From NCBI RefSeq assembly GCF_001642725.1, contig NZ_LSUQ01000021.1:1-43427 (forward strand): a stretch of DNA of 43,427 nt, read 5' to 3'. Position numbers and translations under genes: made by a program. The notes beneath the pieces were generated by a model. That model was not told the DNA's origin. It saw only the letters and a program-made list of their open reading frames with translations, and searched no databases. Source of the DNA: Ferroacidibacillus organovorans (GTDB lineage: Bacteria > Bacillota > Bacilli > Alicyclobacillales > SLC66). Positions 1 through 43,427 of the stretch are shown here, piece by piece (within the stretch, counting starts at the first letter, position 1; each line of letters starts with the position of its first letter).

Positions 1-129
1 CAGATTCAACGATTACTGTTCCTACCCTTCCTCCTACAGGGTATGGCTCAATTTGAGGCGCGTATAGATGATTGTCGCGTATCGTTTGCTGTGTCACGTA
101 GGAAACTTAGCCCAAAAGGCCACGATCCA

Positions 130-1641
130 TCAAGCGCGGTAGTCACTGCGCGTTCGCGCTACAGCCGACGTCCATCCCTGCCACAGCGCTTCGCGCGGCC
201 CGTGCTCCATGAGCGGACTAAACCTGCGCTCTGCGGCCCAGTGCTTTGCGATTTCTTCACGGGAGTCCCAGTAACCGACCGCCAAACCCGCCAGGTACGC
301 GGCGCCAAGCGCTGTAATCTCGCGAATGCGCGCACGCTCGACAGGCGCGCCAAGCAGATCTGCTTGAAACTGCATCAACAGGTTATTATCGGCCGCCCCC
401 CCATCCACGCGCAGCGTAGACAGCGCAAGACCTGCGTCCCGCTCCATCGCATCAAGCACATCCCGCGTCTGATACGCGAGGGATTCAAGCGTCGCACGCA
501 CGATGTGCGCTTGTGTCGTACCGCGCGTCAATCCGTAGATTGCCCCGCGCGCGTCCATATCCCAATACGGTGCGCCAAGCCCGACAAACGCTGGAACAAC
601 ATATACCCCTTCCGAACTCACGATCGACCTTGCAATCCGCTCCGAATCTGCGCTCGTCTCAAGGATCTTGAGCCCGTCGCGCAACCACTGAATCGCCGCC
701 CCCGCCATAAACACACTGCCTTCGAGCGCATACTCCACCCGCCCGCCGATCGACCACGCGACCGTCGTCAGCAACCCGTGCGCAGAGCGAATCCGCCGCT
801 CGCCCGTGTTCATCAACAAAAAACAGCCCGTCCCATAGGTGTTTTTGACCATGCCCGGCGCAAAGCACGCCTGTCCGAAAAGAGCAGCGTGCTGATCTCC
901 CGCCACCCCAGCAATTGGAACGACAGCGCCGCCCGTAATCGCCGCGTCAAGATTTCCGTATCGCTCACTTGACGAGCGGATCTCTGGCATCATGCAAGAG
1001 GGGATCGCCAAGAGCGAAAGCAGGTCATCGTCCCACGAGCCTGTCTCAAGGTTGTAAAGCATCGTGCGCGACGCGTTGGTGTGATCCGTCGCGTGCAGAT
1101 TCCCACCAGTCAAATGATAAATAAGCCACGTGTCCATCGTGCCAAACAGGATTTCTCCGCGTTCTGCCCGTTTCTGTCCATCAGGAATGGCGTCTAGCAA
1201 CCAGCGAATCTTGGTCGCCGAGAAATACGCGTCAACGACCAGCCCCGTTTTATCGCGCACCATCGCCTCATTTCCTGCTGCCCGCAATTGGTCGCAGATT
1301 TCAGAGGTCTGCCTGCTCTGCCAGACGATCGCGCGATGGAGCGGTCGGCCTGTCGAGCGTTCAAACAAGACGGTGGTCTCCCGCTGATTTGTGATTCCAA
1401 CACCCGCCAAGTCTGAATACGCGACGCCCGCCGACGCGAGCGCGTCCCTCATCACAGCGAGCACACCTTCCCAGATCTCGTCGGCGTCATGCTCCACCCA
1501 GCCTGGTTTTGGAAAGTACTGCGCAAACTCTTTCTTGGCCATCCCGCGAATCGTTCCACGCCGATCGAAGATCATGGCCCTGGTGCTCGTCGTTCCTTGA
1601 TCAATGGCGAGAATAAAAGATTCACACCGATCGCTCATCAT
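130..1641 (-). CDS. glpK: Glycerol kinase GlpK
   Basis: Cytoplasmic enzyme that phosphorylates glycerol to sn-glycerol 3-phosphate with ATP. FGGY-family hallmarks are visible: the N-terminal phosphate motif DQGTTSTR (about residues 14-21), the segment [20 protein letters not shown] of the second FGGY signature, and the adenosine-binding stretch [20 protein letters not shown] near the C terminus. The length of 503 residues from the chosen start fits the family. The frame is open upstream to 1713, but the ATG at 1641 overlaps the stop codon of the upstream membrane glycosyltransferase (ATGA) and has AAAGGGGCGGG in front, so translation is probably coupled. No glpF or glpD is seen in the window. 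Coupling glycerol kinase to a glycosyltransferase rather than to glpF/glpD is unusual. Confidence 0.95.
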
Positions 1642-2927
1642 TCGCCCGCCCCTTTTGAGCCCGTATTCTTGCGATGCATCATTCGGTGAAACCATTCGCC
1701 AACGCCTATCCATCCCGAACCTGCAAAAAGGGCGAACATCGGCATCATCGGATAGCGAAAGCGACTCCAGGCGGGAAATGCCAGAAAAATGACCGTGTCA
1801 TAAAAGAGATAGAGAATCACCATCTGCAAGGCGAACTTCGCAGCGGCAGAAAGGTTTCGCCTTACGAAAAATCCGATCAGAGCGAAAATCATAAAACCGT
1901 AGTAGGCATACGTGTCAAAGCGCCGCCAGTTCTCAATCACAGGAAAAGGAACATGCGGAAGCTGCGCCAAGAAGGTGTAATGCACGGCGTTTTGATCCGA
2001 CGCATACAAGTTCCTGATCTTATAAAGTCCATTCTCAAAAAAATTGAGCGGATGATGAAACAGGTAGCGAAAGAATGCGTTCATGCCAATCGCATTCTCC
2101 TTGATCTCATTTCCGTGCGCTGCGAGCAGCGGATTTTGTGCAGGATTCCACAGCCAATAAAAGCCTTTGTTCGCGTAGATTCCCTGCCAAAGGTTCACCC
2201 CGCCGTTTGTCGAAATAAGAATGAGATGATGCATCGCGATCCAGTTGCGCAAGGTGACTGGCAGGATTGCAAAGGCCATCCCCGCCAACACATAAATGAG
2301 CACGCGCGAGTAAAATCGCCACTGCACACGCCGCCAGATCACAGCGATTCCCCACGCCATAAACGGAAAAAGAAGTGGGATCGGACGCACGTCGCAGGCC
2401 ACGCCAAGCACCACACCCGCACTCCCATAAGCGACCCATGGTCTGCGCATGGCGCTCGCCGGGATCGTAAAGATCGCCAGGAAGATCATCAAGAGAATGG
2501 TGAACAATTCTTCCGAGCCAAGTACTGCATTCCACTGGATTTGACTTGGTAACGCGGTATACAATGCGGCAGCGGCGAGCGCGACGCCCTTGCGCGCAAA
2601 AATGCGAAACGCCAGCACATAGGTGAGCGCGACAATCCCGACGCTCAAAAGCGCATTCGTAATAAGTCCCACCCAAACGGTTTGCGGAAACACGCGATAG
2701 ATCAAAGACAAAAAGAACGGATACCCAATCGGCCAGTATGCGGTGTAGCCGCCCGTCGCACGCCGATACCCAAGCCCTTTTGCAAGGTCGACGGCGTGAT
2801 AAAAATACCAGGCAAAGTCCTCCGACTGCGGCGGGTGCATCCACGCCAAAAAACCGAAACGCAAAACCAGATTGAGCAAAAGAAGCCACAAGAGCCCGCC
2901 GTGATTCGCAATACCTCGGTTACGCAA
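1638..2927 (-). CDS. GT-C type membrane glycosyltransferase (PMT/ArnT-like)
   Basis: Polytopic membrane protein of about 429 residues with roughly ten hydrophobic segments. The first extracytoplasmic loop has an acidic pair in [20 protein letters not shown], followed by [16 protein letters not shown]; this layout is typical of GT39/GT83-like enzymes that transfer sugars from polyprenyl-phosphate donors. The acceptor cannot be read from sequence. The start is uncertain: TTG at 2927 is the longest form, but the nearest purine-rich site (GAGGGAAG) lies about 18 bases upstream, so the true start may differ. The 3' end overlaps glpK by four bases, which suggests cotranscription. The C terminus is short, basic and cytoplasmic. 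Confidence 0.75.
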
Positions 2928-3094
2928 AAATAGTAAAACGGATCTTCCCTCACTTCAGCCAACAAATTGAATCAACCCATAGAATCTGCAAATCAAACAC
3001 TGCCATAACCCAAGTATCCACGTTTTGCGTCCGTCTTTCAATTCACGTTTTGCAGAAATACGATGCTGCCTGAATCATCTGTTCTGAAATCGTT

Positions 3095-3123
3095 TTGGAT
3101 GCGCGATCCAAGTGCGCTACAAT
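3095..3123 (+). promoter_or_regulatory. Candidate sigma-A promoter for gnd
   Basis: TTGGAT (3095-3100) and TACAAT (3118-3123) are separated by exactly 17 bases, about 50 bases upstream of the gnd start. Both boxes are close to the TTGACA/TATAAT consensus. Confidence 0.6.
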
Positions 3124-3173
3124 AGCCTCATCGTACAGATGGACAGGCTGGCATGAAACAGGAGGATACCCAC

Positions 3174-4076
3174 GTGATCATTGGACTTATAGGACTCGGA
3201 AAAATGGGGTTTGCGCTCGGCGAACAAATGTTGGAAAAGGGGCACACCGTTCTCGCGACCGATGTGAGTGAGGCGTCGCGCGCCAGTTTTGAAGAAGTTG
3301 GCGGCAAAACGGTGCGCACTTCAGCCGAATTGGTCTCTTCGCTTCAGACTCCGCGCGTCGTATGGTTGATGGTTCCCCAAGGCAAGATCGTGGATCAAGT
3401 TTTGTCCGAAATGCTCCCTCGGCTCGACGCAGGTGACATTGTCATCGAGGCGGGAAACTCGCAGTACAAAGACAGCATGCGCCGCGCAAAAGAGGCCAGC
3501 GATCACGGGATCGCCTATCTCGATGTCGGCACATCCGGCGGCGTGGAGGGCGCACGCCACGGTGCGTGCTACATGATCGGCGGAGAAAAAGAAGCATTCC
3601 TGCGCGCGGAAGAACTCTTTTCAAGCACTGCCGTGAAGGGCGGCTATGCCTATGTCGGTCCATCCGGCAGCGGACACTACGCAAAAATGGTGCACAACGG
3701 CATCGAATACGGCATGATGGCCGCGATCGGCGAAGGGTTTGAGATCTTGCAAAAGAGCCCCTTTCCCTATGAATTAGGGGACGTGGCAAACGTGTTTACA
3801 AACGGCTCGGTCATCCGCGGGTGGCTGATGGACCTGACGGCGCGCGCCCTCGAAAAAGACCCGAACCTCACCTCCATTCGCGGTGTCATGCACTCTTCCG
3901 GCGAGGGCAAGTGGACACTCGAAGAAGCGCTTGACCTGCAGGTGGCATCGCCCGTGATCGCGCTGTCCCTGATGATGCGCTATCGCTCGCAAGAAACAGA
4001 TACCTTCACAGGCAAAGTAGTCGCGGCGCTGCGCAATGAGTTTGGCGGCCACGCCGTTGAAAAAGCGGGCGAGTAA
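3174..4076 (+). CDS. gnd: 6-phosphogluconate dehydrogenase, decarboxylating (short type)
   Basis: Converts 6-phosphogluconate to ribulose 5-phosphate and CO2 with reduction of NAD(P)+. The N terminus carries the Rossmann motif GLIGLGKMG. IEAGNSQYKDSMRR and DVGTSGGVEGARHG are the substrate-binding stretches, and GHYAKMVHNGIEYGMM contains the catalytic Lys and the HNGIEY motif. The protein is about 300 residues, the length of the short bacterial GndA/YqeC-type enzymes rather than the 470-residue dimeric type. I chose GTG 3174 because AGGAGG at 3160-3165 lies eight bases upstream; the in-frame ATG at 3153 precedes that site and has none of its own. The gene faces zwf (minus strand), so both oxidative pentose-phosphate NAD(P)H-producing enzymes are close together but not in one operon. 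Confidence 0.95.
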   Translation: MIIGLIGLGKMGFALGEQMLEKGHTVLATDVSEASRASFEEVGGKTVRTSAELVSSLQTPRVVWLMVPQGKIVDQVLSEMLPRLDAGDIVIEAGNSQYKDSMRRAKEASDHGIAYLDVGTSGGVEGARHGACYMIGGEKEAFLRAEELFSSTAVKGGYAYVGPSGSGHYAKMVHNGIEYGMMAAIGEGFEILQKSPFPYELGDVANVFTNGSVIRGWLMDLTARALEKDPNLTSIRGVMHSSGEGKWTLEEALDLQVASPVIALSLMMRYRSQETDTFTGKVVAALRNEFGGHAVEKAGE

Positions 4077-4091
4077 CCTCGCCAAAAAAAG

Positions 4092-4131
4092 GCCCCGCAT
4101 GGACGCAAGTTCACGTCCATGCGGGGCTTTT
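4092..4131. terminator. Bidirectional intrinsic terminator between gnd and the cyclase gene
   Basis: A perfect 14-bp inverted repeat (4092-4105 with 4114-4127, 8-base loop) is followed by TTTT on the plus strand and preceded by an A-tract at 4084-4090, so it can stop transcripts from both converging genes. Confidence 0.9.
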
Positions 4132-4145
4132 CTTACACCTGCGTG

Positions 4146-4790
4146 TTACGCACCCTCGCCTGCTGGCGCAGACAAGTCAAACAGTAACACGCGCGCCGGC
4201 GCCGCGTCGACGCCTTTTAAGCGAAGCGGTGCGCATACCATCAAGTAGTGGGCGGGAGGCACGGCGCCCAAGCGTAACCCTTCAAGAATCACTACGTTCG
4301 CTGAAAAGAGCGCCTTGTGCGTCGGATGCCCATCCTGGCTTCGCTCAATGCCGAGCGCATCAATGCCGACACCCGCGATGCCAATCTCCGCGAGAAACCT
4401 TGCACCGCTTTCCTTAAGAAAGACAAACCCCGGATCAAAACCTTCACGCGCTGAGTTGCGCGTCTGAAAAAGCAGGAATTCGCCCGCCTGTATCGTAAAT
4501 GGCTCAAGGTCTTCACGCGCAATCGCGTCTTCTACATGCGTGAGATTGAGCACGCGGCACGTCGTCACAAGGCGCTCCAAACCGATCGCCTCAATCGGCG
4601 CACCGCCTTCAACCATGTGCAGTGGCGCATCGACATGCGTGCCGGTATGCACGTCAAGAGACACGCGCGTCTCTTGAAAGCCATGCGTGGAAAACGCGGC
4701 CGTTTGCGCAAAGCTCGGCCGCTTCTCTTCCTTGTCCTTGTAGACCGCCATCTCTGTGACGATGTCCATGGATACGTCATAAAACCTCAC
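4146..4790 (-). CDS. Cyclase family protein (kynurenine formamidase-like hydrolase)
   Basis: Member of the metal-dependent cyclase/arylformamidase family (Pfam Cyclase). The hallmark HTGTHVDAPLHM lies at about residues 48-59 and supplies metal-binding His and Asp residues, and GVGIDALGIERSQDGHPTHK matches the second conserved region. At 214 residues it has normal family length. The substrate is unknown; relatives hydrolyse N-formylkynurenine, isatin or related amides. Start GTG 4790 is well supported: GGAGGTG sits five bases upstream inside the end of zwf, and the zwf stop overlaps it (GTGA). The tight coupling to zwf is not explained by known pathways. Confidence 0.85.
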   Translation of the reverse strand: MRFYDVSMDIVTEMAVYKDKEEKRPSFAQTAAFSTHGFQETRVSLDVHTGTHVDAPLHMVEGGAPIEAIGLERLVTTCRVLNLTHVEDAIAREDLEPFTIQAGEFLLFQTRNSAREGFDPGFVFLKESGARFLAEIGIAGVGIDALGIERSQDGHPTHKALFSANVVILEGLRLGAVPPAHYLMVCAPLRLKGVDAAPARVLLFDLSAPAGEGA

Positions 4791-6367
4791 GGTGCCACCT
4801 CCAGCGTGCGCGCCTGCTGGCGCAAGAGTTCATCTTCGACCGACGATGTGTCTTTCCCATAAACTGGCCACCAGCGATAGCCATCCTTTTCAACCAGCGC
4901 GTTTGCCAAATCCGGCCCCCACGTTCCCGCCTCATACGTTTCAAGTGGCGCAGCGCCCTCGCGAAACGCCTCGGCAATCGGATCGACAAACTTCCAGGCG
5001 AGCGACACCTCATCCCAGCGCGTAAAGAACGTCGAGTCGCCGCGCATCGCGTCATACAACAAGCGTTCGTACGCCTCTGGCGCGTTGTCCGCATCCTGGC
5101 TGAACTCCATCGCAATCGGGACGACTGACCCTTCTGTCCCCGGTTTTTTCGCGTTGAGCTGCATGTACATGCCTTCCGCCGGATTGACGCGAATCACGAG
5201 CAGGTTTGGCCCCAGTTGACCGTCGCGATTGAAGTACAGATCGCGCGGCATATCACGAAATTGAATGACAATCTCTGTGGACTTGAGCGCCATTCGCTTT
5301 CCTGTGCGCAGATAAAAGGGAACGCCTGCCCAGCGGAAATTATCGATAAAAAGGCGCGCCGCGACAAACGTCTCCGTCTGCGATGCTGCATTAACGCCGT
5401 GTTCTTGGCGATACCCAGGCAGTGTCTGCCCTTCTGCGCTTTTCACTCCCGCCGTGTACTGGCCGCGCACCACATTCTCTTTCACATCGTGTGGCCCATA
5501 GCGGCGCAGCGAGCGCAGCACCTTTACCTTTTCGTCGCGGATCGCCTCCGTTTTCAGACGACTGGGCGGCTCCATCGCAATCATCATGACCATTTGCAAC
5601 ATATGGTTTTGCACCATGTCCCGCAGCGCCCCGGAGCCTTCGTAATACGAGGCGCGATCTTCCACGCCCACCGTTTCGCTGGATGTGATCTGAACGTTTG
5701 CAATGGATCGATTGTTCCAGAGCGGCTCGAACATCGAGTTTGCAAAGCGGATGACCTCGATGTTTTGCACCATCTCCTTGCCAAGATAGTGATCGATCCG
5801 ATAGATGTCCTCCTCTGCAAACGCCTGGCGCAACTGTTCATTGAGCGCCTGCGCCGTCTCAAAATCGCGACCAAACGGCTTCTCAATGATCAGTCGGCAA
5901 AATCCGGGCGACTGAGACAGTCCACACGCCGCGATGGAGAGTGCGACATCCCCGAAAAACTCAGGGGCCATCGCCAAGTAAAACAAGCGATTCGGTGTGC
6001 GTCCGTCGCGCTCCAACTCCCGCACGCGCTCGTGCAGCGTGGTGTAGTCAACTTTTCGGTCAGCGTGCACAGCCTGATAGTGCAGGCGCTTGGCGAAAGC
6101 AGGGAAACCAACGAGATCCTGCTCGCTAAGCTTTCCGTACGTTAGCAGCGCCTGTCTTACCTCGCTGACAAACGCTTCGTCCGAAAGCGCGCGCCGCGCG
6201 GTGCCGACGATGCTTACGCGCTCAGGGAGCATGTCTCGCATGTACATGTGATAGAGGGCTGGATAGAGTTTTCGCCGCGCGAGATCGCCCGTTGCGCCAA
6301 AGAGGACGAGTGTATGTTCTGGAGCCAAACCTTCGATTGTATGAATTTCATTCATCTCGTTTACCAA
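4787..6367 (-). CDS. zwf: Glucose-6-phosphate 1-dehydrogenase
   Basis: Oxidises glucose 6-phosphate to 6-phosphogluconolactone with NADP+ in the oxidative pentose phosphate pathway. The dinucleotide-binding motif GATGDLARRKLYPAL begins near residue 24, and the substrate-binding/catalytic signature RIDHYLGKEMVQNI lies near residues 190-205; EKPFGRD and ITSSETVGVEDRA are also conserved. At 526 residues it is slightly longer than the usual 490-510. The start is probably TTG 6367, with AAAGGGAG six bases away; the ATG four codons later is too far from that site. It overlaps the downstream cyclase gene by four bases. No 6-phosphogluconolactonase gene is visible nearby. Confidence 0.95.
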   Translation of the reverse strand: MVNEMNEIHTIEGLAPEHTLVLFGATGDLARRKLYPALYHMYMRDMLPERVSIVGTARRALSDEAFVSEVRQALLTYGKLSEQDLVGFPAFAKRLHYQAVHADRKVDYTTLHERVRELERDGRTPNRLFYLAMAPEFFGDVALSIAACGLSQSPGFCRLIIEKPFGRDFETAQALNEQLRQAFAEEDIYRIDHYLGKEMVQNIEVIRFANSMFEPLWNNRSIANVQITSSETVGVEDRASYYEGSGALRDMVQNHMLQMVMMIAMEPPSRLKTEAIRDEKVKVLRSLRRYGPHDVKENVVRGQYTAGVKSAEGQTLPGYRQEHGVNAASQTETFVAARLFIDNFRWAGVPFYLRTGKRMALKSTEIVIQFRDMPRDLYFNRDGQLGPNLLVIRVNPAEGMYMQLNAKKPGTEGSVVPIAMEFSQDADNAPEAYERLLYDAMRGDSTFFTRWDEVSLAWKFVDPIAEAFREGAAPLETYEAGTWGPDLANALVEKDGYRWWPVYGKDTSSVEDELLRQQARTLEVAP

Positions 6368-6387
6368 GAGAATCTCCCTTTGCTCTC

Positions 6388-6409
6388 ATTCGCGATGTGA
6401 ATCGCGAAT
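6388..6409. promoter_or_regulatory. 9-bp palindrome upstream of zwf
   Basis: ATTCGCGAT (6388-6396) and ATCGCGAAT (6401-6409) form a perfect inverted repeat with a 4-base spacer, about 20 bases upstream of the zwf start. It lies where an operator or a short leader hairpin would act. No known regulator is assigned. Confidence 0.35.
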
Positions 6410-6486
6410 CATTGGACTGCGATTAACCATCAGGGGAAGTTGAAGACTTCACCTACCAGCTGATAAGTCTCATTGTAGACTTTTCT

Positions 6487-7662
6487 TTATCTCGACGCGA
6501 ACGAGGCAAACGCATTCGCCACCGTCTCCACGTCTTCACGCGTATGATCTGCGGTTACCGTCAGACGAATGCGCGATGTGCCTTCAGGGACGCTTGGCGG
6601 CCGGATTGCCGGCGCAAAAACACCCATTTGATCCAGGTGCGCGCTGAGCGCAAGCGCCGCACCAGCGTCCCCGATGCGAACAGGGATAATCGGCGTAATC
6701 CCTTGCGATGCCGCAAACCCACGCGCTTGCAGCGCCATTCGCAATTCGCGTGCACGACTGTGCATACGCTCTCGGCGCTCTGATTCATCTGCCGCAATGT
6801 GCAGCGCGGCGTGCGCACCCGCGATCACTGCAGGACTGAGCGCGGTCGAAAACATAAACGGTCGCGCCGCCTGACGAAGCCATGCGATAAGCGTCTGCGC
6901 ACCCGCCACATAACCGCCCTCACTGCCCAATGCCTTCGAGAGTGTCCCCACATGCAAGTCAATCTCGTGTGCGGCCATGCCAAAATGCGCGGCCGTCCCT
7001 TCACCGCGCGGACCGAGCACACCTGTCGCATGTGCGTCATCAACGATCAAAAGTGCATTCCACGCACGTTTTAGGCGCACCAAATCTGCAAGCGGCGCGA
7101 GATCCCCATCCATCGAGAAGACACCGTCCGTGACAATGATGCGAAGACCAGAAACAGGCGTCACCCGCAACTTCTCCTCAAGATCGCTCACATCACCGTG
7201 TCTGTACACGACCACACGCGCCCGACTCATGCGACACCCGTCAATCAGACTTGCGTGGTTCAGTTCATCTGAAAATAGGACATCCCCTTCGCGCGCAAAC
7301 GTCGTCATGACAGCCAAATTCGCCATGTAGCCTGTATTGAAAAGAAGCGCCGCATCCGTGCCGCGATGTTTTGCGAGCGCAATTTCCAGTTGCTCGTGAA
7401 GCGCGCTGTGTCCTGTCGTCATGCGCGAACCGGTCGAGCCAAGCCCATGCGTCTCAAGCGCGCCCTGCGCCGCCGCGCGGACGCGCGGATGATGCGCCAG
7501 CCCCAAATAATTGTTGGACGCGCAAAGCAGGACGACCCGGTCATCGCGCAGTGCGGTGCGCCCATCCAGCACGCGAAGCGCGCGCAACGCACGCGTCCGT
7601 CCCGCTTGCTCGATGGTTTCTAAAACGGTTACTGCACGCTCTGTCCAAGCGCTGGCGCTCAT
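6487..7662 (-). CDS. bioF: Alpha-oxoamine synthase: 8-amino-7-oxononanoate synthase-like (BioF/Kbl)
   Basis: PLP enzyme of the alpha-oxoamine synthase family that condenses an amino acid with an acyl-CoA. Visible are LLCASNNYLGLAHHPRV, GSTGSRMTTGHSALHEQLE, the cofactor Asp/His in VDDAHATGVLGPRGEG, and the Schiff-base lysine in GTLSKALGSEGGYVAG. The overall pattern favours BioF, which makes 8-amino-7-oxononanoate from pimeloyl-CoA/ACP and L-alanine. Glycine C-acetyltransferase (Kbl) cannot be excluded, since no other biotin or threonine gene is in the window. ATG 7662 is preferred because AAAGGGA lies about nine bases upstream; the frame stays open to a GTG at 7686. The gap to zwf is 119 bases. 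Confidence 0.85.
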   Translation of the reverse strand: MSASAWTERAVTVLETIEQAGRTRALRALRVLDGRTALRDDRVVLLCASNNYLGLAHHPRVRAAAQGALETHGLGSTGSRMTTGHSALHEQLEIALAKHRGTDAALLFNTGYMANLAVMTTFAREGDVLFSDELNHASLIDGCRMSRARVVVYRHGDVSDLEEKLRVTPVSGLRIIVTDGVFSMDGDLAPLADLVRLKRAWNALLIVDDAHATGVLGPRGEGTAAHFGMAAHEIDLHVGTLSKALGSEGGYVAGAQTLIAWLRQAARPFMFSTALSPAVIAGAHAALHIAADESERRERMHSRARELRMALQARGFAASQGITPIIPVRIGDAGAALALSAHLDQMGVFAPAIRPPSVPEGTSRIRLTVTADHTREDVETVANAFASFASR

Positions 7663-7692
7663 TCTGTCAATCCCTTTCTTTAACACAGAAGC

Positions 7693-8139
7693 TCAAATTC
7701 TCTTGGCGGTGTAGAGCGCTCCAAAAAACACTGCAAGCACCGCAATGTACGCAAACGACATCCACATCGAGTAGACGTTTGCGCCGTGGGAGATGAGAAA
7801 CATCACGCCGTTGTATCCAGCAAAAAGCAAGATCAATAGTCCTGCGGTGTATGCGCTACGCCAAACCATGCCTTTCATGAAAAAAGCGCGCACGGCGCCG
7901 GCACACGTGATCAAAACAAGCAGAACACCAGTACCCGCGTGCGCCGCGAGAATTGGCGGACTGTGAGCGAGCGACCAGTTGAGCGTGACCCAAAGCCCAC
8001 TCCACGTGCGCGCAGGCGAGATCACAGCATACGGAATCGTCACATAGAGATTGGCGATAATCCCAAAAATGTACTGCAGGGTCAGCAAAAAGAGCACGAA
8101 CCACGTGAGCTTATTCAATCCACCCGTTTTTCCGCGCAT
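7693..8139 (-). CDS. Four-helix membrane protein of unknown function
   Basis: About 148 residues from ATG 8139 (GAGGGCGGG upstream; a GTG at 8169 would add ten residues). Four hydrophobic segments are clear: residues near 10-30, 52-80, 88-110 and 118-140 of the short form. Small loops carry His residues (AHSPPILAAHAGTG and LISHGANVY) that could face the same membrane side. I do not recognise the family. It follows the Met-rich exported protein by 19 bases on the same strand, so the two are probably cotranscribed and may work together at the membrane, for example in metal handling or electron transfer. That role is inference. Confidence 0.65.
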   Translation of the reverse strand: MRGKTGGLNKLTWFVLFLLTLQYIFGIIANLYVTIPYAVISPARTWSGLWVTLNWSLAHSPPILAAHAGTGVLLVLITCAGAVRAFFMKGMVWRSAYTAGLLILLFAGYNGVMFLISHGANVYSMWMSFAYIAVLAVFFGALYTAKRI

Positions 8140-8158
8140 AAAATCCCGCCCTCTGTCC

Positions 8159-9094
8159 TTACATGCCACTCATGTTACTCATTCCATTCATACTTCCTGA
8201 CGAGGCTTTCCCAGAAATCATCGCTTTCGTGATGAGCACGCCGCGAAATACGATCTTTTCTTTCCCGATCTGCACGTTCACCGTATAGCTTCCTGGTTTG
8301 ACTGCGACCGCATTCCCATAGTGATAGTCAGGGATTCCTGTCTTTGAACTGTACATTGGCACGCTTTGCACAATCGTCTTCATGCCTGTCTTCTCCGAGA
8401 TCAGTTCAATCTTTGGCATTAACCCCAACTCAACCGCACCCGTCTGTCGCGAGAACACGTGCACTTCGAGGTGCATATTCACCTTCTGCCCGTGATCGGT
8501 CATCGCCATGGCGGGCATCATGCCGCCTGTTTGCACCATGATATCACCCGTCAAGCCGTGCTTTGCTTGCGCTGCCGTGATCATCGAACCAAGCGGGCCA
8601 ATCTGTAGACTGACAATCGACGTGGCCGTCTCTTTCTGTTGCTCAGCCGTTCCTTTTGCAATCGGGCCAAGATCTGCCATCGCGATCATCTTTTCCCGCC
8701 CGCCTACATCCTCGGAAACCTTGAAGCACCAACCCGTCTCCGGAATAAAGTCAACCTTTGGTACCGTTGTTTCACTCACCCACTGACCATTTTGCCAGAC
8801 AGGTTTGGCAAGAAGAAATCCCGGTATCGAAGGACCCGCTCCATACGTGCCAAAAGAAAGGGCGTCCATTACGCGAGCACGTCGGCTGACGCCTGCCAAC
8901 GTCACATTCACACGCATGCCGCCGTGTGGCAAAATGGCCATTTGTACCTTCCCGGATACATTCGTGTGAGCAGATGGCATAAGCATCACCGTCTTTTGTT
9001 TTAAACCGAGCGCTTGTTCAGCGGCGAATGACGGCGAAGAGAGCGGCACGGTAAGCGCGAGAAGAAGTGCAACGCGAGAGACCCAAGGTTTCAT
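8159..9094 (-). CDS. Exported Met-rich protein, possible metal-binding (P19/Tp34-like C-terminal half)
   Basis: 311 residues with a Sec signal peptide (residues 1-24, hydrophobic VALLLALTVPL, likely cleavage after SFA). The protein is rich in Met (about 23) with clusters such as GGMMPAMAM and a tail SSGSMNGMSNMSGM, and has His residues in MHLEVHV and DYHYGNA. The segment around 205-285, with HLEVHVFSRQTGAVE and DYHYGNAVAVKPGSYTVNV, resembles the P19/Tp34 periplasmic iron/copper-binding fold, but I could not confirm this. Met/His-rich exported proteins often bind Cu(I) or other soft metals. The start ATG 9094 has only a weak upstream site (AAAGTGGGA). It is followed by the four-helix membrane protein. 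Confidence 0.7.
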   Translation of the reverse strand: MKPWVSRVALLLALTVPLSSPSFAAEQALGLKQKTVMLMPSAHTNVSGKVQMAILPHGGMRVNVTLAGVSRRARVMDALSFGTYGAGPSIPGFLLAKPVWQNGQWVSETTVPKVDFIPETGWCFKVSEDVGGREKMIAMADLGPIAKGTAEQQKETATSIVSLQIGPLGSMITAAQAKHGLTGDIMVQTGGMMPAMAMTDHGQKVNMHLEVHVFSRQTGAVELGLMPKIELISEKTGMKTIVQSVPMYSSKTGIPDYHYGNAVAVKPGSYTVNVQIGKEKIVFRGVLITKAMISGKASSGSMNGMSNMSGM

Positions 9095-9169
9095 CTAGTA
9101 ATCCCACTTTCTGTCGGTCACGAGAGTATGTAAAAAGTTGGCTTTAGTCTAGCACACCGCGCCCACAGA

Positions 9170-9197
9170 AAAAAGGAAGAGTTTCCTCTTCCTTTTT
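9170..9197 (-). terminator. Intrinsic terminator after the aldo/keto reductase gene
   Basis: A 12-bp perfect stem, AAAAAGGAAGAG (9170-9181) with CTCTTCCTTTTT (9186-9197) around a 4-base loop. Read on the minus strand it ends in a T-run, matching the end of the upstream reductase gene. Confidence 0.85.
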
Positions 9198-9235
9198 AAA
9201 ACAGAAAATAAAAAAACATAGCGCCTCAGGGAGGA

Positions 9236-10069
9236 TCAAAAGTTCACATTGTACGGGTCATACTCAAAGCTGCGTTTGTTTTCATTAAGTGCATCGATGC
9301 GCGCTACCTCATCCGCCGTCAATGAAAAGTCAAACAGGTTCGCATTTTCCGCGATCCGCTCTCTGTGCACGGACTTTGGAATCGTGACAACCCCTTTTTC
9401 AAGGTCCCAGCGCAGCACAATTTGCGCAGGCGTCTTTCCATACTTCTCGCTCAGTTCAACGATGACCGGCTTTGTGAGCAATTCTCCACCGCGCATGAGC
9501 GGTGACCACGCTTCCATCTGAATGCCTTCTTTTTTGCAGAAATCGTAGATCGGCTGCTCCGTCAAAAGAGGATGAAACTCCACCTGATTGACCATCGGCT
9601 TGATCGTTCCATTTTTCATCACATCTTCCAAGTGCTCGACCTGAAAGTTGCTCACGCCAATCGCGCGCACGCGCCCGTCACGGTAAAGCTTTTCAAGCGC
9701 CCGCCACGTGTCATTGTATTTTCCCGCAATCGCCCAGTGAATCAGGTAAAGATCAAGATACTCAAGCCCGAGTTTCGCCATGCTCTCATCAAACGCTGCG
9801 AGCGTGGACTCATAGCCTTGACGCGCGTTCCACACTTTCGTCGTGATAAAGAGATCTTCACGTTTCGCGCCGCTGTCCTTGATCGCTGCGCCAACCCCGA
9901 CCTCATTGCCATAGATCGCCGCCGTGTCGATACTACGGTAACCAAGCTCAATCGCCGCGCGCACAGCCTGCTCAACTTCTTGGCCATCCTTTGCCTGCCA
10001 AACACCAAGTCCTACCCATGGCATTTTTATTCCATTATGGAGTGTTGTGCAATCTGCGAGATTTTTCAT
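9236..10069 (-). CDS. yvgN: Aldo/keto reductase, YvgN-like (glyoxal/methylglyoxal reductase type)
   Basis: NADPH-dependent (alpha/beta)8-barrel reductase of about 277 residues. The catalytic tetrad can be read: Asp and Tyr in IDTAAIYGNE, Lys in ITTKVWN, and His in YLIHW. The C-terminal cofactor-binding part VVTIPKSVHRERIAENA is intact, and IGVSNFQVEHLEDV and VNQVEFHP are signatures of this branch. It strongly resembles Bacillus YvgN, which reduces glyoxal, methylglyoxal and other short aldehydes. ATG 10069 is preceded by AGGAGG at eight bases; the upstream in-frame extension to 10129 has no binding site. The gene is divergent from an aldehyde dehydrogenase, so both directions of aldehyde clearance are adjacent. 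Confidence 0.9.
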   Translation of the reverse strand: MKNLADCTTLHNGIKMPWVGLGVWQAKDGQEVEQAVRAAIELGYRSIDTAAIYGNEVGVGAAIKDSGAKREDLFITTKVWNARQGYESTLAAFDESMAKLGLEYLDLYLIHWAIAGKYNDTWRALEKLYRDGRVRAIGVSNFQVEHLEDVMKNGTIKPMVNQVEFHPLLTEQPIYDFCKKEGIQMEAWSPLMRGGELLTKPVIVELSEKYGKTPAQIVLRWDLEKGVVTIPKSVHRERIAENANLFDFSLTADEVARIDALNENKRSFEYDPYNVNF

Positions 10070-10243
10070 AAAAGTTCCTCCTCGAGTGATCTCTAGGTGT
10101 TCCCAAGCCATAAGGTATAGCCTACACAAATTGACGTGCGTTGTACACTAAGAAAAGAACAGTACGCCGCCAGGTCGATTAAAATGCACAACAAAACGGC
10201 GCGCGCTTTACAGAATAAAAGCCATTCTAAGGAGGGATTCACC

Positions 10244-11689
10244 ATGCAACTTGGCGAGTACAAAAACTACATCGCTGGCGTTTTCACAGACGGTGAAGCA
10301 ACGGAGACGTTCGACGTCCTCAATCCCGCCACAGAGGAAGTACTCGCAACCGTTTCAAACGCCACGCCAGGAGATGTCGTACGCGCCGTCACGGCAGCGA
10401 CCGACGCGCAGCCTATATTTGCCGACGAGCCCGCGCATGAGCGCGCAAACCTCCTTCGTGGTGCCGCTGCACGCATGCGTGAAAGATCCGAGCACCTCGC
10501 GCGCATCATGACACTGGAAGAGGGCAAGCCGCTCGCCGAGGCGCGCGGCGAAGTGCTTTATGCCGCCTCGTTTCTCGACTGGTTTGCCGAAGAGGGCAAG
10601 CGCGTGTACGGTGACATGATCCCTTCGAGCAGCGTAGACAAACGCATTCTCGTCTTCAAGCGGCCCGTGGGCGTGACCGCCGCCATCACGCCGTGGAATT
10701 TTCCTGCCGCGATGATCACGCGCAAACTGGCGCCAGCCCTCGCCGCCGGATGTGCAATGATCATCAAACCATCCGAACTCACACCGCTATCCGCGCTTGA
10801 GATTGCTCGCATCTTTGACGAAGTTGGCCTGCCAAAAGGCGTGCTCTCCGTGCTTGCAAGCCGTGACCCAGTTCCAATCGTAAAACCCCTGATGGACGAT
10901 CCGCGCGTGCGCAAAATATCGTTTACTGGATCGACGGAAGTCGGGAAAATCCTGATGCGGCAAGCTGCGGACACCGTGAAACGCCTCTCCCTTGAACTCG
11001 GCGGACACGCGCCACTAATTGTGTTTGAAGACGCAAATCTTGAGACGGCAGTCGCACAGACGCTCGCTTGCAAAATGCGCGGGATGGGGGAAACCTGCGT
11101 TTCGGCCAATCGCATCTACGTTCAACGCAGCATCTACGACGCATTCACGGAGCGCTTCACATCTCTCATGCAAGCGATGAAAACGGGCGACGGTCTAGAT
11201 CCAGGCGTTTCCGTAGGCCCGCTCGTAGAGTCAGCTGCGCTTGAAAAAGTAGAACGCCACGTGCAAGACGCGCTCGACAAAGGCGCACAGCTCTTACTCG
11301 GTGGAACGCGCGTCGGGGCGCGCGGCTATTTCTATTCGCCGACGGTCTTAAAGGGCGTCGATCACTCGATGCTCATCGCAAAAGAGGAGACGTTCGGGCC
11401 GGTTGCCGCCATCCTGCCGTTTGACACGGAAGAAGAAGTGCTAAAGGCGGCAAACGATTCACCCTTTGGCCTTGCATCCTACCTCTTCACGCGGGATATC
11501 GGGCGCATCTTTCGCATGGCAGAACACCTCGAATACGGGATTATCGGCATCAACGACGGAATTCCCTCCACCGCGCAAGCGCCTTTTGGCGGCGTGAAGG
11601 CGTCTGGCCTGGGACGCGAAGGAAGCAAGTACGGCATCGAAGAGTATCTCGATATCAAATACGTCTCTCTCGGTGGCATCAACGCGTAA
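10244..11689 (+). CDS. gabD: NAD(P)-dependent aldehyde dehydrogenase, succinate-semialdehyde type
   Basis: Oxidises an aldehyde to the acid with NAD(P)+. Conserved elements include AITPWNFPAAMITRKLAPAL, IIKPSELTPLSAL, FTGSTEVGK, the general-base Glu in LELGGHAPLIVF, and the catalytic Cys in GMGETCVSANR. The C-terminal part PFGGVKASGLGREGSKYGIE is characteristic of GabD/succinate-semialdehyde dehydrogenase. At 481 residues it has normal length. AAGGAGG (10229-10235) lies eight bases before ATG 10244, so the in-frame extension back to 10136 is unlikely. The substrate is inferred from motif style; no GABA transaminase is in the window. Confidence 0.88.
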   Translation: MQLGEYKNYIAGVFTDGEATETFDVLNPATEEVLATVSNATPGDVVRAVTAATDAQPIFADEPAHERANLLRGAAARMRERSEHLARIMTLEEGKPLAEARGEVLYAASFLDWFAEEGKRVYGDMIPSSSVDKRILVFKRPVGVTAAITPWNFPAAMITRKLAPALAAGCAMIIKPSELTPLSALEIARIFDEVGLPKGVLSVLASRDPVPIVKPLMDDPRVRKISFTGSTEVGKILMRQAADTVKRLSLELGGHAPLIVFEDANLETAVAQTLACKMRGMGETCVSANRIYVQRSIYDAFTERFTSLMQAMKTGDGLDPGVSVGPLVESAALEKVERHVQDALDKGAQLLLGGTRVGARGYFYSPTVLKGVDHSMLIAKEETFGPVAAILPFDTEEEVLKAANDSPFGLASYLFTRDIGRIFRMAEHLEYGIIGINDGIPSTAQAPFGGVKASGLGREGSKYGIEEYLDIKYVSLGGINA

Positions 11690-11690
11690 G

Positions 11691-11738
11691 TAAAAACCGC
11701 ACCCCGGACAGCGCTAGGCGTCCAAGGTGCGGTTTTTA
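11691..11738. terminator. Bidirectional terminator between gabD-like gene and RluA gene
   Basis: TAAAAACCGCACC (11691-11703) pairs perfectly with GGTGCGGTTTTTA (11726-11738); an inner GGAC/GTCC pair extends the stem. A and T tracts at the two ends serve both converging genes. Confidence 0.9.
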
Positions 11739-11750
11739 CACTCACTTCTG

Positions 11751-12749
11751 CTATTTCTTTTCTGGGAAAAGTTTTTGGAAGCCGTACGGCAGATCCGTCT
11801 CAAAGCGCAGCACGTCGTTTCGCACAGGATGCTTAAACTCAAGCGTCAACGCGTGAAGTCCCAGACGCCCAAGCGGATTGTGCTTTGACCCGTAGCGGCG
11901 ATCGCCAACGACGCTGTGCCCAAAATGTTCCATCTGCACGCGAATCTGATTCTTTTTCCCTGTCTCAAGTTCCACATACAAAAGCGAATACGCGCGCGTG
12001 GAGCGCGCGACGCGATAGGAGAGCGTCGCTTTTTCCGCGCCCTCGATGGCGCCTGTCACGTACATTTTCTGGCTCTGATTCTCTTTGAGCCACGCGGTGA
12101 GCGTACCTTCGAGCGGTGTGACACGCCCCTCAACGACTGTCGCGTAAGAGCGAGACAAAACATAGTCGCGCCAGTGATCCTGAAGCGCCCGTTTCACGCG
12201 CTCCGTTTTCGCAAACATCATGAGACCTGACGTGTCGCGATCGAGTCGGTGCACCACGAAAATGCGCGGATCGCGCGCTTCTGTCGCACCGCGCACCGCG
12301 CGCGACTCGGGACGAATCGCCGTCTTTGTGGCAGTCCCTTGGCGCGAGCGCGCAAGGTGGCTGCTTCCCCGCGGCGCAGACTGTGGCGCTTTCTCACGCA
12401 CATAGTCAGACAGAATGTGATACGCGGTGCGATCGCGCTCTTTTTCCGAGGCGATCGAGAGAAGCCCCGGCGGCTTGTCAATCACCAGCAAGTGATCATC
12501 CTCGTAAACGATGCGAATACCGTGAAGATTGCGCACCGCAGAACCGCGCGCATCGGTGATCTGCACCTGCTGTCCGCGCAAAAGCGGGTGGTCATGGCGC
12601 GTCACGATGCGGCCGTCGACCGATACTTGACGATGCGTGAGATAGGACTTGATCTTGTTGCGACCCCTGCCGTCTTCCACCTCAAGCAAGAATTCGAGCA
12701 GCGGTACCGCACGCATGACAGGGTACGAGCGAACAGAACCCCCACTCAT
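11751..12749 (-). CDS. RluA-family RNA pseudouridine synthase with S4-like N terminus
   Basis: Isomerises uridine to pseudouridine in rRNA or tRNA. An N-terminal S4-like region (NKIKSYLTHRQVSVDGRIVT, near residue 31) is followed by the catalytic domain. The motif HRLDRDTSGLMMF holds the catalytic Asp, and ELETGKKNQIRVQMEHFGHSV and GRLGLHALTLEFKHP are the typical RluA C-terminal motifs. At 332 residues it is somewhat long because of a roughly 35-residue Arg/Ala/Ser-rich insertion (about residues 119-155) just before the catalytic motif. The start ATG overlaps the stop of the ABC-F gene (ATGA), so the two ribosome-related genes are translationally coupled. Confidence 0.9.
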   Translation of the reverse strand: MSGGSVRSYPVMRAVPLLEFLLEVEDGRGRNKIKSYLTHRQVSVDGRIVTRHDHPLLRGQQVQITDARGSAVRNLHGIRIVYEDDHLLVIDKPPGLLSIASEKERDRTAYHILSDYVREKAPQSAPRGSSHLARSRQGTATKTAIRPESRAVRGATEARDPRIFVVHRLDRDTSGLMMFAKTERVKRALQDHWRDYVLSRSYATVVEGRVTPLEGTLTAWLKENQSQKMYVTGAIEGAEKATLSYRVARSTRAYSLLYVELETGKKNQIRVQMEHFGHSVVGDRRYGSKHNPLGRLGLHALTLEFKHPVRNDVLRFETDLPYGFQKLFPEKK

Positions 12750-14344
12750 ACCGCCACCAGGTTCGGGCGCTTTGCGAGATACTCGTCATACGATCCCACA
12801 AAGTCAATCAAGCCGTTTGGCGTCACCTCAATGATGCGGTTCGCCACATCCGTGACGAGTTGGCGCGCGTGCGAGACGAAAATGACACAGCCCGGAAACT
12901 CGATCAGCGACTTTGTGAGCGCGTCGATCGCTTCAAGATCGAGATGGTTCGTCGGTTCGTCAAGCAGCAGCACGTTGCCTTGTTCGAGCAACATCTTGCC
13001 AATCATCAAGCGCGCCGCCTCACCGCCTGACAGCACTTCGGTCGACTTGTGCACCTCGTCTTTTGAGAAGAGCATGCGGCCGAGAATGCTGCGAATCGTC
13101 TGCTGATCCGCCTCGTGATCAAAGCCGCGCAGCCACTCGTAGACCGTCGTGTCGTGTGGGATGGTGTCGCTGTGATCCTGCGTAAAGTAGCTCGGTTGCG
13201 CCGACTTGCCCCAGACGACCGTGCCCTCATCCACTCCCACTTCACCCATCATGCAGTTGAGCAAGGTCGTTTTTCCCACACCGTTTGCCCCGATAATCGC
13301 GACTTTGTCGCCCTGGACGATGTCGAGATTAACATTTTTGAGAACCTGTAGATCACTATACGACTTGCTGACGCCGCTCATCGTGACCACTTGCTTACCG
13401 AGTTGCTGTTTAGGTGTGAACTTGATATACGGAGAGACGCGTGAAGACGGGCGGATCTCCTGAATCTCAATCTTCTCGATCTGCTTTTGGCGGCTCGTCG
13501 CCTGTTTCGCCTTCGACTTGTTCGCCGAAAAACGCGCCACAAACTCGCGCAACTCCGCGATTTTTTCAAGGTTTCTCGAATTGTCCGCCAGCTGTTGCTC
13601 GCGTGAGAGTGAACTCGCCGCGACAAAATAGTCGTAGTTGCCAGAGAACATCGTGATCTGTTTGTAGTCCACGTCTACCATGTGTGTACAGACCGTGTTC
13701 AAAAAGTGACGATCGTGCGAGATGATGATCATCGTGCCTTTGTGATCCTGCAAAAATTCTTCCAGCCAGCGAATCGTGTCAATGTCAAGGTGGTTCGTCG
13801 GTTCGTCGAGAAGGAGAATGTCCGGACGGCCAAAGAGCACCTGCGCGAGCAACACGCGCAGCTTCCAACCGCCGTTCATGCTCGACATGAGTTCCGTGTG
13901 TTTCTCGACTGGGATGCCGAGTCCTTCGAGAAGCTCTGCGGCAAAGTACTCGGCGGAGTAGCCATCCATATCCGCGTAAGAGCTCTCAAGCTCGCCGACG
14001 CGCAAACCCTCTTCCTGCGTCATCTCCGGCAGCGCATAGAGCCGCTCCCGCTCCTGCATGACCTCCCAGAGTTCGGGATAGCCCATCAGGACGGTGTCAA
14101 GCACGCGGAAGTCGTCAAACGCATAGTGATCCTGACGCAACACCCCGACGCGCAGTCCCGGCTCGATCGTCACCGTTCCTGTCGACGGCTCAAAATCACC
14201 GACCAGTATTTTCATAAACGTCGACTTTCCGGCGCCGTTTGCGCCGATCAGTCCATAGCGGTTGCCTTGATCAAATCCCAAGTTTACATTTTCAAACAAA
14301 ATGCGGCTTCCAAAGGAAACCGACAAATTTTTCACACGAATCAA
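12746..14344 (-). CDS. ykpA: ABC-F family ATPase (YkpA/YbiT-like)
   Basis: Soluble protein with two ABC ATPase domains and no membrane segment; ABC-F proteins act on the ribosome. The first domain has Walker A GANGAGKST, a divergent signature (SSMNGGWKLRVLLAQ) and LLLDEPTNHLD; the second has GANGVGKTT, LSGGEAARLMIGK and LLLDEPTNHLD. The inter-domain linker (about residues 240-300) is charged. The frame is open to a TTG at 14368, but TTG 14344 gives the family-like beginning (M)IRVKNLSVSFG and has GGAAGGGG nine bases upstream. It closely matches YkpA/YbiT, whose exact role is not settled; resistance-type ABC-F proteins usually have longer linkers. Confidence 0.9.
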   Translation of the reverse strand: MIRVKNLSVSFGSRILFENVNLGFDQGNRYGLIGANGAGKSTFMKILVGDFEPSTGTVTIEPGLRVGVLRQDHYAFDDFRVLDTVLMGYPELWEVMQERERLYALPEMTQEEGLRVGELESSYADMDGYSAEYFAAELLEGLGIPVEKHTELMSSMNGGWKLRVLLAQVLFGRPDILLLDEPTNHLDIDTIRWLEEFLQDHKGTMIIISHDRHFLNTVCTHMVDVDYKQITMFSGNYDYFVAASSLSREQQLADNSRNLEKIAELREFVARFSANKSKAKQATSRQKQIEKIEIQEIRPSSRVSPYIKFTPKQQLGKQVVTMSGVSKSYSDLQVLKNVNLDIVQGDKVAIIGANGVGKTTLLNCMMGEVGVDEGTVVWGKSAQPSYFTQDHSDTIPHDTTVYEWLRGFDHEADQQTIRSILGRMLFSKDEVHKSTEVLSGGEAARLMIGKMLLEQGNVLLLDEPTNHLDLEAIDALTKSLIEFPGCVIFVSHARQLVTDVANRIIEVTPNGLIDFVGSYDEYLAKRPNLVAV

Positions 14345-14405
14345 TCCGTGACGCCCCTTCCCAATCAAAACTCCATTCTTCCATCATACCACGAATCACG
14401 TCATT

Positions 14406-15329
14406 TCACGCAGATCCTTCGAAACCTTCTTGAAGCGGCAGGGGTGAGACTTTTCGCAACGCCTGCGAATTGGCGACAAAAACGCCTGAGAGCACCAATA
14501 GACCACCCACCACCTGACTCGCGGTAATCGCGTCGCGCAAAATAAAATGTCCAGCGAGCAGCGCGATGAAAGGCGGGAGATTCATAAACATCGCAGCTGC
14601 CCCCGCGCCGATCACCGCGACGCCGCGATTCCACCAGAACCCAGCGAGGCCCTGCGCGACGACGCCGGCAAGCGCGAGCAGCACCCACGGAAAAACGCCT
14701 GTCGCAAGATGGCTTTGGTGAAACGCCGCCTCGACGCCAGCGGCGGGCGCCATAAACGTCGTCCCGATCCACGTCGAAACGATTGTGATCGTGTAGGTCG
14801 GCATCGTTTTGGTAAGCGAGCGGACAAACAAGATGCTGATGGAAAGTGTGAGCATCGCGCCAAGCAGGTAGAAATCCCCCACCGAAGCGCTGAGCCGGCT
14901 TCCGCCCATCCCGACGATGATCAAAACGCCGACCACGCCCAACGCCACACCGACAAGCTTTGACGGCGTCATGCGCACGCCAAACAAGGCGCGCTCAAGG
15001 ATGGCGGTTGCCACGGGCGCCAGTGCGATGATGAGTGACGCATTTGCGGCGGTCGACTGCCGCAGCCCTGTGAAATAAAGCGTTTGGTTTAGCAGCGTGC
15101 CAAAAATTCCACTCCCTAATAGAAGGTAAATTTCCGGGCGCGTGGGAAAGCGGAGTCCGCCGCGCGCGAGTGCGAGCGTCAAAAAGAAGAGCGATGTCAT
15201 CACGAGACGAGCAAACGAGAGGAAAATGGGAGAAAAGTCGCCAAGCAGATAGGCGCTGATCACATAATTGCATCCCCATAAAAATGAGACGGCGAATAGG
15301 CCCGCCAAAGCCACTTTCTGTTCATTCAC
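14406..15329 (-). CDS. DMT superfamily transporter (EamA domains)
   Basis: Integral membrane protein of 307 residues with ten hydrophobic segments in two EamA repeats. The first contains FLWGCNYVISAYLLGDFSP and the helix FGTLLNQTLYFTGLRQSTAANASL; the second contains GFWWNRGVAVIGAGAAAMFMNLPPFIALLAG. Family members export amino acids or other small metabolites; the substrate cannot be assigned. GTG 15329 is the start, with GGGAG about 11 bases upstream. The ABC-F gene begins about 60 bases downstream on the same strand. Confidence 0.85.
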   Translation of the reverse strand: MNEQKVALAGLFAVSFLWGCNYVISAYLLGDFSPIFLSFARLVMTSLFFLTLALARGGLRFPTRPEIYLLLGSGIFGTLLNQTLYFTGLRQSTAANASLIIALAPVATAILERALFGVRMTPSKLVGVALGVVGVLIIVGMGGSRLSASVGDFYLLGAMLTLSISILFVRSLTKTMPTYTITIVSTWIGTTFMAPAAGVEAAFHQSHLATGVFPWVLLALAGVVAQGLAGFWWNRGVAVIGAGAAAMFMNLPPFIALLAGHFILRDAITASQVVGGLLVLSGVFVANSQALRKVSPLPLQEGFEGSA

Positions 15330-15513
15330 TGAGGCTTATTCTCCCGAAATAAAAATGAGCCGCTAAAAAAGATAAATTGCGACACGTTTTAGGATACAAG
15401 AGAACCTCGTGTCCGGCAAGTCGCTAATCTTGGCAAAATCATGGCGAAATCCGCTCATTCCCTTGCGGCTTTTCCCTTTTCTGAATTTTTTTGAACACAC
15501 ATTTCGTGACTCG

Positions 15514-15522
15514 TGCTATAGT
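15514..15522 (+). promoter_or_regulatory. Extended -10 element upstream of MATE gene
   Basis: TGCTATAGT is an extended -10 (TGn plus TATAGT at 15517-15522). A transcript from here would start near 15530 and carry only one ribosome binding site, AAGGAG at 15560-15565, which bears on the start-codon choice for the MATE gene. Confidence 0.45.
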
Positions 15523-15574
15523 GAAGCTCAACCTTTACGAATGCTTTTTATCGTTTGATAAGGAGTGCTCCGTC

Positions 15575-16927
15575 ATTTCGATCTACCGTCAAATTCTCTC
15601 CCTGTCGTGGCCAATTCTCCTTGAAATGACGGCGCAAACGACCATTAATAACCTCAATTTATGGGTGGTGAGCCACCTAGGTTCAACGATCGTGGCGTCC
15701 GTTGGCCTCACCGGGGCGCTGATTGCCGCACTCAGCATCTTGCTTAGCATCGTCGGTTTGGGCGCGACCGTACTGATCGCTCAGTTTCGCGGCGCAAATC
15801 ATCCACAGAAGGCCACAGCGTTTGCCGTCGACGCGCTGCGGCTCAATCTCGTCATCGCTACTTTGCTCACACTCCTTTTGATCGCAGGCATCCCCGTCTG
15901 GTTTGCAATTCTGCATGTCCCATCGTCCATTGTCGCGACAACGCGCGCCTACTTGACGTTTATGGCGATTCTTCTGCCGTTCTCTTCGTGGATCGGCATC
16001 AGTGGCGGAATTCTGCGAAGTTTTGGCGCGACACGCGTAGTGTTCTATCAAACTCTTCTCGTCATCGGTGTCACCGCGCTATTTAATCTGCTCTTTGTCA
16101 CAGGACTGTGGAACGCTCCGCGACTCGGCTTGACCGGACTTTATCTTGCTAACGCGAGCGGGGCTATGGCCGGCGTGATCTACTCATTCCTTCTGCTCGC
16201 GCGACACCTTCCGACCCCCGTCACGCGGCGGATGATTCTGCGCGGGTCTGGGCAGGCGATGGCTGTACTGCGCGTCGGGTTGCCATCCGCGCTTGAGCTC
16301 GGGAGTTATCAATTTACGCAGTTTTTTCTCGTCAGCCTGATTGCGCGACTTGGTGCAAACGCGGTTGCCACGCGCGTCTATGCCATTTCTATTGAATCCG
16401 CATCCTTTTTGTTTGGTCTTGGCATCGCGCAGGGTGTCTCGATTCTCGTCGGTCACGAGGCAGGAAAAGGCGCGTTTCATCCCGCCCGCCGCATCGCATG
16501 GTCAGGTGTCACACTTGGAGTGAGCGGAATGTCACTCCTCGCTTTGCTGCTCTTCATTTTTGCCCATTCACTGATCACGCTTTTCACGGCAGATCCAGAA
16601 GTGGTGCGTCTTGGCGCGCGAGTGCTCCAGATCATCGCGCTTGCGCAACCGGCAAAAGCACTCAACATGATCATTGGCGGCGCATTGCGCGGAGCGGGTG
16701 ACAACCGCTGGCTCATGTGGAACAGTGGAATGTTTGTATGGATCTCAGTGCTCGCCGCATGGCTCTTTGGGTTCCCGCTCGGACTCGGACTGGCGGGAAT
16801 TTGGTGGGGGATGTGCCTAGACGAGTGGGTGCGCGCAGCGCTCCTTTTTTCGCGACTGCGCGGAAAGGGCTGGGAGAATCGCCAACTCACCCATGTTGAC
16901 ACAGCGCCTGAGACTGCAGCGCGGTGA
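15575..16927 (+). CDS. MATE family efflux transporter, probable ATT start
   Basis: Cation-antiporting multidrug/toxin extrusion protein of about 451 residues with 12 hydrophobic segments in two homologous halves. It begins with the usual family pattern IYRQILSLSWPILLEMTAQT and has ESASFLFGLGIAQGVSILVG and RGAGDNRWLMWN in the second half. The frame is open upstream to TTG 15491, with GTG at 15506 and 15521, but these lie upstream of or inside the likely promoter. The only good binding site (AAGGAG, 15560-15565) is nine bases before an in-frame ATT at 15575, which gives fMet-Ser-Ile-Tyr-Arg-Gln. I therefore favour ATT. An annotation pipeline would likely choose TTG 15491 or a GTG. The substrate is unknown. 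Confidence 0.85.
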   Translation: MSIYRQILSLSWPILLEMTAQTTINNLNLWVVSHLGSTIVASVGLTGALIAALSILLSIVGLGATVLIAQFRGANHPQKATAFAVDALRLNLVIATLLTLLLIAGIPVWFAILHVPSSIVATTRAYLTFMAILLPFSSWIGISGGILRSFGATRVVFYQTLLVIGVTALFNLLFVTGLWNAPRLGLTGLYLANASGAMAGVIYSFLLLARHLPTPVTRRMILRGSGQAMAVLRVGLPSALELGSYQFTQFFLVSLIARLGANAVATRVYAISIESASFLFGLGIAQGVSILVGHEAGKGAFHPARRIAWSGVTLGVSGMSLLALLLFIFAHSLITLFTADPEVVRLGARVLQIIALAQPAKALNMIIGGALRGAGDNRWLMWNSGMFVWISVLAAWLFGFPLGLGLAGIWWGMCLDEWVRAALLFSRLRGKGWENRQLTHVDTAPETAAR

Positions 16928-17046
16928 ACTGCGTGATCCGCGCAAGGGCGGTTTCACACTGGGCATTTGTAAAACGCGTGCGCGCAGAAGGGGTCCCAGT
17001 TTTCGTCAGGTCGCCATCCGCACGCACACCTTTTCTCACACGCGAG

Positions 17047-18849
17047 TTACTTCAAATAGCGATCCAGAAACGCGGCGATCGCCGTGTACGTCTTGATGCG
17101 ATTCGGGAGCTTCACGACACCATGCCCCTCGTCTTCAAAGCGCAAGTATTCAACCGGATGCTCTCGCTTCTGGAGCGCTTCGACGATTTGTTCTGCCTCG
17201 CTGATCGGAACGCGCGGGTCATTCGCGCCGTGGATGACGATCATCGGTGCGGTGATGCGATCCACGTGGTGAATCGGCGAAATCTCGTCAAAGAAATCAC
17301 CGTCTGCCTCCACGGTTCCATACTCACACTCGCGCAGGTGACGGCGGTACGGACTGGTGTTCTCGATAAACGTCCGCAGATTGGCAATTCCCACAAGATC
17401 GACGCCCGCCGCAAACCGATCTGGGTAGTGCGTCACTGCCGCCAGCACCATAAACCCGCCGTAGCTTCCGCCCATCACCGCAATCGCATCGCGGCGCGCA
17501 TTCCCGTGTTCGCACAGCCAGTCGACTGCGTGCGCCAGATCGGCCACCGAGTCCATCCGCTTTCGCACATCGTCAAGGTGCAGATAGGTGCGCCCATACC
17601 CCGAACTTCCGCGCACATTGGGTGCGAGCACCGCATAGCCGCACTGCACAAAATACTGGCGCAGCGCTGGGAAGAGGTTCGTGCTCTGCCCTTCTGGACC
17701 GCCGTGAACGTCTACGATCACCGGGAAGGGACCGTCGCCTTTTGGCTTGTAATAGTAGGCCTTGATCATGAGTCCATCCAATGACGGATACGCGATCAAC
17801 TCCGGCTCAACAAACGAGTCGTGCGGCACACTGCCTTCGGAAGCAAAAGTAAGGCGCCAGACGTCGCCGCGGTCTAAAGCCACGCGCCACACCTCGACAG
17901 CATGCAGTGGGCTGCTGACTGTCACATCGACGTGCGCGCCATCCTTTGAAAGGTCGAAATCGACTACGGTTCCGACGGGGAGCCCCTCCACCCGCCGCGC
18001 GCCGCCTGTACGATCTCGATCAAGCACAAAAAGCGCCGATGTACCATCCTCATTGACACTGTAGACCAGACGCTTTCCACCTTGCGCCGCCTCCAATTGC
18101 TCCACGTCCCACAAATCATCCGTCAGATACGTGAGTGCGAGCGTCTCAAGGTCGAGCGTCGCAAGCCTAGCAAACTCCGAATCAAGGTCCGTGATCAGAT
18201 GCACCATGCGTCCGTCTGCAGCTGCACGCGGATGCGAGAAATGCGCATCCCCTTGGTGGTGTGTGAGGTGGAGCGCGTCACCGCTTTCAATGTCGACCAG
18301 AAACAAATCGGCGTTGACGTTTGTATGCATGCGCAGCGCAAACACACTGCGGTCATCCGCGCTGAACCCCGCCGCATAATTGGTGTCATCCGTCTCAAAA
18401 ACACAGCGACTCACGCGCGTCTCAAGGTCATAGACGTACACATCAAAGTGCACGTCATCGCGTGCGTTTGACGCATAGACAAACTGTTTGCCAGTCGACG
18501 AAAAGCCGCCGAACTGATGAACGTGCGCCATGTCACTCGTGAGGTTCTCCACCGTCTGTCCATCGTGTGAAACGAGGTAGATCTGCGCGCGTTCACTGCC
18601 GCCAACGTCAGACGAAACGATCAGGTACGGTTCTGTCGGGTGTGCATAGACACCCATGACGCGATCGTCAAAAAACGTAACCTGAACGGGCCACGGAATC
18701 GCTTCGCAAAGACGGTACACCTGCGGCGCCGCGCTCATCGTGCTAAGAAAAAACATCGTTTTCTCATCGTGCGAACGCGTCGCACTGTAGGCCGCGCGAA
18801 TTTGCATATAGCGCGCGCAACTCAATCCTCCACTCAGCTTGTCTGCCAT
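17047..18849 (-). CDS. S9 family serine peptidase (acylaminoacyl/dipeptidyl peptidase type)
   Basis: 600-residue cytoplasmic protein with an N-terminal beta-propeller (about 40-340; repeats such as VVSSDVGGSERAQIYLVS and DLFLVDIESGDALHLTH) and a C-terminal alpha/beta hydrolase. The catalytic triad is visible: Ser in GGSYGGFMV, Asp in HGANDPRVP, His in EDEGHGVVK. The oxyanion region VDVHGGPEGQ and NVRGSSGYGRTY are conserved. It removes N-terminal peptides or acylated residues from short oligopeptides. No signal peptide. ATG 18849 has GAGAGGA nine bases upstream. It is the last gene of the minus-strand unit that includes the NIF3 and ABC exporter genes, with a 28-base gap. Confidence 0.9.
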   Translation of the reverse strand: MADKLSGGLSCARYMQIRAAYSATRSHDEKTMFFLSTMSAAPQVYRLCEAIPWPVQVTFFDDRVMGVYAHPTEPYLIVSSDVGGSERAQIYLVSHDGQTVENLTSDMAHVHQFGGFSSTGKQFVYASNARDDVHFDVYVYDLETRVSRCVFETDDTNYAAGFSADDRSVFALRMHTNVNADLFLVDIESGDALHLTHHQGDAHFSHPRAAADGRMVHLITDLDSEFARLATLDLETLALTYLTDDLWDVEQLEAAQGGKRLVYSVNEDGTSALFVLDRDRTGGARRVEGLPVGTVVDFDLSKDGAHVDVTVSSPLHAVEVWRVALDRGDVWRLTFASEGSVPHDSFVEPELIAYPSLDGLMIKAYYYKPKGDGPFPVIVDVHGGPEGQSTNLFPALRQYFVQCGYAVLAPNVRGSSGYGRTYLHLDDVRKRMDSVADLAHAVDWLCEHGNARRDAIAVMGGSYGGFMVLAAVTHYPDRFAAGVDLVGIANLRTFIENTSPYRRHLRECEYGTVEADGDFFDEISPIHHVDRITAPMIVIHGANDPRVPISEAEQIVEALQKREHPVEYLRFEDEGHGVVKLPNRIKTYTAIAAFLDRYLK

Positions 18850-18877
18850 CTTTTAGCATCCTCTCTGTGTATGTTTT

Positions 18878-19690
18878 TTACAGCACATAGGAATAAGGCA
18901 GCCCAATCGGCGCGTAAGACACCGGCACCCCGGAAATTTTCGGCGTGAGCCATTCCACAAGGTAACGCATGCCAAGCGTCACGCTCGCGAGATGGCCGAC
19001 GACGATCAAGTGAATGGGTGGAGCGTCAGGATGCGCGTACGCGTTTCGATCGCGCACATATTCACACACCTGCCACTCGACCGTTTCCCCAACCACCAAA
19101 ACATCGATCGCGCCCGAAGCGAGAAACGCGAGCTGTTCATCGCCCGCCATTTCCCCGAGCAAAAATCCGATCCGCGAACACCGCGCGTCACGTTCACCAC
19201 ACAGGCGCACCGCAGGGAGATCCAGTCGCTCTTTTAGCTGATCAATCAGTTCCCGCACCAAGAGCGGCGGCAGTTCGATCAGCGGGCCGCGTCGACGCTC
19301 CCAGTAACGCGCATAACCGAGGTGTTTGAGCGTCCCTGCGAGAATGCCGTCCGGTTCATGCGCGCGCCACGCGTCGCGAAAGCGAAAGACCGTGATCTCC
19401 GCGTCTTGCAGTCGCTCAAGCTTGCGGCTTGCGACGGGGTGCACATGCGCACGCTCCCCGCCTCGATCAACGAGATCCACCTCTTCCCCGTAAAAAAGCG
19501 GATCATGCGTGAGAATCAGGTTGGCTCTACGCAGGATTGCCTCGTCGATCACTCCGTTCGTCACCGTCACAGCCGACAAGACGCCTGTGACCCTCTGCGT
19601 CTCATCGCCAATGAGCAAACCGTCTGCGCCTACGTCGCGCGGTGTCGGCATCCTTTGGTAGATCGTCTCAAGCACATCGTGAATCCTCAT
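18878..19690 (-). CDS. NIF3-like (DUF34) dinuclear metal-centre protein
   Basis: 270-residue NIF3/DUF34-family protein. Family features seen are the N-terminal pattern, ANLILTHDPLFYG (metal-binding His of the first motif), SRKLERLQDAEITVFRFRDAWRAH, and VLVVGETVEWQ, the position of the family's GE(T)xxW-like motif. Relatives bind two metal ions; proposed roles include GTP cyclohydrolase-like or metal-chaperone activity, but no function is firmly established. The ATG shares its A with the TAA of the upstream ABC exporter gene (TAATG), so translation is coupled. Its place between an exporter and a peptidase gives no clear functional hint. Confidence 0.85.
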   Translation of the reverse strand: MRIHDVLETIYQRMPTPRDVGADGLLIGDETQRVTGVLSAVTVTNGVIDEAILRRANLILTHDPLFYGEEVDLVDRGGERAHVHPVASRKLERLQDAEITVFRFRDAWRAHEPDGILAGTLKHLGYARYWERRRGPLIELPPLLVRELIDQLKERLDLPAVRLCGERDARCSRIGFLLGEMAGDEQLAFLASGAIDVLVVGETVEWQVCEYVRDRNAYAHPDAPPIHLIVVGHLASVTLGMRYLVEWLTPKISGVPVSYAPIGLPYSYVL

Positions 19691-21519
19691 TACGCAGGGT
19701 CCCCCGCGAGCGCAACGTGCGATGCGTGACGCGCCGCCGCGCTGCCTCCCTGTTGGAGCAGATACATGTTGTAGTAGAGTCCCCGCTTTGCAAGCAACTC
19801 CTGATGCGTCCCGCGCTCCACAATCTCGCCGTGGTGTAACACGAGGATCTGATCCGCATCTTGAATCGTCGAGAGGCGATGCGCAATCGCGATCGTCGTT
19901 CGCCCGTGGCGCATCCGCGACAACGCCTCTTGAATCGCGATTTCTGTCTCCGTGTCGACACTCGCCGTCGCCTCGTCAAGCACGAGAACCTTCGGTTTTC
20001 GCACCATCGTTCGCGCAAACGAGAGTAACTGCCGCTGCCCGGAGGAGAGCGTCGCGCCCCGCTCCGCGACCACCTCCTCGTAACCTTTTGGCAGTCGTTT
20101 GATGAAACGATCCGCCTGTACGAACGCTGCCGCATCCTCCACCTCTTCGTCGGTGAAGTGCGTGCCGCCAAGCCGAATGTTATGCCGCATGTCCCCGACA
20201 AAAAGAAACGGGTCTTGAAGCACGAGACCGATCCGGTTGCGCAACACATCGTCCGGGTACCCGTCAAGTGGAACATCATCGACCAGAATCTGACCGCGCG
20301 TCACCGGGTAAAAACGCATCAACAGGTTGATCGTTGTACTCTTGCCACTTCCCGTGTGGCCCACCAGCGCCACCGTCTGACCCGGAAGCGCTGTAAAGGA
20401 TATGTTTTTCAGCACATCATTTTCCCCGTCATACGAAAAGCTGACGTCGCGAAACTCGATCTTTCCGCGTCCCGTTTCCGGGAACTCGCCCATTTCTTCA
20501 CCGCTCGGCGCCAACTGCGTCTCATCCATCAACATAAAGACGCGCGTCGCCGCCACCAGCGACTGTTGAAACAGATTGAGACGCATCATCATGTTGTTGA
20601 TCGGCTCAAAAAACCGTTCCAGATAATTGACGAACGCATAGAGCACTCCGAGATCCACCACATGGGAGAGCGAACGGACGCCGAAAAACCAAAGCACAAG
20701 CATAAGCGTCATCATGTAGAGCACGTCAACCATCGGTCGCAGCAGCAACCCATTGATCTTGATGTTACGCACGCGCACTTGGCGATACGCCTGATTGATC
20801 TCACCAAACTCATCGCGCAGACGGCGTTCCTGACGCATCGCCTGAATGATGTACATCCCTTGCAGCGACTCGTTGAGTTTGGCATTTAGCTGGCTCAACT
20901 TCTGCCGACTGAGATGGTACACCCGCGTGCTAAGGATGCGATACACCTGCATCAGCGTCGCGATCAGCGGTATAAGCAGCAAGCAAAGTAAAGCCAGATG
21001 AGCATTCAGAAAAAAGAGCGAGATGTAAATCCCCGTCAATAAAAACAGATTCTGAGCAAACGTCGATAGCACACTCATGAACAGATCCTGAATCGCTTCC
21101 GTATCATTTGTGATGCGGGAAACGAGTGAACCTGCGGGCGTTTTGTCAAAAAAAGCGAGCGCCAATGCCTGCACCTTACTGTACACCTCGATGCGAATGC
21201 GCTGAATGATGCGCAGCGCCAGCGTCTGGAACGCGAGAACCTGCAGGAAGTTAAAGGATGCCGTAATGATCAGCAAAACGATATAGAGCGACGCCAATCG
21301 AACGAGCGGTCCAACAGGAAAGTGATTGACCGTCAGATAGTGATCAATGAAATCCTTGATGATCAAGGGGCCCAATACGTCGGTCGCCGTAGCGATCGCG
21401 AGCAGCGCAAACGCGCCAAAAAGAGCCCATCCGTGCGGGCGAAGATAAGACAGCAGCCTCATCAACACCTGGCGATCCGCGCGTTTCATCTCGGCGGATC
21501 CTACTTCAAATTCGTTCAC
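19690..21519 (-). CDS. bmrD: ABC exporter half-transporter, BmrD/YheH-like (catalytic NBD)
   Basis: 609 residues: an N-terminal six-helix exporter domain (about 20-325) and a C-terminal ATPase. Walker A is VGHTGSGKST, the Q-loop is LVLQDPFLF, Walker B with an intact catalytic Glu is VLVLDEATASVD, and the H-loop is IAHRLST. The signature reads LSSGQRQLLSF instead of LSGGQ. This combination (intact Glu, degenerate signature) is that of the BmrD/TM288 subunit of heterodimeric exporters, complementary to the upstream partner. GTG 21519 overlaps the original stop of the partner (GTGA). Residues 1-15 are soluble. It likely exports drugs or lipophilic compounds. Confidence 0.9.
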   Translation of the reverse strand: MNEFEVGSAEMKRADRQVLMRLLSYLRPHGWALFGAFALLAIATATDVLGPLIIKDFIDHYLTVNHFPVGPLVRLASLYIVLLIITASFNFLQVLAFQTLALRIIQRIRIEVYSKVQALALAFFDKTPAGSLVSRITNDTEAIQDLFMSVLSTFAQNLFLLTGIYISLFFLNAHLALLCLLLIPLIATLMQVYRILSTRVYHLSRQKLSQLNAKLNESLQGMYIIQAMRQERRLRDEFGEINQAYRQVRVRNIKINGLLLRPMVDVLYMMTLMLVLWFFGVRSLSHVVDLGVLYAFVNYLERFFEPINNMMMRLNLFQQSLVAATRVFMLMDETQLAPSGEEMGEFPETGRGKIEFRDVSFSYDGENDVLKNISFTALPGQTVALVGHTGSGKSTTINLLMRFYPVTRGQILVDDVPLDGYPDDVLRNRIGLVLQDPFLFVGDMRHNIRLGGTHFTDEEVEDAAAFVQADRFIKRLPKGYEEVVAERGATLSSGQRQLLSFARTMVRKPKVLVLDEATASVDTETEIAIQEALSRMRHGRTTIAIAHRLSTIQDADQILVLHHGEIVERGTHQELLAKRGLYYNMYLLQQGGSAAARHASHVALAGDPA

Positions 21520-21632
21520 GCAGAAACACCTCCGTGCTCAACGATATTCTCCAACTGTTGACGCTCATACATCGCCGCATAGACACCATTTTGCGCGAGA
21601 AGATCCATATGCGCGCCACGCTCCACGATCTA
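21516..21632 (-). pseudogene. Severed C-terminal tail of the BmrC-like gene after an in-frame TAG
   Basis: The partner gene's frame hits TAG at 21632-21630, then stays open for 37 more codons to TGA at 21518-21516, which overlaps the GTG start of the next gene. The tail reads IVERGAHMDLLAQNG and AAMYERQQLENI, exactly what follows the H-loop region in intact exporters. A single base change (for example from GAG, AAG or CAG) explains it. Possible explanations are a recent nonsense mutation, readthrough or a sequencing error. Confidence 0.85.
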
Positions 21633-23273
21633 CCCATCTTCGAGCACGAGAATGAGATCCGCGTGCTCAACCGAACTGAGCCTGTGCGTCGCAATCAAGG
21701 TCGTCGCGGTTTTTGGCTTTTGACGCAGTGCGTGCAAAATTGACGCCTCCGTCGTCGCATCAACCGCTGAGAGCGAGTCGTCAAGAATCAAGATCTCAGC
21801 ATCCATCAGTAGCGCGCGGGCAATCGACACCCTCTGTTTTTGCCCGCCGGAAAGCGTTACGCCGCGCTCGCCTACAACCGTTGCGTACCCGTCGGGAAAA
21901 CGCAGGATATCTTCGTGGATCGCGGCTTGGCGCGCGACGCCCTGAATCTCTTCAAGTGGTGCCGACGCCCGCGCGAATGCGATGTTTTGCGCGATCGAGG
22001 CGGAAAACAGGAAATGGTCTTGCGGGACATACGCAATCGCTCCGCGCAACGCAGAAAGCGTCCACGCGTCAATCGGCTGTCCACCGACGAAAATCTCGCC
22101 TTGCGTTACGTCAAACTCGCGCAGCAGGAGCTTAAAGAGCGTTGTCTTTCCACTCCCGGTGCGTCCGACGATGCCGAGTGTCTGTCCCTGTTTGATTGAA
22201 AAGTGAATGTTTTTTAGCACCGGTTTTTCCGCGTCAGGATACGTGAATTCGTCGAGCGCAAACGCGATCTCACCCGTGGGTCGTCCATCGAGCGTGATCT
22301 CTGCGTCGCGGATGTCTTCCGGCGTGCTGAGCAGCGTCTTAATTCGATCGTCTGAGGCGCGCCCGCGCTCCACGATGTTAAACAGCCAGCCAAACGCGAG
22401 CATCGGCCAGATCAACTGTCCGAGATAGAGCGTAAACGTCGTCAATTCCCCAATCGTCAGTTGTCTGTGAACGACAAAAAGTGCGCCAAAACCTACCGAA
22501 AGCAGGTACGAGCAGCCGACGACAAGCGAGATCGTCGGATCGAACAAGGCGTCAATCCGCGCAACGCGAATGTTTTTTTTCACGACGTCAAGCGACCGCT
22601 CCGCAAACCGCTTACGCTCCACATCCTCTTGCCCAAACGCCTTGATAACGCGAATGCCCGCAATCGTTTCCTGCGTGTATTCTGTAATCTCGGCAAACGC
22701 CTCTTGCGCGATGTGAAAACGCGTGTGCATCATGCGGCCGTAGCGAGACGTCGCAAACGCCATGATCGGCATCGGAATCAGCGTAATGAGCGTCAATTTC
22801 CAACTGAGCGTCGTTGCCATCGTCGTGATGACGACAATTCCCGTAGAAATCGAGTCCACCAGTGTCAGAATTCCGTCCGTCGCAGTCATCTCGACCGCTT
22901 GAACGTCATTGGTTGAGTGCGCCATCAAATCCCCGATGCGATTTTTGTGATAGAATTGCGGCGACATCCTTGTAAAATGTTCATAGAGTTTCTCGCGCAA
23001 TCGCGCCGCCAATTCCATCGCGGACCCGAAGAGAAGAACGCGCCAGATGTAGCGCATGGCGTAGATAAACACAGTATCCACCGCGAGGATGGCCACCCAT
23101 TGAAGAATCATCCCGCGCGTAAGTGTGTGACGGCGCATGGCGTCCATGATCACGCCGACGGCGTGCGGCGGAATAAGACTTAAAATGGCAACACAAAGAA
23201 GCAGTGAAATGCCTGCCGCATAGCGACCTTTGTGCATTTTGAAAAACCACATCAAATCGAGAAATACGCGCAC
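21630..23273 (-). CDS. bmrC: ABC exporter half-transporter, BmrC/YheI-like (degenerate NBD), truncated by TAG
   Basis: About 547 residues before the premature TAG; the full frame to 21516 would add 37 codons. Six membrane helices (about 15-300) precede an ATPase with Walker A VGRTGSGKTT, Q-loop YVPQDHFLF, canonical signature LSGGQKQRVS and Walker B ILILDDSLSAVD, where Asp replaces the catalytic Glu; the H-loop ATHRLSS is present. This is the degenerate-site subunit that pairs with the BmrD-like protein. All catalytic motifs lie before the TAG, so a truncated protein could still fold. GTG 23273 has AAGGGA nine bases upstream; TTG 23279 is an alternative. A candidate leader peptide ends about 20 bases upstream. 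Confidence 0.85.
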   Translation of the reverse strand: MRVFLDLMWFFKMHKGRYAAGISLLLCVAILSLIPPHAVGVIMDAMRRHTLTRGMILQWVAILAVDTVFIYAMRYIWRVLLFGSAMELAARLREKLYEHFTRMSPQFYHKNRIGDLMAHSTNDVQAVEMTATDGILTLVDSISTGIVVITTMATTLSWKLTLITLIPMPIMAFATSRYGRMMHTRFHIAQEAFAEITEYTQETIAGIRVIKAFGQEDVERKRFAERSLDVVKKNIRVARIDALFDPTISLVVGCSYLLSVGFGALFVVHRQLTIGELTTFTLYLGQLIWPMLAFGWLFNIVERGRASDDRIKTLLSTPEDIRDAEITLDGRPTGEIAFALDEFTYPDAEKPVLKNIHFSIKQGQTLGIVGRTGSGKTTLFKLLLREFDVTQGEIFVGGQPIDAWTLSALRGAIAYVPQDHFLFSASIAQNIAFARASAPLEEIQGVARQAAIHEDILRFPDGYATVVGERGVTLSGGQKQRVSIARALLMDAEILILDDSLSAVDATTEASILHALRQKPKTATTLIATHRLSSVEHADLILVLEDG

Positions 23274-23294
23274 AATCAATCGTCCCTTCTTTCA

Positions 23295-23465
23295 TTAGAC
23301 GACCTCAGGCGCATACGAAGTCCGTTTTTGGTTTGGTCCGGGGTTTGGGACAACGGAGGACTGTTCTAGTCTCTGTCGCATTGCGAGGTTCGTTTGAAGA
23401 TATCTGTAGGGTATCACAGATGGTAGCGGTTGCCTACCCACAAACAAGCCTAAGTCTCTGAAAAT
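23295..23465 (-). CDS. Candidate leader peptide (56 codons) upstream of the ABC exporter operon
   Basis: An AAGGAG site at 23479-23474 is followed after eight bases by an in-frame ATT at 23465, then 55 further sense codons and TAA at 23297-23295, some 20 bases before the BmrC-like start. A TAA just upstream (23480-23478) shows that the frame opens only here. The peptide begins (M)FRDLGLFVGRQPLPSV and is rich in Pro, Arg and Gln. The B. subtilis bmrCD operon is preceded by a similarly sized leader, bmrB, whose translation controls expression; similarity in position and size is the only basis for comparison. The ATT start is unproven; the next candidate, TTG 23447, lies 26 bases from the site. 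Confidence 0.4.
   Translation of the reverse strand: MFRDLGLFVGRQPLPSVIPYRYLQTNLAMRQRLEQSSVVPNPGPNQKRTSYAPEVV
23386..23451. other. Three-way-junction RNA fold in the exporter leader
   Basis: An 11-base closing stem (23386-23396 with 23441-23451; one mismatch, one G-T) encloses two hairpins: ATCTGT/ACAGAT (23402-23407, 23416-23421) and GGTAG/CTACC (23422-23426, 23434-23438). The first loop contains GGGTA, which can instead pair with TACCC at 23435-23439, offering an alternative fold. The whole element lies inside the candidate leader peptide (minus strand) and upstream of the divergent dehydrogenase gene (plus strand). It matches no riboswitch class I recognise. Confidence 0.4.
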
Positions 23466-23492
23466 AGGAAGTTCTCCTTACGATGAACGGAG

Positions 23493-24476
23493 ATGATTGT
23501 ATTGCCCATGGACGTTTTATCAACCATCCCCAAAAAACGTTTTCGAGACGCAGGGATCACCCTGCCGCCTGAACTGTCGATTGTCCATCGCGAAGAGGAT
23601 GTGACACCCTATCGTGAGAGCACGTGTCGCGCCGTTCTGTCGCTTCACTCCCATTTCCCAAGCGATGACTATTTGAGCATGCCAAAGCTTGAGATGGTGC
23701 AACTACTCTCGGCGGGCCACGACGCGATTGACGTCGGGCGTTTCGCAAAACGGAACATCATCCTCTGCAACAACCCTGGCGCGAATGCGGACGCCGTCGC
23801 GGAACATATTCTCATGAGCATCCTCTATTTCGCGCGGCGCGTCGGGGAGTGTCAGGCCATTGACTACACCGATGCCTACACGACGCAGCGAAATGCCATG
23901 ATGGGTCCGCTCCTTCGAGACGCGCGGGAACTGCACGTGGGGCTCATCGGCATGGGACAGATCGGCCAAGCGTTTGCAGTGATGGCGCGTGCCCTCTCAA
24001 TTTCGTGTAGCTATACGAGCCGCACGCGACGGATAGACATAGAGGAAGCGCACGGCGCAACTTGGCGCACGCCTGAAACTCTTTTGAATACGTGTGACGT
24101 CATCGCGCTGACCCTTCCGCTCACGCCTGAGACGGTGCACTTCATGAACCGTGCACGGTTTGCGGCGATGAAGGATAACGCGATTTTTATCAATGTGAGC
24201 CGCGGTGCATTGGTTGACCAAGAGGCGTTGGCAGACGCTCTGCGCTCTCGCAAACTCTATGGCGCTAGCACGGATGTCTTTGACCCGGAACCACCGCGTC
24301 CCGACAATCCGCTCTTCCAGCTTCCGCCGGATGTGCGTGCACGACTGCTGTTGACGCCACATCTCGCCGGAATCACCCACCAAACGTGGCGTGAAATGAT
24401 GCAACGCGCAATTTCGAATCTCGCGCGATATGCTGTGGGAAAAGAACCACTGCATCGCGTGAATGATGAAACCTGA
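23493..24476 (+). CDS. D-isomer-specific 2-hydroxyacid dehydrogenase
   Basis: NAD(P)-dependent dehydrogenase of about 327 residues in the D-2-hydroxyacid family. The nucleotide-binding motif is GLIGMGQIGQAF; catalytic residues are Arg in NVSRGALVDQEAL, Glu in STDVFDPEPP and His in TPHLAGITHQTW. NNPGANADAVAEHILM is the conserved region before the cofactor domain. The substrate (glyoxylate, hydroxypyruvate, phosphoglycerate or another) is not resolved; the protein lacks an ACT domain, so it is not a full SerA. The start is uncertain: ATG 23493 preserves the first beta strand (IVLPMDV) but directly abuts CGGAG, while TTG 23502 or ATG 23508 would be better spaced from that site. Confidence 0.88.
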   Translation: MIVLPMDVLSTIPKKRFRDAGITLPPELSIVHREEDVTPYRESTCRAVLSLHSHFPSDDYLSMPKLEMVQLLSAGHDAIDVGRFAKRNIILCNNPGANADAVAEHILMSILYFARRVGECQAIDYTDAYTTQRNAMMGPLLRDARELHVGLIGMGQIGQAFAVMARALSISCSYTSRTRRIDIEEAHGATWRTPETLLNTCDVIALTLPLTPETVHFMNRARFAAMKDNAIFINVSRGALVDQEALADALRSRKLYGASTDVFDPEPPRPDNPLFQLPPDVRARLLLTPHLAGITHQTWREMMQRAISNLARYAVGKEPLHRVNDET

Positions 24477-24552
24477 ACGCAGATCTTCTCGTCTTATGAG
24501 GAGACGCATTCCTTTAAAGGGATGTAACACACTTTCAAAGGAGTCCTAGCGA

Positions 24553-26808
24553 ATGAAGTCAACCAAACAAGCCATGCTCTTTTCTGCATCCATGATCCTT
24601 GCACTCTCTCCAGTCTCACTCAGCCTCGCCGCAACACAAGCGAAACACACAACCATAAGCACAACCCTGTCGATTGCGCGCGCAAAGCAAATCGCCACCA
24701 ACCTCTTTCACATCCCGTCGTACTATGCGATGACGCAGGAAAACTACAACTCAGCGAGTCAAGGAAATCCGCCCAGTTATAATCTTATGTTTACATTTAC
24801 GACGCCCACCCAACAGCAGAATTCGATCAACGTTACTCTGAACGCACAAACGGGTGAGGTACTCAACTATAATCGCTATAATGGTCCCGAGTCTTTTGTG
24901 TTTCCCGTTCCAGAATCGCTCTCGGCTGCAACCCAAGCGGCGCAAGCGTGGGTTAAAAAGCTCTCCCCCACACACGCGGCGCAGCTCACTCTCGAACCAC
25001 TCGCCCCACAAACTGGTACGTCACTCACCCAAGGTGTGCAGTACACGTTTGATTTTGTCCGCATGGCAAACGGCGTACCTGCACCGTTTGACGGCTGCAC
25101 AGTCGTGATCGATCAGAACGGAAATCTAATCAACTATTCGAGTTCTTGGTTAAACCTCCCCTTCCCTTCGGGTAAACCTGCGCTTTCACTGACTCAGGCA
25201 AACGCGCGATACGCGGCTGGACTGCCTTTAACGCTTTCCTATCAACAGAATTGGCAAGGGCAGTCGACGCCCTCCACCGTTCTCGCGTATTCTTTAAATC
25301 CCGGCAGCTATCCGGAATTTTGGAACGCCGGGTATCTCACACAATCGAGTGGCATCGGCATCCCGGTAATTGACGCGCAGACCGGTCAAGTGATTGATGC
25401 AACAGGCAAGGTACATCCAATTCCAACTCAGGCACCCCTGAAACCGCTGGATCCACACGGTGGCCGCGCCGCATTTCTATGGAAGAAAGTCAACTGGACC
25501 GAGCAGCAGGCGCTGCAATTTGCCAAGTCAGCGCTCGGCGTGCCGACAAACTTCAGCCTGACTACATCAAGTCAGGGACAATCCTTCCCTCAGGGCGACA
25601 ACATGTGGAACTTTACGTGGACAAACCCGAAAAATGCCAATGACCAAATCAGCGCGCAAATCGACTCGACCTACGGTGTATTGCAAAGCGCCTACGGCGG
25701 TTCAACAAGCTACAACGGGAAAGATCAATACACTTCGGCGCAACTTTTCGCACGCGCCAAAGCGTTTCTCGCGCGCGTCTTTCCGAACGATCTCGGTTCG
25801 ATCGCTCTCAAGCCAATGACATTTAAAAAATATCCCGGCACCACGACGGATTATCAGATCCAGTTGATTGTAAACGGTCTACCTGACAGCGGAAGCAGCG
25901 GAAGCCTGACGATGAGTGGCGTGACGGGTCAAGTCGCAAACTACTACTCTCCCCTACAATCGTCGAATTCTGGCCCATTCAAATCACCGAAAGGCGCAAT
26001 CTCTCTGCAAGCTGCGCAACAGGCGTGGGTAAAGGCTGCTCCACTCAGTTTGATGTACCTCGAAACACAACCGAGTGGGTATGCACAAGGTACTACGACC
26101 GGACATGTGATTCTCGCGTATGCGCCTGTCGGAAGTCTTGTTTATGGCGGCATGGTCGACGCGTTCACAGGGCAGGTGTTAAACGGTCCGCAAACGCCCG
26201 GATATCGCGGCATCCCGAGCGATATCGTCGGTCTCCCGCAAACGCCAGAGCTTGAACTGCTCGTCAATGATGGCTTACTTTCGGTCGACGCGAATGGACA
26301 CGCGCAGCCGAATGCACTCATGACACGCGCAGCATTCGTAAAGCTGGTCGTCGGCGCCTTTAATCTTTCCCAAGGCGGCACACCGATGATGGCTGGACTC
26401 TCACACGGCATCCAAGCGTCACTCTCCGACGTCTCCTCTGCCAGCCCAGCGTTTAGCGCGATTGTCTCCGCCTACGAAATGGGGCTGCTCCCGCCGGGTC
26501 CGCTGTTTCAGCCTAACGCATTGGCAACGCGCGGATTCGCCGCCACATTACTTGCTCGCGCACTCGGCTACAATGCCCTGCTTGCACACCCGACACTCTT
26601 TCACTTCACGGCGAGCGACGCCGCGTCCATTCCGACGGATCATCTCGCGGCGGATGCGATCGCCACAACGCTTGGCATGTTCCAGTTGCAAAACGGAAGT
26701 TTCATGGACAGCACCCCGATCTCCATCAAAGATGCAGCAGTCGCCGTCGTCTACGGGGCCAACGCCCTCGCAAAAAACGGCCCCTCCCCTATCCGCTTTC
26801 AGGGCTGA
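24553..26808 (+). CDS. Exported YcdB/YcdC-repeat protein with C-terminal SLH-like region
   Basis: 751-residue exported protein. The signal peptide covers residues 1-27 (MLFSASMILALSPVSLSLAA). Several YcdB/YcdC-PepSY-like repeats follow, each with an SIxxAKQIATNLF/ALQFAKSALGVP-like helix and a strand ending in NAQTGEVLNY, DAQTGQVIDA or GVTGQVANYY. The last 190 residues look like S-layer homology motifs (PELELLVNDGLLSVDANG, PNALMTRAAFVKLVVGAF, AIVSAYEMGLLPPG), which would hold the protein on the cell wall. PepSY-like domains often inhibit or chaperone proteases. AAAGGAG lies nine bases before ATG 24553. It stands alone, with its own terminator. Confidence 0.8.
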   Translation: MKSTKQAMLFSASMILALSPVSLSLAATQAKHTTISTTLSIARAKQIATNLFHIPSYYAMTQENYNSASQGNPPSYNLMFTFTTPTQQQNSINVTLNAQTGEVLNYNRYNGPESFVFPVPESLSAATQAAQAWVKKLSPTHAAQLTLEPLAPQTGTSLTQGVQYTFDFVRMANGVPAPFDGCTVVIDQNGNLINYSSSWLNLPFPSGKPALSLTQANARYAAGLPLTLSYQQNWQGQSTPSTVLAYSLNPGSYPEFWNAGYLTQSSGIGIPVIDAQTGQVIDATGKVHPIPTQAPLKPLDPHGGRAAFLWKKVNWTEQQALQFAKSALGVPTNFSLTTSSQGQSFPQGDNMWNFTWTNPKNANDQISAQIDSTYGVLQSAYGGSTSYNGKDQYTSAQLFARAKAFLARVFPNDLGSIALKPMTFKKYPGTTTDYQIQLIVNGLPDSGSSGSLTMSGVTGQVANYYSPLQSSNSGPFKSPKGAISLQAAQQAWVKAAPLSLMYLETQPSGYAQGTTTGHVILAYAPVGSLVYGGMVDAFTGQVLNGPQTPGYRGIPSDIVGLPQTPELELLVNDGLLSVDANGHAQPNALMTRAAFVKLVVGAFNLSQGGTPMMAGLSHGIQASLSDVSSASPAFSAIVSAYEMGLLPPGPLFQPNALATRGFAATLLARALGYNALLAHPTLFHFTASDAASIPTDHLAADAIATTLGMFQLQNGSFMDSTPISIKDAAVAVVYGANALAKNGPSPIRFQG

Positions 26809-26890
26809 GGATACATGTGCTTCAAGCGGATCGCGCACCCGAGCCTGCCTCCAGGACTGCTCGCACATCCGCTTCACAATTACCCCGACA

Positions 26891-26922
26891 GTAAAAGAGC
26901 AGGCGCACGCCTGCTCTTTTAC
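26891..26922 (+). terminator. Terminator after the YcdB/SLH gene
   Basis: A perfect 15-bp inverted repeat (26891-26905 and 26908-26922) with a minimal loop, ending in CTTTTAC; the AAAAG side allows function on either strand. Confidence 0.85.
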
Positions 26923-26961
26923 TTTGAAGCACGCGCATGCGACCGCGGTTCTCGCGCCATT

Positions 26962-26990
26962 TTGCACTTTGGCAACCAAGCCGATATACT
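26962..26990 (+). promoter_or_regulatory. Candidate promoter of selC
   Basis: TTGCAC (26962-26967) and TATACT (26985-26990) are 17 bases apart; the tRNA begins 15 bases after the -10 element, as expected for a stable RNA gene. Confidence 0.6.
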
Positions 26991-27005
26991 AGAGCGAGTG
27001 TTCAT

Positions 27006-27102
27006 GGGGGTGGATGGGGTACTGGTGTCCTTCCCGGTCTTCAAAACCGAGTGGGCGGCACGGGTTGTCGCCGGTGGGTTCGATTCCCACACGCTCCCGC
27101 CA
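27006..27102 (+). tRNA. selC: tRNA-Sec (selenocysteine), anticodon TCA
   Basis: A 97-base gene with the features of bacterial tRNA-Sec. The anticodon loop is CTTCAAA with anticodon TCA (27041-27043), which reads UGA. There is a perfect T arm (GTGGG, TTCGATT, CCCAC, 27074-27090), a long variable arm (27051-27073, GGCGGCA pairing with TGTCGCC), a short D loop with GG (27022-27027) flanked by an extended D stem, and an encoded CCA (27100-27102) after discriminator G. The acceptor pairs 27006-27012 with 27092-27098, with a G-A juxtaposition at the eighth position. Ordinary tRNAs do not have this length and arm pattern with a TCA anticodon. It implies that the organism inserts selenocysteine; selA, selB, selD and any selenoprotein must lie outside this window. 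Confidence 0.92.
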
Positions 27103-27385
27103 AGGGTTTTCAGGCTTTCGCCGATGAATGTTCGTCGTAAAAGTGTCTCCGTGTAACAAGTCGTGTAACACGAAATCAACCTTATTTTCTGCGGCAGTGA
27201 TTCGATGTTCCCCGGCTTATGTTGACGGAAGACATAAGTTAGGTAGCCGATTATGTATTCTTGTCTCCGAATATCTATCCCCCAAAAACTTCTACGCTTG
27301 TCGTATGCACGATTTTGATTCCATTCACTGGTTCTTCGATACACTTTCTGCAGTTACGGGCAGAATAGCTGAAGAACAATATGAT

Positions 27386-27423
27386 AAATAAGACACTTCC
27401 GCACTAAAGGAAGTGTCTTATTT
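27386..27423 (+). terminator. Strong intrinsic terminator hairpin in the post-selC interval
   Basis: AAATAAGACACTTCC (27386-27400) and GGAAGTGTCTTATTT (27409-27423) form a perfect 15-bp stem with an 8-base loop and A/T flanks. It could end the selC transcript or mark the end of a lost gene. Confidence 0.75.
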
Positions 27424-27507
27424 CAAAATGCCCATTCCAATGTATGTTCATCTTTTAGGTCATTCAAATAAAGGAGTGACTCGCTTCAATCCCATATTAT
27501 TAATATA

Positions 27508-27535
27508 AATCTTTAAAGATTATAAGTCTAGACTT
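27508..27535. promoter_or_regulatory. Two adjacent perfect palindromes upstream of MFS gene (operator candidates)
   Basis: AATCTTTAAAGATT (27508-27521) and AAGTCTAGACTT (27524-27535) are perfect, spacer-free palindromes. The second covers the predicted -35 box of the MFS promoter, where a repressor would block transcription. Confidence 0.45.
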
Positions 27536-27557
27536 GATTTTTTATATGGGTTATGAT
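27529..27557 (+). promoter_or_regulatory. Candidate promoter of the MFS transporter gene
   Basis: TAGACT (27529-27534) and TATGAT (27552-27557) are separated by 17 bases, about 40 bases before the gene's ribosome binding site. Confidence 0.5.
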
Positions 27558-27593
27558 ACGGAAATTAATTCGGAAATCATGTAAGGGGCGAAT

Positions 27594-27683
27594 ATGAGCA
27601 ATGGTAAGCCTAAAGAGAGAAATATTTTCTCATCCTCAGTTCCGATGGTTCTTCTTAGGACGTACGGTTTCTTTGTTTGGTAG
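27594..27683 (+). CDS. Short overlapping ORF (29 codons) at the MFS start
   Basis: ATG 27594 is better placed behind AAGGGGCG (27582-27590) than the MFS start seven bases later, and its frame runs 29 codons into the MFS gene before TAG. It may be a regulatory upstream ORF or mere chance; the peptide (begins MSNGKPKERNIF) resembles nothing I know. Confidence 0.2.
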   Translation: MSNGKPKERNIFSSSVPMVLLRTYGFFVW

Positions 27684-28830
27684 TGCTATGACGCCCGTGG
27701 CTCTCGCATTCGCAGTTCTGCAAGCTCCGAAAGGACAGCAGTTGTTGGGATACATCCTTGCTGCTGAAATGATTCCCAATGTTTTGATGGTGCTGATCGG
27801 CGGAACGATTGGGGATCGTTATCGTCGAGATGTATTGTTACTTCTTAGTAATATAGGGTCTGGATTATCTCAGGCAGGCATTGCTGCCATCGTTGTTTTG
27901 GGCGCGAATCCGTATTTCATGTTCCCATTGGCAATCATAAACGGTGTATTGGGTGCATTTACTTCTCCGGCGATGCGCGGCATTGTTCCAGAAATAGTAG
28001 ACAGCAAAGATGATATTAAACAAGCGAATTCGCTACTCAATGTATCCCGGAATTCTGCCAAAATCGTCGGTCCAACGGTAGCAGGGATTTTGGTGGCAAC
28101 AGTCGGTGGCGGTTGGGGGATTGCAATTGATGCCGTCAGTTTTTTCGTTGCTGCGTTTTGTTTTAGTCAAGTCCGTATTCCGTCTCATCCTCCTATTACG
28201 CAAGCGACTATTATGCAAGACATGCGTGAAGGGTGGTCCTACTTCCGTCGTCATCGTTGGATTTGGTCGATTACTGCTGCATTTGCGTTGATGAATGCAA
28301 TTCAGATGGGAGTGTGGCAAGTTCTTGGACCCATTATTGCTAGGCATACCTTTGGGTCTGCTGGGTGGGGATTAACGCTTGGTATAAAATCGCTGGGTCT
28401 CTTAGTGGCTAGCTTGGCGATGCTAAAGTTCCAATTAAGGCGTCCGCTTCGCGAGTGCATGTTGGCAATTTCAGTAAGCGGTATACCTATGATTATGCTT
28501 GGTCAAGGGTATGCTTTGCCGTATCTCGTCGTTGGTGCTGCATTGGCTGGAGCGGGATCAGCTATATCAGGCGTAGCCTGGGACACCTCATTACAACAAG
28601 CTGTACCGAAAGACAAACTCTCACGCGTATGTGCCTTCGATGATTTTGGATCTTATATCGCTATACCTTTAGGAGAAATACTGGCAGTACCAATGTCGAG
28701 GATCTTTGGGTTTAAATCAGTTGCAACCGTCGGTGGAGTAATCTTTATTTTGGTTGCTCTTCTTCCCTTGATTATGCGTCAGGTGAGACAGATGACGCCA
28801 GAGTGCATTCAGTCCCTCAGCTCTGAGTAG
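27601..28830 (+). CDS. MFS transporter (MFS_3/EntS-like)
   Basis: 409-residue protein with 12 hydrophobic segments. FRWFFLGRTVSLFGSAMTPVAL and LIGGTIGDRYRRDVLLLLSN carry the first-helix pattern and the conserved cytoplasmic loop (GDRYRR), and SPAMRGIVPEIVDSKDDIKQANSLL is typical of the exporter branch that includes enterobactin exporter EntS and macrolide efflux proteins. The substrate is unknown. The start ATG is 10-12 bases from AAGGGG, slightly far, and an overlapping short ORF uses the same site. Codon use and base composition are more AT-rich than the genes before selC, suggesting acquisition. Two palindromes at the promoter suggest local repression. Confidence 0.85.
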   Translation: MVSLKREIFSHPQFRWFFLGRTVSLFGSAMTPVALAFAVLQAPKGQQLLGYILAAEMIPNVLMVLIGGTIGDRYRRDVLLLLSNIGSGLSQAGIAAIVVLGANPYFMFPLAIINGVLGAFTSPAMRGIVPEIVDSKDDIKQANSLLNVSRNSAKIVGPTVAGILVATVGGGWGIAIDAVSFFVAAFCFSQVRIPSHPPITQATIMQDMREGWSYFRRHRWIWSITAAFALMNAIQMGVWQVLGPIIARHTFGSAGWGLTLGIKSLGLLVASLAMLKFQLRRPLRECMLAISVSGIPMIMLGQGYALPYLVVGAALAGAGSAISGVAWDTSLQQAVPKDKLSRVCAFDDFGSYIAIPLGEILAVPMSRIFGFKSVATVGGVIFILVALLPLIMRQVRQMTPECIQSLSSE

Positions 28831-28842
28831 CGTGCTCCTGTC

Positions 28843-29097
28843 TTATTGCGCATAAGGGCGCGAACATGCAGTAGTCACCGTCAATTCGCTGGTGTATGAT
28901 TCAGACACGCTTAATAGCACTTCCTTTCCTGTATACGTTTCGCAAACGATTTTTACAATTCCGTCCATTTGGGTTGCCACGCCATGCAAAGCAGGCGCGA
29001 CATCTGAACCATGCGCAAAAAGCAGGGCATCAGAAAAAAGCGCCGAGATGATGCTCATGCCACATGAGAAAAATGTTGCGCCAGGCAAAGCTTCCAT
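28843..29097 (-). CDS. Small hypothetical protein, coupled to APH-like gene
   Basis: 84 residues from ATG 29097, whose A is shared with the stop TGA of the upstream APH-like gene (TGATG), so coupling is likely. I do not recognise the family. The protein is soluble-looking, with Cys at positions about 12, 56 and 78 and a C-terminal half alternating beta-strand-like residues (IVKIVCETYTGKEVLLSVSE). It ends 12 bases from the convergent MFS gene. It could be a true small protein or the leftover of a larger gene. Confidence 0.4.
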   Translation of the reverse strand: MEALPGATFFSCGMSIISALFSDALLFAHGSDVAPALHGVATQMDGIVKIVCETYTGKEVLLSVSESYTSELTVTTACSRPYAQ

Positions 29098-30023
29098 CAC
29101 ACCAGTTCTGCCATCTGTTCCTGCAAATCCCTCTCTGCTTCGACCCTTGTCTTTGTCTGATAGGCAATAGCCATCAAGTTCGAAAGTATCATGACAATCT
29201 TCCATGTGCCAAGAAACGCGTCATCCACCGATTTGTCTGACCTATATCCTGCAAGTACCGCTTGCCTGTCTTCGGGAAGATTCCAGCGCCAAAGGTCCCA
29301 GGCAGGGTGGCTGACATACGAATCTCCAAAGTCAATCAGACCTGTAAACAACCCCGTGTTCGGATCGACAAACGTGTGCGTGGGCCCAGGATTTGAGTGC
29401 AGCGCAACCCGGTCCTCTGAATGCGGTAGAGCAGCCACAGCTTTTTCCGCTACAAACCTTGGTGAAAAAGGCAATGACCATGCGATCTCTTTCTCGCTTA
29501 TGCGCTCAATAAGACCCTCAAATGCATCCCGAAATCGCTCCGCCACATCGGCAAAGGTTTGGTCACCAGGAAACTGGTGGCTCGCCACAAACGGCTGCTG
29601 TTGCAGTGAATGGATTCGTCTCAACGTTTGCCCAAGCCGAAAAAGCATTTCTTTGCGGACGTTCCCTTCAAGAACCGTGTTCACGACAGCCACGCCAGGC
29701 ATCCGTGTCATCACCGTATACTCAATCGTTCCCTCGCGTCCGTAGCCAAGTACACGCGGGACGCTGATACGTTCATCCATGGCCAATTGATTCAGAAAAA
29801 ATGCTTCCTTTTCCAGGCTGGTTCGCGGGCGCAGTTGCTGTGGGCGCTGAACTTTCAAAATCACGTCCCCATCGATTGCATAGGTGCGCGCTTCGCCACC
29901 AGACTCGTCAACACCCGTGACTGCTTTTGCCTCAGGCACATGCTTGCGAACCATGGCCAGCACCACATCGTCACTGTGTATCGGATCAGGCGCGTCCGGT
30001 TGAAGATAAATGTCTTTTGCCAA
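29097..30023 (-). CDS. Aminoglycoside phosphotransferase-family protein with altered catalytic loop
   Basis: 308 residues with the APH/choline-kinase-like fold. DVILKVQRP contains the ATP-binding Lys, LEKEAFFLNQLA the helix Glu, and LIDFGDSYVSHPAWDLWRW the Asp of the magnesium-binding motif. The catalytic loop, normally HxDxxxxN, reads HSNPGPTH, so Asn stands where the catalytic Asp is expected and His where Asn is expected. It may be a pseudo-enzyme, or belong to a branch with a different motif. TTG 30023 is preferred: GGGAGG lies about ten bases upstream, while the open frame to 30149 has no suitable site. The substrate is unknown; antibiotic resistance should not be assumed. Confidence 0.75.
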   Translation of the reverse strand: MAKDIYLQPDAPDPIHSDDVVLAMVRKHVPEAKAVTGVDESGGEARTYAIDGDVILKVQRPQQLRPRTSLEKEAFFLNQLAMDERISVPRVLGYGREGTIEYTVMTRMPGVAVVNTVLEGNVRKEMLFRLGQTLRRIHSLQQQPFVASHQFPGDQTFADVAERFRDAFEGLIERISEKEIAWSLPFSPRFVAEKAVAALPHSEDRVALHSNPGPTHTFVDPNTGLFTGLIDFGDSYVSHPAWDLWRWNLPEDRQAVLAGYRSDKSVDDAFLGTWKIVMILSNLMAIAYQTKTRVEAERDLQEQMAELV

Positions 30024-30104
30024 GCTGTCATGCCCTCCCATATGTACTACAATAGGTTCATGCCCATTCTCTGATTCTATCACATCACCAAAGGAGCTGG
30101 CTCC

Positions 30105-30179
30105 ATGAATCAAAAACGTCGAGTTGCGATCGTTTGGCACGGAGATCAAAAGTGGACAAACAAAAAGACGATTTTATAG
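30105..30179 (+). pseudogene. Remnant of a Cj0069-like gene 5' end
   Basis: AAAGGAG (30089-30095) nine bases before ATG 30105 starts a 24-codon frame, MNQKRRVAIVWHGDQ, that stops at TAG 30177. The opening RRVAIVWHGD is how Cj0069-family ATP-grasp-like proteins begin; the rest of such a gene is absent. It looks like the surviving 5' end of a deleted gene whose translation signals remain. Confidence 0.4.
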
Positions 30180-30232
30180 GAAATGCCATTCAAAACGAAG
30201 CCGTTCGATCCCTTGTGAAGAGGAGTATCTTG

Positions 30233-30826
30233 ATGACAGAGCGTATCATGAATCCTAATGTGGATGAATTCCTAAATAAATCAAAAAAATGGAAGGAAGA
30301 ATATGAAACGCTTCGAAGAATCGCTCTCGACTGTGATTTGACCGAGGATTTTAAGTGGATGCATCCATGTTACACGTTTGATGGAAAAAATATCGTTTTA
30401 ATCCACGGATTTAAAGAATACTGTGCGCTCCTGTTTCACAAAGGCGCCTTGTTACAGGATGCCCACGGGATTCTCACACAGCAAACAGAGAATGTACAGG
30501 CAGGACGCCAGATTCGATTCAAAAATGTTCGTGAAATCATTGCAACAGAGTCCACCTTGAGAGACTATATCTTTGAAGCCATTGAGGTTGAAAAAAGCGG
30601 TTTGGAAGTAAATTTCAAGAAGACATCGGAATTCATCATGCCGCAGGAATTCCAAAATAAACTCGATGAATCCCCTGCCTTAAAAACCGCTTTTGCGGCG
30701 TTGACGCCAGGGCGGCAAAGGGCATATCTTCTCTATTTTTCTCAACCCAAACAACCCAAAACTCGGGAGTCACGGATTGAAAAAAGCATGGAGAAAATAC
30801 TGAATGGCAAGGGATTAAATGATTGA
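30233..30826 (+). CDS. YdeI/DUF1801 family protein
   Basis: 197-residue soluble protein. The N-terminal DUF1801-like domain is marked by KWKEEYETLRRIALDCDLTE and WMHPCYTFDGKNIVLIHGFK; the C-terminal YdeI/OmdA region by LDESPALKTAFAALTPGRQR and a Lys/Arg-rich tail. Relatives are called bacteriocin-protection or YdeI proteins, but their biochemical role is not known. AGGAG (30221-30225) lies seven bases before ATG 30233, so the in-frame extension to 30134 is unlikely. The composition is AT-rich like its neighbours, and it follows a truncated gene, suggesting local rearrangement. Confidence 0.8.
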   Translation: MTERIMNPNVDEFLNKSKKWKEEYETLRRIALDCDLTEDFKWMHPCYTFDGKNIVLIHGFKEYCALLFHKGALLQDAHGILTQQTENVQAGRQIRFKNVREIIATESTLRDYIFEAIEVEKSGLEVNFKKTSEFIMPQEFQNKLDESPALKTAFAALTPGRQRAYLLYFSQPKQPKTRESRIEKSMEKILNGKGLND

Positions 30827-30840
30827 GCAGCTTCTAAGTC

Positions 30841-30954
30841 AGTGATCGATTTATCGTGAAGCGCATGGCGGAACTTGCTGTGAGACAAGGCGTATTGCGC
30901 TCGCACATCCCATCACAGGTCCGCTGTGATCACCGTCAGGGCAGTGGTTCATGA
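30841..30954 (+). pseudogene. Possible short amidohydrolase remnant
   Basis: A 37-codon open stretch contains VKRMAELAVRQGVLRSHI, which recalls the region before the metal-binding His motif of cytosine-deaminase-like amidohydrolases. It has no start signal and runs into the 3' end of the opposite permease gene. Tentative. Confidence 0.2.
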
Positions 30955-31911
30955 TTGATATTTGATACGCGGATCGAGCCATCCGTACAACAAATCGGAT
31001 AACAAATTCCCAAGGATCGTCAAGATGCCAACCAGTGTGACAATGCCGAGTAGAATGGGATAATCCCGATTCTGCGCGGCAGTCCAGAAAAGGAGTCCCA
31101 TTCCAGGATAATTAAAGATCATCTCGATGATTAATGCGCCGCTAAAAAGTCCTGGAAGACTCATTCCAATCAGCGTCACGAGCGAGAGTAGCGAATTGCG
31201 CAGAATATGCCGAATCATAATCCGCGCCTGTCGCAATCCTTTTGCATGGGCCGTTCGAACATAGTCCTGGAGCATCGTCTCAATCATGGATGATCGCAAG
31301 TACCGGCTCCACCCAGGAATCGTTGTCAAAATCAGAACGGACGCCGGTAAAATCATGTGTCGCACATAGCTGACAAATCCCGGATTAGGATTAAGCGGAC
31401 TGCTGATTCCGCCAGAAGGCAGCCAGTTTAAACCGATAGAAAAGATCGAGATGAGAATAACACCTAACCAAAAGGTGGGCATCGCATAGAGGAAATAAAT
31501 CACCACCGTAATACCATAATCGAAACGCGTATCCTTGCGGGCTGCTTGAAATACTCCCACTAAAATCGCAAGGATATGTGAAATCACGATCGCACTTACG
31601 ACAAGAATCAACGTTCTCGGTAAATTCAACGCGATCAAACTCGTCACAGATTGGTGATAGGAATACGAGTAACCTAAATTTCCTTGTAGTAATTTTGAAA
31701 TCCAGATCAGATATTGCACATAAATAGGCTTATCAAGCCCGAGCGATCGATTGATTTGCGCAATCAATTGTGGCGTCGCTTTATCCCCCAGCATGACGGT
31801 TGCCGGTCCCCCAGGTACAATATGCATGAGAATAAAACTGAGAAGCGTGATGCCGATCATGGTGGGGATGGCCTGCAAAACGCGATGGAGTGTGTAGCGA
31901 ATCATCTTCAT
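30949..31911 (-). CDS. dppB: ABC transporter permease, DppB/OppB type
   Basis: 320-residue inner-membrane permease of the dipeptide/oligopeptide/nickel family. The N-terminal TM helix with MIRYTLHRVLQAIPTMIGITLL, the loop HIVPGGPATVMLGD, the stretch LGLDKPIYVQYLIWISKLLQGNLGYS and the coupling-helix motif YVRTAHAKGLRQARIMIRHILRN are characteristic. It is the last gene of the unit; one base separates it from the preceding dppC stop, and AGAAGAGGG inside that gene's end serves as its binding site. No cognate ATPase gene is present on either side. Confidence 0.9.
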   Translation of the reverse strand: MKMIRYTLHRVLQAIPTMIGITLLSFILMHIVPGGPATVMLGDKATPQLIAQINRSLGLDKPIYVQYLIWISKLLQGNLGYSYSYHQSVTSLIALNLPRTLILVVSAIVISHILAILVGVFQAARKDTRFDYGITVVIYFLYAMPTFWLGVILISIFSIGLNWLPSGGISSPLNPNPGFVSYVRHMILPASVLILTTIPGWSRYLRSSMIETMLQDYVRTAHAKGLRQARIMIRHILRNSLLSLVTLIGMSLPGLFSGALIIEMIFNYPGMGLLFWTAAQNRDYPILLGIVTLVGILTILGNLLSDLLYGWLDPRIKYQS

Positions 31912-31912
31912 C

Positions 31913-32818
31913 CTACCCTCTTCTGTTTAGCCTCACATCAAACGCCTTGCGGAGTGCATCACCAAGAAAGTTAATCGATAAGACGGTTCCAAGGATTGCG
32001 ATTCCTGGCGGATAAATGAGCCACCAAGAATTCTGCGGAAGATACGCCATGGCGTTTGCGAGCATCGATCCCCAATTCGGTTCCGGGGGCGGGAGGCCCA
32101 GCCCGAGAAAACTAAGTCCAGCAATAATTAAAACAGAGTCGCCCACCATAAACGTCGCCGCAACAACGATGGTCGCCATGATGTTTGGGAGGAGATGGAC
32201 AAAGAGAATGCGCATTCTCGACATGCCAAGGGTTGTCGCCGATTCTATATAGGTCAGTTCTTTTAGAGATAAGATTTCAGCGCGCACAATGCGACTGACT
32301 CCATGCCATGATGTAAAAGCGATCAATACGATGAGCAACATGATGCTTGGATGAAACGCGGAGTCAAGAAAAACCATGAGAAAAAGGGTCGGCACGGAGC
32401 GCAGTACATCAATGATGCGCATCAAAAGCGTATCTACCCAACCGCCCACAAATCCAGACACCATTCCGTAGACGACGCCGATGACCATCGCGGCAGTCGC
32501 CGCTATAAATCCCACTTCGAGTGAAGGCTGCCCTCCAAGCATCAAGCGCGCAAGCATATTGCGCCCCAAATTGTTCGTTCCTAAAGGGTAGGCGGGAGAC
32601 GGAGGCTGTAAAATTGAAATCAGATGCATCTGAAACGGATCAGCAGGATAGACCATGGGCCCCGCAAAGCAAAACAGGATGAGGAACAAGAAAATCCCTA
32701 ACCCTACGCGCCCTAATGGTTGCTCCCAAAACCGTGCGAGCGACGACCAAACCCACGATTCTTTCTGGCGAGGAGTAACTTTAGAACTCCTTGTGATCTC
32801 CCGAAGCGCAATCACCAT
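31913..32818 (-). CDS. dppC: ABC transporter permease, DppC/OppC type
   Basis: About 301-residue permease. Family features: LGTNNLGRNMLARLMLGGQP, VDTLLMRIIDVLRSVPTLFL, the EAA-type coupling motif YIESATTLGMSRMRILFVHLLPN, and AGLSFLGLGLPPPEPNWGSML. The N terminus is cytoplasmic and charged. ATG 32818 has AAGGGAG just upstream; an in-frame ATG at 32839 is less well placed. It precedes dppB, the reverse of the common B-C order. A hairpin separates it from the substrate-binding protein gene. Confidence 0.9.
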   Translation of the reverse strand: MVIALREITRSSKVTPRQKESWVWSSLARFWEQPLGRVGLGIFLFLILFCFAGPMVYPADPFQMHLISILQPPSPAYPLGTNNLGRNMLARLMLGGQPSLEVGFIAATAAMVIGVVYGMVSGFVGGWVDTLLMRIIDVLRSVPTLFLMVFLDSAFHPSIMLLIVLIAFTSWHGVSRIVRAEILSLKELTYIESATTLGMSRMRILFVHLLPNIMATIVVAATFMVGDSVLIIAGLSFLGLGLPPPEPNWGSMLANAMAYLPQNSWWLIYPPGIAILGTVLSINFLGDALRKAFDVRLNRRG

Positions 32819-32861
32819 GTCACTCCCTTCCGCCATCACGCGTAACTGCCCATTCCATTTT

Positions 32862-32899
32862 CAGAAGCGGCGCCTTTGTGCAAGGCGCCGCAATTTCTG
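32862..32899 (-). terminator. Intergenic hairpin between binding-protein and permease genes
   Basis: GCGGCGCCTT/AAGGCGCCGC (32867-32876 and 32882-32891) with an outer CAGAA/TTCTG pair. On the coding strand the following T-run is weak, so it may act as a partial terminator or 3' stabiliser, giving more binding protein than permease. Confidence 0.6.
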
Positions 32900-32901
32900 T
32901 T

Positions 32902-34611
32902 TTAATTGGTCCACCAATATTGTGGAGAGATCGAATTCGTAAATGAGTTCGAACTTTTCTCCACTCCGTGCACATTTTTCCCAATCTCCGTCAAGGATGC
33001 GGGAAGCGGCATGTACAAGTTCGGTAATTGATGAGCGGCAAAGTTGGCGTATGCGTCTAACGCTTGCTGTGCCGCTTGCGCGGTTGCGTGTGGTTTGTGT
33101 GTTGCGAGGATCAAACGATCCATCACGGGATTGCTGTAACCAAAGAAGTTGTACCCGCCATTCGTTCCATAAATGCCACCGCCTGTTGGATACGTCCCAC
33201 CGTAACTCCAACTGATGCCCGCTTGCACTTCCCATTTCGATGGTTGATGGTGGTAGTGAAGAAGCGTTGCAAATGGAAGTGGGAGAAGCGTAACCTTAAT
33301 CCCCTCCATCGCCCAATCTTGTTGAAGCAGTTGCACCATCGCCGCAGTCGTTGTATTGCCTGACGGATATTGGACTTCAAAAGAGAGAGATTTTCCTTGC
33401 GCATTTTGCATCACGCCATTGACTTCATGCCAGCCGTTTTTTTCGAGCAGCTTTATGCCTGCTGTCGGATTGAATGAATAAATCGGTTTTTTTAATGTCG
33501 GCGGCAAAAAGGCGTTTGGATACGCAGGAATGGGTCCTGTACCAGGTACCCCGAGCCCATCATACAAATCTTTAATGATGCTGAGCTGATCCACTCCCAT
33601 TTGCATCGCTTGCCGAACTGCGAGTTGTTTAAAGACGGGACCCATGACTTTATTTTTGAAATTCAGCCTCGTCACTGGCATGCTGAAACTATAAGAAGGG
33701 AACAGTTTGTCTGACGTCAACTGTGATCGACTTCCGTACATGTAGGCAGGAAGATAACCCACCTGTACCGTACCCGTTCGCAATGCGTCAACTTCGGCAG
33801 TGTCCGATGTCTCGTACGAGAGTACAAGACTGTCAAGATACGGCTTATGTCCATCGTATTTTGGATTGGGGATAAACTTCCACGATACATTTTGCACCGC
33901 GGAAGCCATCTTAAATGGCCCGTCAGTCACAGAAAAGAATGCTGGATTGTTTCCGTTATTGGCGAGGTACGAAAGTTCCTGATTCACATTGTGGGGATAT
34001 TTATTCCACGATGCTTCTGGCAGTGGGAGCAAGTCAGAGAGACCGTTGTATTCGAACCAGACTTGGTTGACTGGCTGATTGAGCGTGATTTGAAACGTAT
34101 CATTATTGAGCACCTTAAAGGACTGAACATCACTCGGAATTCCCCCAGATCCTGCACCAGAATACGGCCACGGAGCCGGCGCCGTACTGGCGCTTGCCGC
34201 CTTGATCAAATTCCAGGTGAATTGAACATCGCGCGCTGTGACAGGCTGACCATTCGACCAATGCCATTTTGGATTAAGTGAAACCGTATAAACAGTCCCT
34301 TTGGGATTCCAGGAAATTTTGCTTGCAATACTGCGTGCATAATCAATTTGTCCCTTCCCGTCAATATGAAAGAGACCCTTATACATCAGTCCCGAAGCCC
34401 ATGCGTCATACAGACTGTTGTATACATTGGGACGCAGTGGCAAGTACCAGTTGATATCGACTTGCGGAGGCAGTGCCTCTACCACTGTCCCACCGTGATG
34501 GATCGTCGCTGCCAAGGCGTTAGGCAGGCTCGCTGCTACGAGCGAAGATGTTAACATCATCACCGAAGTGGCGATTGGGAGAATACCCTTTCGTCTGTGA
34601 ACCCGTCTCAT
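32902..34611 (-). CDS. ABC transporter substrate-binding protein, family 5 (peptide/nickel type)
   Basis: 569-residue exported solute-binding protein of the SBP_bac_5 family. The signal peptide is basic, then hydrophobic (ILPIATSVMMLTSSLVAASL), with probable cleavage near NALA-A; no lipobox Cys is visible, unusual for a Gram-positive binding protein. Typical features are WHWSNGQPVTARDVQFTWN, the family-5 region near residue 125, and AVRQAMQMGVDQLSII. The mature protein begins with TIHHGGTVVEALP. AAAGGGG lies about nine bases before ATG 34611; an in-frame TTG at 34632 is less likely. The ligand could be a peptide or a nickel or iron chelate. Confidence 0.9.
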   Translation of the reverse strand: MRRVHRRKGILPIATSVMMLTSSLVAASLPNALAATIHHGGTVVEALPPQVDINWYLPLRPNVYNSLYDAWASGLMYKGLFHIDGKGQIDYARSIASKISWNPKGTVYTVSLNPKWHWSNGQPVTARDVQFTWNLIKAASASTAPAPWPYSGAGSGGIPSDVQSFKVLNNDTFQITLNQPVNQVWFEYNGLSDLLPLPEASWNKYPHNVNQELSYLANNGNNPAFFSVTDGPFKMASAVQNVSWKFIPNPKYDGHKPYLDSLVLSYETSDTAEVDALRTGTVQVGYLPAYMYGSRSQLTSDKLFPSYSFSMPVTRLNFKNKVMGPVFKQLAVRQAMQMGVDQLSIIKDLYDGLGVPGTGPIPAYPNAFLPPTLKKPIYSFNPTAGIKLLEKNGWHEVNGVMQNAQGKSLSFEVQYPSGNTTTAAMVQLLQQDWAMEGIKVTLLPLPFATLLHYHHQPSKWEVQAGISWSYGGTYPTGGGIYGTNGGYNFFGYSNPVMDRLILATHKPHATAQAAQQALDAYANFAAHQLPNLYMPLPASLTEIGKNVHGVEKSSNSFTNSISPQYWWTN

Positions 34612-34738
34612 GGCTTTGACCCCTTTTTGCAATTGACGTCATGGTCAGGAAAATGCCCCCATTTTCCCTCTCCCATGTTTTTATTTTAATTTTTGTAAGT
34701 ATAAGAATAATCCGCGCGAGTTAATCTTGTAAAACGAA

Positions 34739-34763
34739 TGATACGCATTCTCATCATGAGAAT
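34739..34763. promoter_or_regulatory. Metalloregulator-type operator (Fur-box-like) before the uptake operon
   Basis: ATTCTCATCATGAGAAT (34747-34763) is a perfect 8-1-8 palindrome. Overlapping it, TGATACGCATTCTCA (34739-34753) matches the Fur heptamer pattern TGATAAT-N-ATTATCA at 11 of 14 positions. It lies at the 3' end of the LysR gene, about 130 bases upstream of the binding-protein start. Which regulator binds is unknown. Confidence 0.4.
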
Positions 34764-35665
34764 CATTCATGGATTGCTCGACTTGATGATATGTTTTCAG
34801 TGATAAACTGGATAAAAAGGTCTGTCGCCCGCGTTCGAAATCTGGAATTCGGCAATACATAATACAATTCTCTGATCACGGGAGAATTTTTTAGAGTAAA
34901 CGATTTTAAAAAGTCGTATTGAAGTTCTTTACGAATGGCCCATTTGGAAATCAAGGAAACGCCAAGTCCCGCTTCCACCGCTTCTTTGATCACTTGCGAA
35001 CTCCCAAACTCCATCGTGGAGCGAGGCATGAATCCCTGTGTTTCAAACAATCGATCCGTGACATCGCGCGTACCCGACCCTCGCTCACGCAGAATCCATG
35101 TCTCATTTCGCAAGTCATACAACTCGATTTCTTGCTTATCCATGATGGGGTGTGCAGGTGAAACAATACCGACCATTTCATCCTTCGCAAAGGATCGCGT
35201 GATCAAACCTGATGTATCAAATGATCCTTCAATGATTCCTATGTCCAATTCGTGGCGAAGCACTTGATCGACAATCCGACGTGAATTTTTAATTGTAATC
35301 TTAGGGATGATGTCAGAATAACGCGTGATGAAATCCTGAATCATCTTCGGCAAGAGATATTCTCCAAACGTATATCCCGAGCCAATTGAAAGTTCGCCCT
35401 TTGCTGTATGTGTCAAATCATCCATTAATCTTTTGATCAACTCATATTGAACAACGATTGTTTTTGCTTGCGTGTATAAAATTTCACCCGCTTTTGTGAG
35501 TCGAACATATCTGTTCGATCGCTCAAACAGTAAAACACCATACTTTTTTTCAAGAACTTGAATCTCACGGCTGACGGCGGATTGGGTCAAATGCAACTCT
35601 GCCGCTGCTTTGGTAAAACTATTTTTTTCAGCGATCATAATAAATGTGCGCAGCAGATCGTCCAT
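34763..35665 (-). CDS. LysR-family transcriptional regulator
   Basis: 300 residues: an N-terminal winged helix-turn-helix (FTKAAAELHLTQSAVSREIQVLEKKYGVLLFER, residues about 17-49) and a C-terminal effector-binding domain beginning near residue 88 (GELSIGSGYTFGEYLLP). It is of the CysL/CbbR-like branch by its general pattern; the effector is unknown. AAGGAGG lies five bases before ATG 35665. It lies directly upstream of the ABC uptake operon on the same strand, so it may control that operon, although LysR regulators are usually divergent from their targets. Composition is AT-rich, as for the uptake genes. Confidence 0.9.
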   Translation of the reverse strand: MDDLLRTFIMIAEKNSFTKAAAELHLTQSAVSREIQVLEKKYGVLLFERSNRYVRLTKAGEILYTQAKTIVVQYELIKRLMDDLTHTAKGELSIGSGYTFGEYLLPKMIQDFITRYSDIIPKITIKNSRRIVDQVLRHELDIGIIEGSFDTSGLITRSFAKDEMVGIVSPAHPIMDKQEIELYDLRNETWILRERGSGTRDVTDRLFETQGFMPRSTMEFGSSQVIKEAVEAGLGVSLISKWAIRKELQYDFLKSFTLKNSPVIRELYYVLPNSRFRTRATDLFIQFITENISSSRAIHE

Positions 35666-35842
35666 ACCGTCCTCCTTGCCAACAAACTCTTTTTTAAATA
35701 TAGTGACATTTATATCGTCTATTGTACATCATGAAATTGCAGATCGTCTCCCTTCCTTCACGTCAAGGTCAATAGCGATGATGTGCCACTATCGTTTAAT
35801 CGTCAACATTCGAAAACGGTGCCGTACCCCGGTTCTCTGTCA

Positions 35843-36640
35843 TCACGCATCCCACGCCCCTATCCCTTGCAGCGCGCGAAGCGCCTCAAGCGTCGTGTGC
35901 ACATCCTGCCACGTGCCGTCCTCACTCGCAAACCGCCCATCCGCCTGTTGCAGGTTCATCAGACGCCGCACGGCGGCATCCACAAGCGTATGGTCGCGCG
36001 AGACGCCGTGCAGACAGAGAGCGTTTACCATCCACGCGAGTTGACTCGCCTCAAGAATCGCAAGCCTTTTTTCAAGTCCGGCCAGAAGTGCGTTTGCGCA
36101 CTCGATTTCGCCAACTCCAAAAAGGAAACCCGCAGCCAGCCAGTGCGCGTGAAAATAGGTTGGAAATCGGCCATCCTGCCCCAGATGATCTACGAGAAAA
36201 TGAGCTGACGCAGTGAGACGCTCGTCATCGCGCGCCGCAGTTGCGAGCCAAAACCCCGCATTCGAAGTCAGATAAAGCGTTGCCTCAAGCACCCCTGGTT
36301 TCGCCCACGGCGGCGCAATCGCGCTGTATGTTTCATCCTCTTGAAAAGAGCCGTCCTCCTGGCGGCGCGACCACAAAAAGGTGCGGGCGCGTTCGACGAT
36401 CTGACCTTCCGTAACGCCCAGCTGTTCAAGAACCGCCAAATGATAGCAAGTGGCATCCAGCGAGTGCGCGCCTGCATCCCAGAATGGCGCAAAACTTCCA
36501 TCCTGGCGCTGCCGATCAGCGATTTCTTTTAACACCACGTCAAGTGCAGGGCAATTTCCCAAAAAAACCTGCAGACGCGCCTGCTCAACAGCGTTTCCGT
36601 TCGCGACCAAAAACTCAATTGCAGACGCTCTGTTAGCCAT
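35843..36640 (-). CDS. Soluble alpha/alpha-toroid protein (prenyltransferase/squalene-cyclase repeat-like)
   Basis: 265 residues with repeated helix-pair units, each with a DGSF/DGRF turn: QDGSFAPFWDAGAHSLDATC, EDGSFQEDETYSAI, DGRFPTYFHAHWLAAGFLFG and DGRFASEDGTWQDVHTTLEA. This is the terpenoid-cyclase/prenyltransferase toroid signature. There is no signal peptide, no membrane segment and no DxDD motif as in squalene-hopene cyclases, so substrate and activity are open. ATG 36640 lies five bases after the stop of the upstream membrane protein gene; AAAGGGTGAG within that gene's end is its binding site. It is the last gene of the GntR-DUF1648 unit. Confidence 0.75.
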   Translation of the reverse strand: MANRASAIEFLVANGNAVEQARLQVFLGNCPALDVVLKEIADRQRQDGSFAPFWDAGAHSLDATCYHLAVLEQLGVTEGQIVERARTFLWSRRQEDGSFQEDETYSAIAPPWAKPGVLEATLYLTSNAGFWLATAARDDERLTASAHFLVDHLGQDGRFPTYFHAHWLAAGFLFGVGEIECANALLAGLEKRLAILEASQLAWMVNALCLHGVSRDHTLVDAAVRRLMNLQQADGRFASEDGTWQDVHTTLEALRALQGIGAWDA

Positions 36641-36645
36641 CTCGC

Positions 36646-37767
36646 TCACCCTTTCTTTACGTGAGGTACTAAAAGGATACTGACAACCACGACCACGACA
36701 ACGCCGCCAAGCAGCACCCATGAAAGCGGATGTGCAAAATTCGCAGTAAAGCCTACGCCGAATCGCTTTTCAACCAGCCAACGCGGGTCCTCACGATTGA
36801 AGTAAAAAGCACCGAGCACCCAATTGGCATCATCATCCCGGCGCACAACGCGAGCAGATTCCGATCCCTGCGCGACCCCGTCAGACGCCTTTCGCGTAAA
36901 GCTGCCCAGCATAAAAATCAAGACGATTATACCCGCAACGATCGGAAGCATGGTGGTCAGCATCATGGTACTCGGCGCTTTAGAAATTACGCCCCACATG
37001 GACAGTTCGCCCAAAAAAAGGCTTGCGTTCACAAACGCGATCAGAAGCCAACTTGCGTGAAACAAGCGCTTCATGCGCAAGGTGATGCGTTGCGCTGATC
37101 CGACCGGATCGGCGGGATCGAGATTGCCGCTTGTTTGAAGCGTCGCGCGCTGTAAAACGATCATGAGTATGAACAGACCAAGCCCTAGAAACGACAATGT
37201 AAAGACGCTCATGAACGACTTTGTGGCAAACCCGTTTGCGACACCGCGCACGTTAAAGTGAACTGGAAATACATGTGGAATCTGCGGATAGCGCAGGATG
37301 CCAGCCGCAAATCCAGCAAGCAGGAGTACAACCGTTGGCAACGACCACTTCCACGAAACCGCCTTTCGCCGTGTCGCTCCATGTGTATCGACCGTGATGA
37401 CCTGTCGGTACCCATCCATCCACCGTTCATCGCGTTTTGTTCGCAGCAAAGCGCGATGAATGGTATAGTACAGCGCAAAATCAAGAAAGAGCGGCATGAG
37501 CGGAAGCATCAAAGCCACCATTTCCAGTGTTGTTCCGCGCAGGCCAAAACGCCAGAGCGCGCTCCACGCTGCGACACAAATAAGAAACACAAAAAACAGG
37601 CCCCGCGCATACGTTTTTTTTGCCTTTCGCACAGCCGGATCCTGCAAACGATCAGGCGGAACGCGGACACCAAAAGGAACGGTTGGCTCGACGACTTTCG
37701 GCATGATCCACTGCAAAACAAGGATCAACAGCGTGATCACGCCCATGATGATGAGAATGGGGTTCAT
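36646..37767 (-). CDS. DUF1648/DUF5808 membrane protein
   Basis: 373-residue integral membrane protein with about eight hydrophobic segments. A DUF1648-like stretch (YPQIPHVFPVHFNVRGVANGF) lies near residues 170-190, and a DUF5808-like C-terminal motif is seen in DDANWVLGAFYFNREDPRWL. Related proteins occur next to YtrA-type GntR regulators and some resemble the SdpI immunity protein family. ATG 37767 has AAGGAGGGGG at about six bases and overlaps the stop of the GntR gene (ATGA). Function is unknown; a role in membrane stress or peptide immunity is a possible inference. Confidence 0.8.
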   Translation of the reverse strand: MNPILIIMGVITLLILVLQWIMPKVVEPTVPFGVRVPPDRLQDPAVRKAKKTYARGLFFVFLICVAAWSALWRFGLRGTTLEMVALMLPLMPLFLDFALYYTIHRALLRTKRDERWMDGYRQVITVDTHGATRRKAVSWKWSLPTVVLLLAGFAAGILRYPQIPHVFPVHFNVRGVANGFATKSFMSVFTLSFLGLGLFILMIVLQRATLQTSGNLDPADPVGSAQRITLRMKRLFHASWLLIAFVNASLFLGELSMWGVISKAPSTMMLTTMLPIVAGIIVLIFMLGSFTRKASDGVAQGSESARVVRRDDDANWVLGAFYFNREDPRWLVEKRFGVGFTANFAHPLSWVLLGGVVVVVVVSILLVPHVKKG

Positions 37768-38153
37768 TGTTCCCCCTCCTTTTGCGATTGAAACGAAGCC
37801 ATGATGCCGCGAATGGCGTGGTCGATGATACCACTTGACATGCCTTTGACATGCGCCTCTGCGAGCAAAACGCGCAAACGAGCTGTCCACGCGAGTGCAA
37901 ACGAAGGATCGGCGTGCGTAAGCGAAACGATGGCGCCCGTCTTGCGATTCAGGCGCAGAATCCCTTCCTGGCGCAGCATGTCGTACGCCTTGTTAACGGT
38001 GTGGAAGTTGATCCCAAAGTCCATCGCCAACTGTCGCGTAGAGGGAAGCGATTCACCATCTTGGAGCTCCCCGCACGCTAAACCTTCGATGATTTGATCG
38101 CGAATTTGCATATAGAGCGGCGTCTCACTCTCGAGTTCCAGGCTTAAAAACAA
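37764..38153 (-). CDS. GntR-family regulator, YtrA type
   Basis: 129 residues: a GntR winged helix (YMQIRDQIIEGLACGELQDG, SLPSTRQLAMDFGINFHTVN, KAYDMLRQEGILRLN) followed by only a short helical tail, as in the YtrA subfamily, which commonly represses its own ABC or membrane-protein operon. TTG 38153 has AAAGG eight bases upstream; GTG 38162 or the more distant ATG 38198 are less likely. It overlaps the downstream DUF1648 gene by four bases. The palindrome at 38167-38185 lies just upstream, suggesting autoregulation. Confidence 0.85.
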   Translation of the reverse strand: MFLSLELESETPLYMQIRDQIIEGLACGELQDGESLPSTRQLAMDFGINFHTVNKAYDMLRQEGILRLNRKTGAIVSLTHADPSFALAWTARLRVLLAEAHVKGMSSGIIDHAIRGIMASFQSQKEGEQ

Positions 38154-38166
38154 GCGAATCACCTTT

Positions 38167-38185
38167 ATTCTATTTGTTATAGAAT
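38167..38185. promoter_or_regulatory. 7-5-7 palindrome, probable operator for the GntR regulator
   Basis: ATTCTAT (38167-38173) and ATAGAAT (38179-38185) form a perfect inverted repeat around TTGTT, in an AT-rich tract that probably includes the promoter of the GntR operon. Confidence 0.5.
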
Positions 38186-38203
38186 ATATATACATCATAT
38201 AAC

Positions 38204-38230
38204 AGAAAAAAGCACCCTATAAAGGGCGCT
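38204..38230 (-). terminator. Intrinsic terminator after the rhodanese gene
   Basis: AGCGCCCT-TTAT-AGGGTGCT on the minus strand (38230-38211) followed by a T-run; one G-T pair in the stem. Confidence 0.75.
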
Positions 38231-38318
38231 ATCCTAAAAATTTTCATCAACGCGAAGCGGAGGTTGACGACACCGCCGCGCGGGCAAATCGATCAAACCT
38301 CTGCGGCGATCATCAGGA

Positions 38319-38630
38319 CTACTCCACGTCGCCAGACCAGCCGAGCATTCCGCCGGACAGGTTTTTCACATGCTGAAACCCATTTTCCAAGAGAATTTCA
38401 CACGCGCGCGTGCTACGTCCGCCACTGCGGCAGATGATCACCGCTTCTTTATCAGCGTCGATCTCCTTAAGACGATCAGGCAATTCCCCCAGGGGGATGT
38501 TGATCGCGCCTGAAATCATTCCTTCTGCGACTTCACCTGGCTCTCGAACATCGATCAGCACCACCTTTTCCCCTGCTTTGAGCCGACGGTCGAGATCAGA
38601 CGACGTCATATTGACAACTTGTGTGCCCAC
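38319..38630 (-). CDS. Single-domain rhodanese (sulfurtransferase)
   Basis: About 103 residues with the rhodanese fold: VVLIDVREPGEVAEGMISGAINIPLGEL, then VIICRSGGRSTRACEILLENGF with the catalytic Cys in CRSGGRS (persulfide loop), and NLSGGMLGW at the end. It moves sulfane sulfur between donors and thiol acceptors. GTG 38630 has AAGGAGG nine bases upstream; the longer frame to 38720 has no such site. The gene is divergent from a DUF4395 membrane protein, which in other Bacillota is often found with sulfur-handling proteins. Confidence 0.88.
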   Translation of the reverse strand: MGTQVVNMTSSDLDRRLKAGEKVVLIDVREPGEVAEGMISGAINIPLGELPDRLKEIDADKEAVIICRSGGRSTRACEILLENGFQHVKNLSGGMLGWSGDVE

Positions 38631-38739
38631 TACATATCTCCTCCTTGTTGCGCAATCCTGAAGATCCGCTTCTGCTTGCCATGGTACCACGTTCAATCTG
38701 CCAGCGTCATCCAAGAACAACCTCGTTTCAAACTTCCAC

Positions 38740-38768
38740 TTGACGCAAACCGTTCTATGGTAGACAAT
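38740..38768 (+). promoter_or_regulatory. Candidate promoter of the DUF4395 gene
   Basis: TTGACG (38740-38745) and GACAAT (38763-38768) are 17 bases apart, about 35 bases before the start codon. Confidence 0.5.
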
Positions 38769-38803
38769 ACTGATTAAACAAGTCGGATAAAGGGGTATTT
38801 AGC

Positions 38804-39241
38804 ATGGTGAATCAAACGATACCGCGCCCGCTGACCCGGGCAAACCAATGGATCATTGTCCTGTCTGTCATCGTCTCCCTACTGCTCGGCGCCACATGGG
38901 CTCTGCTCCTGCCAATGCTCGCTGGAATCTCCGGACTGGTTTTTGGCAAAAACCCGGTCATGTTCGCGGCGAAGGCGCTACTTCGCAAACCGCTCTCCTC
39001 ATACATCCAAGAAGATCGCGCACAGCAACAGTTTAACCAGTGGATCGCCGTTTCACTACTCGCGGCAAGTTTACTCGCGACATGGTTTCACCAACACGTG
39101 CTCGCGCTTATCTTTCAGATCATGGTAGGGCTTGCCGCCGCAGTCGCGATCGCCGGGTTCTGCGTCGGTTGCTTCGTGCGGTTTCAGTGGAAACAGTACC
39201 AGTACCGCCGACGCGCAGGTCAGCTCATCTCGCGCAACTAA
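38804..39241 (+). CDS. DUF4395 membrane protein
   Basis: 145-residue protein with four hydrophobic segments. Family signatures are ANQWIIVLSVIVSLLLGATW, GKNPVMFAAKALLRKPLSSY, EDRAQQQFNQWIAVSLLAAS and GFCVGCFVRFQWKQY, the last with a conserved Cys pair (C-V-G-C). The Cys pair and frequent genomic link to rhodanese or thioredoxin-like genes suggest a role in thiol or sulfur chemistry at the membrane; this is inference. AAAGGGG lies about ten bases before ATG 38804. It is divergent from the rhodanese gene. Confidence 0.85.
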   Translation: MVNQTIPRPLTRANQWIIVLSVIVSLLLGATWALLLPMLAGISGLVFGKNPVMFAAKALLRKPLSSYIQEDRAQQQFNQWIAVSLLAASLLATWFHQHVLALIFQIMVGLAAAVAIAGFCVGCFVRFQWKQYQYRRRAGQLISRN

Positions 39242-39272
39242 ACGCTCATCACACTTAGAGGTGTGCCAAACA

Positions 39273-39311
39273 AACACCGATCGCCCTCGCGCGGTCGGTG
39301 TTACCTTTTTT
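39273..39311 (+). terminator. Terminator after the DUF4395 gene
   Basis: AACACCGA (39273-39280) pairs with TCGGTGTT (39295-39302), extended inward by CG-rich pairs, and is followed by a T-run (39306-39311). Confidence 0.8.
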
Positions 39312-39407
39312 ACCGGAAAATTCCGCTGTATTTCAGGCAGATTTCCCAGATAATCGTCAGGTTCATGAACGATGATTAAATTGGATCGACGTAGATTGAA
39401 AGGTGCG

Positions 39408-39413
39408 TATAAT
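39408..39413 (+). promoter_or_regulatory. Consensus -10 box upstream of the phosphodiester glycosidase gene
   Basis: A perfect TATAAT with no strong -35 at 16-18 bases. A transcript starting near 39420 would carry only one binding site (AAAGGAG, 39432-39438), which argues against the GTG at 39403 as start codon. Confidence 0.45.
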
Positions 39414-39444
39414 AGACTTTATTGTTTTTCTAAAGGAGACGACA

Positions 39445-40536
39445 ATCACGGAACTGGAGACTCAACAACAAGATCCGCAGACGACGCAAACAAACACCAA
39501 ACAGGAAGCGTTATCCCGAAATGTCCGCGTGAAGAAAAAACGCCGCTTGCGCAGACTCATCGGCTGGGGCATCGCGACGTTCATTGTCGGCACGATCGTC
39601 GCAACAAACGGTTTTTACAATTTGCGCTACATTCTCGCAGAAGATCTGTATACATCCCAGCACCGCTATCTCGCAAAATACCTGCTTCCGGGTTCAAGTC
39701 TATCTCAGATCGCGTATCAGTTTATGCACCCCGCGCTCGTCAATCTGTTCCCAAGCGGAACATCGCAAGACATAAGCGGCGTGCCTACGGCGAGTCAGAT
39801 TTCCAAAAGCATTCAGGTGCAGACGTTGAATGAGAATGGGTTTACCGCCTATGAGATCACCATTGCCCATCCTTCTTGGCTCCACCTGGTGAAAACCACT
39901 GGAGGACCAGCTGGACGCGGACTCACACTGCGCGAATCGATGAACCTGTATCACGCAATCGCCGGAATCAATGCAGGCGGATTCAACGATCCGGGTGGTG
40001 ACGGCAATGGCGGCACGCCGATCGGCCTGATCATTATTAACGGCAAACTGGTCAGTCCCGCGTCCTATCTTGCCGGAACGAATCAAGTCATGGGGATGTC
40101 AGCTGGCGGTAAGTGGTTTATGGGCGCCTACTCGACATCCTATATGCTTTCGCAACACGTCAAATACGCCATTCAGTTCGGTCCTGAACTGATCGCAAAC
40201 GGAAAAGTGCTGGTCACCGGCACCGACGGATGGGGATACGCGCCGCGCACGGTGATTGGCCAGAAGGCAAACGGTTCGATCGTCTTCTACGTGAACGACG
40301 GTCGCTGGGGCAACGGTTTCTGGGATGTCGGGGCATCCCTTGGTCAAGTTGCCTCGATCATGGCAAGTCAAGGTGTGGTCAATGCGTTCAACCTGGATGG
40401 CGGTGGATCGGCCACGATGATGGTCCATCTTCCAGGTAAGCCGGCGCAGCTCGTCAACACACCAGATACGAACAATCCGCCATACGGTATGCGTTTTTTG
40501 CCGGATGCATTCCTGATCATTCCACCGCGCGCGTAA
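39445..40536 (+). CDS. Phosphodiester glycosidase family (NAGPA-like) membrane-anchored protein, probable ATC start
   Basis: About 363 residues: a basic cytoplasmic N terminus, one membrane anchor (about residues 37-58, IGWGIATFIVGTIVATNGFY), then an extracellular phosphodiester-glycosidase (DUF2233) domain. Visible are GINAGGFNDPGGDGNGGTPIG, TDGWGYAPRTVIGQ, the fold's catalytic region VNAFNLDGGGSATMMV, and the end PYGMRFLPDAFLII. Relatives cleave sugar phosphodiesters of wall polymers or glycoprotein tags. The only good binding site, AAAGGAG (39432-39438), is six bases before ATC 39445, giving fMet-Thr-Glu-Leu-Glu. GTG 39403 lies inside the promoter; CTG 39454 is 15 bases off. Confidence 0.85.
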   Translation: MTELETQQQDPQTTQTNTKQEALSRNVRVKKKRRLRRLIGWGIATFIVGTIVATNGFYNLRYILAEDLYTSQHRYLAKYLLPGSSLSQIAYQFMHPALVNLFPSGTSQDISGVPTASQISKSIQVQTLNENGFTAYEITIAHPSWLHLVKTTGGPAGRGLTLRESMNLYHAIAGINAGGFNDPGGDGNGGTPIGLIIINGKLVSPASYLAGTNQVMGMSAGGKWFMGAYSTSYMLSQHVKYAIQFGPELIANGKVLVTGTDGWGYAPRTVIGQKANGSIVFYVNDGRWGNGFWDVGASLGQVASIMASQGVVNAFNLDGGGSATMMVHLPGKPAQLVNTPDTNNPPYGMRFLPDAFLIIPPRA

Positions 40537-40546
40537 AAAAGCAGTG

Positions 40547-40592
40547 AGTGCGGAGAGCGGGTGAAAGATAAGATCCGCTCTTCGCACTATTT
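40547..40592 (+). terminator. Terminator after the phosphodiester glycosidase gene
   Basis: A 14-base inverted repeat (40547-40560 with 40575-40588, one G-T pair), followed by ATTTT. Confidence 0.8.
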
Positions 40593-40721
40593 TCGTGTCA
40601 TTTTTTGTCGAATATTGCCGAAATCAACCATCTTATGGTAGATTCAATTCAAGCTTCATTTCTTTGAATCCTTTCGACTTTTCGGAAGTAGACGGCTTAT
40701 TTCGCATTAGATGCCACCGGA

Positions 40722-42764
40722 GTGATTTTCATTCTTCAACCTTTCGCGAACGTAGGCTCCCTCCCAACGAGGTGGGGCAATCGCTTTCTTTTGGTTTTTA
40801 TTCCGTCTGCTCTCGCGGCGCTCGCCATACTCGGTTTTAAACCGTCGGCATTTTTTGCGCTTTCTGCACTCGCCTTTCTCTACCTGTCAAGCCGCGTCGC
40901 AATGCGACCGTGTATCGTCTCATTGATCTTCTCTGGCGCCTGTGTCTTCTTGCTCTTTTTGCAACAGGAGATCATTCAAAAACCGTGGCACGGATTCGCC
41001 TTTCTTGCCGTCTACACAGCAGTCTTTGCAATCACCGTTCGTGAAGTCTTCATGCAACGCAGGATGGATCGTCAGCTTAAACAATCGGAACTTCACTATC
41101 GCATGATAGCCGAACACACGTCTGATCTCATCGCGATCTTTTATGAAGACGGGGAACTGTTCTATGCCTCGCCCAGCCATCTCTCACTGCTTGGGTATCA
41201 TCCTGTCGAACAGACGCATAATTTCTCTACAATGATTCATCCAGACGACTTTTCCTTTGTTCGAGATACATTTATACAAATCTATAAAACAGCAGAAGGC
41301 TTTCGCCAATTCGAGTTTCGCATCCGCACGCTCGACGGTACTTATCTCCTTCTTGAAACACACGCGACCGCGCTCGCGACAGACGGCGGTCGCAAGCAAA
41401 TTGTCGCCGTCTCGCGCGATATCACAAAACGCAGGGCTACTGAAAATGAAATGCAGACATTGGCATTTCATGACCCATTGACGCACCTTCCAAACCGTCG
41501 CCGCTTTCGCGATCACGTCCATGAGATGATTGAGCAAACGCAGGCTTCACAGACACTTTCTGCGCTCGTACTGATCGACCTTGATCGATTTAAAACGATC
41601 AACGATTCACTCGGGCACGACTTTGGCGACATGGTTTTAAAACACGTATCTGAGCGCCTGCGCAACGGTGTAAAGTCGAAAGACATGGTTGCACGCATGG
41701 GCGGCGATGAATTCACCGTGCTTTTGACGGAGATGAATTCAACTTCAGATATTGATCTGGTTTGTAAAAGGATCCTTGATGCGATCGCCTCGCCACTCTC
41801 CGTCCGTACTCACGTTCTCTACCTTACGGCAAGTCTTGGCGTCGCTTGGATCGGCAAAGAAGAAAGCGACTTTGATACGCTGATGAAACAGGCTGATATC
41901 GCAATGTATCGCTCAAAACACGTGGGAAGAAACATTGTCACGACGTTTGAGGCGACCCTGCAAGACGAGCAGACGCTTGCACTAGAACACGAACTGCGAG
42001 AAGGACTTTCCAACGGGGAGATCACCGTCTACTACCAGCCGCAAATTGATCTGTCGTCCGGGATCATTGTTGGCGTGGAGGCGTTGGTTCGTTGGCTTCA
42101 CCCCTCGCGCGGGCTACTCCCTCCAGGGGAATTTATCCAACTCGCCGAAGAGTGTGGGCTGATTGTCGAATTGGGTGAGACCGTGCTGCGCATGGCCTGT
42201 CTAGAAATGAAGCGTTGGGAACAACAAGGCATTTCGTACGAGACAGTCTGGGTAAATCTCTCGCCGCGCCAGTTCCAATCGCCTGATCTGCTCTCGTCCA
42301 TTCAAACGATTCTTCGCGAGACGGGACTTCCACCAACATCGCTTGGCCTTGAGATCACTGAGAGTCTTGCTATGAAAAACACAGATCAAATCATGAATAA
42401 ACTCCACCAGCTGCGCGACCTCGGCGTCCGCATTGCAATCGACGACTTTGGGACAGGCTATTCCTCGCTTTCATATCTGCAACAATTCCCCATCAATGTC
42501 ATCAAAGTGGACAAATCATTTACAAAACTCTCGTCGGATGAGCAGAACCCTCGCTTCATTGTGACGGCGATTTTGGCGCTCGCGCGAGAATTAAACCTGC
42601 GCGTCATCGCAGAAGGCATGGAGCACATCGAGCAGATTCACTGGATGCGTCAAGAGGGTTGCGATTATGCGCAAGGCTATGTCGTGGCGCGCCCCATGAC
42701 GCCTGAGCTACTCTCAGAAACTTACCTGGAATTGAGTGACCGCGCTCGTGAACTCGTGCACTGA
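40722..42764 (+). CDS. Membrane PAS-GGDEF-EAL protein (cyclic di-GMP turnover)
   Basis: 680 residues: four or so N-terminal membrane helices (about 20-108), a PAS domain (about 122-238; HTSDLIAIFYEDGELFYASP), a GGDEF domain (about 245-405; active site MGGDEF) and an EAL domain (about 425-665; VEALVRW, with DDFGTGYSSLSYLQQFP). All the main catalytic motifs are intact, so it may make and break cyclic di-GMP, perhaps switching with the PAS ligand. The start is uncertain: GTG 40722 overlaps the CGGAG site itself, and an in-frame ATT at 40731 is eight bases from it. No strong promoter is evident. Confidence 0.92.
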   Translation: MIFILQPFANVGSLPTRWGNRFLLVFIPSALAALAILGFKPSAFFALSALAFLYLSSRVAMRPCIVSLIFSGACVFLLFLQQEIIQKPWHGFAFLAVYTAVFAITVREVFMQRRMDRQLKQSELHYRMIAEHTSDLIAIFYEDGELFYASPSHLSLLGYHPVEQTHNFSTMIHPDDFSFVRDTFIQIYKTAEGFRQFEFRIRTLDGTYLLLETHATALATDGGRKQIVAVSRDITKRRATENEMQTLAFHDPLTHLPNRRRFRDHVHEMIEQTQASQTLSALVLIDLDRFKTINDSLGHDFGDMVLKHVSERLRNGVKSKDMVARMGGDEFTVLLTEMNSTSDIDLVCKRILDAIASPLSVRTHVLYLTASLGVAWIGKEESDFDTLMKQADIAMYRSKHVGRNIVTTFEATLQDEQTLALEHELREGLSNGEITVYYQPQIDLSSGIIVGVEALVRWLHPSRGLLPPGEFIQLAEECGLIVELGETVLRMACLEMKRWEQQGISYETVWVNLSPRQFQSPDLLSSIQTILRETGLPPTSLGLEITESLAMKNTDQIMNKLHQLRDLGVRIAIDDFGTGYSSLSYLQQFPINVIKVDKSFTKLSSDEQNPRFIVTAILALARELNLRVIAEGMEHIEQIHWMRQEGCDYAQGYVVARPMTPELLSETYLELSDRARELVH

Positions 42765-42785
42765 ACTGAAGTCGTACATCAGACG

Positions 42786-42812
42786 AACCCCACCGCGCAC
42801 CGCGGTGGGGTT
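42786..42812. terminator. Hairpin between the GGDEF-EAL and aminopeptidase genes
   Basis: A perfect 12-bp inverted repeat (42786-42797 and 42801-42812) with a 3-base loop. Flanking T or A runs are weak, so it is a probable but not ideal bidirectional terminator. Confidence 0.65.
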
Positions 42813-42851
42813 CATTTATCTTTAGTCGCGATTCTCTACGATCAACCTGAA

Positions 42852-43427
42852 TCAACGAACGTTTTTCATCCACTCAAGGACATCATCTGCGCGCCGCGGA
42901 ATCGCCATTGACAAAACATCGTGCCCGTCCCCTGTCACGAGCACATCATCTTCCAAACGAATGCCAATATCCCATTCTGCGATGTAGAGACCCGGCTCCA
43001 CCGTAATCACCATACCAGGTTCAAGCAGCGTTCCTTTGCGATCCCCGACATCATGCGTATCGAGTCCTAGAAAATGTCCCACAGAGTGGTAATAATAGGT
43101 GGGGAGTTGCTCAGGCGATGTCATGACGCCGATGCGCATCAGGCCATCTGCCAGGATGGTTTTCGCACACTCATTCAACTCTGTGAAACTGACACCCGGT
43201 TTAATCATCGCAGTCGTCTCTTCGAGCGCCTGGCATACCACATCATACACCTGCCGCTGCCGCTCGCTAAACACACCTGATACGGGAAAGGTGCGGCTGA
43301 TATCTGCGCAATAGTGTTGATAGGCCGCGCCCAAGTCAAAGAGCACCAGTTCCCCCTCCTGAACAACGGCCTGATTCTCAATATAGTGAAGCACCGTTGC
43401 GCGCGCACCGCCTGCGACGATGCTCTC
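42852..43427 (-). CDS. pepP: Xaa-Pro aminopeptidase / aminopeptidase P (3' part; 5' end beyond window)
   Basis: The last 191 residues of an M24B metallopeptidase that removes N-terminal residues preceding proline. All five metal ligands are here: Asp in LFDLGA, Asp in ADISRTFPV, His in YHSVGHFLGLDTHDVGD, Glu in VEPGLYI, and Glu in IGIRLEDDVLV. The frame is open without interruption to the window edge (ESIVAGGARATVLHYIEN), so the N-terminal domain and start are outside. The C terminus ends WMKNVR. It converges with the GGDEF-EAL gene. Confidence 0.9.
   Translation of the reverse strand, partial: ESIVAGGARATVLHYIENQAVVQEGELVLFDLGAAYQHYCADISRTFPVSGVFSERQRQVYDVVCQALEETTAMIKPGVSFTELNECAKTILADGLMRIGVMTSPEQLPTYYYHSVGHFLGLDTHDVGDRKGTLLEPGMVITVEPGLYIAEWDIGIRLEDDVLVTGDGHDVLSMAIPRRADDVLEWMKNVR

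What the first reader, a model, noticed from the sequence alone, without database searches (positions are those of the whole stretch)
26962..27102. Selenocysteine tRNA gene (selC) with its own promoter
A 97-base element has the TCA anticodon, long variable arm, extended D stem, perfect T arm and encoded CCA of bacterial tRNA-Sec, preceded by a well-spaced promoter. It shows that this organism can decode UGA as selenocysteine, an uncommon trait in aerobic Bacillota. No in-frame UGA selenoprotein is evident in this window, so the users and selA/selB/selD lie elsewhere.
Basis: partly seen in the sequence, partly recalled or inferred. Interest (0 to 1): 0.75.

Follow-up and report, generated by a model that had tools for sequence, protein, structure and literature searches.

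The report
Selenocysteine tRNA gene, Bacilli type
This is a real and probably working gene for the tRNA that inserts selenocysteine, in a bacterium that also carries the rest of the selenocysteine machinery; it is ordinary, except that its class of bacteria mostly builds this tRNA with two small bulges that most sampled tRNAs from other classes of the phylum lack.

Summary
Window 27006-27102 (+) is a 97-nt tRNA-Sec gene: ARAGORN calls it and it is the only Rfam hit in the window (RF01852, 63.3 bits, cut-off 47). So a likely user exists. Both formate dehydrogenases over the family cut-off have Cys, not UGA. MnmH is also present.

Corrections: the "extended D stem" is six pairs interrupted by a bulged base, the anticodon stem is bulged too, and acceptor pair 8 is G.A. 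The trait is not rare: at least 81 of 398 sampled genomes of the class have it.

The modest new point is comparative: both bulges are strictly present together in 62 of 79 distinct tRNAs from this class and in 2 of 107 sampled elsewhere in the phylum, with covariation support. Similar bulges are in print for other lineages (PMC5330540). Ordinary gene; low to moderate interest.

The parts
27006..27102 (+). selC, tRNA-Sec gene (97 nt, encoded CCA)
   Evidence: ARAGORN; Rfam RF01852 63.3 bits
26961..26990 (+). probable promoter, TTTGCA (or TTGCAC) then TATACT
   Evidence: scan (weak); 47/49 identity just upstream of the tRNA with same-genus G001
27006..27012 (+). acceptor stem 5' strand, nt 1-7, pairing with 27092-27098
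   Evidence: 7 pairs, each 17/17 paired in 17 distinct sequences, varying at pairs 2, 4, 5 and 6
27013..27013 (+). nt 8, G opposite A at 27091: unpaired eighth position
   Evidence: 0/17 paired in close relatives; 16/79 paired in the class set
27016..27032 (+). D arm: 6 pairs, 4-nt loop, bulged base at 27020 (nt 15)
   Evidence: four outer pairs, bulged register 298/308 cells paired against 261/308 unbulged, 77 distinct sequences
27034..27051 (+). anticodon arm, nt 29-46, bulged base at 27050 (nt 45)
   Evidence: pair 29:46 in 72/77 against 29:45 in 3/77
27041..27043 (+). anticodon TCA
   Evidence: ARAGORN (anticodon at position 36)
27054..27072 (+). long variable arm, 7-bp stem
   Evidence: all 7 pairs 17/17, each with changes on both sides
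27074..27090 (+). T arm, 5-bp stem, 7-nt loop
   Evidence: 5 pairs 17/17; changes on both sides at 2 of the 5
27099..27102 (+). discriminator G and CCA

Best explanation
The element is selC, the gene for tRNA-Sec, of a member of the class Bacilli, probably near Sulfoacidibacillus (NCBI family Alicyclobacillaceae). It is probably transcribed on its own. The tRNA should be charged with serine by SerRS, converted to Sec-tRNA by SelA with selenophosphate from SelD, and delivered by SelB to UGA codons followed by a SECIS hairpin. At least one candidate codon exists in this genome: the N-terminal UGA of selD. The gene, its structure, the machinery genes and the UGA are shown by sequence. Transcription, charging and decoding are inferred from the known bacterial pathway.
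For: tRNA calls (1, 3, 5). selA C34:7351-8721, 567 bits; selD C34:8759-9679, 388 bits, one in-frame TGA; selB C4:80523-82391, 372 bits, 638 aa, covering 2-577 of the 581-position model. selD reads LTDKSG-UGA-GCKIGPADL in frame; reading the UGA through gives 394 bits to SelD. All 23 selD matches in the 18 family genomes contain one TGA; they lie in 17 of the 18. I read the UGA context in 22 of the 23; in 21 of these the four pairs GGUC/GACC can form at the same distance, one of them with a G.U pair, and in L086 only three of four. Hairpin GGUCC-GGC-GGACC in the own gene. Over the 18 loci in the codon test, GGT is 18/18 and GAC 18/18; mean majority-codon share 0.74 within 12 codons after the UGA (7 columns) against 0.52 beyond codon 20 (94 columns), one-sided p 0.018. 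The same tRNA shape in 14 of 18 family genomes, with covarying stems. Placement: same-family G017 has the same tRNA as Sulfoacidibacillus thermotolerans L055.
Against: selC is not linked to selA or selB. The minimum-energy fold of the single sequence is not the cloverleaf. The Rfam score is below that of the best Bacillota tRNAs (up to 83.9 bits), probably because of the two bulges (inference; G8.A is also common in the high scorers). No expression data. The SECIS evidence is modest: fold z -1.7 and -1.4 for two cuts, 13 and 18 of 200 shuffles at least as stable; p 0.018 with related sequences; in the codon test the Leu codon of the hairpin region is not frozen, and L086, left out of that test, has other codons there. 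SelD is the only selenoprotein for which I have evidence; no full selenoproteome scan was made. 4 of 18 family genomes gave no tRNA-Sec: two are 60-65% complete, one 88%, but G012 is 98% complete and still has two selD genes with a TGA.
Confidence: 0.97

Rival explanations
1. A tRNA-Sec-like tRNA with another identity (selC-type tRNA-Cys or allo-tRNA) that only looks like tRNA-Sec.
For: Such tRNAs exist and share the long arms; some selC-type tRNA-Cys have a UCA anticodon (PMC7609411, passages).
Against: The discriminator is G, not the U of selC-type tRNA-Cys (identity element from PMC7609411). The genome has selA, selB and a UGA-containing selD, and no second tRNA-Sec candidate over the cut-off.
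Confidence: 0.02
2. A decaying or non-functional selC, the mismatches being damage.
For: Mismatch at acceptor position 8, a bulge in each of two stems, Rfam score of 63 bits.
Against: The same departures are present in 17 of 17 distinct close relatives while the variable stem and several acceptor pairs covary. Most of the class shows the same bulges. The machinery genes are open frames.
Confidence: 0.01

Closest known systems
Bacterial tRNA-Sec (selC), Rfam RF01852
   Same: UCA anticodon, long variable arm, 5-bp T stem, 6-pair D stem with 4-nt loop, G discriminator, CCA
   Different: Base 8 unpaired (G.A), one bulged base in the D stem and one in the anticodon stem
12-bp acceptor-plus-T-stem tRNA-Sec class of Santesmasses et al. 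2017 (PMC5330540; section 10 read, passages)
   Same: Seven acceptor pairs, a bulge in the anticodon stem (their 43a, in most of that class) and in the D stem (their 13a, described there as specific to Clostridiales). That my nt 45 and nt 15 are their 43a and 13a is my mapping from the text; figures not seen
   Different: Here eight bases, not seven, lie between T stem and discriminator, so the helix is 7 pairs, one mismatch, 5 pairs; and the lineage is Bacilli, a word with 0 occurrences in that paper's main text
tRNA-Sec of other classes of Bacillota, sampled here
   Same: Position 8 unpaired is common there too: 93 of 107
   Different: 75 of 107 classified have neither bulge; 2 of 107 have both

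Membership tests
tRNA-Sec (RF01852) | Covariance-model score over the curated cut-off | tested here: met
   63.3 against 47 bits
tRNA-Sec (RF01852) | UCA anticodon in a 7-nt loop | tested here: met
   ARAGORN, 27041-27043
tRNA-Sec (RF01852) | Long variable arm and G73 (serine identity) | tested here: met
   7-bp variable stem, G discriminator
tRNA-Sec (RF01852) | 13-bp acceptor plus T helix (bacterial 8/5) | tested here: not met
   7 pairs, G.A mismatch, 5 pairs; the eighth is paired in 16 of 79 distinct Bacilli sequences. Not treated as excluding, because 12-bp forms are accepted as tRNA-Sec in PMC5330540
tRNA-Sec (RF01852) | 6-bp D stem with 4-nt loop | tested here: met
   Six pairs with a 4-nt loop, but one bulged base inside
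tRNA-Sec (RF01852) | selA, selB, selD in the genome | tested here: met
tRNA-Sec (RF01852) | A gene with an in-frame UGA and a SECIS-like hairpin | tested here: met
   selD; the hairpin evidence is modest
tRNA-Sec (RF01852) | Seleno-charging and UGA decoding in the cell | not testable with these tools
   needs biochemistry

The most novel reading that the evidence does not exclude
Bacilli share a derived tRNA-Sec architecture in which a bulge in the D stem and a bulge in the anticodon stem arose together and are kept as a pair, which predicts a co-adapted tRNA-binding surface on Bacilli SelA (and possibly SelB) and reduced exchange with canonical partners.
Probability: 0.35. Interest if true: 0.5.

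Novelty: new member of a known kind. Interest (0 to 1): 0.25.

Why it matters
It shows that the organism very probably decodes UGA as selenocysteine and names a likely user, selD. More broadly, 189 distinct tRNA sequences show a class-level split in tRNA-Sec shape within Bacillota, which gives natural pairs of tRNA and SelA for testing what SelA and SelB really require. It may also mean that models built on canonical tRNAs under-score the Bacilli form.

Tried and rejected
Minimum-energy folding as proof of the cloverleaf: uninformative. An unbulged D stem with a mismatch at nt 15: it fits the close relatives as well as the bulged form, but the class-wide set favours the bulge. The idea that the conserved departures are special to this family: rejected, since an unpaired position 8 is common across the phylum and the bulges across the class. 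Formate dehydrogenase as the user in this genome: rejected for the two matches over the cut-off. A selenoprotein in the window, for instance the rhodanese at 38319-38720 or the frame at 7693: no Sec motif seen by eye (the translation was in the wrong frame and shows nothing useful). Viral contigs for the neighbouring protein 24553-26805 and for SelA: no relatives by tblastn. A genome-wide SECIS model: considered, not built, because so short a hairpin holds too little information for 3 Mb. Two scripts meant to read the four selD loci still missing failed to do so (last part; one search printed nothing); one search read three of them, and L079 was not read.

Rows dropped: in the family scan, the second hit of G011 and the only hit of G012 are tRNA-Ser by ARAGORN, so 14 and not 15 of 18. 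In the class scan there were 83 matches in 82 genomes; L181 (G042) gave no ARAGORN tRNA-Sec and I judge it a tRNA-Ser-like false hit from its sequence, hence 81 of 398. That scan used stricter filters and missed at least G014, which one search finds, so 81 is a lower bound. In the phylum set, 120 loci were taken; L239, L254 and L299 gave no ARAGORN tRNA-Sec; the rest are 109 distinct sequences, of which two were not classified and 23 were outside the frame used. The Planctomycetota sequence L047 was kept apart. The phylum scan matched 289 genomes, tRNA-Ser hits probably included at E 1e-8; my loci are the 30 best-scoring, 60 of the next listed rows and 30 genomes with weaker best scores, not a random draw. 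The codon test used 18 of 23 selD loci (5 did not fit my search pattern). The paper that I took to be the original report of novel tRNA cloverleaf structures was not held; its contents are not claimed.

Full report
What is there. ARAGORN finds one tRNA in the window, tRNA-SeC with anticodon TCA at 27006-27102 on the + strand. Rfam RF01852 matches the same place with 63.3 bits, over its cut-off of 47, and is the only Rfam family found in the window. In the genome (3.03 Mb, 98 contigs, 96.8% complete) it is the only one of 22 matches over the cut-off.

Whose is it? NCBI places Sulfoacidibacillus and Tumebacillus in Alicyclobacillaceae, class Bacilli. I therefore write 'Bacilli' for the class; this is an inference.

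Is the machinery there? Yes. selA is at C34:7351-8721 (567 bits), selD follows it at C34:8759-9679 (388 bits, one in-frame TGA), and selB is at C4:80523-82391 (372 bits) (confirmed by NCBIfam). selC stands apart from these genes. The tRNA 2-selenouridine synthase MnmH is present as well (304.6 bits), so SelD may serve two selenium traits.

Who uses the tRNA? Most likely selD itself. Its frame reads LTDKSG, UGA, GCKIGPADL. All 23 selD matches in the 18 family genomes have exactly one TGA inside. I read the UGA context in 22 of 23 (L079 not): in 21 the four pairs GGUC/GACC can form at the same distance from the UGA, one of them with a G.U pair; in L086 three of four can. In the own gene the predicted hairpin is GGUCC-GGC-GGACC; two cuts fold with z -1.7 and -1.4. 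Over 18 of the 23 loci the Gly and Asp codons in the hairpin are invariant (GGT 18/18, GAC 18/18), although in three of the four other conserved Asp columns that were printed GAT is the major codon; the Leu codon next to them is not frozen. Mean majority-codon share is 0.74 within 12 codons after the UGA and 0.52 beyond codon 20 (7 against 94 columns, one-sided p 0.018). This fits a bacterial SECIS, but the test is small and the sequences are related. Both formate dehydrogenases over the family cut-off have no stop inside and read NCSRYCQ where relatives G004, G005, G007 and G016 have NRT-UGA-HAP (lined up by eye). Other selenoproteins were not searched for exhaustively. In the window, of 43 frames with a TGA between two open stretches of 60 codons or more, none looked like a Sec site by eye.

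Promoter. The scan finds TTTGCA-18-TATACT ending at 26990, 15 nt before the tRNA, but 4 sites of that quality were found in the region against a shuffle mean of 1.6. Conservation is better evidence: against the same-genus genome G001 the 49 nt before the tRNA match at 47, the 21 before those at 16, and the 101 before the 49 at 65 (ungapped); the 10.3-kb alignment is 84% identical. No terminator-like site was found.

Structure. Seventeen distinct tRNAs from this family and from named relatives (Alicyclobacillus, Tumebacillus, Sulfoacidibacillus, Bacillota MAGs) agree: seven acceptor pairs in 17/17, position 8 never paired (G.A 14, G.G 3), variable stem 17/17 with changes on both sides in all seven pairs, T stem 17/17 with such changes in two of five. 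Of the 31 full sequences behind this and L047, 17 (L047 included) were found by an exact 28-base pattern covering the D loop to the anticodon stem, so conservation there is partly by construction; the 14 family sequences were found by the Rfam model and are free of that.

Class and phylum. The Rfam scan of 398 genomes of the class matched 82. I examined all 83 matches: 82 are tRNA-Sec by ARAGORN and one is not, leaving 81 of 398 genomes, a lower bound because of stricter filters. With the family and named loci added these give 79 distinct sequences. In 77 of the 79, which share one frame, the four outer D-stem pairs are made with base 15 bulged in 298 of 308 cells (500 shuffles: mean 261.2, sd 3.0, none reaches it), against 261 of 308 without a bulge (492 of 500 shuffles reach it). 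The fifth anticodon-stem pair forms with base 45 bulged in 72 of 77 (no shuffle reaches it) and without in 3 of 77. In tRNAs from other classes of the phylum the reverse holds: of 109 distinct sequences, the 86 with the shorter frame pair contiguously in 338 of 344 cells and in 161 of 344 if bulged; the fifth anticodon-stem pair can form contiguously in 77 and with a bulge in 9 of 86. The other 23 of the 109 were not in that test; some have a D-stem bulge of another kind. Counted per sequence, both bulges are strictly present in 62 of 79 from the class and 2 of 107 from elsewhere; neither in 1 of 79 and 75 of 107. Of the other 16 of the class, 10 are ties in one stem, 4 have the D bulge but no standard fifth anticodon-stem pair, and 2 have one bulge only. 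The shuffles do not correct for relatedness, and I chose the sample from other classes from listed rows, so the size of the contrast is rough; its direction is clear. The unpaired position 8 is not linked to the bulges: 63 of 79 in the class and 93 of 107 elsewhere.

What is known. PMC5330540 (section 10 and passages) describes tRNA-Sec with a 12-bp acceptor-plus-T helix, a bulge in the anticodon stem in most of them and a D-stem bulge specific to Clostridiales; its main text has no occurrence of Bacilli or Firmicutes. PMC7609411 (passages) reviews non-canonical tRNA-Sec and relatives with other identities. In my searches I saw no title or abstract start about this combination in Bacilli; of the papers listed I opened only those named here and PMC4607533 and PMC8124441 (term searches, nothing on bulges), and most subscription papers are not held. 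PMC5029168 (passages) lists FdhA (822 organisms) and SelD (383) first among bacterial selenoproteins, so a UGA-selD is ordinary. PMC1794560 (passages) already lists three selenoproteins in Bacillales.

Mechanism. Shown: gene, structure, machinery genes, UGA-selD with hairpin. Inferred from the established bacterial pathway: SerRS charges the tRNA with Ser, SelA converts it using SelD's selenophosphate, SelB delivers it to the UGA. That SelA contacts the D arm is recalled and not from a call; if so, the Bacilli bulge should be matched by a change in SelA, which I did not test.

Verdict. A confirmed, ordinary selC. The class-wide double bulge is the part worth a specialist's glance.

Noticed in passing
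L056 and L060 (Tumebacillus flagellatus contig NZ_JMIR01000029.1); L051 for the full copy: Besides a full selC this genome has two partial selC copies on one contig, one with altered acceptor ends and one holding only the 5' half, each on a fetched stretch that also carries a phage-integrase family gene (PF00589). It suggests that selC is an integration site in Tumebacillus.
   Followed up: partly
window 27368-28855: Just downstream of selC, a lower-GC stretch with an MFS transporter gene (27601-28830) does not align with the same-genus genome G001, which holds about 2.2 kb of other DNA there.
   Followed up: partly
window 34763-35665 (-): A LysR-type regulator whose best NCBIfam hit is the selenium metabolism-associated LysR family, 217 bits, below its cut-off of 250.
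   Followed up: no
window 38319-38720 (-): A small rhodanese-domain protein (PF00581) with weak hits, below the cut-offs, to selenium-related rhodanese families among others.
   Followed up: no
L078, L080-L086: Six of the 18 family genomes (G009, G010, G011, G012, G016, G017) have two selD matches, each with an in-frame TGA (the second of G009 is partial). Besides the main form there are two other N-termini, SPGAG-UGA-ACK and CAG-UGA-AAK.
   Followed up: partly
L097, L098, L103, L104: Formate dehydrogenase alpha subunits with in-frame UGA occur in family genomes G004, G005, G007 and G016; the other matches of that scan have no stop inside.
   Followed up: partly
L047 (Planctomycetota MAG JAHBXY010000011.1): A tRNA-Sec that shares an exact 28-base stretch from D loop to anticodon stem with this family, yet ARAGORN draws it with unbulged stems.
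   Followed up: no
G187 (L155, L170): One genome of the class has two different tRNA-Sec genes.
   Followed up: no
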